Assembly: GCA_902592445.1 (NCBI GenBank)
Contig: CACJEN010000001.1
Coordinates: 124,001-188,000 of the forward strand
Source: an uncultured Pelagibacteraceae bacterium
GTDB lineage: Bacteria; Pseudomonadota; Alphaproteobacteria; Pelagibacterales; Pelagibacteraceae
DNA length: 64,000 nucleotides
Direction: 5' to 3'
Shown: one piece after another, positions 1-64,000 of the stretch
Numbering within the stretch: position 1 is the stretch's first letter
Layout of the letters: every line of letters begins with the position of its first letter
Position numbers and translations under genes: made by a program
Notes under the pieces: model-generated
What the model was told of the DNA's origin: nothing
Database searches by the model: none
What the model saw: only the letters and a program-made list of their open reading frames with translations

Positions 1-398
1 ATTTCTGTTTCTATAATTTCCAAATCTCTTACTGGGTTTACATTAGGGTTGACATTTTGAATATCATCTGAATCAAAACATCTAATCATGTGGATAATTG
101 CGTCTACTTCTCTTATATGGGATAGAAATTTATTACCCAAACCTTCTCCTTTCGATGCACCTTTGACTAAACCTGCAATATCAACAAATGATATAGTTGT
201 ATAAATTTTTTTTTTGGATTTTGAAATATTTACTAAATTATCTAATCTCTCGTCAGGAACTGGAACTAAACCGATGTTAGGGTCGATTGTACAAAAAGGA
301 AAGTTAGCCGCCTGTGCTTTGCTAGAGTTAGTTAGTGCATTAAATAGAGTAGACTTACCCACGTTAGGTAATCCAACTATACCACATTTAAAACCCAT
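1..398 (-). CDS. ychF: Redox-regulated/ribosome-binding ATPase YchF (partial, N-terminal part)
   Basis: The minus-strand frame opens with an ATG at 398 and runs off the left edge, so only about 132 N-terminal residues are present. The start reads [20 protein letters not shown], which contains the P-loop GLPNVGKST typical of YchF/Obg-family P-loop NTPases; it is followed by [15 protein letters not shown], a YchF signature. YchF binds ribosomes and hydrolyses ATP in preference to GTP, and is linked to oxidative-stress control in other bacteria. The gene starts 4 bp after the pth stop codon, and pth-ychF is a common bacterial pair, so the two are probably co-transcribed. The identification is secure; the missing C-terminal TGS domain cannot be judged. 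Confidence 0.93.
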
Positions 399-402
399 TA
401 AA

Positions 403-963
403 TTAATTATTATTTACAGTGCTAGAAAATAAATCCAATTTTTTATCAATTAAAATAGATAAAGACTCAATTATATTTGATGTAATTTTCTCTAAGTGTT
501 CTTGTTCATCATCTGTAAAATCATTTAAAACAAAGTCAGATACTGAAATCTTTTTATCTGGTTTTCCAATTCCAATTCTTACTCTAGAGTAATCTTTGCC
601 TATGAATTTATCAATTGATGCTATTCCATTGTGACCTGCGCTTGAACCGCCAAATTTTGCTTTTATTTTTCCGAACTCAACATCTAAATCATCATGAAAA
701 ACAATAACGTCCTCAGCATCCATTTTGAAGTACTCCAATAATTCTCGTATGCAAATTCCAGAATTATTCATAAAAGTTAATGGCTTTATAGCATAAATTT
801 TTTTTTCACCAATGTTACCAGTCGTAAGCAAGCCTTTAAATTTTGGTTTTTGTTTTGAAAGGCCAAATTTTTGATTTATTGCATCGACGACTTTAAATCC
901 AATATTGTGTCTATTATTATTTGAATTTGGGGTAGGGTTACCTAGGCCGACTAGTAACAGCAT
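403..963 (-). CDS. pth: Peptidyl-tRNA hydrolase
   Basis: A 186-residue cytosolic protein of normal Pth length. It releases peptides from peptidyl-tRNA that drops off the ribosome. The N-terminus [20 protein letters not shown] holds the family GLGNP motif and the conserved N..RHNIG segment with the catalytic histidine. Later come [10 protein letters not shown] (substrate-binding Asn), the HDDLD motif and [10 protein letters not shown]. It lies between rplY and ychF on the minus strand, an arrangement frequent in bacteria (rplY-pth-ychF). No anomaly was seen. Confidence 0.96.
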
Positions 964-993
964 AATTTTTTTTGATATATATCACTATTAAGA

Positions 994-1689
994 TTATTTT
1001 TTCTCAGCAGCTGGTTTAACTTCCTCTTTTGCTTTATCTTCTCCTTCAGCTGGCTTATCACCCTCAGCTTTAGTTTCACCCTCTGCACTAGCTTCCTCTG
1101 TAGCTTCGGCAGGTTTTTCAGGTTCTTTAACTACCGTTGGAGCAGCAACAGTCGAAATTACAAAATCTCTTCCTTGTATTGTTGGGGTTACATTTTCTGG
1201 TAATTTGATAAATGAAATTTTTATACTAGCACCAATGTCTAAACCTTCAAGATCCACCACTAATTCAGTTGGAATATTTTCAGTTGGACACCTTAGCTCT
1301 ACTTTTCTTCTAACAATGTTCAAAACCCCACCTCTTTTTAGCCCAGGTGAAAGTTCGTGATTAATAAATCTTACTGGTATTTCTAAAATAATTTTAGCAC
1401 CTTTTACAATTCTTAAAAAGTCAACATGTATAGGTTCATCTGTAACAGTATCAAAACTAATTTCTCTTGGTAAGACTTTTTGTTCTTTACCGTCTATAGT
1501 CATTAAGATTACATTTGATAAAAAATTCTCTTTATTAACTAAATTACTTACCTCTTTTTTAGAAAGAGAAATTTTTTCATTTGGATTTTCTCCACCATAA
1601 ATGATGCCAGGGACTTGTCCATTCTGTCTTAGAAGATTAACTTGACCTCTTGTCTTTGTATTTCTTATTGTTGCTTGAATTGTACTCAT
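994..1689 (-). CDS. rplY: 50S ribosomal protein L25 / general stress protein Ctc family
   Basis: A 231-residue protein of the long, two-domain L25/Ctc type, which binds 5S rRNA in the large ribosomal subunit. Residues 1-95 form the L25 domain, including GQVPGIIYGG and a VHVDFLR-like segment (here IHVDFLRI). The middle is the TL5-like beta domain (SPGLKRGGVLNIV and VDLEGLDIG are visible). The last roughly 45 residues are a low-complexity tail of Glu, Ala, Lys and Pro, as in many alphaproteobacterial L25 proteins. It is followed by pth after 30 bp and preceded by prs, so a prs-rplY-pth-ychF transcription unit is likely. Confidence 0.95.
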   Translation of the reverse strand: MSTIQATIRNTKTRGQVNLLRQNGQVPGIIYGGENPNEKISLSKKEVSNLVNKENFLSNVILMTIDGKEQKVLPREISFDTVTDEPIHVDFLRIVKGAKIILEIPVRFINHELSPGLKRGGVLNIVRRKVELRCPTENIPTELVVDLEGLDIGASIKISFIKLPENVTPTIQGRDFVISTVAAPTVVKEPEKPAEATEEASAEGETKAEGDKPAEGEDKAKEEVKPAAEKK

Positions 1690-1734
1690 AAAATTGAGGC
1701 GTTTTAACTTATGAAATATAGATTTACAAGTAAA

Positions 1735-2667
1735 TTATTTGAATAAATCTGATACAGAAGTTGAGTTAGATATTCTTTTAATTGCTTCCCCAACTAAATT
1801 GGAGATAGTTAATACTTCAATATTCTTGATATTTTTTACTTTTGCAGCGTTATCGATGGTATCAGTTATTACTAAATTTTTAATATTGGATTTTTTTATT
1901 TTATTTTCAGCTCCCCCACTTAAAACGCCATGAGTCACATAAACATGAACATCCTTTGCTCCTCTTTTTTTTAAAGCAGTTGCTGCATTTACTATTGTGC
2001 CACCTGAGTCGATGATGTCATCAACAATTATACAAGTTTTTCCTCTTACATCTCCTATAATATTCATGACCTGTGATTGACCTGCCTTTGGTCTTCTTTT
2101 ATCAACAATTGCAAGTCCTACATTAAGAATTTTTCCAAGCGATCTAGCTCTCTCTGTGCCACCAACATCTGGAGCTATACAAATCAAATTTTTAGTTTTT
2201 ATCTTTTTTTTTACATGTCTTGCAAAAATAGGTGTAGCAAATAAGTTATCAACTGGAATATCAAAGAAACCTTGAATTTGACCTGCATGTAAGTCTACAG
2301 TTACAACTCTATCGGCACCAGCTTTTTCAATTAAATTAGAGACTAACTTTGCAGAAATAGATGTACGAGGTACTACTTTTCTATCTTGTCTGGCGTATCC
2401 AAAATATGGAATTACAGCAGTTATATTTTTAGCTGAAGATCTTTTTAATGCATCTATGCATAGCAATAACTCCATAAGGTTATCATTAGCTGGTGAAGAT
2501 ACTGACTGAATTACAAAAATACTATTTCCTCTAATATTTTCATTTATTTCAATATAAATTTCTCCGTCTGAAAATTTTCTTATACTTGAATTAACTAATC
2601 TATTTTTTAAAAATTTAGATATTTTTTGACTAAGATTTTTATTACTGTTACCTGTGAGAAGTTTCAT
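1735..2667 (-). CDS. prs: Ribose-phosphate pyrophosphokinase (PRPP synthetase)
   Basis: This 310-residue enzyme makes PRPP from ribose 5-phosphate and ATP, feeding purine, pyrimidine, histidine and NAD synthesis. The N-terminal half has the FSDGEIYIEINENIRG segment and the YFGYARQDRK flexible-loop motif; VTVDLHAGQIQGFF is the divalent-metal and subunit-interface signature. The C-terminal half carries the PRPP-binding motif CIIVDDIIDSGGTI. Length and motifs match class I enzymes. It is close to rplY (45 bp) and downstream of pgeF (12 bp), on the same strand. Confidence 0.97.
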   Translation of the reverse strand: MKLLTGNSNKNLSQKISKFLKNRLVNSSIRKFSDGEIYIEINENIRGNSIFVIQSVSSPANDNLMELLLCIDALKRSSAKNITAVIPYFGYARQDRKVVPRTSISAKLVSNLIEKAGADRVVTVDLHAGQIQGFFDIPVDNLFATPIFARHVKKKIKTKNLICIAPDVGGTERARSLGKILNVGLAIVDKRRPKAGQSQVMNIIGDVRGKTCIIVDDIIDSGGTIVNAATALKKRGAKDVHVYVTHGVLSGGAENKIKKSNIKNLVITDTIDNAAKVKNIKNIEVLTISNLVGEAIKRISNSTSVSDLFK

Positions 2668-2679
2668 TTTGAAGATTGA

Positions 2680-3432
2680 CTATTTAATCATAATTACTGA
2701 TATATTTCTACCATAATCATTAAATTTTTCATTTATTGATCTTCTGGAACTAAAAAACTTATTTTTTTTAGGGTAAGTGTCTTTATTAATTATTTCTATT
2801 TTTTTGACGTTACTTTTTTTTAATTGTGATTTTATATACGAATTTAGACTAAAAAAAATTTTATCATTATAAAATTTAAAGTACTTTTTATTTTGAATGG
2901 ATTTTCTGACAAATTTTTTTAAGAAATCGTTTTTTACCTCATAATTTTTTATAGATATGCAGGGACCAATAACAGCTATCAAGTCTGTCATTTTTGATCC
3001 TTTTTCTCTCAATTTGTTTAAAGTATTTTTTATAATATTTTTATAGGCACCCTTCCAACCTGCATGCAATGCGGCTATATTTTGTCTTTTTGGATCAAAA
3101 ATTAAAACTGGCGCACAATCTGCAGTTAAAATTCCTAAGGCTAAATTTTTCTTATTTGTAATTAAGCCATCACCAATAAATCTATTTATTGTATTTTTAT
3201 TAATAAACTTTACTCTGCTACTGTGAATTTGGTTTAACAAAACTAAGTTATTATCAGCCACTTTTATTTTTTTTGAAACTTTCTTTAAATTTAGCAAAAC
3301 GCTTCTTTTTTTATCCTTTGAGCCAATACCACAATTTAGACTTTTATAAATACCATTTGAATAACCTCCCTCAGAGTTAAAAAATCCATGAGATATATTT
3401 TTAAAATTTGATAGCAATCTTGATTTAATCAT
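2680..3432 (-). CDS. pgeF: Laccase-domain (YfiH/PgeF) purine nucleoside phosphorylase-like protein
   Basis: A 250-residue member of the YfiH/PgeF family (DUF152, 'multicopper polyphenol oxidase'). Characterised homologues act on purine nucleosides, or proof-read peptidoglycan precursors in E. coli. The metal-site residues are recognisable: His in LLNQIHSSRV, Cys in ILTADCAPVLIFD and His in AALHAGWKGAYKNI. Its ATG overlaps the TGA of the upstream methyltransferase gene by 4 bp (ATGA), which implies translational coupling. The family assignment is firm; the exact substrate in this organism is not shown by the sequence. Confidence 0.9.
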   Translation of the reverse strand: MIKSRLLSNFKNISHGFFNSEGGYSNGIYKSLNCGIGSKDKKRSVLLNLKKVSKKIKVADNNLVLLNQIHSSRVKFINKNTINRFIGDGLITNKKNLALGILTADCAPVLIFDPKRQNIAALHAGWKGAYKNIIKNTLNKLREKGSKMTDLIAVIGPCISIKNYEVKNDFLKKFVRKSIQNKKYFKFYNDKIFFSLNSYIKSQLKKSNVKKIEIINKDTYPKKNKFFSSRRSINEKFNDYGRNISVIMIK

Positions 3433-4460
3433 TTAAATCCCATACTAAACTTATTTTTTTTGTTAGTAGCAAACATTACTTTGAACAATTTTCCCATTTG
3501 TTTGCCATCGACTAATCTTTGTATCCTGTAATATAAATCTGATTTTTTATTAAAACTTAAATTTTTACTTACCAATTCGGCCCTCTCAAATATCCCCATA
3601 TTAGTCAAGAATTCACCTTGAGTTGTGATTTTTACTTTATCTAAATTTTTTTTAAATTTTTTTAAATAAAAATTAAAGTTTAATAGGTGAGTAATATCAG
3701 ACTGGTAAATGTTATTTAAAAAATCTACTTTTTTGTGATTTTTTACACATTGGACAGTGTCTGACATTTTCTTTTCAAGGTATCCATAATCAATTATTAA
3801 TATGCCCCCATTATTTTTTTTAACAATTGATGATATTTTGCTTATTTTTGAAATTGATTTTGGTGAAACCTCGATAAAATTTTGATTTTTTTTTATCTTC
3901 TCACCTAATATTTTTTCAATTTCAACTAATTTCCTTTTTATTTTTTTAAAAAAATATTTATTTTTTTTTCTAGTAATATATTTTTCAAACCATTCATTAT
4001 TTTCTTTTGTAAAATGTTTTACTGGAAGAGAGTCAAAAAATTCATTAGCTAAAAAAATTGATGGATTTTTTTTAATCTCATTAAGATTTTTTATCCATTG
4101 AATTTTATTTAAACTATTCCTTTTTTTTTGGATTTTAATTAATTCTGGGCTAATTTCCAAAATGTAAAAATTGCAGCTTTGTTTGAAATGCTTAAAGTTG
4201 CTAATTGATTTATTTATTTGATACATCATTTCACCTGTGCCTGCACCTAGCTCAATTATATTTAAGTTTTCTGGTTTCCCCAATTTTTCCCAAAATCCAA
4301 CTAGCCAAATTGCAATCATTTCAGAAAAATGAACAGAAATTTGTGGAGAGGTAATGAAATCACCATTCTCACCAATAGGATTTTTATTTATGTAATATCC
4401 TTTTTTTTTATCGTATAGAGAATGTTCTATAAATTTATCTAAAGGAATTGCTTTTTCCAT
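3429..4460 (-). CDS. MidA/NDUFAF7-family SAM-dependent methyltransferase
   Basis: A class I methyltransferase of the MidA/NDUFAF7 (DUF185) family; the mitochondrial homologue methylates an arginine of a complex I subunit. The SAM-binding motif reads IIELGAGTGEMMYQI, and the N-terminus carries the family hallmarks IPLDKFIEHSLYDKKKGYY and GDFITSPQIS. The ATG at 4460 was chosen because the family starts just before this block. An upstream in-frame ATG at 4505 would add 15 hydrophobic residues lying wholly inside lgt. With the 4460 start the gene still overlaps the 3' end of lgt by 26 bp. Whether it targets complex I here is inference. Confidence 0.85.
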   Translation of the reverse strand: MEKAIPLDKFIEHSLYDKKKGYYINKNPIGENGDFITSPQISVHFSEMIAIWLVGFWEKLGKPENLNIIELGAGTGEMMYQINKSISNFKHFKQSCNFYILEISPELIKIQKKRNSLNKIQWIKNLNEIKKNPSIFLANEFFDSLPVKHFTKENNEWFEKYITRKKNKYFFKKIKRKLVEIEKILGEKIKKNQNFIEVSPKSISKISKISSIVKKNNGGILIIDYGYLEKKMSDTVQCVKNHKKVDFLNNIYQSDITHLLNFNFYLKKFKKNLDKVKITTQGEFLTNMGIFERAELVSKNLSFNKKSDLYYRIQRLVDGKQMGKLFKVMFATNKKNKFSMGFK

Positions 4461-5217
4461 AAATAAGATAATATAAATATATCCCAGCCAATAAAGTGAA
4501 TACACTTATCAATTGACCCATAGTAAAGTTCATCATTACAAAACCTAATTGAGCATCAGGTTCTCTTGAAAATTCAATAACAAATCTAAATATTGAATAA
4601 AGAATTAAAAATAATGCCGAAATTAAACCACTCTGCGGAGATAGCTTTTTGTATAGATAATTTAACACAATAAATAAAACTAAACCCTCAAATATTGCCT
4701 CATAGATTTGAGATGGATGTCGGTTTAAGTCATCTACTTTGATAAATTTAACTGACCAAGATAACTTAGTTTCTCTTCCATAAAGTTCAGAATTTATAAA
4801 ATTTGAAACTCTACCCAAAAATATACCTACTGGTGCTGTCACAGCTACTAAATCTAAAAAATAAAATGGATTGATTTTTTTATTTTTGGAAAAAAATATT
4901 GTTACAATTATAATTCCAATTAATGCTCCATGGAAAGACATTCCACCACTCCATATCATTATTATTTCAACAGGATTATTAAAATAATATTTGAAATTAT
5001 AAAAAAATACGTATCCCAACCTACCACCAACTACAATTCCAATAATTAAATAACTAATATAGTCGCTAAATAAATCTTTAATCTTAGGGTCATTAATTAG
5101 AAATTTATTGCAATATACCCAACCGAAAATAATCCCAAAAATATATGATAACGAGTACCATCTAATATCAAAAGAAAATACTTGAAAAGCAACTGGATCA
5201 AAATTATTGATAAACAT
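4435..5217 (-). CDS. lgt: Prolipoprotein diacylglyceryl transferase
   Basis: A 260-residue polytopic inner-membrane enzyme that moves diacylglycerol from phosphatidylglycerol to the lipobox cysteine of prolipoproteins. Visible family motifs are MSFHGALIGI (catalytic His region), GRVSNFINSELYGR (the Lgt signature) and RHPSQIYEA. About seven hydrophobic segments are spread along the chain, and the length fits the family. It is divergent from the ubiK-like gene across only 39 bp and overlaps the downstream methyltransferase. BamD at 51318 is a likely lipoprotein client. Confidence 0.96.
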   Translation of the reverse strand: MFINNFDPVAFQVFSFDIRWYSLSYIFGIIFGWVYCNKFLINDPKIKDLFSDYISYLIIGIVVGGRLGYVFFYNFKYYFNNPVEIIMIWSGGMSFHGALIGIIIVTIFFSKNKKINPFYFLDLVAVTAPVGIFLGRVSNFINSELYGRETKLSWSVKFIKVDDLNRHPSQIYEAIFEGLVLFIVLNYLYKKLSPQSGLISALFLILYSIFRFVIEFSREPDAQLGFVMMNFTMGQLISVFTLLAGIYLYYLIYGKSNSFR

Positions 5218-5256
5218 TATTAATTATAAATAATATAATTTTAGTATTTAATTATT

Positions 5257-5508
5257 ATGTCAAAATCAAGATTTGTATTCGATAAATTTGCAAAGTTATT
5301 AGAACAAGGGCTAGTTAGTTACAAAGACTTAAGTGATGAGGTAATAAATATTTTAAAATCCAAAAGAGATGAAATAATATTTAGAATGAAGCTTGCAAGT
5401 AAGGAGGAGATTGAAATCTTAAATAAGAGAATTGCCATACTTGAAAAAAGAATTGAACAATCAAAAAAAATTAAAAATTCAAGAAGTTCTAAAAAGGCAA
5501 AGAAATAG
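5257..5508 (+). CDS. UbiK/YqiC (BMFP-domain) accessory factor
   Basis: An 83-residue protein matching the UbiK/YqiC family, a short helical accessory factor for aerobic ubiquinone synthesis, also described as a membrane-fusogenic coiled coil. The first half is amphipathic helix (FVFDKFAKLLEQGL). The C-terminal half is a heptad-like coiled coil, ASKEEIEILNKRIAILEKRI, ending in a lysine-rich tail. It runs plus-strand out of the 39-bp gap shared with lgt, and its 3' end overlaps the convergent histidine kinase by 20 bp. The family is called on length, coiled-coil layout and the EE..L..R...LE pattern; the role in ubiquinone synthesis is inferred. Confidence 0.75.
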   Translation: MSKSRFVFDKFAKLLEQGLVSYKDLSDEVINILKSKRDEIIFRMKLASKEEIEILNKRIAILEKRIEQSKKIKNSRSSKKAKK

Positions 5509-6802
5509 AAACTTCTAAACCACCAAATTTAGACTTACCAAAGTTAATGTCTCCACCATGAGATCTGCAAATATCAGATGCTATTGATAAACCTAGTCCT
5601 ACACTTGATTTACTTTCAGATCTGCTTTTATCAATTTTATAAAATGGTTTGATTATATTTTCATGCTCTTTTTTTGGTACACCTGGACCGTCATCTGATA
5701 CTGTTATTTTTAGATTTTCTTTTTGTCTTTCCATATTTATTTCAACTTTTTTTGCGTATTTTAGAGAGTTATCTATTAAGTTATTTATACATCTTGCAAT
5801 AAGATTTTTTCTTCCATTAAAGTAAATTTCTTGCTTAAAATTTTGAATTATATTTGGATTGTTGTAATTATTAATTAATTTTAAAATAAGTTCTGAGATA
5901 TCAAAAGTCTCGGTTTTATCCTTCGCTCCAGTACTTGCAAACTGTAAATACTCATTAAGCATTTTCTCCATATCATCTACATCAGATGATAATTTCTTAG
6001 ATAAATTTTTATCTTTTATCATTGCTAGTTGAAGCTTTATTCTTGTTAAAGGAGTTCTTAAATCGTGACTTATACCTGAGAGCATTTCAGATCTTTGATT
6101 TAAATGACGAATAATCCTTTTTCTCATTTTGTCAAACTCTTGACCAGCTTTTCTGATTTCTAAAGCACCAGAGGGTCTAAATTCGTCTAGATCTTCACCT
6201 CTACCAAATTTCTCTGAGGCTTCTGCTAATTTTATTATTGGTCTAGTCTGATTTTTTAAAAATATTATTGCAATAGCAATCATCAAAAATGCAGGTAGAG
6301 TAATCCATAATCCAAATAATCTTGCTGAACTTGTTGTCAATCTACTTCTTGGTACAAAAAATTGGAAATAACCATCTACATGTTGAATTTTTATATCAAC
6401 TATATCTTTATAGTTAGTTGTATTAAACCAATAAACAAAGTGTTTACTTTTTAATTCTCTTCTTAATGATCTATCAAGAGGACTAAACCATCTTTCAGGT
6501 ATGTCACCAGGAATTACCTTTCCTTCTTTGTGTTGAATTTCAATTTGTAGATTACTTTTAAATAAATTAATAATATAATCTTTATCTTGCTGATCATTTT
6601 CATAAGCATCAATAAATGTTTTTATTTCAGCCACAAGACCTCTTGTCATTCCTGCATTTGTTTTGATCCATAAACTATCAAAGAAGACTAAAGATATCGT
6701 AACCTGCAATACTACAATGGGTACAGCTACAATTAGTAGTCCTCTGTAAAATAACCTTTTTGGGAGCAAATTTTTGATATGATCACTCAATCCATAAAAC
6801 AT
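5489..6802 (-). CDS. envZ: EnvZ-type membrane sensor histidine kinase
   Basis: The chosen start gives a protein of 437 residues: an N-terminal membrane helix, a periplasmic region of about 120 residues, a second helix (LWITLPAFLMIAIAIIFL), then a HAMP linker. The dimerisation/phosphotransfer domain has the H-box SGISHDLRTPLTRIKL. The ATPase domain has an N-box (INNLIDNSLKYA), a G1 box (DDGPGVP) and a G2 box (VGLGLSIA). The ATG at 6802 is preferred over one at 6856 because it leaves a 20-bp overlap with the regulator gene rather than 74 bp. It probably phosphorylates the regulator encoded just upstream; the stimulus cannot be told from sequence. Confidence 0.9.
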   Translation of the reverse strand: MFYGLSDHIKNLLPKRLFYRGLLIVAVPIVVLQVTISLVFFDSLWIKTNAGMTRGLVAEIKTFIDAYENDQQDKDYIINLFKSNLQIEIQHKEGKVIPGDIPERWFSPLDRSLRRELKSKHFVYWFNTTNYKDIVDIKIQHVDGYFQFFVPRSRLTTSSARLFGLWITLPAFLMIAIAIIFLKNQTRPIIKLAEASEKFGRGEDLDEFRPSGALEIRKAGQEFDKMRKRIIRHLNQRSEMLSGISHDLRTPLTRIKLQLAMIKDKNLSKKLSSDVDDMEKMLNEYLQFASTGAKDKTETFDISELILKLINNYNNPNIIQNFKQEIYFNGRKNLIARCINNLIDNSLKYAKKVEINMERQKENLKITVSDDGPGVPKKEHENIIKPFYKIDKSRSESKSSVGLGLSIASDICRSHGGDINFGKSKFGGLEVSISLPF

Positions 6803-7460
6803 ATCCTTCTCCTCTGATTGTTTGAAGATATTTTGGACTTTTCGGATTTTCTTCAATTTTTTTTCTTAATCTAGTAATAATCACGTCAATCGATCTTTCC
6901 TTATCTAGGTCTATTAAATTTCCTATTTCCTCACGTTTAAATATTTTCCCTGGCAAATTTATCATTTTTTCTAATATAATTTTTTCAGTATTATTTATTT
7001 TAAAGTTTTGGCCTCCTCTAATTATAAATAATTTGTTTAGATCTATTTTAATGCTTCCAAATTCAATTACTCTTTTCCGAGTGTTTTTCTTAGTTTTGTT
7101 TAAGATATTATTTATCCTTAATACTAGTTCTTTAGGTTCAAATGGCTTTGGCAAATAATCATCTGCTCCAATCGCAAGACCCTCGACTCTTTCAGAGGCT
7201 TCTCCTTTGGCTGTCAAGAGTATTATAGGAGTATTTAGTTTTGCCTTGTTTTCATTTGTGAACTCTAAGCCACTTTTGCCCGGCATCATTATGTCTAATA
7301 CAATTAAATCAAACTTAACTGTTTTAACTTTTTCGAAAGCATCCTCAGCACTTTCAGCTGTAGAAACTAAAAAATTATTTTGGTCTAGATATTGTTTTAC
7401 AAGACTTCTAATACCATCGTCATCATCCACGACTAATATATGCGCTTTAAAATTTTTCAT
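6783..7460 (-). CDS. ompR: OmpR/PetR-type response regulator
   Basis: A 225-residue two-domain regulator. The receiver domain (1-120) has the acidic pair in VVDDDDGIRSL, the phosphoacceptor Asp in LIVLDIMMPGKSG, the conserved Thr/Ala in ILLTAKGE and Lys in DYLPKPF. The C-terminal winged-helix DNA-binding domain ends IRGEGYVLWIE, as in the OmpR subfamily. Its 5' end overlaps marR by 14 bp and its 3' end overlaps the kinase gene. The marR-ompR order recalls the petP-petR pair of Rhodobacter, where PetR controls respiratory cytochrome genes; that role here is inference only. Confidence 0.92.
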   Translation of the reverse strand: MKNFKAHILVVDDDDGIRSLVKQYLDQNNFLVSTAESAEDAFEKVKTVKFDLIVLDIMMPGKSGLEFTNENKAKLNTPIILLTAKGEASERVEGLAIGADDYLPKPFEPKELVLRINNILNKTKKNTRKRVIEFGSIKIDLNKLFIIRGGQNFKINNTEKIILEKMINLPGKIFKREEIGNLIDLDKERSIDVIITRLRKKIEENPKSPKYLQTIRGEGYVLWIE

Positions 7461-7890
7461 TAATTATTTTCTTTAAAACATTATCGAAACTAACTACTTC
7501 ATTTGATTCAGAACGTAGAAATGCTTTATATAATCTTCTTTTTTGAATGCTAAATATTTCTTCAAATAATTTTATTCCACTTTCAGTTAAATATACGTGC
7601 TTAATACGAGTGTCTTTCTCATCTTTTTTGTAATTAATAGCCTTTAGTTTAATTAAATCCTTTAAAACTCTGTTAAGGCTTTGTTTCGTTACTTTTAATT
7701 TTTTTAAAAGTTCAGATATGGTTATGCCTTCGTATAATGAAATTAAATGAATAACTTTGTTATGAGCTACACCAATTGAGTATTTATCTAATATATTTTT
7801 GGCATCTGACACGGTTTCTCTATATCCCATAAATATTTTTTCAATGTATTGTTTCAGTTCATGATCTTTTAGATATAAAAGTTTTTTCAT
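7447..7890 (-). CDS. MarR-family transcriptional regulator (PetP-like)
   Basis: A 147-residue winged-helix regulator. The helix-turn-helix region reads ITISELLKKLKVTKQSLNRV, and the wing carries a charged turn, KDEKDTRIKHVYLTESG, the MarR-family DxR signature. It is the first gene of the marR-ompR-envZ unit and overlaps ompR by 14 bp. It is divergent from ilvE across 61 bp that contain a short inverted repeat (7904-7917), so autoregulation is plausible. The resemblance to Rhodobacter PetP rests on gene order and family, not on a tested alignment. Confidence 0.88.
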   Translation of the reverse strand: MKKLLYLKDHELKQYIEKIFMGYRETVSDAKNILDKYSIGVAHNKVIHLISLYEGITISELLKKLKVTKQSLNRVLKDLIKLKAINYKKDEKDTRIKHVYLTESGIKLFEEIFSIQKRRLYKAFLRSESNEVVSFDNVLKKIINEKF

Positions 7891-7903
7891 ATTGGTAAGT
7901 TAT

Positions 7904-7917
7904 ATTGACATATCAAT
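7904..7917. promoter_or_regulatory. Inverted repeat between marR and ilvE (candidate MarR operator)
   Basis: ATTGA-CATA-TCAAT, 5-bp arms around a 4-bp centre, lies 14 bp upstream of the marR start. On the plus strand it contains a consensus -35 hexamer TTGACA (7905-7910), with AT-rich -10-like hexamers 15-17 bp downstream, before ilvE. On the minus strand it supplies TTGATA. A MarR dimer bound here would cover both divergent promoters. The repeat is seen directly; its function is inferred. Confidence 0.4.
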
Positions 7918-7951
7918 TATACAAATATATTTTTAAAAAATATTTTTTTTT

Positions 7952-8833
7952 ATGATACCCTACGATAAACGCTCTGGAAAAATCTGGTATAATAATGAAC
8001 TTGTAGACTGGCAAGATGTCAATGTTCATGTTTTAAGTCATGGATTACATTATGGTAGTTGCGTATTTGAGGGAGAGAGAGTTTATGATGGAAATATCTT
8101 TAAATTGGAAGAACATACGGATAGATTTTTTTATTCAGCTGAAAGATTGGGTTTTAAGATTCCTTTCTCAAAAGAAGAAATAAATATCGCTAGCAATAAA
8201 ATTATATTAACTCAAAATGTTCAAAATGGTTATGTAAGACCAGTTGCTTGGAGAGGAAGTGAAATGATGGCGATTTCAGCCCAGCAGACGAAAATTCATG
8301 TTGCTATAGCTACATGGGAGTGGGGTTCGTATTTCGATCCGAATTTAAAAATTAAGGGAATAAAATTAAATATTTCTAACTGGAGACGCCCTGCACCAAA
8401 TACTATACCATGGGATACTAAAGCATCAGGTTTATATATGATTTGCACTCTATCAAAGCATGAGGCGGAGGCACAAGGATATACCGACTCACTTATGCTT
8501 GATCATGAAGGCAATATTGCAGAAGCTACAGGAGCAAACGTTTTTTTCAAGGATCAAAATAATGAGTTGCATACCCCAATTCCAGACTCGTTTTTAGATG
8601 GTATAACCAGAAGAACAGTGATTGAAATTGCAAAATCAAAAAATATAAAAGTAAATGAGAGAAAAATTAAGCCAGATGAGATGTCAAATTTTGTTGGTTG
8701 TTTTTTAACAGGTACTGCTGCGGAAATTACACCTGTGTCTCAGATTGCTCAGCATAATTTTAAAGTTTGTGATACAATTATGGATCTTTCTGACAGTTAC
8801 CAACAGATTGTAAGAAAAAAGAAGGCTGCTTAA
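7952..8833 (+). CDS. ilvE: Branched-chain amino acid aminotransferase
   Basis: A 293-residue class IV PLP aminotransferase that transfers amino groups between glutamate and the keto acids of Leu, Ile and Val. Visible elements: HGLHYGSCVFEG near the N-terminus, WDTKASGLYMICTLSKHEA around the catalytic lysine (the Lys of TKASG is the likely Schiff-base residue), EGNIAEATGANVFF, and LTGTAAEITPVSQI, which binds the cofactor phosphate. The length is normal. It is divergent from marR and convergent with pgsA (4-bp overlap of the ends). Confidence 0.94.
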   Translation: MIPYDKRSGKIWYNNELVDWQDVNVHVLSHGLHYGSCVFEGERVYDGNIFKLEEHTDRFFYSAERLGFKIPFSKEEINIASNKIILTQNVQNGYVRPVAWRGSEMMAISAQQTKIHVAIATWEWGSYFDPNLKIKGIKLNISNWRRPAPNTIPWDTKASGLYMICTLSKHEAEAQGYTDSLMLDHEGNIAEATGANVFFKDQNNELHTPIPDSFLDGITRRTVIEIAKSKNIKVNERKIKPDEMSNFVGCFLTGTAAEITPVSQIAQHNFKVCDTIMDLSDSYQQIVRKKKAA

Positions 8834-9414
8834 TCTTTACTGTCTTCTGATATAGCATGATCTATTCCTTTTCTTAAATAATCATAACCAGTATACAAAG
8901 TTAAAAACGCTGAAAGCCATAAAAGGATGATTCCAATTGTTTGGGAATTATAATCTTGAAAGTTTAAAATTCTATTTCCAGTATCACCTAGCAAAAGTAA
9001 AGAGATTGAAAACATTTGTAAAAAAGTTTTTAGTTTAGCTAAGTTTGAAACTGGTAATATAATTTTACCTTTAGCTAAAAATTCTCTCAATCCTGAAATC
9101 AGTATTTCCCTAGTTAAAATTATTATTGCTGCAATCACTTCATAATTTTTTATTGTATTATCCATAACTAAAAGAATTAACGCAGTTGCTACTATTATTT
9201 TATCTGCAATAGGATCAAGAAGTTCTCCAAGTTTAGACTCTTCTTTATATATTCTTGCCAATAAACCATCTAAAAAATCTGTAAATGAGGCAATCACAAA
9301 AAGTGCAAATGGTAGAATATCTCCATAAAAGCCTGGCAAATAAAAAGTAAAAACAAATATAGGAACAATTATTATACGTCCAATTGTCAGATAATTTGGA
9401 AACTTAAACTTCAT
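8830..9414 (-). CDS. pgsA: CDP-diacylglycerol-glycerol-3-phosphate 3-phosphatidyltransferase
   Basis: A 194-residue inner-membrane enzyme for the committed step of phosphatidylglycerol synthesis. The CDP-alcohol phosphatidyltransferase motif (DG..AR...G...D...D) is intact in [20 protein letters not shown] followed by LDPIADKI, at about residues 42-70. Several transmembrane segments follow ([37 protein letters not shown]). Its start overlaps the uvrC stop by 4 bp (ATGA); uvrC-pgsA linkage is widespread in proteobacteria. Confidence 0.94.
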
Positions 9415-11246
9415 TCGTGAAAGAAGTTATATATTTTTTTTGCCACCTTTTCCTCAACTCCCTCAACTGACTTTATTTCGTCTAAACTGGCGGATTCAAC
9501 AGCTCTAGCAGATCCAAAATGATTTAAAAGTGACCTTTTTCTTACAGCACCAATCCCCTCTATTTGATCAAGCAAGGATTTGCTTATTCCTTTTTTCCTT
9601 TTTGCTCTGTGAGCACTTATGGCAAATCTGTGACTTTCATCTCTTATTCTCTGAAGAAAAAACAAAGTTGGGTCATTCTTTTCAAATTTAAATTCTTTTC
9701 CGTTGTGAAAAAAAGTTTCATTACCACTATTTCTCTGTTTACCTTTGGCAATAGCTACAATTGGAATTTCATGCAGACCTAGTTCATTCATGGCTTCTCT
9801 AGCCACAGAATATTGACCTTTACCTCCATCAATTAAAACTAAATCAGGGAAAGTTAAGTAGTTATCTTTTTCCTGAACAGCCCTTTTAAATCTTCTGTTA
9901 AGCACTTCTTTCATCATTCCATAATCATCTTGAGAATTTTTTTGTATCTTTATATTAAATTTTCTGTACCTTTTTTTTACAAAGCCTTCATCACCGTATG
10001 TAATCAAGGCACCAACACTATTTGTTCCTTGAATGTGACTGTTATCATATACTTCGATTAAATTAATATTAGTTTCAAGATTGAATTTTTTTGATACTGC
10101 ATCGAAAAGATCTTTATTGTTTTGACTTTCATAGAGTTTTCTATTTAAACTTTCTTTTGCGTTACTTATTGCCTGATTTATTACTTTTAATTTTGTACCT
10201 TTTTTTGCAACAGTAATTGTAATTTGTTTACCCTCTTTTTGAGTAAGTGTTTTTTCAATGAGTTCTTTTTCTTTAATTTCATTTGATAAAATTATTGATG
10301 ATGGCACACTTTTATTTTCATAAAATTGAGAAATAAAAGAATTTAATATATCATTTAAATTTTCGTCTGGATCATGCTTTGGAAAAAATGCTTGATTACC
10401 CCAATTTTGTTTTGACCTATAGAAAAAAACTTGAATACAGGTTTTTCCAGATTCTTTGTATCCAGCAATCACATCTGCTTCAATCAAATTTGCTTCATTT
10501 ATTCTTTGCGATGATTGAATTATATTTAATGATTTAATTCGATCTCTTAATATTGCTGCTTTCTCAAAATCTAGATCCTCACTAGCTTTTTCCATTTGAT
10601 TAGACAAACTTTTTTGTATTTTTCTAGATTTACCTGATACGAACTCAATTGCATCGTCTACGGTCTGCTTATAATCACTTTCTCCTACGTAACCAACACA
10701 AGGGCCAGAGCATCTTTTAATTTGATAAAGTATGCAAGGTCTCTCTCTTTTTCTGAAAACAGCGTCATCACAAATTCTTAGATGAAATATTTTTTGAATC
10801 ATTTTTATAGTCCAATTTGCAGACCCAGCAGATGCAAATGGTCCGAAATAAAATCCATCTTTACTTTTTTTTCCTCGGTGTCTTTTAATTTGAGGCCATT
10901 TATCCCTGTTTCCTATAAAAATAAATGGAAACGATTTATCATCTCTTAATAAAATATTAAATTTAGGTTTGAACTTTTTAATTAAATTTGCCTCTAAAAG
11001 TAAAGCCTCACTCTCATTTGAAGTAGTTGTAATTTCTAGCCTTTTTGTTTGTGAGAGCATTCTATCTGTTCTAATGATATGATTTTTTTCTGAAACATAA
11101 CTTTTCAATCTGTTGGGAAGGTTTTTTGCTTTACCAACATAAAGGATGTCACCTTTAGAATTTAACATTCGATAAACACCTGGCAGCCTAGGAACTAAGG
11201 GTAATTCTTTTTTAATAACTTCTTTGCCTATATCAGAGCTGATCAT
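9411..11246 (-). CDS. uvrC: Excinuclease ABC subunit C
   Basis: A nuclease of about 611 residues that cuts on both sides of the lesion in nucleotide-excision repair. The N-terminal GIY-YIG domain shows PGVYRML and [15 protein letters not shown] Cys-rich stretch ([20 protein letters not shown]) follows, then a UVR motif ([16 protein letters not shown]). The C-terminal endonuclease domain has [14 protein letters not shown] and [10 protein letters not shown], and the chain ends with tandem helix-hairpin-helix motifs ([18 protein letters not shown]). The ATG at 11246 is preferred to one at 11276 because it cuts the overlap with folB to 14 bp. UvrB is encoded two genes upstream. Confidence 0.96.
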
Positions 11247-11658
11247 AACTTCTTTTTTTAGAAATTTGGATCCCAACTGAGCTGCAATCCTTCATTATTT
11301 CTAACTTTTCAATTTGAAGAGCGATTTTATCTATTCTCTTATCTTTGAATAGTTCGTCAAAAACATCCTCTGCCAATGTTTCAAGAAAATTGTAATGTTT
11401 ATTTTTTACTAATTTTTTTATTAATCTGACTATCTTGGCATAATTAACTATAGATTTAATATCTTTGTCGTTTGAGGGTTGTTTATCTTGATAATTTACC
11501 TCTAAATTAAATTTTACTTTTTGGGGTCTTTCCTTTTCAAAATCAAAATATCCAAGTTTTAATCCTAGTACTAATTCCTTTATTAAAACTTTTTTTTCGT
11601 AATTAAATAAGCTTTTAGTTTTGTTTATTTTAATGACCCTTAGATTATTTTTTTTCAT
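11233..11658 (-). CDS. folB: Dihydroneopterin aldolase
   Basis: A 141-residue FolB-family protein, which cleaves dihydroneopterin to the hydroxymethylpterin precursor of folate. Recognisable blocks are [18 protein letters not shown] (the family GxxxxE..RPQ.V pattern), [26 protein letters not shown] with the active-site Glu, and [13 protein letters not shown]. The N-terminus is about 25 residues longer than minimal FolB and is lysine-rich. It sits just downstream of a pteridine-reductase-like SDR, which fits a small pterin/folate unit. Confidence 0.88.
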
Positions 11659-11672
11659 TAATTTAAATTTTT

Positions 11673-12428
11673 TTATTCCTTTCCACCCATTATGTCAGGC
11701 GTCTGCCAGTTTAAACTTTGACCACTATCAATAGAAATTACTTGTCCTGTAATAGACTTATTTTTAATAAAAAAGTCAACAGCACTACATATTTGCTCAA
11801 CATCTACTTTCCTTTTAAGAGGTGTCGCCATGTATTGCTTTTTAAAATGTTTTTCAGATTGTCTTTTATTTTTTAAAGTTGGACCAGGTGCAACACCATT
11901 TACTCTAATATTTGGTGCAAAGCTCATAGCACTTGTTTTGGTAAGGGTATAAAGTCCTGTCTTACTTATAGTATAGGAGAAAAAAAATGGAGTTAGCTTA
12001 AAAACTCTTTGATCAATAATATTAATTATATTGTTATTTTTACCTTTTATATTTCTTGCAAACGCTTTTGACAAAAGTGCGGGAGTTCTTAAATTAGTTC
12101 TTAGATGTTTTCCCCAACTATCAGTGGTAAAATTTTCAATTTTATCATTTTCGAATAGTGAAGCATTGTTAATCAAGCAATCAAAGAATTTTAATTTAGA
12201 TTTAGCAAATTTTATTAATTTATTTACATCCTTTTCCTTACTTAGATCCCCTTTAACTAAAAAAACTTTTGAACCCTTTATTTGTAATTCTTTTTTTAGG
12301 TTTTCCGCCTTTGATTTTGATTTATTGTAATGAATTAAAATTTCTATTCCTTTACCAGATAATTTTTTCCCAATGGCTGCCCCTATTCTTGTGGCTCCAC
12401 CAGTGATTATGATCTTACGTGCTTCCAT
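11673..12428 (-). CDS. SDR oxidoreductase, pteridine reductase (FolM/PTR1)-like
   Basis: A 251-residue short-chain dehydrogenase/reductase. The cofactor motif is [14 protein letters not shown]; the TGxxxRxG form, with Arg, is the variant found in PTR1/FolM-type NADPH-dependent pteridine reductases. [13 protein letters not shown] is the NNAS motif. The catalytic Tyr and Lys are in [16 protein letters not shown], and the C-terminus [12 protein letters not shown] is typical of SDRs. Its position directly upstream of folB (14 bp) supports a role in reducing dihydropterins, for example making tetrahydromonapterin or tetrahydrofolate. The substrate is inferred from motif and neighbour. Confidence 0.8.
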
Positions 12429-14584
12429 TTTTTATCTCTTTTTTTAGTAACTTTCGTACCTGGCATTCCCATAGTGGATCTACCTTTTGGATATAGCTTA
12501 TTTTTAACATCGTACTGTCTAATCTTAGGATTTAAAGTTATTTCAAGCTCAGTGCTTTCAAGTTTTCTTATTTCATCCCTAATTTTAGCCGCTTCCTCAA
12601 ATTCTAAATTCGATGCTGCATCCTTCATTTTTTTATCTAAAGCTTTAAGGTGTTTTTTAAGATTCCCCCCAATATTTGATCCTTCACTTATTTTTACGTA
12701 ATCTTTTTCATAGACACTTTCTAAAATATCACTGATTTCTTTTTTAACTGATTTAGCATTAATTTTATTTTTCTTATTATAATCAATTTGAATTTGCCTT
12801 CTTCTTTCTGTTTCTTTAATAGCTTTTTTAATACTTTTTGTTTCCTTGTCTGCATATAAAATTACTTTACCTTCGACATTTCTTGCGGCTCTTCCTATAG
12901 TTTGAATAAGAGAGGTCTCTGATCTTAAAAAACCTTCCTTATCCGCATCCAAAATACCTACTAATGCACATTCAGGAATATCTAATCCTTCTCTCAATAA
13001 ATTTATACCGACCAAAACATCAAATACTCCCATTCTAAGATCTCTCATAATTTCTATTCTTTCCAGTGTGTCTATATCGGAATGTAGATATCTTACTTTT
13101 ACTCCATTTTCGTGCAAATATTCTGTTAGGTCTTCTGCCATTTTTTTTGTAAGAGTTGTTACCAAAACTCTAAAATTATTTTCAATAACCTTTTTGCATT
13201 CATGCATTAAGTCATCGACTTGATTTTTAGCAGGCCTTATTTCTACTTCAGGATCTATTAATCCCGTGGGTCTTATCACTTGATCGATAAATTGACCTTT
13301 TGTTTGTTCTAGTTCCCATGGTCCTGGAGTTGCAGATACAAATACTGTTTGGGTTCTCATTAAATCCCATTCTTCAAATTTAAGTGGTCTATTGTCCATG
13401 CATGATGGAAGTCTAAAACCATATTCAGCCAAAGTGCTTTTTCTTGATCTATCCCCTTTAAACATCCCATTTAGTTGAGGAACGGTTACATGTGACTCAT
13501 CAACAAAAACTAAAGTGTTATCTGGAAAATACTCAAAAAGTGTAGGTGGGGGCTCACCAGGCCTTCTTCCAGATAAAAATCTTGAGTAGTTTTCAATTCC
13601 TGCGCAAGATCCGGTAGCTTCAATCATTTCAAGATCAAATTTTGTTCTTTCTTCCAACCTTTGTGCCTCAAGCAATTTATTTTCTGCTTTGTGTTTTTTT
13701 AAAGTAACTTCTAATTCTTTCCTGATATTTATAACCGCTTGTTCTATAGTCGGTTTGGGGGTTATGTAATGACTGTTTGCATAAACTTTTACTAGATTTA
13801 GTTCTCTTACAGTATCTCCAGTTAAAGGATCAAATTCTTCTATTTGTTCTAGTTTATCTCCATATAAACTTAATCTCCAAGCTCTATCCTCTAAATGTGA
13901 GGGAAAAATCTCTAAGTTTTCTCCTCTGGCCCTAAAGGTTCCTCTAAAGAAATTCTGATCATTTCTTTTATATTGTAAAGCAACTAAAGATTTTATGATT
14001 TGCTCTCTATTGTATTCATAATTTTTTTGAAGTGTTAAAGTCATTTTACTATATGCTTCAACAGAACCAAGCCCATATATACATGAAACACTGGCAACAA
14101 TTAAAACATCATCTCTTTCCAACAACGATCTTGTTGCAGAGTGCCTCATTCTGTCTATTTGTTCATTAATGGATGCTTCTTTTTCAATGTATGTGTCTGA
14201 TCTTGGAACATAAGCTTCTGGTGTGTAGTAATCATAATATGAAACAAAATATTCAACGGCATTATCAGGAAAAAAAGTTTTCATTTCTCCATAAAGTTGA
14301 GCTGCTAATGTTTTGTTTGGTGCGAGGATTAATGCAGGTCTATTGGTTTCTTCGATAACTTTTGCCATAGTAAAAGTTTTTCCTGAGCCTGTTACACCAA
14401 GCAATACTTGGTTAAATTCGTTTTTTTTTGCACCTTTAACTAATTTTTTAATTGCCTCAGGCTGATCTCCTGCAGGTTTAAATTCAGACTTAATTTTGAA
14501 TTTTTTTCCACCTTCAAGTTTTCCACTTATTTCAGGATTTTTACTCTGTATATCTGTAATTAAATCTTGATAAGTATTTTGCAT
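12407..14584 (-). CDS. uvrB: Excinuclease ABC subunit B
   Basis: A 725-residue damage-verification helicase that loads UvrC. Walker A is [14 protein letters not shown]. The beta-hairpin region reads [16 protein letters not shown], the Walker B box is [11 protein letters not shown], and the helicase C motif VI region is [21 protein letters not shown]-terminal UVR domain ([20 protein letters not shown]) contacts UvrC. Some 50 residues follow the UVR domain, ending in a basic tail ([13 protein letters not shown]), an alphaproteobacterial habit. The 3' end overlaps the SDR gene by 22 bp. Confidence 0.97.
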
Positions 14585-14620
14585 ATATTAAACAGCGTAT
14601 TAAAATAATAAAATATTTCA

Positions 14621-15820
14621 ATGAGCATTATATCAGACAGTCTTAAAAGAATTAAACCATCACCCACGCTTGCAGTAACTCAAAAAGCTAGAGAATTGAA
14701 AGCAGCTGGAAAAGATGTAATTGCTCTTGGAGCGGGAGAACCCGATTTTGATACTCCAGATAACGTAAAGGATGCTGCTATTAAAGCAATAAAAGATGGT
14801 GACACAAAATATACTGCTGTTGATGGAACACCAGCATTAAAAAAAGCTATTTCAGAAAAGTTTAAGAGAGAAAATAATATAAACTATAATACTGATGAAA
14901 TTACAGTAGGTGCGGGTGGAAAGCATGTAATTTATAATTTGATGATGGCAACATTAAATAAAGATGATGAGGTTATAATTCCAGCGCCCTATTGGGTGTC
15001 CTATCCTGATATAGTATTATTGGCTGGAGCAAATCCTGTTGTAATTGAATGCTCAGAGGATCAAGGATTTAAACTTACAGCTAAAGATTTAGAAAGCGCA
15101 ATCACAAATAACACTAAGTGGTTAATTTTAAATTCACCTTCAAATCCAACAGGCGCTTGCTATTCAGAACAAGAGATAAAAAATTTAGCAATGGTTTTAA
15201 AAAGAAATCCCCATGTAAATATTTTAAGTGATGATATCTATGAACATGTTGTCTATGAAGATTTCAAATTTTTTACAATGGCACAGATACCCGAATTAAA
15301 AAATAAAGTTGTTACAATGAATGGTGTTAGTAAATCTTATGCAATGACAGGGTGGAGAATTGGATATGCTGGAGGTTCAAAAGAATTAATAAAAGCTATT
15401 GCAAAAATTCAATCACAATCTACAACAAATCCATCTTCTATAAGTCAAGCAGCGGCTGTAGAAGCTTTGAATGGTAATCAAGATTTCATATCAGTTAGAT
15501 CTAAAGCTTTTCAAGAAAGAAGAGATTTTGTAGTGAATTCATTAAATGAAATTAATGGAATTAGTTGTATCAAACCCGATGGAGCATTTTATGTTTTCCC
15601 AAATTGCAAGGCACTTTTAGGAAAAAAAGATAAATTGGGAAAAAGATTAGAAAATGATACTGATTTTGTTCAGTCTTTGTTGGAAAATAATAATGTAGCT
15701 GTTGTTCAAGGATCAGCGTTTGGTCTAGATGGTTTTTTTAGAATTTCTTATGCTACATCAATGAGCAATTTGGAAAAAGCAATGAAAAGGCTAAAAGAAT
15801 TTTGTGACAGTCTAGTTTAA
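14621..15820 (+). CDS. aspC: Aspartate aminotransferase, class I PLP
   Basis: A 399-residue PLP-dependent aminotransferase of the I-gamma type common in alphaproteobacteria (AspC/AatA). It interconverts aspartate and oxaloacetate; homologues can also accept prephenate. Seen: ALGAGEPDFDTP, VGAGGKHVIYNL (phosphate-binding), LNSPSNPTGACY with the Asn that contacts the cofactor, LSDDIYEHVVYE with the Asp that binds the pyridine nitrogen, NGVSKSYAMTGWRIGY with the Schiff-base Lys, and GFFRISYATS with the carboxylate-binding Arg. It is divergent from uvrB across 36 bp and convergent with the downstream epimerase. Confidence 0.94.
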   Translation: MSIISDSLKRIKPSPTLAVTQKARELKAAGKDVIALGAGEPDFDTPDNVKDAAIKAIKDGDTKYTAVDGTPALKKAISEKFKRENNINYNTDEITVGAGGKHVIYNLMMATLNKDDEVIIPAPYWVSYPDIVLLAGANPVVIECSEDQGFKLTAKDLESAITNNTKWLILNSPSNPTGACYSEQEIKNLAMVLKRNPHVNILSDDIYEHVVYEDFKFFTMAQIPELKNKVVTMNGVSKSYAMTGWRIGYAGGSKELIKAIAKIQSQSTTNPSSISQAAAVEALNGNQDFISVRSKAFQERRDFVVNSLNEINGISCIKPDGAFYVFPNCKALLGKKDKLGKRLENDTDFVQSLLENNNVAVVQGSAFGLDGFFRISYATSMSNLEKAMKRLKEFCDSLV

Positions 15821-15821
15821 A

Positions 15822-16844
15822 TTATACTAATCCTAACCTTACAACTGATTTAGCATTTTCAGATATGCACCCTTTGGCTGGTTTGAATTTAAAGCCTAAT
15901 ATTTCTTCTGCATAAGATGTATCTGTCTGCATCATTATTCCAAGATCGGGTATCATTGTTTTAGCACTAGAGTCTATGTAGCTAATTAATTTAACCATTA
16001 AATTTGGTAATTCTTTTTTGGGAAGTTTTTTTTTGTACTCAGGCATTGCTTCAGCAATTAATTGAGATAATTCAACTAACTTCTTAACTTCTTTTCCAAC
16101 AATCAATCTTCTTCCCCCAACTTTGTTATTTCCTATACACGCGACATGTGCTTTTGCTATATCTTTAACGTCAGAAATTAATATTGAAAATTTTGGTGCC
16201 CCTGGAAATTTGCCTTTCATAAATTGTCTTATGTATTCAATTGAGGTACCACCTTTTTTATCTAATGCATCGCCAAATACTCCTCCAGGATTAATTGTAG
16301 TTAATTTATTTTTTAACCCTTTGCTCTCCATTAACCTCCAAGCTGCTTTTTCAGCTTTTGTTTTTGATAAAAAATAGTCACTTACACCTTCAATCCAATT
16401 TTCATCGGACCAATCATTTTCTCCAAATCTGTAAGGGTTGGTTCTATTGGGTTTTCTAAACATTGCAACGATTGAAGAGGTTTTGATTATTTGTTCAACG
16501 CCAGCATTTAACCCTGCATTTAAGACCCTCAAAGTTCCATCTACAGCAACAGGTAACAAACTTTCTCTATTACTTGAAACTTTCATTGGAAAAGGAGAGG
16601 CAACATGAAAAATATAACCACAACCTTTAGCTGCTTCATTCCACCCATCATCTTTTAAAAGGTCTAATTCAACAAATGATAATTTTTCAGTTGATGCATA
16701 TTTGCCTATAGTTTGTTTAGTTTGATCAACTAAATTGTTATTTCTTATGGTTCCTAAAACTTCGTACCCTGCATTCAATAATTCTATAGCAGTGTGTTTT
16801 GCAATCCATCCACTGATACCAGTTAATAATACTTTATTAATCAT
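15822..16844 (-). CDS. NAD-dependent epimerase/dihydroflavonol-4-reductase-like SDR
   Basis: A 340-residue extended SDR. The Rossmann motif is LLTGISGWIAKHTAIELL, and the catalytic Tyr-Lys pair is in SDYFLSKTKAEKAAW. Blocks such as YIFHVASPFPMKV, GTLRVLNAGLNAGVEQIIKT and TINPGGVFG place it with dihydroflavonol-4-reductase/cinnamoyl-CoA-reductase-like proteins, which reduce varied aldehydes and ketones. The substrate is not known. It is convergent with aspC (1 bp between stops) and lies downstream of trxB on the same strand. Confidence 0.82.
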   Translation of the reverse strand: MINKVLLTGISGWIAKHTAIELLNAGYEVLGTIRNNNLVDQTKQTIGKYASTEKLSFVELDLLKDDGWNEAAKGCGYIFHVASPFPMKVSSNRESLLPVAVDGTLRVLNAGLNAGVEQIIKTSSIVAMFRKPNRTNPYRFGENDWSDENWIEGVSDYFLSKTKAEKAAWRLMESKGLKNKLTTINPGGVFGDALDKKGGTSIEYIRQFMKGKFPGAPKFSILISDVKDIAKAHVACIGNNKVGGRRLIVGKEVKKLVELSQLIAEAMPEYKKKLPKKELPNLMVKLISYIDSSAKTMIPDLGIMMQTDTSYAEEILGFKFKPAKGCISENAKSVVRLGLV

Positions 16845-16881
16845 TTGCGCTATTTTCTTTTATATCAGAAAATTTGTAATT

Positions 16882-17826
16882 TTAATGAGATAAAAATTTC
16901 TCAGCCTCTAAGGCTGCCATACATCCCATTCCTGCAGCAGTAACTGCCTGTCTAAAAGTTTTATCCTTTACATCTCCAGCTGCATAAACACCAGGAACAT
17001 TTGTTGAAGTTGAGTCTGCTTTAGTTATTAAATAGCCTTCATTGTCCATTTCTAATTGATTTTTAAATAATTCAGTCGCAGGATCGTGCCCAATTGCAAT
17101 AAATAGTCCATCAATTTTTAATTCTTTAATTTCATTCGATTTTACATTTTTTATTTTAAGACCAGTTACATTTTTTGGTTCTTTTTCACCTAACACTTCT
17201 TCAACAACAGAATCCCAAATAATTTCAATTTTATTGTTTTCCATTAATTTTTTCTGAAGCATTTTTTCTGCTCTTAAAGAGTCTCGTCTGTGAATTAATT
17301 GAACTTTAGAAGCAAATTTTGTTAAGAACATTGCTTCTTCTACTGCTGCATTACCCCCACCAACAACTGCCACTGTTTTATCTTTGAAAAAAAATCCATC
17401 ACACGTCGCGCATGCTGAAACACCAAATCCTCTAAAATTTTGTTCTGAGTCTAATTTTAACCATCTCGCTTGAGCCCCTGTTGATATAATTATTGAGTCA
17501 GCAGTATAAGTTTGTCCACTATCACCGATTGCTTCAAATGGCGTTTTTTTGAGATCAACAGATTTTATATGATCTTGAATCATCTCTGTCCCAACAGCTT
17601 CAGCTTGTCCTCGCATTTGGTCCATTAACCAAGGGCCTTGAATAACATCTTTAAATCCTGGATAATTTTCAACATCAGTTGTAGTTGTTAATTGCCCACC
17701 AGGCTGAATTCCATGAACTAATATTGGGTTAAGCATTGCTCTTGCAGCATAAACTGCTGCTGTGTATCCAGCAGGGCCAGATCCAATTATTAACACTTTT
17801 GTGTGTTTAGTTGGATTTTCACTCAT
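16882..17826 (-). CDS. trxB: Thioredoxin-disulfide reductase
   Basis: A 314-residue flavoenzyme that passes NADPH electrons to thioredoxin. The FAD-binding fold has VLIIGSGPAGYTAAVYAARA, the redox motif is SACATCDGFFF (CATC), the NADPH fold is VAVVGGGNAAVEEAMFL with HRRDSLRA, and the C-terminal FAD motif is GVYAAGDVKDKTFRQAVTAA. Length and spacing match the bacterial low-molecular-weight class. It is divergent from the ELM1-family gene with only 21 bp between start codons, so at least one transcript must be nearly leaderless or start inside the other gene. Confidence 0.97.
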   Translation of the reverse strand: MSENPTKHTKVLIIGSGPAGYTAAVYAARAMLNPILVHGIQPGGQLTTTTDVENYPGFKDVIQGPWLMDQMRGQAEAVGTEMIQDHIKSVDLKKTPFEAIGDSGQTYTADSIIISTGAQARWLKLDSEQNFRGFGVSACATCDGFFFKDKTVAVVGGGNAAVEEAMFLTKFASKVQLIHRRDSLRAEKMLQKKLMENNKIEIIWDSVVEEVLGEKEPKNVTGLKIKNVKSNEIKELKIDGLFIAIGHDPATELFKNQLEMDNEGYLITKADSTSTNVPGVYAAGDVKDKTFRQAVTAAGMGCMAALEAEKFLSH

Positions 17827-17847
17827 ATGAGAGCTATATAATAATAA

Positions 17848-18792
17848 ATGTCGAAATTAAAAGGTTTATTGTTGACAGAGGGTATGCATGGAATGATAAG
17901 CCAAGTTGAAGGTTTAGCCAAAGCCTTAAGTATTAATTTTACTCACCGAAAAGTTGAACTTAAAAGTTTTTGGAAATTTATTCCACCAAGTCTTACTCCA
18001 AAGTCAAATATTTCTTTTAAAGAATTTGAAATACCTGACTTTGATTTAATTATTTCCTGTGGAAGAAAAAGTGTAATTCCATCAATTTATTTGAAGCAAA
18101 ACTCAAGAAAAAAAATTTATAATATTCACATCCAGGACCCTAAAATAAAATTTAAATTATTTGATTTTATTATTGCACCTGAGCATGATGAAATTAGTGG
18201 TTCAAACGTCATCTCTACAAAAGGAGCAATACACTATTTAAATAAAACCGAAATCGTATCTAATTCTGAATATCTTAAATCATTAATCAAAATAGATAAA
18301 AGAAAAATCATTTCATTAATTTTAGGCGGCCCTACAAAATATTATGAATATTCAAAAGAAAATATTGAAAAAATATTTGATAAGTTGAGCAATTTGATTC
18401 AAAAAGAGGACTATCAATTAGTGGTAATACCTTCTATGAGAACACCAAAAAACACAATACTGTTTGCTAAAGAATTTTTTGGCAAAAATCATACTGTAAT
18501 AGAACAAGTAGATAAAAAAGCATATTTGTCAGCTTTAGCATTATCTGAATTTATTGTTGTTACATGCGATTCTAGCTCAATGATTTCCGAGGCAGCTCTT
18601 ACTGGCAAGCCAATATATGTGGCCAATATTTTACCAAAAAGAAAAGATAAAAGATTTCAAAAATTTATAAAATTATTTAAAGATTTAAACATTATTAAAA
18701 ATTTAGATGATAATCATGAAAATTGGAGTTATGAAATATTAGATGAAACAAATAGAGTTGCTAAAATAATAAAAGAAAGTTTAAATATTTAA
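17848..18792 (+). CDS. ELM1-family (DUF1022) GT-B-like protein
   Basis: A 314-residue protein of the ELM1/DUF1022 family, named after the plant mitochondrial fission factor and widespread in alphaproteobacteria; the bacterial function is unclear. Visible are LLLTEGMHGMISQVEGLAKA at the N-terminus, VELKSFWKFIPPSLTP, LIISCGRKSVIPSIYLK, SLILGGPTKYYEYS and VVTCDSSSMISEAALTGKPI. These resemble the donor-sugar half of GT-B glycosyltransferases. Its stop overlaps the start of the oxygenase gene (TAATG), so the two are translationally coupled and perhaps functionally linked. Confidence 0.82.
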   Translation: MSKLKGLLLTEGMHGMISQVEGLAKALSINFTHRKVELKSFWKFIPPSLTPKSNISFKEFEIPDFDLIISCGRKSVIPSIYLKQNSRKKIYNIHIQDPKIKFKLFDFIIAPEHDEISGSNVISTKGAIHYLNKTEIVSNSEYLKSLIKIDKRKIISLILGGPTKYYEYSKENIEKIFDKLSNLIQKEDYQLVVIPSMRTPKNTILFAKEFFGKNHTVIEQVDKKAYLSALALSEFIVVTCDSSSMISEAALTGKPIYVANILPKRKDKRFQKFIKLFKDLNIIKNLDDNHENWSYEILDETNRVAKIIKESLNI

Positions 18793-19454
18793 TGTCATTT
18801 TTAAATTCTGTAATAAATAATTCAAAAAAGTTTGACAATCCTTTTCAACATTGGGAATTAGACAAACCTTTAACAGATGAACAAATAAATGAGATAATTA
18901 CAGCTGATATAGATGACCCCACTAAACACAGTTTAAATTATGATGGTACAAGAGCCATCGATGGTGGGGAAGGAATATATAGAGAGGGAATTTCAAATGG
19001 AGGTAAGGCACTCAAATTCAGATGTTTTGTAACAAAAGAAAATTCACAACAATTTCCATTTTTAACAAAGTTGATAGAAGAGCTTAGATCAAAAGATACA
19101 CATAAAATGATTTCAGATTTGATAAACAAAGATTTATCTAATTCTTACGTTAGAGTAGAAGTGATTTGTGATAGAAAAGGTTTTTGGCTCAAGCCTCATT
19201 GCGATATTAAAGAGAAACAAATGTCATGCTTATTGTTTGTTAACAAATTTAATGAAAGTGAAGACTTGGGCACAGATTTTTATGATGAAAAATTAAACAA
19301 AATAAAAACACTTCCATACAAAGATAATTATGGATATTTTTTTTCAAGTGGACCAAATACTTGGCATGGAATGGAAAAGAAAGAGATAGTAAAAGAGAGA
19401 AGGTGTTTACAAGTTAATTATGTAAGTTTTGAGACAGATTGGAAAGTCTTTTAG
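18792..19454 (+). CDS. 2-oxoglutarate/Fe(II) dioxygenase-like protein
   Basis: A 220-residue protein with the layout of a 2OG-Fe(II) dioxygenase: an HxD pair in FWLKPHCDIKEKQMSCLLF, a distal His in GPNTWHGMEKK, and an Arg about ten residues later (KERRCLQVNYV) that would bind 2-oxoglutarate. The beta-strand texture between them (ESEDLGTDFYDE) fits the double-stranded beta helix. The substrate is unknown. Coupling to the ELM1-family gene by a one-base stop/start overlap suggests action on the same molecule, perhaps a cell-surface glycan; that is inference. The 3' end overlaps the small minus-strand ORF by 4 bp. Confidence 0.72.
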   Translation: MSFLNSVINNSKKFDNPFQHWELDKPLTDEQINEIITADIDDPTKHSLNYDGTRAIDGGEGIYREGISNGGKALKFRCFVTKENSQQFPFLTKLIEELRSKDTHKMISDLINKDLSNSYVRVEVICDRKGFWLKPHCDIKEKQMSCLLFVNKFNESEDLGTDFYDEKLNKIKTLPYKDNYGYFFSSGPNTWHGMEKKEIVKERRCLQVNYVSFETDWKVF

Positions 19455-19555
19455 TTTGCTGACATCAACAATCTATATAACGAAGCAAAAATACCATGAC
19501 CTGATAGCTCTATCAGTAATATAATTGCTCCAAAAAAAATTATTCTTTTGTTCAC
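19451..19555 (-). CDS. Small single-pass membrane protein (34 aa), coupled to upstream small ORF
   Basis: A short minus-strand frame of 34 codons plus TAA. It starts with GTG at 19555, and that GTG overlaps the TGA of the preceding small ORF as GTGA. The product begins with basic residues ([19 protein letters not shown]) and has one hydrophobic stretch at about residues 5-17, then a polar end (ASLYRLLMSAN). Its stop overlaps the stop of the convergent oxygenase gene by 4 bp. Together with its partner it accounts for essentially all of the 215-bp gap. Family unknown. Support comes from tight packing, coupling and membrane-protein composition; conservation was not tested. Confidence 0.55.
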   Translation of the reverse strand: MNKRIIFFGAIILLIELSGHGIFASLYRLLMSAN

Positions 19556-19683
19556 TTTAATAAAAGTACCATTATTAATAAAAACCAAAAAAAGGCGTAA
19601 TAATAATATATATATTTTTTTGCAAACATTTTTGGCACACTTAATTGTTCATCTTTAATTTTTTTTTTTTTATTCTTTGGCAT
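19552..19683 (-). CDS. Small basic membrane protein (43 aa) overlapping the carB 3' end
   Basis: A minus-strand frame of 43 codons plus TGA. The ATG at 19683 lies inside the last codons of carB (14-bp overlap, +1 frame). The product is a lysine-rich N-terminus ([13 protein letters not shown]), a short linker ([10 protein letters not shown]), an aromatic run ([10 protein letters not shown]) and a hydrophobic end ([10 protein letters not shown]), consistent with one membrane helix and a positive cytoplasmic tail. The stop TGA overlaps the GTG of the next small ORF. I do not recognise the family. The frame is real in sequence; translation is inferred from its position and coupling at both ends. 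Confidence 0.55.
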
Positions 19684-22600
19684 CTTGAAGAGATTTAACA
19701 GTTAATTTCTTTGTTTTAAGTGACTTAATCGCCTCAATAAAAGCATATGCTGTTGACATATTAGTACAGTAAGGAATTTTGTTTGCCAAAGTCCCTCTTC
19801 TTAATGCTCTTGCATCACTAATTCTATGTTCACTATTTCCACCACCAGTATTAATGACTAACGATATTTTATTTGAATTTAAAATATCAACTATATGTGG
19901 TTTGCCGCTGCTAACCTTGTTTATTTTTTTACACCTCATTCCATTTTGCTCTAGAACTTTTGCAGTTCCTTTTGTTGCAGAAAGCGTAAATCCAAGTTTT
20001 GTTAATCTTTGCGCTAAACCAACCACTTCCTGTTTGTGCGAATCTTTTACTGATAAAAAAGCCAAACCTTTGATTGGCAAAGAGTTAGATGCAGCAATTT
20101 GACTTTTTGCAATTGCAATACCAAAATCATCGTCAAACCCCATTACTTCACCAGTCGATTTCATTTCAGGTCCAAGTAAAAGATCACTATCAGGAAATTT
20201 ATTGAATGGAAAAACCGCCTCTTTAACTGCAAATCTTTTATTTGTTTTATATTTTAATTTATATTTAGAAAGTTTCTCTCCAGCCATAACTCTTGAAGCA
20301 ATTTTTGCTAAAGGAATTCCGTTTGCTTTAGATACAAAAGGTACCGTTCTGCTGGCTCTAGGATTTACCTCAATTACAAAAATCTCATCGTTTTTGATTG
20401 CGAATTGAATATTTAATAAACCCTTTACTTTCAAGGCTAATGCTAGCTTTCTAGTTTGAATTTTTATTTCTTTTAAAATATTTTGTTTAATTGAAACAGG
20501 CGGTAGACAACACGCAGAGTCCCCCGAATGTATACCTGCTTCCTCGATATGTTGCATAATACCAGCTACATAAACATCTTTGCCGTCTGAAATTGCATCT
20601 ACATCAACTTCCATTGCATTATCGATAAATTTATCGATTAATATTGGATTTTGCTCTGAAGCTTTAAATGCTTCATTTATAAACTTTGTTAATTGGCTCT
20701 TATCATGAACAATTTCCATAGCTCTACCTCCCAACACATAGGAAGGTCTTACCACTACTGGCAGCCCAATTTTTTCTGACAATTTAATTGCTTGATTAAA
20801 GTTATATGCAATTCCACTTTCTGCTTGTTTTAGTTTAAGCTTTATTAGCAAATCTCTAAATCTGTCTCTATCTTCTGCAAGATCAATCGAGGAATATTGT
20901 GTTCCTAAAATAGGTAATTTGTTATCGTGCAAAAATTTAGCAAGTTTTATTGGGGTTTGTCCACCAAATTGAGCAATTACTCCCAGCAAAGAACCTTTTG
21001 ATTTTTCTTTTAAAATTATATTTTGCACATACTCTTCAACCAATGGTTCAAAATATAATCTATCACTCGTATCATAATCTGTAGATACTGTCTCTGGATT
21101 ACAATTTACCATTATTGTTTCAAATCCTGCTTCTTTAAGGGAAAAACTTGCTTGGCAGCAGCAATAGTCAAATTCAATTCCTTGTCCTATTCTATTAGGA
21201 CCACCACCTAAAATTATAATTTTCTTTTTACTTGATGGATCAGATTCACATTCTGTTTTAATCGAAAAATTCCTTTGATATGTGGAATACATATATGGTG
21301 TAAAAGATTTAAATTCAGCTGCGCAAGTATCTACTTTTTTGTAAACTGGAAAAACCTTCAAAGCTTTTCTTTTTGATCTAATTATATTTTCTTTTATTTT
21401 TGTAAGTTTTGATAATTTTTTGTCAGAAAAACCAATTGATTTTATTCTATTAAACTCATCGTAGGATTTTGGTATACCCTTTTTTATTATATTATTTTCT
21501 TCATCTATAATTTCTTTAATTTGATTTAGGAACCAAGGATCAACCTTTGATAGTTTGTAAATTTTATCTAAAGGTATTTTCTTTCTAAATGCGTCTGCTA
21601 TTAAAAGTAATTTGTTTGGAATATTAATATTTAATTGTTTTAAAATCTCACTTTTTGAATACCCAAATATATCATCTAGACCAGATAAGCCCGTTTCAAG
21701 AGAAACCAATGCCTTTTGAAAGGACTCTTTAAAATTTCTTCCAATAGCCATTGCTTCACCAACCGATCTCATTGAGGTGCCTAATTGTGCCTTGGTGTCT
21801 GCAAACTTTTCAAATGTAAATCTTGGTATTTTTGTTACCACATAATCAATCGTTGGTTCAAAAGATGCTGGTGTTACTTTTGTTATTTCGTTTTGAAGTT
21901 CATCTAAAGTATATCCAACTGCCAATTTTGCAGCTACTTTTGCAATTGGAAAACCAGTTGCTTTTGAAGCAAGAGCAGATGATCTTGAAACTCTTGGATT
22001 CATTTCAATGATAACCATTCTTCCATCTTTAGGATTGATCGCAAATTGAACATTCGATCCACCAGTTTCAACACCAATTTTTCTCAAACATGCTATAGAA
22101 GCATTTCTCATTACTTGGTATTCTTTATCAGTAAGTGTCAATGCTGGTGCGATTGTAATAGAGTCACCCGTATGAATTCCCATTGGATCAACATTTTCTA
22201 TAGAGCAAATGATTATGCAGTTATCATTTTTGTCCCTAACCACCTCCATTTCAAATTCTTTCCAACCATCTAAACACTCTTCAACTAGAACTTGGCTTTG
22301 TGGAGACTCGTGCATTCCTTCTTTTACAATTTTGAAAAAATCTTTTTTAGTTCTTGCTATACCCCCACCTAAACCTCCTAGCGTGAATGATGGTCTTATT
22401 ATTGCTGGAAGACCAATTTTAGATAAACACTTTTTAGCATTAATAAAGTTATTTAAAATTTCGGATTTAGGTAAATCTATACCTATGTCGGACATATTCT
22501 TTCTGAACTTTTTTCTATCCTCCGCGTTTTCAATTGCCTTTGAGTTTGCGCCTATAAGTTCAATTTTATATTTATTTAATAGACCGCTCTTTTCTGCTTT

Positions 22601-22900
22601 TATCGCAAGGTTAAGGGCAGTCTGACCACCCATGGTAGGTAATATTGCTTGAGGCTTTTCTTTCTTAATAACTTCTTCAAGTATATCTATAGTAATAGGC
22701 TCAATATAAGTTTTGTCAGCCACTCCTGGATCAGTCATTATTGTAGCTGGATTTGAATTAATTAAAATTACGTTAAAACCTTCATCTTTAAGAGCTTTAC
22801 ATGCCTGTGTCCCTGAGTAATCAAATTCGCAGGCTTGACCTATTATAATTGGACCAGCTCCTATAACTAAAATTTTTTTAATGTCTTTTCTTTTTGGCAT
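19670..22900 (-). CDS. carB: Carbamoyl-phosphate synthase large subunit
   Basis: A 1076-residue enzyme with two homologous ATP-grasp halves that makes carbamoyl phosphate for pyrimidines and arginine. The first half begins [21 protein letters not shown] and contains [14 protein letters not shown]; the second repeats the pattern with [20 protein letters not shown] and [31 protein letters not shown] and [17 protein letters not shown] are the paired metal/ATP motifs. The last roughly 130 residues are the MGS-like allosteric domain, ending near [17 protein letters not shown]. Its start overlaps carA by 23 bp. Confidence 0.98.
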
Positions 22901-24071
22901 ATTTTTTTACTTCATTAATAAAATCACTAAAAAGGTAATGACTATCTTGTGGTCCAGGATTAGACTCTGGATGATATTGAACAGAAAAAACTGGTTTATT
23001 TTTTAATTTTATACCCTCTATACTATTATCGAATAATGATGTGTGAGTAACAATTATGTTTTTATTTAAACTTTCTCTAACAACTTCAAAGCCATGATTT
23101 TGACTTGTTATCTCTACTTTTTGTGAAATTTGATTTTTTACAGGGTGATTTGCTCCTCTATGACCCAGTTTCATTTTTTTTGTCTTACCATTTAAGGATA
23201 ATGCTAGTATTTGATGACCTAAACAAATACCAAATATTGGAATGTTTGATTGAATTAATTTTTTAATAACAGGAATTGCATATTTTCCTGTTGCCGCAGG
23301 ATCGCCAGGACCATTTGAAAGAAAAATTCCATGAGGCTTTAGTCTTAATATTTCGTCTGCTGTTGTTTTACAATTTATTACCTTTACCTCACAATTATAA
23401 TTAGAAAAATATCTTAAAATGTTTTTTTTTATTCCGTAATCAATTGCAATTATTCTAAAAAGTTTTTTTTTATTTTTTAAATATCCGTTTTTTTTACTCC
23501 ATGTTTTCAAACCTTTCCAAATATATGATTTTTGAGTTGTAACAACTTCAGCAAGATCCATTCCATATAAACCAGGCCATTTTGTAGAGGTTCTTATTAA
23601 TTTATTTATATTAAATTTACCTGTTTTATTATTTGAAATTGTTCCTTTGGGAGCGCCTTTATCTCTAATATAATTAGTTAAACTTCTGGTATCTAAACCA
23701 GTAATTCCAACAATTTTATTTTTTTTTAGCCAGTTATTTAGGTTCATCAGAGACCTATAATTTGATGGATTGCTTATTTCTGAGTTAAAAATAACTCCTC
23801 TAGTCCAAATTTTTTCAGATTCTAAATCCTCATTATTAGTGCCAACATTGCCGATGTGTGGAAAAGTAAAGTTTATAATTTGACCTGCATAAGATGGATC
23901 AGAAATAATTTCCTGGTAACCAGTCAAAGATGTATTAAAACAAACTTCCCCAGTTACCTCACCTTGATAACCTAAGCCTATTCCTTTAAAAACGGTCTTA
24001 TTTTCAAGAACTAGAACAGCTGGTGTAAATTTAGATTTAATTGATAAGTTTTTTTTACGTTTAAGGTACAA
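22878..24071 (-). CDS. carA: Carbamoyl-phosphate synthase small (glutaminase) subunit
   Basis: A 397-residue subunit that releases ammonia from glutamine for CarB. The N-terminal domain has [20 protein letters not shown] and [12 protein letters not shown]. The class I glutamine amidotransferase domain carries FLSNGPGDP, the catalytic Cys in [15 protein letters not shown], and the His/Glu pair in [15 protein letters not shown]. The start is odd: the frame opens with TTG at 24071, directly after an in-frame TAA, and there is no ATG or GTG before the conserved N-terminus, so TTG is the only ordinary start available. A candidate promoter sits 22 bp upstream. Confidence 0.96.
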
Positions 24072-24092
24072 TTACAACTCTTGAGTTAAAGG

Positions 24093-24121
24093 TTAATACT
24101 ACAAAACCTCTTTTTCCTCAA
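24093..24121 (-). promoter_or_regulatory. Candidate sigma-70 promoter for carAB
   Basis: On the minus strand, TTGAGG (24116-24121) and TATTAA (24093-24098) are separated by exactly 17 bp, upstream of the carA TTG start. Transcription would begin near 24086 and leave a leader of about 15 nt. Each hexamer matches the consensus at 4 of 6 positions. No pyrimidine-sensing leader structure is possible in so short a leader. Confidence 0.4.
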
Positions 24122-24193
24122 CCTCTCTAATGTATTTATGTAAAAAAACAATTTATCTTTTGAAGAAATTTATCTATCGAGTAAATTACATAT

Positions 24194-24658
24194 ATGAGCT
24201 TAAGAGAAAAAATTGAATCAGATTATAAAAATGCTTTAAAATCTAAAGATAAAAATAAAATATCAACTTATAGGTTAATTTTATCAGGCATAAAAGACCT
24301 GGATATAAATAATAGGTCAGGACCAAACAAAAAAGAAACAAACGACGAAGATATTAAAAAACTTTTAAAAAAAATGATCAAGCAAAGATCCGAATCTATA
24401 GAAGTATACAAAAAAAATAATAGAGGTGATCTTTTAGAAATCGAAGAGAATGAAGTTAATGTTTTATCTGAATATTTACCTAAACAAATGTCCGAAGAAG
24501 AGATCATAAGTATATGTAAACAAATTATTGAAAAAACAGGTGTAAGCTCAATTAAAGAAATGGGAAAAGTTATGGGGGAATTAAAACAAAATTACTCCGA
24601 TACTATAGATTTTTCAAAAGCTGGAGCTTTAATTAAAGATCTACTTTCCAATAAATGA
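24194..24658 (+). CDS. yqeY: GatB/YqeY domain-containing protein
   Basis: A 154-residue all-helical protein of the YqeY family, related to the tail domain of the GatB subunit of tRNA amidotransferase, which contacts tRNA. Seen: SLREKIESDYKNALKSKDK, TYRLILSGIKDLDI, KKMIKQRSESIEVYKKNNR and EIEENEVNVLSEYLPKQMSE, followed by GVSSIKEMGKVMGEL. It overlaps the dnaG start by 4 bp (ATGA); a yqeY-dnaG-rpoD order is common in bacteria. The molecular function of free-standing YqeY remains uncertain. Confidence 0.9.
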   Translation: MSLREKIESDYKNALKSKDKNKISTYRLILSGIKDLDINNRSGPNKKETNDEDIKKLLKKMIKQRSESIEVYKKNNRGDLLEIEENEVNVLSEYLPKQMSEEEIISICKQIIEKTGVSSIKEMGKVMGELKQNYSDTIDFSKAGALIKDLLSNK

Positions 24659-26430
24659 AATATCCAAAAGAATATTTAGAAGAAATAAAAACAAGGCTTA
24701 AAGTTTCAACTGTAGTCTCAAAGTCGGTCAATTTAAAAAAAAGGGGAAAAGAATACGTAGGGCTTTCTCCATTTAAAAATGAAAAAACACCATCTTTTAC
24801 TGTCAATGATGAGAAAGGATTTTATCATTGTTTCAGTACCAGTGAGCATGGAAATATATTTGACTTTATTATGAAAACTCAAAATCTTAAATTTGGTGAA
24901 GCTGTGAAAACACTTGCTAACTTTGCAGGTATGCAACCATATACCTTTTCTAAACAAGATGAAGTGAGAGAAAAAAATTGGAAGGAATATAAAAGTATTT
25001 TTTCAAGATATGTTGAAAAATATCACGATGAACTTTTTAAAAATCCAAGTGCTGAAATAGCAAAGAATTATATTAAAAGCAGAAATTTAACTGCTGAGGA
25101 AGTTAAAAAATTTAAAATTGGTTTTGTCACAAATAATCAAAATACTTTTGAGGAATTTTCAAAAAATTTTGACATAAAAATTTTAAAAGAAACCGGATTA
25201 TTTTATTTTGACGATAAAAAAAATAAATTTATAGAGAGATTTAAAGATCGGGTTATTTTTCCAATAAATAATATATCTGGAGATCCAATTGGATTGGGTG
25301 GTAGAACTATCAAATCTAAATCTTATCTTGCAAAATACATAAATTCACCAGAGACACCTTTTTTTAAAAAAGGTTCAAATTTATATAATTTAGATAAGGC
25401 TAGAAAACTTTCTAATAAAGAAGATTTCATTTATTTAGTTGAGGGATATATGGATGTCATTGGCTTAAGCAAAGCAGGTATTGAAAATTCTGTAGCAAAT
25501 CTTGGAACAGCTTTAACAACTAGACAAATTTTAATTCTTAATCAATTTTTTGATCATATTATTATTTGTTTTGATGGAGATGATAGTGGATATAAAGCGG
25601 CCTTAAGAGCTGCAGAAAGTTCTATAGTTGAACTTCAACCTGAGAAAAAAATATCATTTCTTTTTCTACCTAAAAATGAAGATCCAGACAGCTATGCTAA
25701 TACATATGGTAAAGAAAATTTTATAAATTACTCAAAAAATAATACTTTATTGATACATGATTTTATTTTTGAACATTATTATAAACAAACAGATGGAAAC
25801 CCATCGTCTTATGCTCTTTTTGAGAAAAAACTAAGATTAATTTCATCAACGATAAAAGATGAATACATAAGAAAGTATGTTTTAGAATTTTTTCTAGATA
25901 AAATAAGTCAACTGACACCCAATATAAACAATTCACACAAAAAAAGTTTTGTAAAAAAAGCAAAATCTCTTCAGTCGACCAAAAATTATTATAATGAGAC
26001 TAAAACTTTAAAACCTGTTGAGTTGAAAGAGTTTTCTCTACTTTATATAATCTTAAAAAAACCAGAATTAATTAGAGAACATTCTTATTTAATTAATGAT
26101 ATAAAAATATTTACAAAAGAAAATAATTTAATTTTCAAAGAATTAATCAATCAAACTAATAATTTTGAGTCCTCAGATATTTCAAACTTAAAAATTGATG
26201 AAAATTTAATAAATAGAATCTATAAGTATGCATCAGTTAAGCATATTCTTGATAAAAATTTTGACGAAGATCAAAAAATAATTGAAATTTTCAATGAAAT
26301 AATTCGAGACCTAAAAAATTATGAATTGGAGTTTAGAATTGCAGAATTAGAATCGAAATTTTCAAAGGATTTAAGTGAAACAACTTTTAACGAGCTAAAA
26401 GAGTTAAAAAAACAGCAAAAAATCAACTAA
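24655..26430 (+). CDS. dnaG: DNA primase
   Basis: A 591-residue primase that makes the RNA primers for replication. The N-terminal CHC2 domain is recognisable (LSPFKNEKTPSFTV...GFYHCFSTSEHGN), but three of the four zinc-ligand positions are changed: Ser38, Lys41 and Thr62 stand where Cys, His and Cys would be, and only Cys59 remains. The TOPRIM core is complete: FIYLVEGYMDVIGL with the catalytic Glu, and IIICFDGDDSGYKAA with the DxD. The weakly conserved C-terminal part should bind DnaB. Loss of zinc ligands in DnaG is, from memory, also seen in other alphaproteobacteria. Confidence 0.96.
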   Translation: MKYPKEYLEEIKTRLKVSTVVSKSVNLKKRGKEYVGLSPFKNEKTPSFTVNDEKGFYHCFSTSEHGNIFDFIMKTQNLKFGEAVKTLANFAGMQPYTFSKQDEVREKNWKEYKSIFSRYVEKYHDELFKNPSAEIAKNYIKSRNLTAEEVKKFKIGFVTNNQNTFEEFSKNFDIKILKETGLFYFDDKKNKFIERFKDRVIFPINNISGDPIGLGGRTIKSKSYLAKYINSPETPFFKKGSNLYNLDKARKLSNKEDFIYLVEGYMDVIGLSKAGIENSVANLGTALTTRQILILNQFFDHIIICFDGDDSGYKAALRAAESSIVELQPEKKISFLFLPKNEDPDSYANTYGKENFINYSKNNTLLIHDFIFEHYYKQTDGNPSSYALFEKKLRLISSTIKDEYIRKYVLEFFLDKISQLTPNINNSHKKSFVKKAKSLQSTKNYYNETKTLKPVELKEFSLLYIILKKPELIREHSYLINDIKIFTKENNLIFKELINQTNNFESSDISNLKIDENLINRIYKYASVKHILDKNFDEDQKIIEIFNEIIRDLKNYELEFRIAELESKFSKDLSETTFNELKELKKQQKIN

Positions 26431-26435
26431 ATAAT

Positions 26436-26466
26436 AAAAAAATCGCATAGATTTTTTTTAAATCTA
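26436..26466 (+). terminator. A/T-rich hairpin pair between dnaG and rpoD
   Basis: A 9-bp perfect stem (26436-26444 with 26450-26458, 5-nt loop GCATA) ends in a T tract. A second 7-bp stem, TAGATTT/AAATCTA (26448-26454 with 26460-26466), shares bases with it, so the two cannot form together. This could be a weak terminator or processing point after dnaG. Nearly all pairs are A-U, so stability is low and the call is tentative. Confidence 0.3.
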
Positions 26467-26495
26467 CATTATACAGATCTACCTAACTTTAAATT

Positions 26496-28331
26496 GTGGA
26501 ACGAATAATTACAAAATCATTTGCTAGATTAATGGGTCGTGGGATCCATAGAGGCTTTATAACCCACGAGGAATTAAATAAATCTCTTGGAAAAAGAAAC
26601 TTATCTAATGAAAATTTAGCACAGGCCTTCATTCATATATTAGATGAGAGCATAGTATTAGTTGAAAAAAAATCAGACTACAAAATTTTAAAAAAGAAAG
26701 ACTCTTCGTCTAAAGAGGAGGGAAAAACTATTGAGAAAAGTGACGACCCTATCAGAATGTATTTAAGAGAGATGGGAGGTGTGGAGCTTTTATCTAGAGA
26801 AGGTGAGATTGCAATCGCAAAGAGAATTGAAGCCGGTAAAGATGTAATGCTTAATGCTCTTTCGCAAAGCCCAATTACGGCTCAACAATTTTTTGAGTGG
26901 AATACGAAACTTCAAAATGATGAAATTTTAGTAAGAGAAATTATAGATATTGATACTAATTACATGGAGGACGAAGATACCGGACAAAGTGCAAAGCAGA
27001 AAAAATCTGACAATGGCAATGAGGAAGGCGAAGAACAGAGTTCTAATTCAAGTGAAGATGATGAATTTAATCCTACTTTAGCTGCAATGGAAACTGAAAT
27101 TAAACCAAAAGTATTACAAACTGTCCATAATTTAACAAAAGAATACAATAAGCTTATTAAGTATCAAAAAGAAAAAATTGATTGTTCTTTAAACTCACAA
27201 GTTTTTTCAAGTTCAAAAGAAAAAAATTACAAAAAAATTGTAGATGATATTTTAGAAAATATAAAATCACTCCAGTTATCTCCATCTGTATTAGAGGAAT
27301 TAGTGCAGAAACATTATGCAGAAAATAAAAAGATCATCTCTCTTGAAGGAAATCTTCTAAGACTTGCAATTGATGCTAAAATTACTAGAGATGAATTTAT
27401 TAAATTTTATGTTGGTAATGAAATAAACCCTAATTTAAAAAGCTTCTTAGATACAAATGAAGTATGGAAAAAATTTTTCCAAAAAAACAAAGATGAATTT
27501 AAAAATATTAGAGAAAGACTTATTGAAATAAGCCATAAACTTGGAATCTCTGTAACTGATTTTAAAAAATTGGTGAGCAGGGTACAAAAAGGTGAAAAAG
27601 AATCTAGAATTGCAAAAAAAGAAATGGTTGAAGCAAATCTAAGATTGGTTATTTCAATTGCTAAGAAATATACGAATAGAGGATTACAATTTTTAGATCT
27701 GATACAAGAGGGGAATATAGGTTTGATGAAAGCCGTAGATAAATTTGAATATCGAAGAGGTTATAAGTTTTCAACTTATGCAACTTGGTGGATAAGACAA
27801 GCAATCACTAGATCAATTGCAGATCAAGCAAGAACAATAAGAATACCAGTTCATATGATCGAAACAATAAATAAAATAGTGAGGACACAAAGGTTAATTT
27901 TAAGTGAATTTGGAAGAGAGGCAACTCCCGAAGAGCTTGCTAAAAAGTTAAGAATGCCATTAGAAAAAGTTAGAAAAGTACTCAAAATTTCAAAAGAACC
28001 AGTGTCATTGGAAAAACCAGTTGGAGATGAAGAGGACAGCAGTTTAGGAGATTTCATTGAAGATACAAAAGCACTAGCTCCATTAGAACAAGCAATTAAA
28101 TCTAATTTAAGTGAAGCAACCACAAAAATTTTATCTACATTAACTCCAAGAGAGGAAAGAGTCTTAAGAATGAGATTTGGTGTAGGAATGAATACAGATC
28201 ACACGCTTGAAGAGGTTGGACTACAATTTTCTGTTACAAGAGAAAGAATAAGACAAATTGAGGCAAAAGCGCTGAGAAAATTAAAACACCCAAGTAGATC
28301 TAAACAATTAAAAAGTTTCTTAGAAAGTTAA
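26496..28331 (+). CDS. rpoD: RNA polymerase primary sigma factor (sigma-70, RpoD)
   Basis: A 611-residue primary sigma factor. Region 1.2 reads [20 protein letters not shown]. It is followed by a long, acidic non-conserved insert ([18 protein letters not shown]). Region 2 has [20 protein letters not shown] and [15 protein letters not shown], which recognises and melts the -10. Region 3 and then region 4.2 close the protein ([20 protein letters not shown], the -35 reader). The start is GTG at 26496. The tRNA-Val gene begins only 2 bp after the stop codon, so tRNA-Val is probably cut out of the rpoD transcript. Confidence 0.97.
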
Positions 28332-28333
28332 TT

Positions 28334-28408
28334 GGGCCGTTAGCTCAATAGTAGAGTACTGCATTGACATTGCAGGGGTAGTTGGAGCGTAACCAACACG
28401 GCCCACCA
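28334..28408 (+). tRNA. tRNA-Val(GAC) with non-canonical D and T loops
   Basis: A complete cloverleaf with encoded CCA: acceptor GGGCCGT/ACGGCCC (7 Watson-Crick pairs), D stem GCTC/GAGT, anticodon stem CTGCA/TGCAG around TTGACAT (anticodon GAC, valine), T stem GTTGG/CCAAC and discriminator A. The loops are unusual. The D loop AATAGTA lacks the usual GG, and the T loop is AGCGTAA instead of TTCRANY, so U54, U55 and A58 are all replaced. All stems are perfect apart from one G-T in the D arm, so it looks functional rather than decayed. It has no room for its own promoter behind rpoD. Confidence 0.85.
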
Positions 28409-28426
28409 TTATAAAGTTATCTTCAA

Positions 28427-28453
28427 TTGATAAATAAAAAAAAATGATATAAT
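28427..28453 (+). promoter_or_regulatory. Candidate extended -10 promoter for the methyltransferase gene
   Basis: TGATATAAT (28445-28453) contains a perfect -10 hexamer TATAAT with the extended TGn element. A TTGATA (28427-28432) lies 15 bp upstream, shorter than ideal, which the extended -10 could offset. Transcription would start near 28460, leaving about 47 nt before the ATG at 28507. Confidence 0.4.
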
Positions 28454-28506
28454 TATTTTTATTTTCATTTAATAAGTGCAAGTACAAATTAAAATTAAAT
28501 ATAAAT

Positions 28507-29409
28507 ATGCATATAAGTAAAAAAATTCTGAATAAATTTAAAAGTAAATTTTTAAAAAAAAAGATTATATTTCCAGATAATATTAATAAATTTATTCCTT
28601 CAATTGAAAAAAACTATAATCATGTAATAAAGAAAAATTACGAACTAAATTACTTAGGCAAATATATAAATTATATTCTTCCAGAATGCTTTAAAAGACT
28701 AAAATATAATTTTTCAAATTTTCCTAAAATACTGGATATTGGATGTGGATATGCTCCAATGTGTTTAGCAGCAAAAATTTTTAGAGATAACTCAAATTTA
28801 AATCAAAAGGACATACAGTACATTGGTATAGATATTCGCGAAGATGCTATAACATACAATAAAAAAAATTATAAAAAATTTAAAAATATCTTATTTGTTC
28901 ATCATAAATCAAATAATGATAGAGACTATATTGGAAACTATAAAAAATTTGAACATAGAGGTTCCAGTCTTCAAATAACTAGAGCAAAAAGCGATGGCTC
29001 TGAATGTAATTACAAAATACCAATTCAGTATAAAGCAGATATACAATGGTCAGGCAGTTTGTTTACACATCTGACATACAATGGTGTTAAAAAAACTTTA
29101 AAATTTGTTTCTAAACATTTAAAAAAAAATGGCTTAAGTATAACCACTTGGCATATAATTGATCCTGAAAGTTTATTTAGCCTTCAAATTGGAATTGCTG
29201 ATAGAAAATTAAAATATGATATGAAAGAATTCTTAACATATTCAAAAGAAAATCCTCTTTTGAATACTGCATATAAAATAGAATACATTAAAAAAGCTTA
29301 TAAATTTGCAGGATTAAAGATTGTAGAAATAATTCATGGTTCTTGGAGAGGTAATAAAAATAATGAGTTTAATTCCGAACAAGACGTGATAATTGCCAGA
29401 AAACTTTAG
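28507..29409 (+). CDS. Class I SAM-dependent methyltransferase, substrate unknown
   Basis: A 300-residue protein. The SAM-binding motif I is KILDIGCGYAPMCLAA at about residue 75, followed by an acidic turn YIGIDIREDAI. A later segment, SGSLFTHLTYNGVKKTLKFV, then LKKNGLSITTWHIIDP, resembles methyltransferases that modify lipids, sugars or small molecules. The first 70 residues are lysine-rich and not recognised. It is the only intact gene between two tRNA genes, with a promoter-like site of its own, and its frame continues after the TAG into a decayed tail (29410-29598). It is probably an accessory or strain-variable gene; that is inference. Confidence 0.75.
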   Translation: MHISKKILNKFKSKFLKKKIIFPDNINKFIPSIEKNYNHVIKKNYELNYLGKYINYILPECFKRLKYNFSNFPKILDIGCGYAPMCLAAKIFRDNSNLNQKDIQYIGIDIREDAITYNKKNYKKFKNILFVHHKSNNDRDYIGNYKKFEHRGSSLQITRAKSDGSECNYKIPIQYKADIQWSGSLFTHLTYNGVKKTLKFVSKHLKKNGLSITTWHIIDPESLFSLQIGIADRKLKYDMKEFLTYSKENPLLNTAYKIEYIKKAYKFAGLKIVEIIHGSWRGNKNNEFNSEQDVIIARKL

Positions 29410-29598
29410 TTAAATGTTTTCAATAATAATAAATTCAAAAAATTAAATAAATTAAAAGATATTTGGATTTATGGATATGACTTCAAAAAAGCAGAAGAAT
29501 TAAAAAATACCTCTTTCTTAAAGGTTGCGAAAGAAATTTTAAAATACAAGAAATTAAGAATAAATGGAATTTCTGAAAAAACTTTTAAAAGTTTATAA
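29410..29598 (+). pseudogene. In-frame coding remnant after the methyltransferase stop
   Basis: Sixty-two sense codons follow the TAG of the methyltransferase in the same frame, ending in TAA. The product is protein-like (KLKDIWIYGYDFKKAEELKN, then LKVAKEILKYKKLRINGI) but has no ATG, GTG or TTG start. It is either a C-terminal extension cut off by a nonsense mutation or the tail of a deleted neighbour. The rest of the gap, 29599-29728, shows no gene. Confidence 0.4.
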
Positions 29599-29728
29599 AA
29601 AATTTTTACCAACGGATTTACCAATGAATGCAAAGTTTGTGTTTTAAATTCTTAGAAAATACAATTTATTGTTTGTAAAGTTAACTTGTATGAATTTAAA
29701 AATTGATGTAATACCAAACTAATTTCAA

Positions 29729-29805
29729 GGGCCTGTAGCTCAGTTGGTTAGAGCAGTACACTCATAATGTATTGGTCCCAGGTTCGAGTCCTGGCGGGCC
29801 CACCA
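29729..29805 (+). tRNA. tRNA with CAT anticodon (elongator Met or lysidine-modified Ile2)
   Basis: A canonical 77-nt cloverleaf: acceptor GGGCCTG/CGGGCCC (one G-U), D arm with the normal GG (AGTTGGTTA), anticodon stem GTACA/TGTAT around CTCATAA (anticodon CAT), variable loop TGGTC, T arm CCAGG-TTCGAGT-CCTGG and encoded CCA. It is not an initiator, since it has a paired first base and no GGG/CCC anticodon stem. Elongator Met and Ile2 cannot be separated with confidence by eye. A weak promoter (TTGTAT, 17 bp, TAATAC) lies at 29686-29714. Confidence 0.93.
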
Positions 29806-29886
29806 AAAAATATTAAAAATACAACTTTAAGTTTAAAATTACTTTCTTTAATAATATTTTTAAATTTATTATGCTTTTATAAAATA

Positions 29887-30342
29887 ATGAATTTAAAAAT
29901 AAAAGTGTTGCCCAAGTATGCTTATTTAGCATCTTCTAGCATTGCATTTATTTTTTTTTGCTATTTTGCCTACAAAGCTTTTATTGCTTATTTAATTCAT
30001 AAAGAGCTTTATGGAGATGGAATGGATGTATTAGTATCTCTAAGAGCGGCACTTGCTGGAATAATGTTTTTATTAATCCTTCTTTTTTTTCAGTTTATAA
30101 AAATAAAAGATCTCAAAAGCCAGCGTACAATCTTGAGAGGAATATTTATTGCTTGGTCAAGTTTATTTATAATATTGATAATTGTGAATGCCAACTTAAT
30201 TTATTTTATTTCTTTAAGTGGAATAGCTGCACTAATAAATTTGATATCTTTATTTAGTCTTGTAGACTTAATTAAAGAAGAGAGGAATACATTGACTGAA
30301 AAAGAAATATATCTTTTGCAAAAGCTTGCAAATAAAAAATAA
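29887..30342 (+). CDS. Membrane protein of unknown function
   Basis: A 151-residue protein with about four hydrophobic segments: SSSIAFIFFCYFAYKAFIA, a second around AALAGIMFLLILLFFQFI, and two between IAWSSLFIILIIVNANLIY and ALINLISLFSL. It ends in a charged cytoplasmic tail (LIKEERNTLTEKEIYLLQKL). The ATG at 29887 was chosen because the open frame before it runs back into the tRNA and codes for nothing plausible. No family is recognised. It is convergent with mlaC, with no bases between the stop codons. Confidence 0.6.
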   Translation: MNLKIKVLPKYAYLASSSIAFIFFCYFAYKAFIAYLIHKELYGDGMDVLVSLRAALAGIMFLLILLFFQFIKIKDLKSQRTILRGIFIAWSSLFIILIIVNANLIYFISLSGIAALINLISLFSLVDLIKEERNTLTEKEIYLLQKLANKK

Positions 30343-30933
30343 TTATTTGATTATAAATTCCTCTAAAACTTTAAATAAAGAGTTAATATCACCATTATTA
30401 TTTTGGATTATTGAATTAAATTCTTCTTTTTGAGTTCTTGCTAAACTTAATCCCTCCACCATTAAATCTCTGATTAAAGGTTTGTCAGGGTTTTTTGTGT
30501 AAATTCTCCAATCAATTTTTACTTCTGGTCTTCCTTTGCTTGCCTCTAGCAAACTGTTCACTATTGTGTAATTATCACTTACTTTCTTCTCTGAAATCAC
30601 ATTAATTTTTGGATCTGTATAATCAATTAATCGACTTGAAAAACTCTTTAAAAAGTAACTTTTAAATAATTTTTGATACTTTGACTTATCTTCCTCTGAA
30701 ATAGACTTTCTATACTTACCAAGTGTATACATTCCTATTCCATCAATATCTACACTCCTTTCAGCAATATCATTCAGCTTAATAATTTTAGATTCAACTG
30801 GATCATCACCAGATAAAATATTTGAAGCTTGATCCACAATTTCATTGATTAAATCGCTCGGATTTTTTGCATATGAAAACTGTGATACAGCTAAAGAGAC
30901 TAAGATTATAAAAATTATTTTAATATAATTCAT
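30343..30933 (-). CDS. mlaC: MlaC-family periplasmic phospholipid-binding protein
   Basis: A 196-residue protein with a Sec signal peptide (IIFIILVSLAVSQFSYA, cut near residue 22) and the MlaC/Ttg2D fold. IGMYTLGKYRKSISEEDKSK and KLFKSYFLKSFSSRL are the family core; VDWRIY-like (here IDWRIYTKN) and IRDLMVEGLSLARTQKEEF close it. MlaC ferries phospholipids between the outer-membrane MlaA complex and the inner-membrane MlaFEDB transporter. It follows mlaA after 6 bp, so the two are an operon. The transporter genes are not in this window. Confidence 0.88.
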   Translation of the reverse strand: MNYIKIIFIILVSLAVSQFSYAKNPSDLINEIVDQASNILSGDDPVESKIIKLNDIAERSVDIDGIGMYTLGKYRKSISEEDKSKYQKLFKSYFLKSFSSRLIDYTDPKINVISEKKVSDNYTIVNSLLEASKGRPEVKIDWRIYTKNPDKPLIRDLMVEGLSLARTQKEEFNSIIQNNNGDINSLFKVLEEFIIK

Positions 30934-30939
30934 TTAATC

Positions 30940-31737
30940 TTACTGGGTATCAACTTCTTCCCAATCATCATCACTAAGCGTTTCAGTAACCTCATCAAGG
31001 TTTTGTATTTTTTTTCGTCTGTCTTGTAGGTATAAACTTCTTACAGATGAGTAAAGATCTAAGGAAGTTTTCTCCAAACTATCAAACGACTCAAGATTTT
31101 TTGCTCTAAAATCAACACCGCTCATTATTTTACTAAAGTAGTAATCTGCCTCGTTAAAATACTGAGTGTCGTTAGCTACTGTAACATTGTACCAAGCATC
31201 TCCACCCACAACATTTACAACTGAACCTATAGAATCCCTCACAGTTGTTGGTCCTAAAACTGGTAAAACAAAATAACATCCTTCACCTACACCCCAAGCA
31301 CCTAAAGTTTGACCGTAATCTTCTTTTTCTCTTTTCTCTAAACCATAATAAGACGCAACATCAAATAAACCACCAATTCCTAAAGTTGAATTAATTAAAA
31401 ACCGCATGGTATTTACTCCTGCACTTTTTAAGTCTCCTTGCAAAACATTGTTAGGTATCGTTACAACGTTACCTAAATTTCCAAGTGCATTACTTGCTCC
31501 AGATCTTACTGGTTGTGGAAGTTTCCTATACCCGGTTGCTAAAGGTTTAAAAATTACTTTATCTAATCCTTGGTTGAACGCAAAAATTCCTCTATTAACT
31601 TTTTCAAAACAATCACTAACTTCACTAGTGTCTGAATTTGATTTTAACTCAATATTTCCATCAGAACCAGCATTTGCCACTGAAAACAAAATATTGCTAA
31701 AAACAATTATTATTAAAATTTTAAAGTAGTTTTTCAT
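30940..31737 (-). CDS. mlaA: MlaA/VacJ-family outer-membrane lipid asymmetry protein
   Basis: A 265-residue MlaA (VacJ) protein. Core motifs are FEKVNRGIFAFNQGLDKVI, LPQPVRSGASNALGNLGNV, RFLINSTLGIGGLFDVAS and EDYGQTLGAWGVGEGCYFVL. MlaA removes phospholipids from the outer leaflet. Unlike the classic lipoprotein, the signal peptide (IIIVFSNILFSVANAG) has an Ala-x-Ala signal-peptidase I site and no lipobox Cys; the first Cys is residue 43, within the mature domain. So it is probably not lipidated. It heads the mlaA-mlaC pair. Confidence 0.9.
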   Translation of the reverse strand: MKNYFKILIIIVFSNILFSVANAGSDGNIELKSNSDTSEVSDCFEKVNRGIFAFNQGLDKVIFKPLATGYRKLPQPVRSGASNALGNLGNVVTIPNNVLQGDLKSAGVNTMRFLINSTLGIGGLFDVASYYGLEKREKEDYGQTLGAWGVGEGCYFVLPVLGPTTVRDSIGSVVNVVGGDAWYNVTVANDTQYFNEADYYFSKIMSGVDFRAKNLESFDSLEKTSLDLYSSVRSLYLQDRRKKIQNLDEVTETLSDDDWEEVDTQ

Positions 31738-31791
31738 AAGACGATTTATAATATAACTCTTAATAATATAAACACTAAATTGTTAAAATTT

Positions 31792-32517
31792 ATGCCAAAT
31801 ATTGTTGAAAAAATGACTTTAAATTACTCTCCAAACTTTCATTCAAGAAAAAGGACTAAGTCAGAAATTAAATATTTGATATTTCATTATACTGGAATGA
31901 GAAGCGATAAGTCTGCAATTAAAAAACTAACAGATGTAAATTCAATGGTAAGTTGTCATTATTACATAAATAAAAAAGGTCAAATTATTCAAATGGTACC
32001 TGATTTATATATTGCATGGCATGCTGGAAAGTCATTTTGGAAGAATGACAAAAATTTAAATAAAAATTCTATTGGTATAGAAATCTCAAATCCAGGTCAT
32101 GATCACGGATATAAAAAATTTACAAAGAAACAAATTGAAACCTTAATTAATTTATCGAAAAAATTGATTAAAAATTATTCAATTAAAAGAAAAAATATTT
32201 TAGGACACTCTGATATAGCCCCATTGAGAAAAAAAGATCCTGGTGAAAATTTTCCGTGGTATTTTTTATATAAAAAAAAAATTGGAATTTGGCATAAATA
32301 TGTAAGGAATAAAAAAAACCAATTTAAGATACTCAGGTCTGAAACATTAGAAAAAAATTTCTTTAAGAATCTGAAACGATTTGGATATTCAATAGTTTTT
32401 AAAAGTAATTTAGAAAAAAAAAAAATAATTAAAGTATTTCAAATGAGATTTAGGCCTAAAAGAGTGACTGGCATTTTAGATCTAGAAACATTTAATATCT
32501 CAAAAACCCTCAAATAA
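31792..32517 (+). CDS. N-acetylmuramoyl-L-alanine amidase (Amidase_2, AmiD/AmpD-like)
   Basis: A 241-residue zinc amidase that cuts the bond between MurNAc and the stem peptide. The catalytic zinc ligands are visible: His in LIFHYTGMRS, and His with its partner Asp in ILGHSDIAPLRKKDPGE. WHAGKSFW and NSIGIEISNPGHDHGY are further family blocks. A peptidoglycan-binding-like domain follows (FFKNLKRFGYSI...IIKVFQMRFRP). The ATG at 31792 is preferred over an upstream TTG at 31780. There is no clear signal peptide, so it may act on recycled muropeptides in the cytosol, AmpD-like, although the C-terminal domain recalls AmiD. Confidence 0.87.
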   Translation: MPNIVEKMTLNYSPNFHSRKRTKSEIKYLIFHYTGMRSDKSAIKKLTDVNSMVSCHYYINKKGQIIQMVPDLYIAWHAGKSFWKNDKNLNKNSIGIEISNPGHDHGYKKFTKKQIETLINLSKKLIKNYSIKRKNILGHSDIAPLRKKDPGENFPWYFLYKKKIGIWHKYVRNKKNQFKILRSETLEKNFFKNLKRFGYSIVFKSNLEKKKIIKVFQMRFRPKRVTGILDLETFNISKTLK

Positions 32518-32566
32518 CTTACATTTAAAATTATTGAAAAAATTTAAAAAAATTATATTTTCTAAT

Positions 32567-32930
32567 TGCCAGATAAATGACTTATCGCTTTAAGAAATTA
32601 AAGAGGAAAGTCCGGGCTCTACAAAGACACAGTGCCAGTTAATAGCTGGCGGGGGAGACCTCAGGGATAGTGCCACAGAAAATAAACCGCCTTATCAAGG
32701 CAAGGGTGAAAAGGTGTGGTAAGAGCACACCGGCTAAGTTGGTAACAGCTAGCGCATGGAAAACCCCACTGGGAGCAAGACTGAGTAGAGATGACACTGT
32801 TAGAAATAACTAAAAGCAGTCTTTGGCTAGTCATCAGGGTTAGTTGCTTGAGCTTTAAAGTGATTTAAAGCCTAGATAAATGATAAGTTTTAAAGACAGA
32901 ACCCGGCTTATAGTTTATCTGGCATATCCT
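32567..32930 (+). ncRNA. rnpB: RNase P RNA (class A)
   Basis: The catalytic RNA that trims the 5' ends of tRNA precursors. Conserved blocks are present in order: GAGGAAAGTCCGGGCT after the 5' helix, GCCACAGAAAATAAACCGCC, AAGGGTGAAAAGGTG with GGTAAGAGCACACCG, and near the 3' end GACAGAACCCGGCTTATA. The outer P1 helix closes the molecule: TGCCAGATAAA (32567-32577) pairs with TTTATCTGGCA (32914-32924). A -10-like TATATT ends 7 bp before the 5' end. The exact 3' end is uncertain by a few bases. Confidence 0.95.
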
Positions 32931-33010
32931 CATTACATATAAAATATCAATACAAGCTAATATTTTTAAATATTTTCCGATGTAATTTTATGTTGATAAT
33001 ATTTTAAAAA

Positions 33011-33035
33011 ACCCATAATATCCCATATATTCCCA
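33011..33035 (-). promoter_or_regulatory. Three phased TGGGN boxes (MraZ-binding array)
   Basis: Read on the minus strand the segment is TGGGA-ATATA-TGGGA-TATTA-TGGGT: three TGGGN units at 33031-33035, 33021-33025 and 33011-33015, each 10 bp apart. Direct TGGGN repeats with 5-nt spacers are the described MraZ operator of enterobacteria. They lie 29-53 bp before the mraZ ATG, and the proximal box overlaps the candidate -35, which fits autorepression. Confidence 0.7.
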
Positions 33036-33058
33036 ACTATGGAATTATTTAATATAAT
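33030..33058 (+). promoter_or_regulatory. Candidate mraZ (dcw cluster) promoter
   Basis: A perfect -10 TATAAT (33053-33058) stands 17 bp from TTCCCA (33030-33035; 4 of 6 matches to the -35 consensus). The predicted start falls at about 33064-33066, on the mraZ ATG itself, so the transcript would be leaderless or nearly so. The -35 overlaps the last TGGGN box. Confidence 0.5.
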
Positions 33059-33063
33059 AAGAC

Positions 33064-33519
33064 ATGTTTTTATCTACGTACGAAAACAAATTGGACAAAA
33101 AGGGGAGAGTTTCAGTGCCTGCACCTTTTAGATCATACTTATCAAATCTTGGTTATAATGGGATAATTTGTTTTCCATCATTTAATCATTCATCCATAGA
33201 AGCATGGCCTCAAGACAGAATAGAAAAAATATCAAATGCAATAGATTCATTAGATCCCTTTGAAGAAAAAAAGGATTATTTTGCAACATCAATTTTATCA
33301 GAAAGTATAAATCTACAATTTGATAGTGAAGGTCGTATTGCACTTACAAAAAAATTACTAAAACATTCGAAAATTAGACACAGCATACTTTTTGTTGGTC
33401 AAGGAAAAACATTTCAAATATGGGAACCAACTTCTTTTGAAAAATTTAGGGTAAATGCTAGAAAAAAATCAAACACCAATAGAAACAGCCTTAAATGGGA
33501 AAAAAAATTTAACAACTAA
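33064..33519 (+). CDS. mraZ: Transcriptional regulator MraZ
   Basis: A 151-residue protein with two AbrB-like swapped-hairpin DNA-binding units. The first has NKLDKKGRVSVPAPFR, the second LQFDSEGRIALTKKLL, each with the family DxxGR core. MraZ forms a ring-shaped oligomer that binds TGGGN repeats and represses the dcw cluster in E. coli. The matching boxes lie just upstream. It is the first gene of the cluster; ftsZ follows after 11 bp instead of the usual rsmH. Confidence 0.94.
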   Translation: MFLSTYENKLDKKGRVSVPAPFRSYLSNLGYNGIICFPSFNHSSIEAWPQDRIEKISNAIDSLDPFEEKKDYFATSILSESINLQFDSEGRIALTKKLLKHSKIRHSILFVGQGKTFQIWEPTSFEKFRVNARKKSNTNRNSLKWEKKFNN

Positions 33520-33520
33520 A

Positions 33521-33526
33521 AGGGGG
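33521..33526 (+). promoter_or_regulatory. Strong Shine-Dalgarno site of ftsZ
   Basis: AGGGGG, 4 bp before the ftsZ ATG at 33531. It is one of the few purine-rich ribosome sites in this AT-rich window, where most genes rely on overlaps or A-rich leaders, and it fits the high level at which FtsZ is normally made. Confidence 0.6.
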
Positions 33527-33530
33527 ATAA

Positions 33531-34958
33531 ATGACTATTAATTTTAAAACACCAGACATTAAAGAGCTAAAACCAAGAATATTAGTTCTTGGAGTTGGAG
33601 GAGCCGGAGGAAACGCTATTAACGGAATGATAGATGCAGGGCTTCAAGGTGTAGAATTTATTGCAGTAAATACTGACGCACAAGATTTAAGATTAAGTAA
33701 AGCCCATGGAAAAATTCAAATGGGTTTAAATCTTACAAAAGGTTTAGGTGCAGGTGCAAAATTGGATATAGGCGAGGCTGCAGCAGATGAATCTTTAAAT
33801 GAAATTGTTAATATTTTACAGGGTGCAAATATGGTTTTTATTACTGCTGGGATGGGTGGTGGAACTGGAACGGGAGCCGCACATGTAATTGCTAGAGCAG
33901 CCAAAGAATTAAATATTCTCACAGTTGGTGTTATTACTTTGCCATTTTTATATGAAGGTCCATCAAGAATGCGTAAGGCTCAACAAGGATTAGAGGAATT
34001 AAGAAAACATGTAGATACAATAATTGTAGTTCCAAATCAGAACTTATTTAAAATTGCAAGTGAACAAACTACATTTGAAGAATCGTTCGAATTATCAAAT
34101 GATGTTCTTTTACATGGGGTACAAAGTATTACAGACTTAATGGTGAGACCAGGTCTAATAAATTTAGACTTTGCTGACGTTGAAACAGTCATGAGCTCTA
34201 TGGGTAAAGCAATGATGGGAACTGGCCAGGCAGATGGTGAAGGAAGAGCAGTAAAAGCAGCTGAGATGGCTATTAACAATCCACTAATAGATGATTATAC
34301 ATTAAAAGGTGCAAAAGGTCTTCTCGTTAATATAACTGGTGGAAAAGACCTAAAATTATTTGAAGTTGATGAGGCAGTCAATAAAGTTAGAGCTGAGGTT
34401 GACCCAGAAGCTGAATTAATTATTGGTGCAATAACAGATGAGAGTCTTGATGGACTGATGAGAGTATCCATTGTTGCTACATCTTTGGATGGACAACAAC
34501 CTGAACCAAAATCAGTTATCAACATGGTGCACAGAATACAAAATAGAAATCCTGGTTATACAGATTTTTCTAATACAGGTTCATCTCAATCATTTACATT
34601 TTCAAATCCAACTAATTCAATAATCACTAGTGGAGCGAATGCTCTTAAAATTGAAGAAGAAATAAAAAATGAAAATTTAAATGTAAACTCAAATGAGATA
34701 GAAACCTACCAAGAAAATTATGGTGAAAAAGAGAGTTTGGAAACTCATGGAGTAGAAAGCACCTCAAATACAGTTGATAAAGATTTTTCGTCAAATGGTC
34801 TTGAGAATTTTAAATTTAATGAAGAAGAAACTCCCGAACTTTTTAATTCTGATAGCGAGGTGATAAACGAGGAAAACTCAACAAAATCAGATGAGGATCA
34901 AATTTCAGAGGAAGATGATCTAGAAATACCAGCATTTTTGAGAAGACAAAAAAATTAA
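33531..34958 (+). CDS. ftsZ: Cell division GTPase FtsZ
   Basis: A 475-residue tubulin-like GTPase that polymerises into the Z ring. The nucleotide-binding loop reads [16 protein letters not shown], the tubulin signature [17 protein letters not shown] lies at about residues 107-123, and the synergy loop is [14 protein letters not shown] linker of about 130 residues, rich in Glu, Asn and Ser, joins the core to the conserved C-terminal peptide ([12 protein letters not shown]) that binds FtsA and other partners. The location is unusual: it lies between mraZ and rsmH rather than after ftsA. Confidence 0.98.
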
Positions 34959-34976
34959 TGCTCTTCAAAAAAATAA

Positions 34977-35978
34977 ATGAATGCCACCATAAATCTGGAA
35001 AAAAACCATTTTCCAGTTCTGCTAAATGAATTAATTAGCATTATTTCCCCTCTTTATGGTGGCACATTTATAGATTGCACTTTAGGTCAAGGCGGATATT
35101 CAAAAGAAATATTAAAAACAAAATCAAATAAAGTAATTGCTCTGGATAGAGATCCGGATGTTTTGCAGATTGCAAAAAAAATAGAAAATCAAAATAAAAA
35201 TCGGTTTAATTTTTTTAATAGTAAATTTTCCGAAATTGAAAAATTAAATATTAAAGATAATGATCTTAAAGCTGTAATATTTGATTTAGGTTACTCTTTA
35301 AATCAAATTTTGGATTTAAAAAAAGGGTTATCATTTAAAAGCACTGGAAAATTAGATATGAGATTGGGTTTAAATCAGTTTTCATGTGATGATGTAATTT
35401 CAAATATCTCTGAAAAAAGTTTAACTAAAATTTTTAAAATATTTGGAGAGGAAAAAAATTCAAAATTAATTGCAAGAAGAATAATTAAAAATAGAAATAA
35501 AAATAAACTTAAAACTGAAGATCTGGTTAATATTGTAGCAGAAATTAAAAAGTATAAATTTTCTAGAACAAATCCATCAACGAAAATTTTTCAGGCTCTA
35601 CGAATTTATATTAATAAAGAGATAAGTGAATTAATTAATGGATTAATATATTCATTCAATATTCTACCAGTTGGAGGTATGATTGTTGTAGTAACTTTCC
35701 ATTCAATAGAAGATAAAATAGTAAAATTCTTTTTTAAAAATTATTCTGATAAAAAAAATTCCTCACGATATGCACCAAACATAATAAAAAATAATTGTTT
35801 AAAATTAAAAAATAATAAACCAATTGTTCCAAGTAATGACGAAATTAAGATCAACCCCGCATCAAGGTCAGCAAAACTTAGATATGCTATTAAAACCAAT
35901 GAAAATGATAATTTTAATGAATTACATGAAAAATTTAATTACTTAATTGAGACTGAGAATTTAAGTTATAATTCATGA
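34977..35978 (+). CDS. rsmH: 16S rRNA (cytosine1402-N4)-methyltransferase
   Basis: A 333-residue SAM-dependent methyltransferase (MraW) that modifies C1402 in the ribosomal decoding centre. The family start HFPVLLNELI is followed by FIDCTLGQGGYSKEIL (SAM motif), VIALDRDPDVLQIA, LDMRLGLNQ, and VTFHSIEDKIVKFFFKN with the catalytic region; the end has NPASRSAKLRYA. It starts 18 bp after ftsZ and overlaps ftsL by 4 bp (ATGA). Confidence 0.96.
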   Translation: MNATINLEKNHFPVLLNELISIISPLYGGTFIDCTLGQGGYSKEILKTKSNKVIALDRDPDVLQIAKKIENQNKNRFNFFNSKFSEIEKLNIKDNDLKAVIFDLGYSLNQILDLKKGLSFKSTGKLDMRLGLNQFSCDDVISNISEKSLTKIFKIFGEEKNSKLIARRIIKNRNKNKLKTEDLVNIVAEIKKYKFSRTNPSTKIFQALRIYINKEISELINGLIYSFNILPVGGMIVVVTFHSIEDKIVKFFFKNYSDKKNSSRYAPNIIKNNCLKLKNNKPIVPSNDEIKINPASRSAKLRYAIKTNENDNFNELHEKFNYLIETENLSYNS

Positions 35979-36262
35979 GAAAATTAATTTTTTTAATCCC
36001 TGTTATTTTTTTAATATTAGCAACAACTTTAACTAAAAACTCTACAAAACAACTAGATAAAAAAATATTTGAAACAAAAGAAAATATAAGAGCTTTAGAG
36101 AATCGTTTGGAGCTAGTACTTTTAGATTATAATTTTCTCACCTCTCCAAAAAAATTAATGGAATATCAAACAAAATTTTTTGAAAATAACCTCATTCAAT
36201 TAAAAATTAGCAACATTAAAAATTTAGAAGATTTGAATAATAAGATAATAAACGATGAGTGA
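35975..36262 (+). CDS. ftsL: Cell division protein FtsL-like
   Basis: A 95-residue bitopic protein: an N-terminal membrane helix (LIFLIPVIFLILATTL) and a coiled coil (KKIFETKENIRALENRLELV), then LLDYNFLTSPKKLMEYQTKF, which resembles the FtsL segment before the division-protein contact. It is called mainly from topology, length and position between rsmH and ftsI; sequence conservation in FtsL is low. It should link FtsQ/FtsB to FtsW and FtsI. It overlaps ftsI by 8 bp. Confidence 0.8.
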   Translation: MRKLIFLIPVIFLILATTLTKNSTKQLDKKIFETKENIRALENRLELVLLDYNFLTSPKKLMEYQTKFFENNLIQLKISNIKNLEDLNNKIINDE

Positions 36263-37868
36263 ATTCAAGTTTGTTGAAAAGAAATCAAATTTAAAAATCT
36301 CCTTTGAGAGAATTGCTTTTATATTTTTTATTTTTTTTATAATTTCTTTATTGTTTTCAACTAAAATTTTATTTCTCAGTTATAACGATCTGCCTGAAAA
36401 AAAAGTTACAAAAAAAAAAGAAAATTTTAGATCTAGTATTACTGATAGGGAAGGTGATATTTTAGCTAAATCAGTCAGAATAACTAACTTAGGAATAGAT
36501 CCAAGGTTAGTTGTAGACAAAAAAAAACTATTATTATCTTTAAAATTACTTTTTCCACATAAAAACTTCATAGATCAAATAAATGGAAAAAAATTTTTTT
36601 ATGTACAAAAAAAAATACCACCAGAAAAATTAGAAGCAGTTTTAAAATTAGGAGAAAAGGCATTTAGATTAGAAGAAAAAATTGCAAGAGTGTATCCAAA
36701 TGGAGAATTGTTTAGTCATATTATTGGTCAAATAGATGATAATAATAATGGTATATCTGGATTAGAAAAAAGTTTTGATTATGAGTTAAGATCCTCAAAA
36801 GAGGCCTTGAAACTTACAGTTGATAAAGAACTGCAATACTTAATTAGAGAAGAGTTAGTAAAAGCTGAAGATATATTCAACAATGTTGGGAGTGCAGCAA
36901 TTTTAATGAATATTCATAATGGAGAAATATTATCAATGATTTCTCTTCCAGATTTTGATTTAAACAAAAGAAAAAATCTAGAAGATAAAAAATATATAAA
37001 TAGGGCAACGAAGGGAGTTTATGAATTAGGATCAGTTTTTAAAACCTTCACTTTAGCTGCTGGAATAAATTATGATGTAGTTGGTCCAGATACAGAATTT
37101 ATCAACTTAGAAAATAAAATTACTTGTAATAAAAATTCAATAGAAGAATATGACAAAAAAATTCCATCAGATTTAACTGCTGAACAAATTTTAATAAGAT
37201 CTGGAAACATAGGATCTGTTCGTATCGCCCAAAAGGTAGGAATAGATAATTTTGAGGATTTTTTAGTAAAAATTGGAATATTAAACCAAATTACATTTGA
37301 TACAGATGAAATTGGAACTACACAAATTGGAAGATGGGGCAAATGTAAACTTGCTACAGTTGCATTTGGACATGGTATAGCTACTACACTTTTACAACTC
37401 ACAAAAGGTTACTCTATTGTTACTAATGGTGGATACGAAATAAATCCAACATTGATTAAAAAAAAATATGAAAACGATAAAGTAAGATTAATCAATCAAG
37501 ATGTTTCAAATCTTATTAATCCAATATTAAGAAAAATAGTATCAACAAAAGAGGGAACGGCTGGATTTGCAAATGTAGCTGGGTTTGAAGTTGGAGGAAA
37601 AACAGGCACTGCTGATCAACCAGCAGATGGGGAATATTCAAAAAAAAAAATAAATACTTTTGCTTCTGTTTTCCCTGCCTCAGATCCAAAGTTTGCTTTA
37701 GTGGTAATGTTAGATGAACCAAAACCGAATAAAGAGTTTGTATATAATTATAGAGATGGAAGACAACCTTATAAAGGAAATTGGAGAAACACTGCTGGAT
37801 GGACTACCGTTTGGGTTACAGGTCAAATAATTGATAAAATTGGGCCAATTTTAGCCACAAAATATTAA
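36255..37868 (+). CDS. ftsI: Septal transpeptidase FtsI (PBP3)
   Basis: A 537-residue class B penicillin-binding protein that crosslinks septal peptidoglycan. It has one N-terminal membrane helix (about 18-36), a pedestal domain (FRSSITDREGDILAKS, RVYPNGELFSHIIGQ) and a transpeptidase domain with all three active-site motifs: SVFK at 260-263 with the nucleophile Ser260, SGN at 316-318 and KTGT at 449-452. The length is typical. It lies between ftsL and the murE-murF fusion. Confidence 0.96.
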   Translation: MSEFKFVEKKSNLKISFERIAFIFFIFFIISLLFSTKILFLSYNDLPEKKVTKKKENFRSSITDREGDILAKSVRITNLGIDPRLVVDKKKLLLSLKLLFPHKNFIDQINGKKFFYVQKKIPPEKLEAVLKLGEKAFRLEEKIARVYPNGELFSHIIGQIDDNNNGISGLEKSFDYELRSSKEALKLTVDKELQYLIREELVKAEDIFNNVGSAAILMNIHNGEILSMISLPDFDLNKRKNLEDKKYINRATKGVYELGSVFKTFTLAAGINYDVVGPDTEFINLENKITCNKNSIEEYDKKIPSDLTAEQILIRSGNIGSVRIAQKVGIDNFEDFLVKIGILNQITFDTDEIGTTQIGRWGKCKLATVAFGHGIATTLLQLTKGYSIVTNGGYEINPTLIKKKYENDKVRLINQDVSNLINPILRKIVSTKEGTAGFANVAGFEVGGKTGTADQPADGEYSKKKINTFASVFPASDPKFALVVMLDEPKPNKEFVYNYRDGRQPYKGNWRNTAGWTTVWVTGQIIDKIGPILATKY

Positions 37869-37876
37869 GAGCGTAA

Positions 37877-40699
37877 ATGATGTTACTTAAAGATTATCTT
37901 CCAAATATAAATAAAAAATTTAAAAATTTAAATTTCTCAGGCTTAGCATTTAATTCGAAAGAGGTAAAAAAAAATTACATATTTATTGCAATTAAAGGAG
38001 ATAGGTTTGATGGAAACAATTATATAAATGATGCAATCAAAAATGGCGCAAAAATTATTATTTCTTCAAAATTTAAAGATCAAATTAAAAATAATATTAT
38101 TTATTTAAAACAAAAAAATCCAAGACAAATATTATCTCTTTTGTCTTCGCAAATTTTTAAAAAAAAACCACAAAATCTAATTGCTGTTACAGGAACTAAT
38201 GGAAAAACTTCAATTGCAAATTTTTATTATCAAATTTTAAAAAAAAACAAAAAAAAGGTAGCATCTTTCGGTACCCTTGGAATTAGTGGAAAGAAAAAAA
38301 TCGAAAACACATCAAATACTACTTTTGATCCAATAAAAATTGGAAAGAATTTAAATTATTTAGAAAAAAAAAAAATTAATAATGTGATATTAGAAGCATC
38401 AAGTCATGGGCTAAAACAACATCGGCTTGATGGATTAAAATTTAACGTTGGAATATTTACAAATCTAAGCAGAGATCATTTAGATTATCACAAAACCTTT
38501 AAAGATTATTTAAATACAAAATTAATTTTGTTTAAGAAATTGATGAAAAAAGGATCTTTTGCTATTTTTGATGAAGACATAAAATATGCAAAAATTTTAA
38601 AAAATATTTGTAAAAAAAATAAAATTAAAAAATTTACAATTGGAGAGGTAAATGGTGACTTATTAATTAAAAATTATTCTATTGTTAATAATAAACAAGA
38701 ATTAACATTTTCTTTTAATAAAAAAAAATACCATTTAAAAACCCAATTGATTGGCAAGATCCAAATTAAAAATCTTTTAATGTCAATTCTAGCCGCACAT
38801 AAAAGTAATATAAAATTAGATAATATTCTTAAATCTGTAGAAAATATTAAAGCTGTACCAGGTCGTTTTGAAGAAATTGGGAATTTTAAAAATAATTCAA
38901 TAGCTATTTTAGATTATGCTCACACACCTGATGCGTTGAGGACCTGTGTTTTAAACATTAAAGAGCAGTTTAAACATCGAAAAGTAAATTTAGTTTTTGG
39001 TTGCGGGGGAGATAGGGATAAACCAAAGAGATCAATTATGGGCAAAATTGCTAATGATTTATGTGATAAAATATATTTAACTGACGATAATCCTAGAACA
39101 GAAAGTCCAAAAAAAATAAGAAACAATATCAAAGCTAAGATTTTAAAATCAAAATTAGTTGAAATTCCTTCAAGAAAAAAAGCAATTGAAAAGGCAATAA
39201 AAGATTTAAGATCTGATGAGATATTGATAGTGGCAGGAAAAGGTCACGAAAATTACCAAGAATACAAAACTAAGAAATTTTTTTCAGATAAAGCTTGTAT
39301 GATTGATGCTATTCATAAAAAAAATAAAAAATTATCTAAGAATTTAAAGGTAAATATCATTAATGAATACTTAAATATAAAAATTAATAATAACTTTTTA
39401 ATTAATAAAGCATCTATTAATTCAAAAGATATAAAAAAAAATAATATTTTTTTTGGTATTAAAGGAAAGAATATTGATGGGAACAAGTTTGCCGATGAAG
39501 CTCTTAAGAAAAAAGCATCTATTTGTATATTAGAAAAAAATTATTCAAAAAAAAATCCAAGAAAAATATTTGTAAAAGATACACTTAAAACTTTTTCAAA
39601 TTTATCATGTATAATACGTAAATCATTAGGAACACCAATTGTCGCAATTACAGGATCTGCTGGTAAAACTTCTTTAAAAGAACTAATTGGTCAGAGTCTT
39701 AATACTTTAATACCAACTTCATATTCAAAAAAATCATTCAACAATCAATATGGAGTTCCATTGTCGTTATTTAATATTGATATGAAGCATAAAATTGGAG
39801 TATTTGAAATTGGAATGGATAAGAAAGGTGAAATTCAAAAGTTGTCTAATTTAATCCGACCAGATATTGGAGTAATAACAAATATATCTTATGCTCATAT
39901 TAAAAACTTTAATTCAATTAAGGGAATTGCAGAGGCAAAAGCTGAAATTATAAAAAATATTGCTAGTGGAGGCAGGATCATCTTAAATGCAGATGATGTT
40001 TTTTATAATTTTTTTAAAGAGAGGGCATTAAATAAAGGATTAAAGATAATTTCCTTTAGTATTAAAAATAAATCAGATTTTCAATTTATAGATAATAAAA
40101 AAAATAGAATAAAAAAAATTCTCGAAATAAAATCTAATAATAAAAAATACAAATTTAAAATAAATAAAGATTTATATAATTATAAGCTTAATTTAGCAGC
40201 AGCCGTTGCAGTAATTTCGAATTTTATAAAAATCGACAAATTAAATAAAAATATATTCAAGGATTATATTCATCCATCAGGCAGAGGTAACCTAAAAAAA
40301 ATTAAAATTAAAAAAAAGACAATCCATTTAATTGATGAAAGCTATAATTCAAACCCATTATCACTGAAATTTTCTATTGAAAAATTTGATAAAATTAAAA
40401 CACGAAATGCTAAATATTTGCTGCTTGGAGATATGTTAGAGCTTGGTAAATTTTCAAAAAAATTACACTCTAATATTGCAAATAATATTAATAAAACTCA
40501 AATATCCAAAGTATATGTCTATGGTAAAGATATAAATTATACTTTCAACAAATTAAGAACACAAAAGAAGGGCAAAATCTTAAAATCTAACAGTGAAATA
40601 TTAAGATTTATAAGTAATGAAATTAATAATAATGATTATCTTATGGTGAAAGGATCAAATTCGACTGGATTAAACGAAATAATAAAAAAATTAAATTAA
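37877..40699 (+). CDS. murE-murF: MurE-MurF fusion: UDP-MurNAc-tripeptide synthetase / D-Ala-D-Ala ligase
   Basis: A single 940-residue frame carries two Mur ligases that act in succession. Residues 1 to about 485 are MurE: the ATP loop VTGTNGKTS is near 104-112, and DNPR at 404-407 is the motif of meso-diaminopimelate-adding enzymes. From about 492 a MurF follows, with N-terminal FGIKGKNIDGNKFADEAL, ATP loop TGSAGKTS at 592-599, NNQYGVPLS, and DESYNSNPLSLKFSI. The join, around 39347, has no stop or internal start context. Such MurE-MurF fusions are known from Bordetella. Confidence 0.94.
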   Translation: MMLLKDYLPNINKKFKNLNFSGLAFNSKEVKKNYIFIAIKGDRFDGNNYINDAIKNGAKIIISSKFKDQIKNNIIYLKQKNPRQILSLLSSQIFKKKPQNLIAVTGTNGKTSIANFYYQILKKNKKKVASFGTLGISGKKKIENTSNTTFDPIKIGKNLNYLEKKKINNVILEASSHGLKQHRLDGLKFNVGIFTNLSRDHLDYHKTFKDYLNTKLILFKKLMKKGSFAIFDEDIKYAKILKNICKKNKIKKFTIGEVNGDLLIKNYSIVNNKQELTFSFNKKKYHLKTQLIGKIQIKNLLMSILAAHKSNIKLDNILKSVENIKAVPGRFEEIGNFKNNSIAILDYAHTPDALRTCVLNIKEQFKHRKVNLVFGCGGDRDKPKRSIMGKIANDLCDKIYLTDDNPRTESPKKIRNNIKAKILKSKLVEIPSRKKAIEKAIKDLRSDEILIVAGKGHENYQEYKTKKFFSDKACMIDAIHKKNKKLSKNLKVNIINEYLNIKINNNFLINKASINSKDIKKNNIFFGIKGKNIDGNKFADEALKKKASICILEKNYSKKNPRKIFVKDTLKTFSNLSCIIRKSLGTPIVAITGSAGKTSLKELIGQSLNTLIPTSYSKKSFNNQYGVPLSLFNIDMKHKIGVFEIGMDKKGEIQKLSNLIRPDIGVITNISYAHIKNFNSIKGIAEAKAEIIKNIASGGRIILNADDVFYNFFKERALNKGLKIISFSIKNKSDFQFIDNKKNRIKKILEIKSNNKKYKFKINKDLYNYKLNLAAAVAVISNFIKIDKLNKNIFKDYIHPSGRGNLKKIKIKKKTIHLIDESYNSNPLSLKFSIEKFDKIKTRNAKYLLLGDMLELGKFSKKLHSNIANNINKTQISKVYVYGKDINYTFNKLRTQKKGKILKSNSEILRFISNEINNNDYLMVKGSNSTGLNEIIKKLN

Positions 40700-40702
40700 T
40701 TT

Positions 40703-41788
40703 ATGCTTTATATTTTATTTTCAAATTTAGTTGATACTTTTAGTTTTTTTAATGTCTTTAAATATCTGACTGTCCGAACAGGATTATCAATGTTTACAGC
40801 AATGATAGTAGTATTTATAGCTGGTGGACCATTTATTAGATATTTCTCATCAAAAAAAATACACAATCCGATTCGAGATGATGGACCAGATGAACATATA
40901 GTAAAAAAAATTGGAACACCTACAATGGGGGGGTTATTAATATTGTTTGGTGTTTTCTCGGGTGTCCTTTTGTGGGGAGATTTATCAAATCCTTATAATT
41001 GGTTTCTTATTTATATCGCTGGTACTTTTGGACTGTTAGGTGCTTATGATGATTACAAAAAAATAAAATTTAACAATTCAAGTGGCGTTTCTTCTAAATT
41101 TAAAATTTCAATTCAAATATTTTTAGCAGTTGTTGGGATATTAATTTTATATTATTCAGGTGTATCAGATGAAATAGAAAATCTATATTTTCCATTTTTA
41201 AAAAATTTAGTTATTAATTTAGGTTGGTTTTTTATACCTTTTTATATTTTTGTACTTGTGGGCTCATCTAATGCTGTGAACTTGACCGATGGTTTAGATG
41301 GCTTAGCAACAGTTCCAGTGATACTTGTAGCTTCATGCTTTGCATTGATAAGCTATGTTTCTGGAAATATGGTTTTTTCAGGTTATTTGCAAATTCCTTA
41401 CATAGAGGGTGTTGGAGAGGCCTCAATATTTTGTGGTGCAATAATAGGAGCGTGCCTTGGTTTTCTTTGGTTTAATGCACCACCTGCAAAAATTTTTATG
41501 GGTGACACTGGGTCACTTTCTTTAGGCGGGTCATTAGGGGCTGTTGGAATAATAACAAAACATGAAATTGTTTTAGCTATTACGGGCGGTTTGTTTGTTT
41601 TAGAGGCTATATCAGTAATTGTGCAGGTTATTTCATTTAAATTGACTGGAAAAAGAATTTTTAGAATGGCTCCAATACATCATCATTTTGAAAAAAAAGG
41701 ATGGCCAGAGTCAACTGTTGTAATTAGATTTTGGATTATATCTATAATTTTAGCATTAATTGGAATTGCAACTCTAAAATTAAGATAA
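40703..41788 (+). CDS. mraY: Phospho-N-acetylmuramoyl-pentapeptide transferase
   Basis: A 361-residue polytopic inner-membrane enzyme that makes lipid I by joining UDP-MurNAc-pentapeptide to undecaprenyl phosphate. Seen: TPTMGGLLIL, GAYDDYKKIKF with the paired Asp, NAVNLTDGLDGLA, IFMGDTGSLSLGG and the C-terminal MAPIHHHFEKKGW histidine motif. About ten membrane segments. It starts 3 bp after the fusion gene, and its stop shares one base with the murD ATG. Confidence 0.97.
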   Translation: MLYILFSNLVDTFSFFNVFKYLTVRTGLSMFTAMIVVFIAGGPFIRYFSSKKIHNPIRDDGPDEHIVKKIGTPTMGGLLILFGVFSGVLLWGDLSNPYNWFLIYIAGTFGLLGAYDDYKKIKFNNSSGVSSKFKISIQIFLAVVGILILYYSGVSDEIENLYFPFLKNLVINLGWFFIPFYIFVLVGSSNAVNLTDGLDGLATVPVILVASCFALISYVSGNMVFSGYLQIPYIEGVGEASIFCGAIIGACLGFLWFNAPPAKIFMGDTGSLSLGGSLGAVGIITKHEIVLAITGGLFVLEAISVIVQVISFKLTGKRIFRMAPIHHHFEKKGWPESTVVIRFWIISIILALIGIATLKLR

Positions 41789-43086
41789 TGATATTAAAAG
41801 AAAATTTTTTTTTTAAAAAAAAAATTTTAATTTATGGATTAGGAAAATCTGGAAGTGCATGTTTTGACTTTTTAAATAGAAATAATAACCTATTAGTTTT
41901 TGATGATAATTTTCCTATAAAAAATAAAAAATATATTCATTACTTTTTTTCTCCATATAGAATAAAAAAAATAAATTTTGATTATATTTTTTTAAGCCCT
42001 GGAATTGATATAAATAACTGTGTTTTATCTAAGTTTTTAAAAAAAAATAAAAATAAAATAATTAGTGAATTAGATATTTTTTATAAAACATATCCAAAAT
42101 TAAATAAAATTACAATTACAGGAACAAATGGAAAATCAACTACATCTAAATTAATTTACGAAGTTTTAAAATACCATAAAAAAGATGTTAGATTAGTGGG
42201 AAATATTGGAAATCCAATTTTAAAAGAGAAAAATATAAAAAAAAATACAATTTTTGTAATTGAGGCTTCATCCTATCAAATCGACTACAGTAAATATTTT
42301 GAAACTAATATAGCTCTAATTTTGAATATAGCCCCCGATCATTTAGAAAGGCATAAAACTTTTCAAAATTATATAAATGCTAAATTAAAATTAATTAAAA
42401 AACAGAGTAAAAAATCAATTGCGCTTATCGAAAAAAATAATGGGCTAATTAAAGATATTTTAAGATCACAAAAGGTTAAATCTAAAATAAAAGATGTAGA
42501 CTTTAAAGAATTTAATAGCTTTTATAAAAAAATAAATAATAATTATTTTAAAAATTTATCAAATATAAAAAATTTATCATTTGTATTAAAGCTTTCTAAT
42601 ATCTTAAAGCTTGATAAATCAAAAATTTTAAAAGTAGTAAATAGTTTCAAAGGATTAAATTATAGACAACAGATTGTTTATAATAAAAAAAAATTTTTGA
42701 TAATTAATGACTCAAAATCAACATCATTTTCATCAACAGTGCCATTGTTACAATCATACGAAAATATCTATTGGATTTTAGGCGGTTTAGCAAAGAAGGG
42801 TGATAAACTAAATTTAAATAAAAAATATTTTAAGAATATAAAAGCTTATGTCTATGGAACTAACAAAGCATTTTTTTTAAATGTACTGAAAAATAAATGC
42901 AGATTGCATTCATCAAAAAATCTAAAGGATATTCTTTCTAAATTATTTTTAGATATTAAAAAAAATAAAAATGGAAAAAAAACTATTTTATACAGCCCTG
43001 CAGCAGCTTCATTTGATCAGTTTAAAAATTTTGAGGAGAGAGGAAGATATTTTAATCAACTATTAAAAAAATATATAAATGCATAG
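41788..43086 (+). CDS. murD: UDP-N-acetylmuramoylalanine-D-glutamate ligase
   Basis: A 432-residue cytosolic Mur ligase that adds D-glutamate. The Rossmann start reads ILIYGLGKSGSACFDFL, the ATP loop is ITITGTNGKSTTSKL, VIEASSYQIDYS is the carbamoylated-Lys region equivalent, and LNIAPDHLERHKTFQNYI and INDSKSTSFSSTVPLL complete the family pattern. The start was moved to the ATG at 41788, inside TAATG at the mraY stop, since the 19 upstream in-frame codons only shadow mraY. It overlaps ftsW by 8 bp. Confidence 0.94.
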   Translation: MILKENFFFKKKILIYGLGKSGSACFDFLNRNNNLLVFDDNFPIKNKKYIHYFFSPYRIKKINFDYIFLSPGIDINNCVLSKFLKKNKNKIISELDIFYKTYPKLNKITITGTNGKSTTSKLIYEVLKYHKKDVRLVGNIGNPILKEKNIKKNTIFVIEASSYQIDYSKYFETNIALILNIAPDHLERHKTFQNYINAKLKLIKKQSKKSIALIEKNNGLIKDILRSQKVKSKIKDVDFKEFNSFYKKINNNYFKNLSNIKNLSFVLKLSNILKLDKSKILKVVNSFKGLNYRQQIVYNKKKFLIINDSKSTSFSSTVPLLQSYENIYWILGGLAKKGDKLNLNKKYFKNIKAYVYGTNKAFFLNVLKNKCRLHSSKNLKDILSKLFLDIKKNKNGKKTILYSPAAASFDQFKNFEERGRYFNQLLKKYINA

Positions 43087-44191
43087 ATTTTTTGAAAATT
43101 TTTATGATTGGTGGAAGAATATAGATAAATTTATGCTTTTTCTTATTTCAGTTTTATTTTTTTTAGGTCTTTTCTTTTCTTTGGTATCTACATCTTTAAT
43201 TGCCTCCGACAAACTTGATACAAACTCATATTACTTTTTTATAAAACACTTAATTTTTGTTGGGCTGGGAGCTTTAATACTGTTTTTTCTATCAATTTTG
43301 AAAGAAGATATATTAATTAAAATCTCATTAGTTTTTTTTTTAATCACACTAGTTTTTCTTTTAATGGTTCCATTTGTGGGTATAGAAGTAAAAGGATCAA
43401 AAAGATGGCTTGATTTAGGGGTTTTACCACGCTTTCAACCTATAGAATTGTTAAAACCATACTTTATAGTTTTTGTCTCAATTATGCTCTGTTTAAATAA
43501 AAATATTTTTTACAAATATTTATTAAGCGGCATTGTTCTTTTGCCAGTTATACTTCTTTTAATATCACAGCCCGATCTTGGCCAGACGTTATTAATTACC
43601 ATGGTATGGTTAACACTAATATTTGTTTCAGGAATAAACATATATCTATTCTTTTTGTTTTTTATTTTTACAATATCAATATCAACATATTTAATATTTT
43701 TTGTATCAAAGTTTGAATACATAAAAATAAGACTTTTATCTTTTTTGAATACTAGTAGTGGAAATAATTACCAAGCGGATCGAGCAAGTGATGCGATTTC
43801 TGGTGGAGGATTTTTTGGTAGAGGGATCGGTGAAGGAACATTAAATTCAAAAGTTCCTGAAGCGCACACAGATTATATAATCTCTGTCATATCAGAAGAG
43901 TTTGGAGCTATTATTGTAATTTTGATAATGATTTTATATTTAGTCTTCTCTTATAATGTGATCAAAAAAATTAATAATACTATTTCAGAAAAAAATAAAT
44001 TAATTTTAATTGGATGTATAACGTTGATATTGTTACAAACATTTGTACATATTGGAGTAAATATTAGATTGTTACCTACTACTGGTATGACTCTGCCATT
44101 TTTAAGTTATGGTGGCTCATCTATAATTAGTACAGCTTTAGTTTCAGGTATAATACTTAACTTAACAAAAAGAAGATTGTCAGAAGTATGA
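43079..44191 (+). CDS. ftsW: Septal peptidoglycan polymerase FtsW (SEDS family)
   Basis: A 370-residue polytopic SEDS glycosyltransferase that polymerises lipid II at the septum with FtsI. Visible are KGSKRWLDLGVLPRFQPIEL, ISQPDLGQTLLITMVWL, YQADRASDAISGGGFFGRGI, PEAHTDYIISVISEEFG with the catalytic Asp, and LLPTTGMTLPFLSYGGSS. About ten transmembrane segments. It overlaps murD (8 bp) and murG (4 bp, ATGA). Confidence 0.96.
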   Translation: MHRFFENFYDWWKNIDKFMLFLISVLFFLGLFFSLVSTSLIASDKLDTNSYYFFIKHLIFVGLGALILFFLSILKEDILIKISLVFFLITLVFLLMVPFVGIEVKGSKRWLDLGVLPRFQPIELLKPYFIVFVSIMLCLNKNIFYKYLLSGIVLLPVILLLISQPDLGQTLLITMVWLTLIFVSGINIYLFFLFFIFTISISTYLIFFVSKFEYIKIRLLSFLNTSSGNNYQADRASDAISGGGFFGRGIGEGTLNSKVPEAHTDYIISVISEEFGAIIVILIMILYLVFSYNVIKKINNTISEKNKLILIGCITLILLQTFVHIGVNIRLLPTTGMTLPFLSYGGSSIISTALVSGIILNLTKRRLSEV

Positions 44192-45252
44192 AAAAAATTT
44201 TAATCGTAACGGGTGGCTCAGGTGGCCATGTAATACCCGCTCTTACAATTTTTGATCATTTAAAAAATAATTTTGATGCTCGTATAGCCACAGATGAAAG
44301 GGGTACTAAATTTATAAATAAACAAGATTACGAATATAATTTAATAAAAGTACCAAATTTATTTAGTAATATTTGGTTTCTACCATTTAAATTATTTAAA
44401 TTTATTTATGTAATTTTCGAATCATATAATTACTTAAAAAAAAATAATATAAGCAAAATTATAAGCACAGGTGGGTATATGTCCTTCCCATTTTGTTTTG
44501 CATCTTTATTTTTAAATTGTGAGATTGTTTTATTTGAACCAAATAGTGTGATTGGACGGTCAAATAAATATATGATTAAAATTGCAAAAAAGATTTTATG
44601 TTACGATAAAAACTTGAAATTATTTCCCAAAAAATATTTTGGAAAAATTGCATTGATTGCTCCAATTTTGAGAAAAAAAATTTATGAAGCAGAAAAAAAT
44701 TCTCAACATTTACAAAAAAAAGTTATTAAAATTTTAATAGTTGGAGGAAGTCAAGGATCTATTTTTTTTGATAAACAAATAACAAAATACATTTTGGAGT
44801 TATCAAAAGAACTAAACATCGCAGTTAAGCAACAAGTTTTAAATATAAATGAACGAAAAAGAATTAATGATTATTATCAAAAATCTAATTTTAAATATGA
44901 ATTATTTGATTTTGATGTAAATCTTCATACAAAAATTAATGATATAGATATCGCAATTACAAGATCAGGTGCTTCTGCAATTGCAGAATTAGCACATTTA
45001 AACATACCTTTTTTAGCAATACCTTTCCCATTTGCTAAAGATAATCATCAATTTTATAACGCCAAGGTATACGAGGAAAATAATTGTTGTTGGTTAATAA
45101 AACAAAACGATCTTAACAGCATAAATTTTAAAAATTTATTTAAAGATAAGAAAGATCATGAAGAAAAAAAAAATAATTTATCAAAAATTACTAACCAAAA
45201 CAGCTGGAATAATGTAAATAAAAAATTGATAGACCTTATCAATGAAAATTAA
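44188..45252 (+). CDS. murG: UDP-GlcNAc:lipid I GlcNAc transferase
   Basis: A 354-residue peripheral membrane GT-B glycosyltransferase that turns lipid I into lipid II. The N-terminal loop is ILIVTGGSGGHVIPAL, with STGGYMSFPFCFAS in the membrane-facing part. The UDP-GlcNAc site is ILIVGGSQGSIFFDKQ and ITRSGASAIAELAHLNIPFL, followed by PFPFAKDNHQFYNA. The length is normal. It overlaps ftsW by 4 bp and murC by 11 bp. Confidence 0.95.
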   Translation: MKKILIVTGGSGGHVIPALTIFDHLKNNFDARIATDERGTKFINKQDYEYNLIKVPNLFSNIWFLPFKLFKFIYVIFESYNYLKKNNISKIISTGGYMSFPFCFASLFLNCEIVLFEPNSVIGRSNKYMIKIAKKILCYDKNLKLFPKKYFGKIALIAPILRKKIYEAEKNSQHLQKKVIKILIVGGSQGSIFFDKQITKYILELSKELNIAVKQQVLNINERKRINDYYQKSNFKYELFDFDVNLHTKINDIDIAITRSGASAIAELAHLNIPFLAIPFPFAKDNHQFYNAKVYEENNCCWLIKQNDLNSINFKNLFKDKKDHEEKKNNLSKITNQNSWNNVNKKLIDLINEN

Positions 45253-46621
45253 TTTAGGAAAAAGAGAGCTAATTCACTTTATTGGAATAGGTGGAATAGG
45301 TATGAGTGGCTTGGCTTTAATAATGAACGGTCTTGGTTTCAGAGTTCAAGGTAGTGATATTTCAGAAAATAAGAATATTGATAGATTAAAACAAAAAAAA
45401 ATACCAATCTTCTTAAATCATACCAAAAAAAATTTAAAAAATAGTACTGTTCTTGTAATTTCAACAGCAATAAAAAAGAATAATCCTGAATTAGTTCAAG
45501 CAAAAAAATTAAAGTTACCAATATATACAAGAGGAGAAATGCTTGGTCATATTGTTTCTTTAATGAAAAATATTGTAGTCACAGGATCTCATGGAAAAAC
45601 AACTACAACATCATTACTGTCTAGTATATTTGGAAGCGCCAAATTGGATCCAACCATAATTAATGGAGGAGTTTTAAATTCATTTGGTAACTCAGCTAAA
45701 CTTGGAAAAAGTAATTGGTGCTTAATTGAATCTGATGAGTCTGATGGAAGCTTTTTAAAAATACCTTTTACATATTCTATAATTACAAATATTGATGCCG
45801 AACACCTGGATTTTTATAAATCTCTTGAAAATTTGAAAAAAAATTTTTTAAGCTTTATAGAAAAAACTCCCTCACTAGGGAAAACTTTTTTATGTATTGA
45901 TGATAAAAATATTAAAGAAGTTATTAAAAAAACAAATAATAAAAATTTTTATTCATATGGATTATCAAAGGATGCAAACTTTAATATAACAAATACTTTG
46001 CAAAAAGAAAAATACTCTGAATTTAATTTAAAAATAAAAATACCTGGCAGTAAAAAAGAAATAAAAAAAATAAAGATACCTTTAATTGGTATGCATAATA
46101 TTAAAAACGCAGCTTCATGTGCTGCTGTTGCTTTTTTAATTGGGATAAATGATAAGACTATCAAAGAAGGTCTAAAAAATTTTAAAGGTGTGCAAAGAAG
46201 ATTTAATTTTCTTTTTAAAAAAAATGATGCATTATTTTTTGATGACTATGCACACCATCCAACAGAAATATCTTCTGTACTCGAGGGAGTAAAAGAAGTT
46301 TACAAGGAAAAGGAAATTATATGCATATTTCAGCCACACAGAATATCCAGAGTAAAAAACCTTAAATTTGAATTTTCTAGATCCTTTAAAAAAGCAGATA
46401 CCGTAATTCTTTGTCCAATATATAAAGCAAGTGAAAATATTAAACTCGGTTTTGCATATGAAAAATTTGCAAAATTAATAATTAAAAATTCAAATGTTAG
46501 TCTTATTAAAATTGAGAATGAAGATAGTCTAAAAAAATTAATTAAACAAACGGGCTATGGTGAAAAAATTTATATAGGAATGGGCGCTGGAAGCATTTCT
46601 AATTGGATGAGGAATTTATAA
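45242..46621 (+). CDS. murC: UDP-N-acetylmuramate-L-alanine ligase
   Basis: A 459-residue Mur ligase that adds the first L-alanine. The N-terminal Rossmann motif is IHFIGIGGIGMSGLALIM, the ATP loop is VVTGSHGKTTTTSLLSS, CLIESDESDGSFLKI and NIDAEHLDFY are metal/ATP motifs, and FFDDYAHHPTEISS and CIFQPHRISR lie in the C-terminal domain. The length is normal. It is followed by murB after 10 bp. Confidence 0.96.
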   Translation: MKINLGKRELIHFIGIGGIGMSGLALIMNGLGFRVQGSDISENKNIDRLKQKKIPIFLNHTKKNLKNSTVLVISTAIKKNNPELVQAKKLKLPIYTRGEMLGHIVSLMKNIVVTGSHGKTTTTSLLSSIFGSAKLDPTIINGGVLNSFGNSAKLGKSNWCLIESDESDGSFLKIPFTYSIITNIDAEHLDFYKSLENLKKNFLSFIEKTPSLGKTFLCIDDKNIKEVIKKTNNKNFYSYGLSKDANFNITNTLQKEKYSEFNLKIKIPGSKKEIKKIKIPLIGMHNIKNAASCAAVAFLIGINDKTIKEGLKNFKGVQRRFNFLFKKNDALFFDDYAHHPTEISSVLEGVKEVYKEKEIICIFQPHRISRVKNLKFEFSRSFKKADTVILCPIYKASENIKLGFAYEKFAKLIIKNSNVSLIKIENEDSLKKLIKQTGYGEKIYIGMGAGSISNWMRNL

Positions 46622-46631
46622 AAAAAAATTA

Positions 46632-47537
46632 ATGCAAATTGATGACCTAAAAAAACTGCCAATTAATGATGATGAGCTTTATTTTGATTATGATTTAAAA
46701 AAATTGAATTGGTTTAATATTGGAGGAAAAACAAAAGTTTTTTTTAAGGCAAAATCTCTTACTGGATTAGTAAATTTTTTAAAGACCTTTAAAAAAAGAG
46801 GAAAAATATTCGTTTTAGGGGCAGGATCAAACGTATTGATTTCAGATGATGATTTCAATGGAGTGGTCATTAAGCTTGGTAAAAATTTTCAAAATCTCTC
46901 AATTTTGAACGAAAACTTAATAATAGCTGGATGCGGAATATCCCAAAAAAAATTATCTGAATTTTCTAGAGAAAATAGTTTAACAGGAATGGAATTTATG
47001 TCTTGTATTCCAGGTTCAGTTGGAGGTGGAATTAGAATGAACTCTGGATGTTTTGATAATGAATTCAAAGATGTATTAGTTTCTGTTCAATGTATTGATT
47101 TTGATGGATCAGTAAAAATGATAAATAAAAATGATATCAAATTTAAGTATAGAGGTTCTGATTTATCAAAAGATCTAATTTTTCTAAGCGCGACGTTTGA
47201 AGGAAAAAAAACTGAGCAAAATAAAATTTTACAAACTATGGAGCAAATGAAAAAAAGAAAAGAAATAGCTCAACCTACTAAAATTAAAACTGGAGGAAGC
47301 ACATTCAAAAATCCCATAGATCAAACTTCAAAAAAAGTTTGGGAGTTAATAAATGAGTCAGTGCCAAATTCTTTGAGTTTTGGAGATGCAATTATATCAG
47401 AAAAACATATGAATTTTTTTGTAAATAAAAAAGATGCAAGTTTTAAAGATATGAAAAAATTGATTTATACAGTTAAAGAAAAAGTTCATAAAAAAACTGG
47501 TATAAAAATCAATCCAGAAATAATTATAATAGAATGA
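46632..47537 (+). CDS. murB: UDP-N-acetylenolpyruvoylglucosamine reductase
   Basis: A 301-residue FAD enzyme that reduces the enolpyruvyl group to give UDP-MurNAc. Seen: NWFNIGGKTKVFFKAKS, FVLGAGSNVLISDDDFNG (FAD-binding), EFMSCIPGSVGGGIRMNSGC, and KIKTGGSTFKNPI, where the family Ser acts as proton donor. The absence of the extra loop points to a type II-like MurB. It overlaps ddl by 4 bp (ATGA). Confidence 0.95.
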   Translation: MQIDDLKKLPINDDELYFDYDLKKLNWFNIGGKTKVFFKAKSLTGLVNFLKTFKKRGKIFVLGAGSNVLISDDDFNGVVIKLGKNFQNLSILNENLIIAGCGISQKKLSEFSRENSLTGMEFMSCIPGSVGGGIRMNSGCFDNEFKDVLVSVQCIDFDGSVKMINKNDIKFKYRGSDLSKDLIFLSATFEGKKTEQNKILQTMEQMKKRKEIAQPTKIKTGGSTFKNPIDQTSKKVWELINESVPNSLSFGDAIISEKHMNFFVNKKDASFKDMKKLIYTVKEKVHKKTGIKINPEIIIIE

Positions 47538-48454
47538 AGAAAAAAATTTTAATTATTGCAGGTGGTTATTCAAATGAGAGAGAAATAAGTTTAAAAACTG
47601 CAAAAAGTGTTTACCTGGAATTAAAAAAAGCTAAAAAATACATCATAGTTGTAACAGAACCTGATGGAAATTTTTTAAAAAAAATAAATACTTTTAAACC
47701 TGATATTGCGTTTAATTTACTTCACGGAAGATACGGAGAAGATGGCTATATACAGGCGATATTAGAATCACAAAAAATTAAATATACTCACTCTGGTGTT
47801 TTATCCTCATCTTTAGCTATAGACAAAGAAATTTCTAAAAAAATATATATTAAAAATAAAATTCTTACTCCCAAGTATATTAAATTAAAATTTAAAGATT
47901 TTAATGAAAAAAAAATTATTCAAGAAGTTCACAAAAAACTCAAATTTCCTGTCGTAATTAAACCAATCAATGAAGGCTCAAGTGTCTGTGTTTATATATG
48001 TAAAAAAAATAATTTCCTAAGAAATTTAAAAAAATTGAGACATTATGATGAAATATTAATTGAAAAATTTATTCCAGGTAGGGAAATACAAGTAGCTATT
48101 CTTGGAAATGAAAAATTAGGTGCAATTGAGCTTAAACCAAAGAGAATGTTTTATGATTATGAGGCGAAATATAACCCAAAGGCAAAAACAGAACATATTA
48201 TACCTGTAAACATAAGCAAAAAAAATTACGATAAAGTTACATCTACGGCGTTAAAAGCACATAAATTGTTAAAATGCAGAGGTGTAACTAGGTCAGATTT
48301 TAGACTTAATGGAAATAAATTCTATCTCTTAGAGACTAATACTCAACCAGGAATGACAGCTTTATCGTTAGTTCCAGAAATAGCTAAATATAGAAATATT
48401 TCTTTTGCACAATTAATTGATAAAATTTTGTTAGATGCATCTACCAATAAATAA
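47534..48454 (+). CDS. ddl: D-alanine-D-alanine ligase
   Basis: A 306-residue ATP-grasp enzyme that makes the D-Ala-D-Ala dipeptide used by the MurF half of the fusion protein. Motifs: GGYSNEREISLKTAKSVY (N-terminal loop with the catalytic Glu), NLLHGRYGEDGYIQAIL, PVVIKPINEGSSVCVYI, IEKFIPGREIQVAIL and LLETNTQPGMTALSLVP (metal and substrate binding). The 3' end overlaps ftsQ by 20 bp. Confidence 0.95.
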   Translation: MKKKILIIAGGYSNEREISLKTAKSVYLELKKAKKYIIVVTEPDGNFLKKINTFKPDIAFNLLHGRYGEDGYIQAILESQKIKYTHSGVLSSSLAIDKEISKKIYIKNKILTPKYIKLKFKDFNEKKIIQEVHKKLKFPVVIKPINEGSSVCVYICKKNNFLRNLKKLRHYDEILIEKFIPGREIQVAILGNEKLGAIELKPKRMFYDYEAKYNPKAKTEHIIPVNISKKNYDKVTSTALKAHKLLKCRGVTRSDFRLNGNKFYLLETNTQPGMTALSLVPEIAKYRNISFAQLIDKILLDASTNK

Positions 48455-49127
48455 AAAAAAAATTTATCTTTATTTTTTAATTTTTATTTTTCTAACCACT
48501 ACAATCAATACAAACTATAGCATGACTATCTCAAAATATTTTAATGTAAAATCCATTGATATAATTGGTTTGAATTTTGAGTTACAAAATGAATTAAAAC
48601 AAAATCTAAATACTCTTAAAAACAAAAATATTTTTCTTATTAAAAATGATGACTTATTAAATATCCTTCAAAAATATAATGAGTTTGAAGATTATAAAGT
48701 TCATAAGATCTTTCCATATAAATTAAAAATTGAAATAAGAAAAACGAATTATATTGCAAAAACTTTAATAAATGGAAAAGAGTTTTTAATTGGAGAAAAT
48801 AAAAAATTTATAGAATTGGATAACAATATTTTATATCAAAATCTACCAGTCGTATTTGGAAAATTTCCAGTCGTAAGCCTAATAAATTTACAGGAAAATT
48901 TAAAAAAAATTAACTTTGATCTGGATATAATCGATAATTATTTCTATTTTAAAAGTGGAAGATGGGATCTTGAGACAAAAAATAACATCACTATTAAACT
49001 CCCATCGAATAATCAATTTGTGTCTTTAAAAAATTATGATCTTTTTATAAAAAAAAATCAGTTAAAAGAAAATAGTATTATTGATTTAAGAATAACAAAT
49101 AAAATAATTACTTCGAATGATAAATAA
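48435..49127 (+). CDS. ftsQ: Cell division protein FtsQ-like
   Basis: A 230-residue bitopic protein with one N-terminal membrane helix (IYLYFLIFIFLTTTI) and a POTRA-like periplasmic domain: SKYFNVKSIDIIGLNFELQN, then NIFLIKNDDLLNIL, and FPYKLKIEIRKTNYIAKT, where the family has P..L.V.I.E..P.A. It should connect FtsL/FtsB to the rest of the divisome. The call rests on topology, the POTRA pattern and position between ddl and ftsA. It is somewhat shorter than usual at the C-terminus. The ftsA start codon lies inside its last codons. Confidence 0.85.
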   Translation: MHLPINKKKIYLYFLIFIFLTTTINTNYSMTISKYFNVKSIDIIGLNFELQNELKQNLNTLKNKNIFLIKNDDLLNILQKYNEFEDYKVHKIFPYKLKIEIRKTNYIAKTLINGKEFLIGENKKFIELDNNILYQNLPVVFGKFPVVSLINLQENLKKINFDLDIIDNYFYFKSGRWDLETKNNITIKLPSNNQFVSLKNYDLFIKKNQLKENSIIDLRITNKIITSNDK

Positions 49128-49293
49128 AAAAATAAATACAGTCATTGATCTTGGAAATTCAGCGATAATATTATAAATATTTTATGAAAAAAAAAAAAAT
49201 ATTTTTTCGTTAATTGAAGAAACAGAATATTTATCAAAAGAAAATAACTTATCACAATCAATTAAAAAAATTATCAGAAAATCTGAAAAAGAA
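49117..49293 (+). pseudogene. ftsA: 5' end of ftsA, cut by an in-frame TAA
   Basis: From the ATG at 49117 (overlapping ftsQ by 11 bp) the frame reads INKKINTVIDLGNSAIIL, then TAA at 49174-49176. VIDLGNS is the phosphate-1 motif of the actin-like FtsA fold. The same frame continues without another stop through 40 sense codons, IFYEKKKNIFSLIEETEYLS onward, into the open frame at 49294. So one sense codon appears to have become TAA, or the base call is wrong. No ATG, GTG or TTG occurs in frame between 49177 and 49293. Confidence 0.8.
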
Positions 49294-50295
49294 ATGTCAA
49301 GTCATATAGATAATATTACTTTATTAATTGATAGGGCTAATTTTTTTTTTTTAGATCTTTCAATAAAAAAAAAAATTGACCAGATTCAATTACCTACTGA
49401 AATTAAACAATCCGCATATTTAGATTGCACAAGTATCATAAATAATTCCTATAAAAACATCAAAATATTTCATATATTTATAAATAAAATTACAATTGAT
49501 GAAGTAGAGGTACATAAATTACCAGAAGTTTTACAGGATACATCTAATATAATATTTCATTTCAAAATTTTGTGTTTACCAAACAAAAATTTTTCAAAAA
49601 TAAGAGAAGAGTTTAAAAACAATAATATTGATATAAAAAATATTTTCTGCTCAAGTTTGGTTAGATCAGAATCATATATTAATATTTTTAAAGACGAAAA
49701 ATTTACTGCATTTTTAGATATTGGTTTAAATAGGAGTACTCTTATTCTATATGAAGGTGAAAAATTAACATATATAAATAATATTCCAATCGGCAGCCAT
49801 AAAATTACAACTGATATATCTTATGTGATGAAACTTAATTTGGAAGAGTCTGAGCAAATTAAAAAAATATTTAATAAATCTGAGTCAGATTTCTCATTTT
49901 TAAATCAAGATCATTTAGAAGAAAAAATCACTAAAAAATTAATTAATAAAAAAATGTCCATCAATCTATTAAAAAAAGTTATACGTGCAAGAGTAGATGA
50001 AATATTTAGACTATTGTGTAAAGACATTGAACTTTCAATACAAAATTTATCCAAGGGAGAACTTTTAATAGTATTAATTGGCAGAGGTTCAAAATTGTTT
50101 AATAAAAACACTATCAACTTTGAAAGTGGAGAAATGTTTAAAAATATGATTTTTTATAAAGAAAATAACAAAGAGATTTCTAAACTAGGATTGGAATACG
50201 CTTCAATGCACAACTTTGAGATGGAAAATTTTAAAAAAATAAAGAAAAAACAGGGTTTTTTTGAAAGATTCTTTAATTTATTTCAAGAAATTTAA
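49294..50295 (+). CDS. ftsA: Cell division protein FtsA, lacking its N-terminus as read
   Basis: A 333-residue open frame from the first in-frame ATG after the stop. It contains an actin-like second half: TAFLDIGLNRSTLILYEG (phosphate-2 motif), SHKITTDISYVMKLNLEESE, RARVDEIFRLLCKDIELSI and LIVLIGRGSKLF (adenosine motif). It ends with QGFFERFFNLFQEI, the amphipathic membrane-targeting helix of FtsA. FtsA tethers FtsZ to the membrane. Without the upstream 59 codons the protein would lack phosphate-1 and could not bind ATP normally. The intact C-terminus argues that any loss is recent or an error in the sequence. Confidence 0.8.
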   Translation: MSSHIDNITLLIDRANFFFLDLSIKKKIDQIQLPTEIKQSAYLDCTSIINNSYKNIKIFHIFINKITIDEVEVHKLPEVLQDTSNIIFHFKILCLPNKNFSKIREEFKNNNIDIKNIFCSSLVRSESYINIFKDEKFTAFLDIGLNRSTLILYEGEKLTYINNIPIGSHKITTDISYVMKLNLEESEQIKKIFNKSESDFSFLNQDHLEEKITKKLINKKMSINLLKKVIRARVDEIFRLLCKDIELSIQNLSKGELLIVLIGRGSKLFNKNTINFESGEMFKNMIFYKENNKEISKLGLEYASMHNFEMENFKKIKKKQGFFERFFNLFQEI

Positions 50296-50359
50296 ATTTG
50301 TATTTTGTTGTAATAATACGTGTATGTCTAATTAAATCAGTATTAACTATAAGTTCGGT

Positions 50360-51280
50360 GTGTCTTTATTAACTCAAAAAACGATTAGAGAAAAATTCTC
50401 AATTAGCGGAATTGGAATTCATACTGGATTAAAAGTGAATATGAATGTCCTTCCAGCACCCGCAAATAATGGAATAACTTTTAAAAGAACAGATGTTAAA
50501 CATAATAACACTGTTATACCAAATTATAGGAATGTTGTGGATGCAACTTTATGCACAACTATATCAAATGAACATAATGTTAAGGTGTCAACTATAGAAC
50601 ATTTAATGGGCGCTTTATATGGTTTAGGGATCGATAACGTTATAATTGAGCTAGATTCTCAAGAAGTTCCAATAGTAGATGGTTCAGCTAAGAAATTTGT
50701 AGACTTAATATTAAAATCTGGTTTTAAAAATTATGAAGAACCAATTAAATTAATAAAAGTTAATTCTAGAATTGAAATTGCTGAAGGATCTAAATCAATA
50801 TCAATTGATACATCAAATGTGTCTGCAAAAATTGACTTTGAAATAAAATATAATAATTCTGTTATAAAAACTCAAAGAAATAAAATAAGTCTTTTTGAAG
50901 ACGATCTAAACGATGTCTATAACTCTAGAACATTTTGCTTGTATGAAGATATCAAAAAACTGGAATCACTAGGACTTGGAAAAGGTGGCAGTTTAGATAA
51001 TGCAATAGTTGTAAAAAGTAAATCGATTTTAAACAAAGAGGGTTTAAGAAACAAATTAGAGTTTGTTAATCACAAAATTTTAGATTGTATGGGAGACCTT
51101 TATTTATCTGGGTATAGAATTATAGGGTCGTTAAAATGTTCTCAAGGAGGTCATAGTTTAACAAACAAACTTTTAAAAAAACTATTTGATGATAAATCTA
51201 ACTATTCATTAATAGAAGTTAAAGGAAAAAGCCTACCACATTCATTTATAGATAGAAATCAGCTAAGATCAATAGCCTAA
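50360..51280 (+). CDS. lpxC: UDP-3-O-acyl-N-acetylglucosamine deacetylase
   Basis: A 306-residue zinc enzyme for the committed step of lipid A synthesis. The zinc ligands are in STIEHLMGALYGLGIDN and in NHKILDCMGDLYL (His, Asp); the catalytic His is in SQGGHSLTNKLLKKL. IVDGSAKKFVDLI and YNSRTFCLYEDIKKL are further family blocks. The start is GTG at 50360; no better ATG is in frame. It follows ftsA after 64 bp, the place where ftsZ would normally be. Confidence 0.96.
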   Translation: MSLLTQKTIREKFSISGIGIHTGLKVNMNVLPAPANNGITFKRTDVKHNNTVIPNYRNVVDATLCTTISNEHNVKVSTIEHLMGALYGLGIDNVIIELDSQEVPIVDGSAKKFVDLILKSGFKNYEEPIKLIKVNSRIEIAEGSKSISIDTSNVSAKIDFEIKYNNSVIKTQRNKISLFEDDLNDVYNSRTFCLYEDIKKLESLGLGKGGSLDNAIVVKSKSILNKEGLRNKLEFVNHKILDCMGDLYLSGYRIIGSLKCSQGGHSLTNKLLKKLFDDKSNYSLIEVKGKSLPHSFIDRNQLRSIA

Positions 51281-51317
51281 AAATTAGAAATTTTCAAAAA
51301 TTCTGCTAAAATTTTAT

Positions 51318-52157
51318 ATGTCATTTTTCTATAAAATTTTAATTTTTTTAATTTTTATAAATTTTACTTCTTGTTCAAAAAAAGAGGAGAAAATTACAAT
51401 AGTTGAAAAAAAGAGTTTAGAGATGCAAATGAGCGATGCATATAATGAAGGTCTTGAACAGCTAGAAAAAAATGATGTGATTTATGCCGCAAAGAAATTT
51501 AATGAAGCTGAGCTTATATATCCACAATCAATTTGGGCTCCACGAGCAGCATTGATGGCTGCCTATTCTTATTTTTCTCAGCTTTACTACAATGATACAA
51601 TTGTAGAATTAGAAAAATTTTTACAGAAATATGAAAATCACCCAAGAAGAGATTATGCTTATTATTTGTTAGCATTAAGTCATTACAATCTAATAGTTGA
51701 TGAAACTAAAGATTTAGAAGAAATACTTAAGGCTAAGAAATATTTTCAAATTATCATTAAAAATTACCCAAACACAGAGTTTGCAATAGATTCTGAATTT
51801 AAGCTTGAGCTAATACAAGAAATACTTGCGTCAAAAGAAATGTATCTTGCAAGATACTATGTAGATAGAGAAAAATGGATACCTGCAATAAATAGGTTCA
51901 AAACAGTCATTAATGATTATGAAACCACTATATATGTGGAGGAGGCTCTTCATAGATTAGTGGAGTTACATTACAAGTTAGGTTTAGTAGATGAGTCTAA
52001 AAAATATGCCTCTTTATTAGGTTATAATTACCAATCGAGTGAATGGTATGAGGAAAGTTATAAAATTTTAAATAAGAATTATGTTAAAAAAGTAAAAAAA
52101 GTAGACTCTGAAAAAGAGCGGTCAATATTGCAAAAATTTAAAGATCTACTTAAATAA
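51318..52157 (+). CDS. bamD: Outer-membrane assembly lipoprotein BamD
   Basis: A 279-residue lipoprotein of the BAM complex, which inserts outer-membrane beta-barrels. The signal peptide ends in a lipobox-like FTSC, with Cys19 as the lipidated residue. TPR-like repeats follow (MSDAYNEGLEQLEKNDVIYA, KFNEAELIYPQSIWAPRAAL, YFQIIIKNYPNTEFAIDSEF, AINRFKTVINDYETTIYVEE). The order lpxC-bamD-ligA is alphaproteobacterial, but recN, often found between bamD and ligA, is missing here. Confidence 0.93.
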   Translation: MSFFYKILIFLIFINFTSCSKKEEKITIVEKKSLEMQMSDAYNEGLEQLEKNDVIYAAKKFNEAELIYPQSIWAPRAALMAAYSYFSQLYYNDTIVELEKFLQKYENHPRRDYAYYLLALSHYNLIVDETKDLEEILKAKKYFQIIIKNYPNTEFAIDSEFKLELIQEILASKEMYLARYYVDREKWIPAINRFKTVINDYETTIYVEEALHRLVELHYKLGLVDESKKYASLLGYNYQSSEWYEESYKILNKNYVKKVKKVDSEKERSILQKFKDLLK

Positions 52158-55848
<3,691 letters not shown>

Positions 55849-55859
<11 letters not shown>

Positions 55860-57879
55860 TTAATTTTTTTTGATATCTCAACCAGCCAGGACTTCTAACT
55901 GGTTCATCAAATTCAATATCTTGGTTAAATTCAAAGTCATCCTCGTTTTCATCAATAAAATTGTTATTTTTTTTTAAATTTTCATCTGGTAACTCATCAA
56001 TAAACCTAGAGGACATGCTATCAATCCAATCTCCTTGATAAAATCTGTTCATAGAAAACGAAATTTTTGCTATTCTTTTTGCTCTGGTTATCCCCACATA
56101 TGCCAGTCTTCTCTCTTCTTCCAATCCACTTTCACCTTTTTCTTCTATGCTTTTTTGATGAGGAAATAAACCTTCCTCCCATCCTGGTAAAAATACAACG
56201 TCAAACTCTAAACCTTTAGAAGCGTGCATGGTCATAAGGTTTACTTTATCAGTTTCCCAATCTTGATCCAAAGATGTTGCAAGAGCAACATGTTCTAAGA
56301 AACTTTCAAGATTATCAAATTCTTTCATTGCATTTAATAATTCCTTTATATTTTCTAATCTATTTTCATTTTCTAAGTCTTTTTTGTTTTTTAACATTTC
56401 ACTATATCCAGATTCGTCCAAAACAAGTTGTAAAAGTTTATTATGATTTATTTTATTTTTTAAGTCCTCTCTCCACTTTTGCAAAAGATTTAACAATGAA
56501 TTTAATCCCAATTTAGTTTTTGGTTTAATTTTGTTATCTTCAATAAGCTTTCTTGCTGCATTTTCTAACGAAGTTTCATTTACTTTTGCATACTCATTGA
56601 TTGCTTTGATTGTTGTATCGCCAATAGACCTTTTAGGTACATTAATTATTCTTTCGAAAGATAAATCATCAAAAGGTTGATGAATTACTTTTAAATATGC
56701 AACACAATCTTTAATTTCTGCTCTTTCATAAAATTTAATACCCCCAACTATTCTATAAGGAAGTCCTATTTTTAAAAACCTTTCTTCAAATTCTCTAGTT
56801 TGAAATATGGCTCTAACTAAAATTGCTACTTCATTAAGGGAAAATTGTTTTTTAAGTTTCTCAATTTCTGTGCCAACTTCTGTTGCCTCGTCTTTAACAT
56901 TTCTAAAACAACTTAAACTCACCAACTCCCCATCGTCATGATTTGTGAACAAAGTTTTCCCTACTCGATTTTGGTTATTTTCAATTAATTTAGAGGCAAC
57001 ACTCAAAATATTTTGTGTTGATCTATAATTCTTTTCCAATCGAATAACTTTTGTATTTTCATAAACTTTATCAAACTCTAGAAAGTTTTTTATTTCTGCA
57101 CCTCTCCAACTGTAAATTGATTGATCATCATCTCCAACACAACAAATATTTTTATTATAACCTGACAAATGTTTTAACCATTCACTCTGAATAAAATTAG
57201 TGTCTTGATATTCATCAACTAAAATGTATTTAAATTTTTTTGAATATAACTCTGCAATATCCGTATATTTTTCAAATGTTTTAACTGTATGCAAAATTAA
57301 ATCACTAAAATCTGCTGAATTTAAATCGATAAGTTTTTGTTGATAAATTTTGTAAATATTTAGAAAATTTTTTTCTAGTGGATCTTTTCTTTTCAAAATT
57401 ACATTTTGTGGATAAAATCCTTTATTCTTCCATTTATCTATTACTGCTAAAATGTACTTTGGTGATATTTTTTTAATATCAATATTTTCTGCTTTACATA
57501 TATTTTTTATGAGTCTTACCTGGTCATCTTGATCTATAATTGAAAAATTACTTTTTAAACCAACTGCATCAGCATGTTTACGAAGAAATTTGGCACTAAT
57601 AGAGTGAAAAGTTCCAAGCCAAGGTAATCCCGTGGCATCTTTTCTTAACAATTTTGATACTCTTAATTGCATTTCTTTTGCAGCTTTATTTGTAAACGTC
57701 ACTGCTAAAATTTGGTTTGGAAATGCTTTTTGTTCATGAATTATATGGGCAATTCTTGATGTAAGAACTCTAGTTTTTCCTGATCCAGCGCCAGCTACGA
57801 TCAAAAGAGGCCCATCTAAATATTCAACAGCCTTTCGCTGATTTTCATTCAAATTTTTTAAATATTCTGAATTTAACAT
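55849..57879 (-). CDS. uvrD: UvrD/PcrA-family DNA helicase
   Basis: A 676-residue superfamily 1A helicase for mismatch and excision repair and removal of stalled complexes. Motif Ia/I: LIVAGAGSGKTRVLTSRIAH; motif II: YILVDEYQDTNFIQSEWL; motif III: DDDQSIYSWRGAEIKNF; motif IV: LEKNYRSTQNIL; motif V: VNLMTMHASKGLEFDVVFLP; motif VI: RRLAYVGITRAKRI. It is shorter than E. coli UvrD, but all the motifs are there. It is divergent from the AsmA-like gene across 35 bp. Confidence 0.96.
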
Positions 57880-57914
57880 CTAATTATTTATAGTATAAGC
57901 CATTCTAAGTTTTT

Positions 57915-59282
57915 ATGAGGAAAAGAAAAAAAATAGACTCTTCCACAGTTTTTTTGTCGTCAATTATATTAGTTTTTACAATAATTGCATTTTTATCACT
58001 ACCAGTTTTATTTAATTATAAAAGTATACAAAGTGAAATAGAGAACAAATTTTTTTCGGATTTTAAGATTAATTTAAAAATTTTAGATGATATTTCATTT
58101 AGAGTACTTCCTCGACCTCATTTACTTATTAAAAAGGCGAATCTAGATTTTAATTTAGAAGACAAAAACTCAGCAATTTTGGAAGTTAAAAATTTAAAAC
58201 TTTTTATACCAAGTAATAAAATATATTCAAAAAAGGATGTAGTCATTACTGACATTATGTTTCAAGATTTAAATTTAAATCTTAAGTTAAATGATCTAAA
58301 AGACATAAGAAATCATCTTAATAACAAAATAAATAAGCCAATAGTTATTTCAAATATAAAAATATTTCTTGAAGATGGTGAAAATAATATAATTCTTATT
58401 TCTCCTATTAAAAAAGTTAATTATCGGATAAATGACAATTTTACATCAAAAGAATTTAAATTGATTGGCTCTATATTTGATATTGAATTTAAATCTAATT
58501 GGAAAAAGAATTTTGATTTACCAGGTACATCTGTTAATGAGATAAATTTAAACAATCCAGATATATATATTAAAAATTTATTTACTTATAAAAATCAGAA
58601 AGAATTTAATGGTAGCAGCTCTATAGATTTTTTAAATGAAAATATATCATTTGATTATAATTTTAAAGACTCTCAGATAAAACTGAATTCATCAGAGAAA
58701 AAAAATAATCAAAAAATCAAATTTAATTCAACGATAGAACTAAATCCATTTTATTTAGATGGAAATATAATATTTGAAGAAAAAAATATAAATTTTATCA
58801 CTGACTATTTGTTAAATTCGATTTTAAATATTGATAAAAAACTAGTAAAAAATTTCAATGGAAAACTAGAATTAGTATTATCTAATTTAGATAGCAAAAT
58901 ATTAAACAATGGAAAAATTTTATTTTCAATTAATGAGGGCAAAATACAAACTGTTAATTCTTATTTCGAGATGTATAAAATTGGCACAATTAAGTCTAGT
59001 TTCAATTATGTGATTGATGGTGGAGAACTTTTTTTCAAAACGCAAAATGTACTTAGTGTTAATAACCAAAAAGAATTATCAAGAAAATTTCAATTAAGTT
59101 TTAAAAAAGTAAAAAATGTCAATAAAATATATTTTGATTTTAAAAGAAATATAGATACAGGTGATATGTTTATATCAAATATATATTTTAATGACAAAAA
59201 ATCAAAAAATCTTTTAGAAGAAATAATTAAAACTAATAACATGCTTGTTCTCAAATCTACTTTGAGAGATATATTGCCTTAA
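57915..59282 (+). CDS. AsmA-like membrane-anchored protein
   Basis: A 455-residue protein with a basic N-terminus, one membrane helix (SSIILVFTIIAFLSLPVLF) and a long, beta-rich, asparagine-rich periplasmic part. KFFSDFKINLKILDDISFRV, then LPRPHLLIKKANLDF, match the AsmA N-terminal pattern in which the membrane anchor is followed by a chorein-like start. AsmA-family proteins are proposed to bridge inner and outer membranes and move phospholipids. It is called from topology and this pattern; the specific family member is uncertain. Its stop overlaps the fumC stop by 4 bp. Confidence 0.7.
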   Translation: MRKRKKIDSSTVFLSSIILVFTIIAFLSLPVLFNYKSIQSEIENKFFSDFKINLKILDDISFRVLPRPHLLIKKANLDFNLEDKNSAILEVKNLKLFIPSNKIYSKKDVVITDIMFQDLNLNLKLNDLKDIRNHLNNKINKPIVISNIKIFLEDGENNIILISPIKKVNYRINDNFTSKEFKLIGSIFDIEFKSNWKKNFDLPGTSVNEINLNNPDIYIKNLFTYKNQKEFNGSSSIDFLNENISFDYNFKDSQIKLNSSEKKNNQKIKFNSTIELNPFYLDGNIIFEEKNINFITDYLLNSILNIDKKLVKNFNGKLELVLSNLDSKILNNGKILFSINEGKIQTVNSYFEMYKIGTIKSSFNYVIDGGELFFKTQNVLSVNNQKELSRKFQLSFKKVKNVNKIYFDFKRNIDTGDMFISNIYFNDKKSKNLLEEIIKTNNMLVLKSTLRDILP

Positions 59283-60667
59283 CTCGGTTTTGTCATCTTG
59301 AGAGGATTTACAATTTTATCATAATCTTTTTCACAGATAAGACCTGTTTTTAAAGTCTCATATTTTAGTTTTGTTTTATTTTTTAGTGCTGATTTTGCAA
59401 TTTTTGCAGCATTGTCATAGCCAATTTTTGGAGCGAGTGCTGTCACAAGCATTAAAGAATTTTCTAAATATTCTTTAATCTTTGATTTGTCTGCTTTAAT
59501 TCCATTGACACAAAACAAGCTAAAGTTTTTAACACTGTCAGCTATAATGTCGATAGACTGAAGTATATTATGCGCAATTAAAGGTTTAAAAACGTTTAAT
59601 TCAAAATGTCCATGTGATCCAGCTACAGTGATTCCTGTATGATTGCCAATTACTTTAGCACATACCATCGTTACAGCTTCACACTGAGTAGGATTTACTT
59701 TACCAGGCATAATTGAGGACCCAGGTTCATTTTCTGGCAAAATTAATTCTCCGTAACCTGCTCTTGGTCCTGAACCTAAAAATCTTATGTCATTAGAAAT
59801 TTTCATTAATGCTACAGCGCAAGTATTTAATGCCCCAGAGAAATTAACTACAGCATCATGTGCGGCAAGCTCAGAGAATTTATTTGGTGCTGGTTTAAAT
59901 TTAATTTTGCAAAATTTCCCGATCTCTTTTACAATTTTTTTATCAAAATTTTTTTTTGAATTTATTCCAGTTCCTACAGCTGTTCCTCCTTGAGCTAAAA
60001 AAAGGATGTCATTAAGACAATATTTAATTCTTTCTAAACTTTTTTTAATTTGTTGATGATATCCAGAAAATTCTTGGCCAAGCGTAAGCGGAGTTGCATC
60101 TTGAAGATGTGTCCTTCCAATCTTTACTATATTCTTAAACTCAACAGATTTTTTTTTAAGGGATTTCTCTAAAATCTTTAAATTAGGTATTAATTTTCTT
60201 ATAGTTTCTTGTGCTATAGAAATATGTATCGCAGTCGGAAAAACATCATTTGTAGATTGAGATTTGTTTACATGATCATTTGGATGAACAGGTTTTTTTG
60301 ATCCTTTTTTCCCTTTAAGAATTTGAATAGCCCTATTAGCAATAACTTCATTTACATTCATATTAGTTTGCGTGCCGGAACCAGTCTGCCAAACTTTTAA
60401 AGGAAAATTTTCATCCAGCTTTCCACTAATTACCTCATTTGAAGCTTTAATTATTGCATTAGCTACATTATTTGGAATTAATTTATCTTTTTTGTGAACT
60501 ATTGCTGCAGATCTTTTTATTATTGCTATTGATTTGATGATTGATAAATCAACCAATATTTTTCCAATATTAAAAAACTTATTTGATCTTTGAGTGGATG
60601 CACCCCAATATTTATTATCAGGTACATTTATTGATCCAATACTATCAAATTCTTTTCTTGTTTTCAT
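59279..60667 (-). CDS. fumC: Class II fumarate hydratase
   Basis: A 462-residue oxygen-stable fumarase of the TCA cycle. Family signatures: WQTGSGTQTNMNVNEVIANR, HPNDHVNKSQSTNDVFPTAI, KIGRTHLQDATPLTLGQEF (His), and the GSSIMPGKVNPTQCEAVTM loop with the catalytic Ser. The length is normal. It is divergent from the MazG/HisE-like gene (61 bp). Confidence 0.97.
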   Translation of the reverse strand: MKTRKEFDSIGSINVPDNKYWGASTQRSNKFFNIGKILVDLSIIKSIAIIKRSAAIVHKKDKLIPNNVANAIIKASNEVISGKLDENFPLKVWQTGSGTQTNMNVNEVIANRAIQILKGKKGSKKPVHPNDHVNKSQSTNDVFPTAIHISIAQETIRKLIPNLKILEKSLKKKSVEFKNIVKIGRTHLQDATPLTLGQEFSGYHQQIKKSLERIKYCLNDILFLAQGGTAVGTGINSKKNFDKKIVKEIGKFCKIKFKPAPNKFSELAAHDAVVNFSGALNTCAVALMKISNDIRFLGSGPRAGYGELILPENEPGSSIMPGKVNPTQCEAVTMVCAKVIGNHTGITVAGSHGHFELNVFKPLIAHNILQSIDIIADSVKNFSLFCVNGIKADKSKIKEYLENSLMLVTALAPKIGYDNAAKIAKSALKNKTKLKYETLKTGLICEKDYDKIVNPLKMTKPS

Positions 60668-60728
60668 TTTATTGAATAAAGTTTCAAATTATTTATATAC
60701 TAGAATTCAATAATCTTACAGGAGTAAA

Positions 60729-61100
60729 ATGACAAACTTTCAAAAAGTAAAAATATTTATGGAGACATTTGGTCAGGAGGTAAAGTCACAGCCCTCTTTT
60801 AGTTCAGAAAAAATAAACAATTTAAGATATAATTTAATTAAGGAAGAATTAGACGAATTAAAAAAAGCTATGGATAATAAAGATTTATTAGAAGTAGCTG
60901 ATGCACTTACAGATATACTTTACGTAACCTATGGAGCAGGTATAGCCTTTGGAATTGATTTGGATAAATGTTTTGATCAAGTTCAAAAATCCAATATGAG
61001 TAAGTTAGATAAGGATGGAAAACCAATATACAATCAAGCAGGAAAAGTGATGAAAGGACCTAATTATTTTAAACCAGATTTATCGAAATTTGTTAAATAA
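60729..61100 (+). CDS. All-alpha NTP pyrophosphohydrolase (MazG/HisE superfamily)
   Basis: A 123-residue helical protein. The metal-binding pattern EExxE-(n)-ExxD is present: KEELDELKKAM, then LLEVADALTDILYVTYG. The C-terminal block NMSKLDKDGKPIYNQAGKV matches phosphoribosyl-ATP-pyrophosphohydrolase-like proteins with a DR2231-type fold. Such enzymes hydrolyse (d)NTPs or related nucleotides to monophosphates. It is unlikely to be the histidine-pathway HisE, since no his genes are near. AGGAG at 60720-60724 provides a clear ribosome site 4 bp before the ATG. Confidence 0.8.
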   Translation: MTNFQKVKIFMETFGQEVKSQPSFSSEKINNLRYNLIKEELDELKKAMDNKDLLEVADALTDILYVTYGAGIAFGIDLDKCFDQVQKSNMSKLDKDGKPIYNQAGKVMKGPNYFKPDLSKFVK

Positions 61101-61103
61101 AAT

Positions 61104-61985
61104 CTATAACCACTGTGGTTTTTTAAAAAGAATTTTTGCATTACTACAATTGATCTCCTTATTAAATTCAAAACCTTTTTCTTTTAATTTTATTAAGGCA
61201 AAAGGTCTATTATTTTTAATTAAAACCTTACCAATTTCATTGTTGTTAACTTTAATAATCTCATCATCTAATTTTCCTTCCAGAACTGTAATTGGAAGTA
61301 TTCTTTTAGATAATTTATTTTTATGTTTAATTCTTGCTGTATTTTCTTGTCCAACATAACAACCTTTTTTGAAATCAATCCCATTTAATTCTTCAAAATT
61401 ACATTCAATTCCAAACAATTTATTTTGTAGTTCTTTAGTATTAATTTGTGGAATCCCTAGAGAATGACTCAGGCTATAATATTCATCAATGTTTGACGAT
61501 TGGAGATTTAATTTTTTTAAAGATAAATATAACTTTTCTAGATTAATAATTAGCCTCGCACCTAATTCAGTATTTCTTGGGTCCAAAAAAACAGTATCCT
61601 CTCTAAATTTCGTTGTATATCCATTTAGATCTTTAGTATTTTCTAACTCAAGGAATTTATCTTTATGAAGTGCTGCTATAACAAACTCATTGCTGAGATT
61701 TAAAATTTCGACTTTAGATCTTAGTTTATACAATGTTAATTGCTTATACAGCTCATCAATAATTTTTTTTTCGCAATCTAAAAAATAACCTGACTTATGC
61801 TTTACAACTATAAAGTCATATAAGTATTTTCCTTGAGGACTAAGCAAACCAGCAAAACATGAATTGTTCTCTGATACTGCATTAATATCATTTGTAATAA
61901 TATTTTGAAGAAATTCTTTTACTTCAACTCCGCTTGCATATAGTAAACCCCTATCTTCTAAAATATATACTTTATTTTTATTCAT
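61104..61985 (-). CDS. ygfZ: Folate-binding Fe-S cluster protein YgfZ/IBA57
   Basis: A 293-residue protein of the YgfZ/IBA57 family, related to the glycine-cleavage T protein, which uses tetrahydrofolate to help assemble or repair iron-sulfur enzymes. The diagnostic motif is DFKKGCYVGQENTARI, with the conserved Cys. Other family blocks are VEVKEFLQNIITNDIN and CFAGLLSPQGKYLYDFIV. It is convergent with the pyrophosphohydrolase gene and divergent from the dihydroorotase gene (43 bp). Confidence 0.92.
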   Translation of the reverse strand: MNKNKVYILEDRGLLYASGVEVKEFLQNIITNDINAVSENNSCFAGLLSPQGKYLYDFIVVKHKSGYFLDCEKKIIDELYKQLTLYKLRSKVEILNLSNEFVIAALHKDKFLELENTKDLNGYTTKFREDTVFLDPRNTELGARLIINLEKLYLSLKKLNLQSSNIDEYYSLSHSLGIPQINTKELQNKLFGIECNFEELNGIDFKKGCYVGQENTARIKHKNKLSKRILPITVLEGKLDDEIIKVNNNEIGKVLIKNNRPFALIKLKEKGFEFNKEINCSNAKILFKKPQWL

Positions 61986-62028
61986 AATTGATTGATCTTA
62001 TGTATTAATATAATTACTTTTTTTAAAA

Positions 62029-63339
62029 ATGTTAGATTTAATAATAAAAAATGGGTCCTGCTACATTGATGGAAATCTAACTAAAACAGATATTGGTATA
62101 TCAAACAGTAAAATTTCTCATATTGGAAATCTTGAAAACGAAAAAACCAAGGACATTTATGATGCAAACAATTTAATTGTTTTACCTGGTTGTTTAGATA
62201 CCCAAGTACACTTTAGAGAGCCAGGATCTACAGATACAGAGGATCTTCATTCAGGTAGTAGAGCAGCAATTGTAGGAGGTATTACTGGTGTTTTTGAAAT
62301 GCCAAATACAAACCCACCAACCTCAAATAAAAAAGAATTTCAGAGAAAATTAGATCTTGCAAAAAATAGAATGTACTGCAACTATGCTTTTTACTTTGGT
62401 GCAACAGCTGATAATGCTGATGATTTAGCAAGTTTAAAAACTTTAGAAGGATGTTGCGGTATAAAATTATTTGCTGGATCCTCAACTGGAAATTTGTTAG
62501 TCGCTGAGGAAGAGGATATCGATAAAGTTTTTCAAAATAGCTCAAAAGTTGTTGCAGTCCACTCTGAAGATGAAGCAATTTTAAATACAAATAAAAAACT
62601 TATTAAAAATGGAGATGTTCACACACATCCAATATGGAGAAGCGTAGAATGCGCATTATCATCAACAAGAAGAATAGTAAGAATAGCTGAAAGATATAAC
62701 AAAAAAGCACATATCCTTCATGTTACAACAAAAGAGGAAGTAGATTTTTTATCTCAACATAAAGGAAATATTACATTTGAAATAACCCCTCAACATTTAA
62801 CACTCTATGCTCCTGATTGTTATGAGAAACTTGGAACTTACGCTCAAATGAACCCCCCTTTAAGAGATAAATCACATTACGATAGATTATGGTACGGGGT
62901 TAGAAATAATTTTAATGATACTATTGGATCTGATCATGCCCCTCATTTAAAATCAAATAAAGATAAAGAATATCCAAATTCGCCATCAGGAATGCCAGGT
63001 GTTCAAACTCTATTACCTGTGATGTTAGATCATGTAAATAATGGAAAATTATCTTTAAATCAACTTATGAACCTTTTATGTGAAAACCCAGTTAGAATTT
63101 TTGGAATTAAAAATAAAGGTTATATCAAAAAAGATTTTGATGCTGATTTTACGATAGTTAATATGGATCAAATAATTGAAATAAAAAATGAGAAGATTGA
63201 AAGCAAATGTAAATGGTCACCATTTAATGGAAATAAATTTAAAGGAACCCCAGTAGCAACAATTATAAATGGAAAAATTAAAATGAAAGATGGAAATATA
63301 ATTGGTGATGCTGAAGGTTTACCATTACAGTTTAATTAA
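62029..63339 (+). CDS. pyrC: Dihydroorotase (class I amidohydrolase)
   Basis: A 436-residue amidohydrolase that cyclises carbamoyl-aspartate, the step downstream of CarAB and aspartate transcarbamoylase. Motifs: VHFREPGSTDTEDLHSGSRA, EMPNTNPPTSNK, GIKLFAGSSTGNLL (Lys of the metal bridge), VVAVHSEDEAI, KKAHILHVTT, and TIGSDHAPHL with the catalytic Asp. The first metal His of the usual HxH is Gln59 (DTQVHFREPG), so the alpha-metal site differs from the textbook enzyme. Allantoinase or hydantoinase activity cannot be excluded. Confidence 0.88.
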   Translation: MLDLIIKNGSCYIDGNLTKTDIGISNSKISHIGNLENEKTKDIYDANNLIVLPGCLDTQVHFREPGSTDTEDLHSGSRAAIVGGITGVFEMPNTNPPTSNKKEFQRKLDLAKNRMYCNYAFYFGATADNADDLASLKTLEGCCGIKLFAGSSTGNLLVAEEEDIDKVFQNSSKVVAVHSEDEAILNTNKKLIKNGDVHTHPIWRSVECALSSTRRIVRIAERYNKKAHILHVTTKEEVDFLSQHKGNITFEITPQHLTLYAPDCYEKLGTYAQMNPPLRDKSHYDRLWYGVRNNFNDTIGSDHAPHLKSNKDKEYPNSPSGMPGVQTLLPVMLDHVNNGKLSLNQLMNLLCENPVRIFGIKNKGYIKKDFDADFTIVNMDQIIEIKNEKIESKCKWSPFNGNKFKGTPVATIINGKIKMKDGNIIGDAEGLPLQFN

Positions 63340-63354
63340 AAGATATAAAATTTT

Positions 63355-63687
63355 TTAAATTGTTTTAGTAGAGTAGATATTCACAAGTGTAACTCCAACT
63401 ACTATTAAAAACATACCTAAAATGGCTTGCCAGCTTAATGTTTGTTTAAAAAAAATATATCCTAAAACTGCAATTGTAAAAATTCCTAAACCACTCCATG
63501 TCCCATAAACAATTGCAATTGGTAATTTGTCTACAACAAAAGTAAGTAAATAAAAAGCTGATAAGTAAAAAAGCGCTAAAAAGACTGTTGGCATTAATTT
63601 TGTAAAGTTTTGGGTTACAGGCAGCAACATTGTTCCACAGACTTCGCATACAATAGCTCCAACTAAAAAAAGATATGTTTTAATCAC
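63355..63687 (-). CDS. Small multidrug resistance (SMR/EmrE-like) transporter
   Basis: A 110-residue protein with four membrane helices, the SMR hallmark. The essential membrane Glu is Glu15 in LFLVGAIVCEVCGTML, and the signature IAIVYGTWSGLGIFTIAVLG is in helix 3. SMR proteins dimerise and exchange protons for cationic compounds or guanidinium; in a marine oligotroph the substrate may be a natural cation. The GTG start at 63687 shares one base with the TAG of the upstream prpE gene, so translation is coupled. Confidence 0.9.
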   Translation of the reverse strand: MIKTYLFLVGAIVCEVCGTMLLPVTQNFTKLMPTVFLALFYLSAFYLLTFVVDKLPIAIVYGTWSGLGIFTIAVLGYIFFKQTLSWQAILGMFLIVVGVTLVNIYSTKTI

Positions 63688-64000
63688 TAATTAATAATTT
63701 TATTTTGTATCAAACTTTCTTTAATTTCATCTAGTATTGCAGGATCATCAATAGTTGCTGGCATTTTATAATCTTCTTGATCAGCAATTTTTCTCATTGT
63801 GCCTCTTAAAACCTTACCAGACCTTGTTTTTGGCAATCTTTTTACAACAATTGCTATTTTAAAAGCAGCCACTGGGCCAACTTTATCTCTAACTAATTGA
63901 ATACATTCTCTTGAAATAATTTCATTATCTTTTGTAACTCCAGCTTTTAAAGCAATTAATCCAACTGGTAATTGACCTTTTAGCTGATCTTTAACTCCTA
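63687..64000 (-). CDS. prpE: Propionyl-CoA synthetase (PrpE-like), C-terminal part
   Basis: The frame is open from the right edge to a TAG at 63687-63689, giving about 104 C-terminal residues. LKGQLPVGLIALKAGV is followed by VGPVAAFKIAIVVKRLPKTR, SGKVLRGTMRKIAD (catalytic Lys of the acyl-adenylate-forming C-domain) and MPATIDDPAILDEI, an ending characteristic of PrpE rather than Acs. It would activate propionate, or acetate, to the CoA ester. The gene is complete only outside the window. Confidence 0.88.
   Translation of the reverse strand, partial: GVKDQLKGQLPVGLIALKAGVTKDNEIISRECIQLVRDKVGPVAAFKIAIVVKRLPKTRSGKVLRGTMRKIADQEDYKMPATIDDPAILDEIKESLIQNKIIN

Follow-up and report, generated by a model that had tools for sequence, protein, structure and literature searches.

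The tRNA-Val(GAC) gene and its setting

The window, the whole stretch of 64,000 nucleotides that was analysed, carries a tRNA-Val(GAC) gene with unusual D and T loops directly behind rpoD. The features of this region are given below in window coordinates.

26496..28331, + strand: rpoD (sigma-70), whose stop codon ends 2 nt ahead of tRNA-Val(GAC)
28334..28408, + strand: tRNA-Val(GAC), CCA encoded, rewired elbow, the sole copy found in the genome
28347..28353, + strand: D loop AATAGTA, read as A14 A15 U16 A18 G19 U20 A21 (from sequence and alignment)
28366..28368, + strand: anticodon GAC, with U33 and A37 kept
28376..28380, + strand: variable loop GGGTA, with A48 opposite A15 (from alignment)
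28386..28392, + strand: T loop AGCGTAA, read as A54 G55 C56 G57 U58 A59 A60 (from sequence and alignment)
28507-29409: methyltransferase-like ORF between the two tRNAs, best Pfam score just below the cut-off
29729..29805, + strand: neighbouring CAT tRNA with canonical loops
32569-32926: RNase P RNA, bacterial class A, 286 bits

Both ARAGORN and Rfam called 28334-28408 (+ strand) as tRNA-Val(GAC), with an Rfam score of 53.6 bits against a cut-off of 29, which is below the 72.7 bits of the neighbouring CAT tRNA. The cloverleaf was the minimum-energy structure (RNAfold, -28.6 kcal/mol, z -3.29), and its intact stems and encoded CCA are those of a bacterial elongator tRNA-Val(GAC). The gene also retains G19, C56, G57, U33, A37 and A73, the last being a discriminator base that serves as a valine identity feature. 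It departs from the canonical form in the elbow, where G18 G19 and a TTCRANY T loop are replaced by A18 G19 and AGCGTAA, and where positions 15 and 48 are both A. An earlier note, made from the letters of this DNA, had described odd D and T loops on intact stems, which was confirmed by ARAGORN, Rfam, RNAfold and our own reading of the sequence; its remark that the Levitt 15-48 pair is absent (A, A) agrees with sequence and alignment, and its expectation of a poor substrate for the enzymes making T54 and pseudouridine 55 holds by base identity, as there is no U at 54 or 55.

In the genome, which is 84% complete at 1.1 Mb in 22 contigs, 28 tRNA matches were found. All 27 remaining tRNAs of this 84%-complete assembly have T loops starting with TTC, so that the oddity is confined to one gene, as the note had supposed from the neighbouring tRNA. 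Neither a second GAC tRNA nor any further Val tRNA was found among the 28, which fits the idea of a sole GAC tRNA. Because complete relatives show a TAC gene beside a single rewired GAC gene (one canonical Val(TAC) and one rewired GAC in each of G012, G102, G107 and G108, among the matches listed), the Val(TAC) gene of the window genome probably sits in an assembly gap.

In 107 of 127 loci, some genomes being counted twice, the end of RpoD was located, and 99 of these had a spacer of -1 to 32 nt to the tRNA. Given this short spacer in the window and in most loci, rpoD and tRNA-Val(GAC) are likely to be co-transcribed. A scan for promoter-like or terminator-like sites found none between the two genes; downstream of the tRNA, it returned one promoter-like site (mean of 1.7 in shuffles) and no terminator. 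The distance to the next tRNA, 1320 nt in the window, lay at 47-74 nt for 70 of the 90 cases, and apart from the window copy (L029) the methyltransferase-like ORF had no match in the 127 loci, so the space between the tRNAs looks like an insertion spot. Five g8 loci and one g10 locus carry the rewired gene in other surroundings, mostly sugar or cell-surface genes as judged by eye.

Conservation and spread of the altered loops

Among the 43 GAC genes first read, window copy included, the T loop AGCGTAA was present in 42 and the full 75 nt were letter-identical in 34, both fractions being biased upwards since the genes were picked by similarity to the window. The D loop of the 42 was AATAGTA in 41 and AATAGAA in one; the lone exception among the 43, in G037, has canonical loops. 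A pattern scan found at least 120 stretches with these loops in named genome contigs, and all 80 of the listed loop matches were tRNA-Val(GAC) under the titles Pelagibacteraceae, Pelagibacterales or Candidatus Pelagibacter. The exact 16-letter D arm was matched in 4 of 327 genomes of the class, three of them Pelagibacter. A D-arm match outside Pelagibacter, in G856, was rejected as a rewired tRNA because no tRNA lies there.

We aligned 22 distinct Pelagibacteraceae sequences, selected by a pattern that demanded A18 and GC at 55-56, so that this alignment is unable to test 18-55. The anticodon GAC, U33, a purine at 37 and A73 were invariant across the 22 variants. Stem cells were 100% paired, as was 19-56, while 16-59 and 54-58 reached 90.9% each, and for the cloverleaf plus these three pairs 99.2% of cells were standard pairs. 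Changes on both sides were found at 13 of 21 stem pairs and at 15 of 24 pairs overall. When the 24-pair structure was compared with 500 shuffles, which ignore kinship, none equalled it on four of the five measures, and 14 did so on the fifth, the number of pair types. As judged from this alignment, the stems of the rewired gene vary while the new loops mostly stay. A pseudogene, or an error of sequencing or assembly, might be suspected from the Rfam score, lower than that of the adjacent CAT tRNA, but the same loops in many separate genomes, on compensated stems, rule this out for all practical purposes. The earlier note had named canonical loops in relatives, at the same locus, as grounds for suspecting such an error; they do occur, in G037 and G736, but are a minority among the genes read and do not point to an error.

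An anti-consensus scan identified six non-consensus GAC genes in 5 of 399 genomes of the genus. The gene of G792 has A54-U58, A16-U59 and A60, yet retains G18-U55, while that of G242 has A18-G55, yet retains U54-A58. Since each of these carries one swap without the other, the 54-58 and 18-55 swaps are separable. G736 combines canonical loops with stems nearly the same as those of the window gene, and G54-G58 is present in G781 and in one of the two G701 copies. The latter copy (L295), a rewired tRNA-Val(GAC), adjoins a phage-type integrase, and the second G701 copy (L294) is rewired too.

Canonical GAC loops were found in the sister family, in genera g5, g9, g10, g11 and g12, and in 10 of 11 g8 genes (among the matches listed). 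As the sister family and several genera show them, we took canonical loops as the ancestral state. Rewired GAC genes are spread patchily over g1, g7, g8 and g10, and two g7 genomes carry a GAC sequence identical to that of one g1 genome. In some near-complete Pelagibacteraceae of other genera (e.g. G115, G148, G165), a pattern search, which could overlook diverged genes, showed no GAC tRNA. In genus g6, the tRNA-Val(GAC) L268 (G105:C1, near 394515) has C33 in place of U33, with the anticodon loop TCGACAC.

Covariation of the elbow positions

At 18-55, the letters moved from G-U to A-G. These combinations were counted in viral contigs of IMG/VR, using a pattern that fixed the D stem and set the D loop at 7 nt. 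A18 occurred with G55 in 30 stretches having A60 and in 106 lacking it (contig L313 being in both), and with U55 in three; G18 with G55 was found in 0 stretches of the same contigs with the same fixed D-stem pattern. The parsed loci held 86 distinct A18-G55 tRNAs (66 viral, 20 cellular). Clustering at 70% ungapped identity split them into 34 groups, with 19 anticodons overall, so the class is not one lineage. The parsed set also holds A18-U55 in two, A18-C55 in one and U18-U55 in two viral tRNAs; 157 of 644 distinct tRNAs were left out of the parse because their arms could not be parsed, and C54 tRNAs, lost there, were counted separately. Overall, these counts point to strong covariation of 18 and 55.

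At 54-58, U-A moved to A-U or to G-G. The T loop ATCGTNA, with A54 and U58, was present in at least 120 viral stretches, and TTCGTNA loops (U54, U58) in 0 stretches of a matching scan. Stem checks were passed by 88 of the 92 distinct ATCGTNA matches, of which 87 keep GG in the D loop. These loops, which keep U55 (IMG/VR loci L455-L574), belong to Ile(GAT) in 37 and to His(GTG) in 13 of the 88 readable tRNAs. The parsed class with A18-G55 and A60 (n=39) had A-U in 29, U-A in seven and G-G in three, while 65 distinct viral A18-G55 tRNAs found with a plain pattern had U-A (41), G-G (8), A-U (6), C-A (6), C-C (3) and U-G (1). The 389 parsed viral tRNAs also included A-A (10), U-G (2), G-A (1) and U-U (1). 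We read this, too, as strong covariation. Nine viral CAT tRNAs (L303-L306, L308, L316, L318, L323, L327) combine C54 (CGCGCAA, CGCGAAA) and A18-G55 with a C1-A72 mismatch, which we take to resemble initiator tRNA.

The 19-56 pair is unchanged as G-C and invariant in the rewired class, and 16-59 switches between U-A and A-U. In a scan leaving positions 57 to 60 free, a T loop beginning AGC together with a non-U at 16 was found in 11 of 397 family genomes, and all 11 had A16 with U59. Among the 39 parsed A60-class tRNAs, 16-59 was Watson-Crick in 28, compared to 15.4 in shuffles that ignore kinship (p 5e-5). This excess shrinks as relatives are thinned out, from 16 of 25 against 9.0 shuffled at <90% identity (p 0.002) to 9 of 17 against 5.8 at <80% (p 0.06) and 6 of 10 against 3.9 at <70% (p 0.11). 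Canonical tRNAs with 7-nt loops had no such excess (16 of 90 Watson-Crick, 20.6 shuffled). The exceptions among the 39 were three U-U (L300 among them), six G-A and two C-C; those in the 22-row alignment were L291 and L295. Pairing of 16 with 59 is thus likely. The earlier note had held that only G19 and C56 could still pair between the arms: the G19-C56 pair stands, while its exclusivity does not, as the co-varying partners at 18-55, 54-58 and 16-59 had been overlooked.

An alternative explanation is that the D and T loops form a short Watson-Crick helix (U16-A59, A18-U58 and G19-C56, with G57 bulged), unlike the normal elbow. The covariation of 16-59 and the invariant 19-56 pair would fit such a helix, and D/T-loop helices are reported, per the title of a published selection, in laboratory-selected suppressor tRNAs. 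However, A54-U58 accompanies the GG of the D loop in 87 of the 88 parsed phage tRNAs, so 58 tracks 54; in 10 of 39 tRNAs A18 is accompanied by A58 or G58, and 18 tracks 55. As to consecutive pairing between the loops, 19-56 is invariant and 16-59 covaries with exceptions. We consider the helix improbable. Its three-pair form with A18-U58, our initial idea, was dropped because 58 tracks 54 with either G18 or A18.

TruB, the pseudouridine-55 synthase, was looked for by its TruB_N domain and was not found in 29 different Pelagibacter genomes (G000, G012, G037, G102, G103 and 24 more; seven of them single-contig, some merely 55-66% complete), nor in 22 g8, four g9, three g10 and two g12 genomes or in single genomes of g14 and g15. 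It was found in all 14 control genomes, in 4/4 g5, 3/3 g6, 5/5 g7 and 1/2 g11 genomes, and in 7/7 of the sister family. As TruB was not found in Pelagibacter, pseudouridine 55 has probably become dispensable for the tRNAs of this genus. Loss of TruB as the single cause of the swap was rejected. It is not necessary, since G155, G213 and G377 of the TruB-bearing g7 have TruB plus the rewired tRNA, and it is not sufficient, since 10 of 11 and 2 of 2 GAC tRNAs of g8 and g9, in which no TruB was found, are canonical (among the matches listed). TrmFO was likewise not found: eight of eight genomes gave only partial, sub-cut-off matches within frames of 622-640 aa, with one additional weaker match in G061, and we take these to be MnmG.

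Probable function, origin and known elbows

Rewired GAC genes are also present in phage tRNA arrays, and Erythrobacter phage vB_EliS-L02 has a rewired GAC gene (loops AGCAGTA and GGCAGCA) in an unannotated stretch. The window tRNA itself had no match in named phage records at E 1, and eight of nine tRNA stretches from named phage matches were canonical. The ninth, tRNA-Phe of Acinetobacter phage fHyAci03 (L577 380-455), is annotated as a possible pseudogene and has the T loop TGCAATT, i.e. G55. As ARAGORN missed one rewired phage copy and this G55 tRNA carries a pseudogene label, tRNA finders may mis-score such genes. On the evidence of these sequences, the class with a compensated alternative elbow is broader than SAR11.

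The recurrence of the elbow class in phage tRNA arrays and in one Erythrobacter phage also raises the question of whether the gene is a phage import, or an answer to an elbow-attacking nuclease, which spread by transfer with the new elbow as an escape. The patchy presence over g1, g7, g8 and g10, the sequence identity between two g7 genomes and a g1 genome and the copy beside a phage-type integrase are in line with this. However, G736 (canonical) and G792 (rewired) carry their GAC genes ~0.8 and ~1.3 kb downstream of rpoD, respectively, as alleles with near-identical stems, which looks like a change in place, and we regard import or escape as possible but unlikely.

The best explanation, to which we give a probability of roughly 70%, is a working elongator tRNA-Val(GAC), present as a single gene copy, in which substituted tertiary pairs keep the elbow together. 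Here A54-U58 would stand in for U54-A58 and A18-G55 for G18-pseudouridine55, while the G19-C56 pair and purine 57 would be kept unchanged; U16-A59 was probably added, and A60 and an A15-A48 contact may also be involved. The swaps would have arisen as paired, compensatory changes, and the same elbow class recurs in phage tRNAs. The sequence and its conservation, the covariation of the stems and of 18-55, 54-58 and 16-59, and the failure to detect TruB are direct results, whereas we infer contact between the co-varying positions, its geometry, the expression, the charging by valyl-tRNA synthetase and the use on the ribosome. The suggestion of the earlier note that the elbow needs another way to hold was supported, as relatives and phage tRNAs show probable replacement contacts. 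A wider proposal, for which we see about even odds, is that A18-G55, a 54-58 pair of U-A, A-U or G-G and an added 16-59 pair make up a second self-consistent elbow without need of pseudouridine 55 or thymine 54, which recurs in phage arrays and is now the GAC decoder of Pelagibacter.

GTT and GTC make up 520 of the 969 Val codons (54%) in 51 ORFs of the window, so that there is demand for a GAC decoder, although all four GUN codons might in principle be readable by a Val(TAC) tRNA. The earlier note had called the gene essential if it is the only GAC tRNA; this was not borne out, as Val(TAC) coexists in relatives, and it is weakened further because the GAC gene was unseen in some near-complete relatives, with the pattern that may miss diverged genes. 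The same two points, together with the joint change of D and T loops, could suggest that the tRNA has left translation, its elbow avoiding EF-Tu and the ribosome and its valine being donated to another reaction. A non-proteinogenic tRNA would be expected beside a proteinogenic one of the same anticodon, but no second GAC tRNA was found among the 28 of this 84%-complete genome. The anticodon, U33, A37, A73, G19-C56 and all stems are intact over the 22 variants, the A18-G55 elbow spans 19 anticodons and GUU/GUC account for more than half of the Val codons, all of which makes a departure from translation very improbable.

Pseudouridine 55 has been termed universally conserved in tRNA in a review (PMC4810234). 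The elongator tRNA-Val(GAC) proposed here would be a clean natural exception, in a marine bacterium whose pseudouridine-55 enzyme seems to have been lost, and its one-swap relatives would show a pair-by-pair exchange of contacts. Together they provide natural double mutants ready for probing the elbow letters in folding, modification and translocation. A literature search, mostly of freely accessible papers, returned nothing on natural tRNAs of bacteria or phages that carry A18-G55 or A54-U58, nor on this gene.

Staphylococcal cell-wall glycyl-tRNAs are non-proteinogenic and have altered D and T loops, and they exist beside a proteinogenic tRNA that carries glycine as well. The altered loops are shared with the Pelagibacter tRNA, whereas the coexisting proteinogenic tRNA has no counterpart in a second GAC gene found here. 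A selection of the Kotlova type (2007) reportedly yielded, going by its title, suppressor tRNAs with D/T-loop helices. Those would likewise be functional with non-standard loop-loop contacts, whereas the Pelagibacter tRNA is natural and single-copy, with 54-58 co-varying within the T loop. The canonical elbow is described as U54-A58, G18-pseudouridine55, G19-C56 and R15-Y48 (PMC7912444, PMC4810234). The Pelagibacter tRNA shares with it the cloverleaf, the loop lengths, G19-C56, purine 57, U8/A14 and G53-C61, and differs in having A-U at 54-58, A-G at 18-55, A60 in place of a pyrimidine, A-A at 15-48 and no modifiable U54 or U55. Eukaryotic initiator tRNA, for which A54-A58 is described (PMC7912444), has A54 in common with it, whereas the Pelagibacter tRNA has U58 plus an altered 18-55. 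Metazoan mitochondrial tRNAs without an elbow (PMC4810234) also depart from the conserved structure; however, the structure is missing there, while here its contacts have apparently been replaced.
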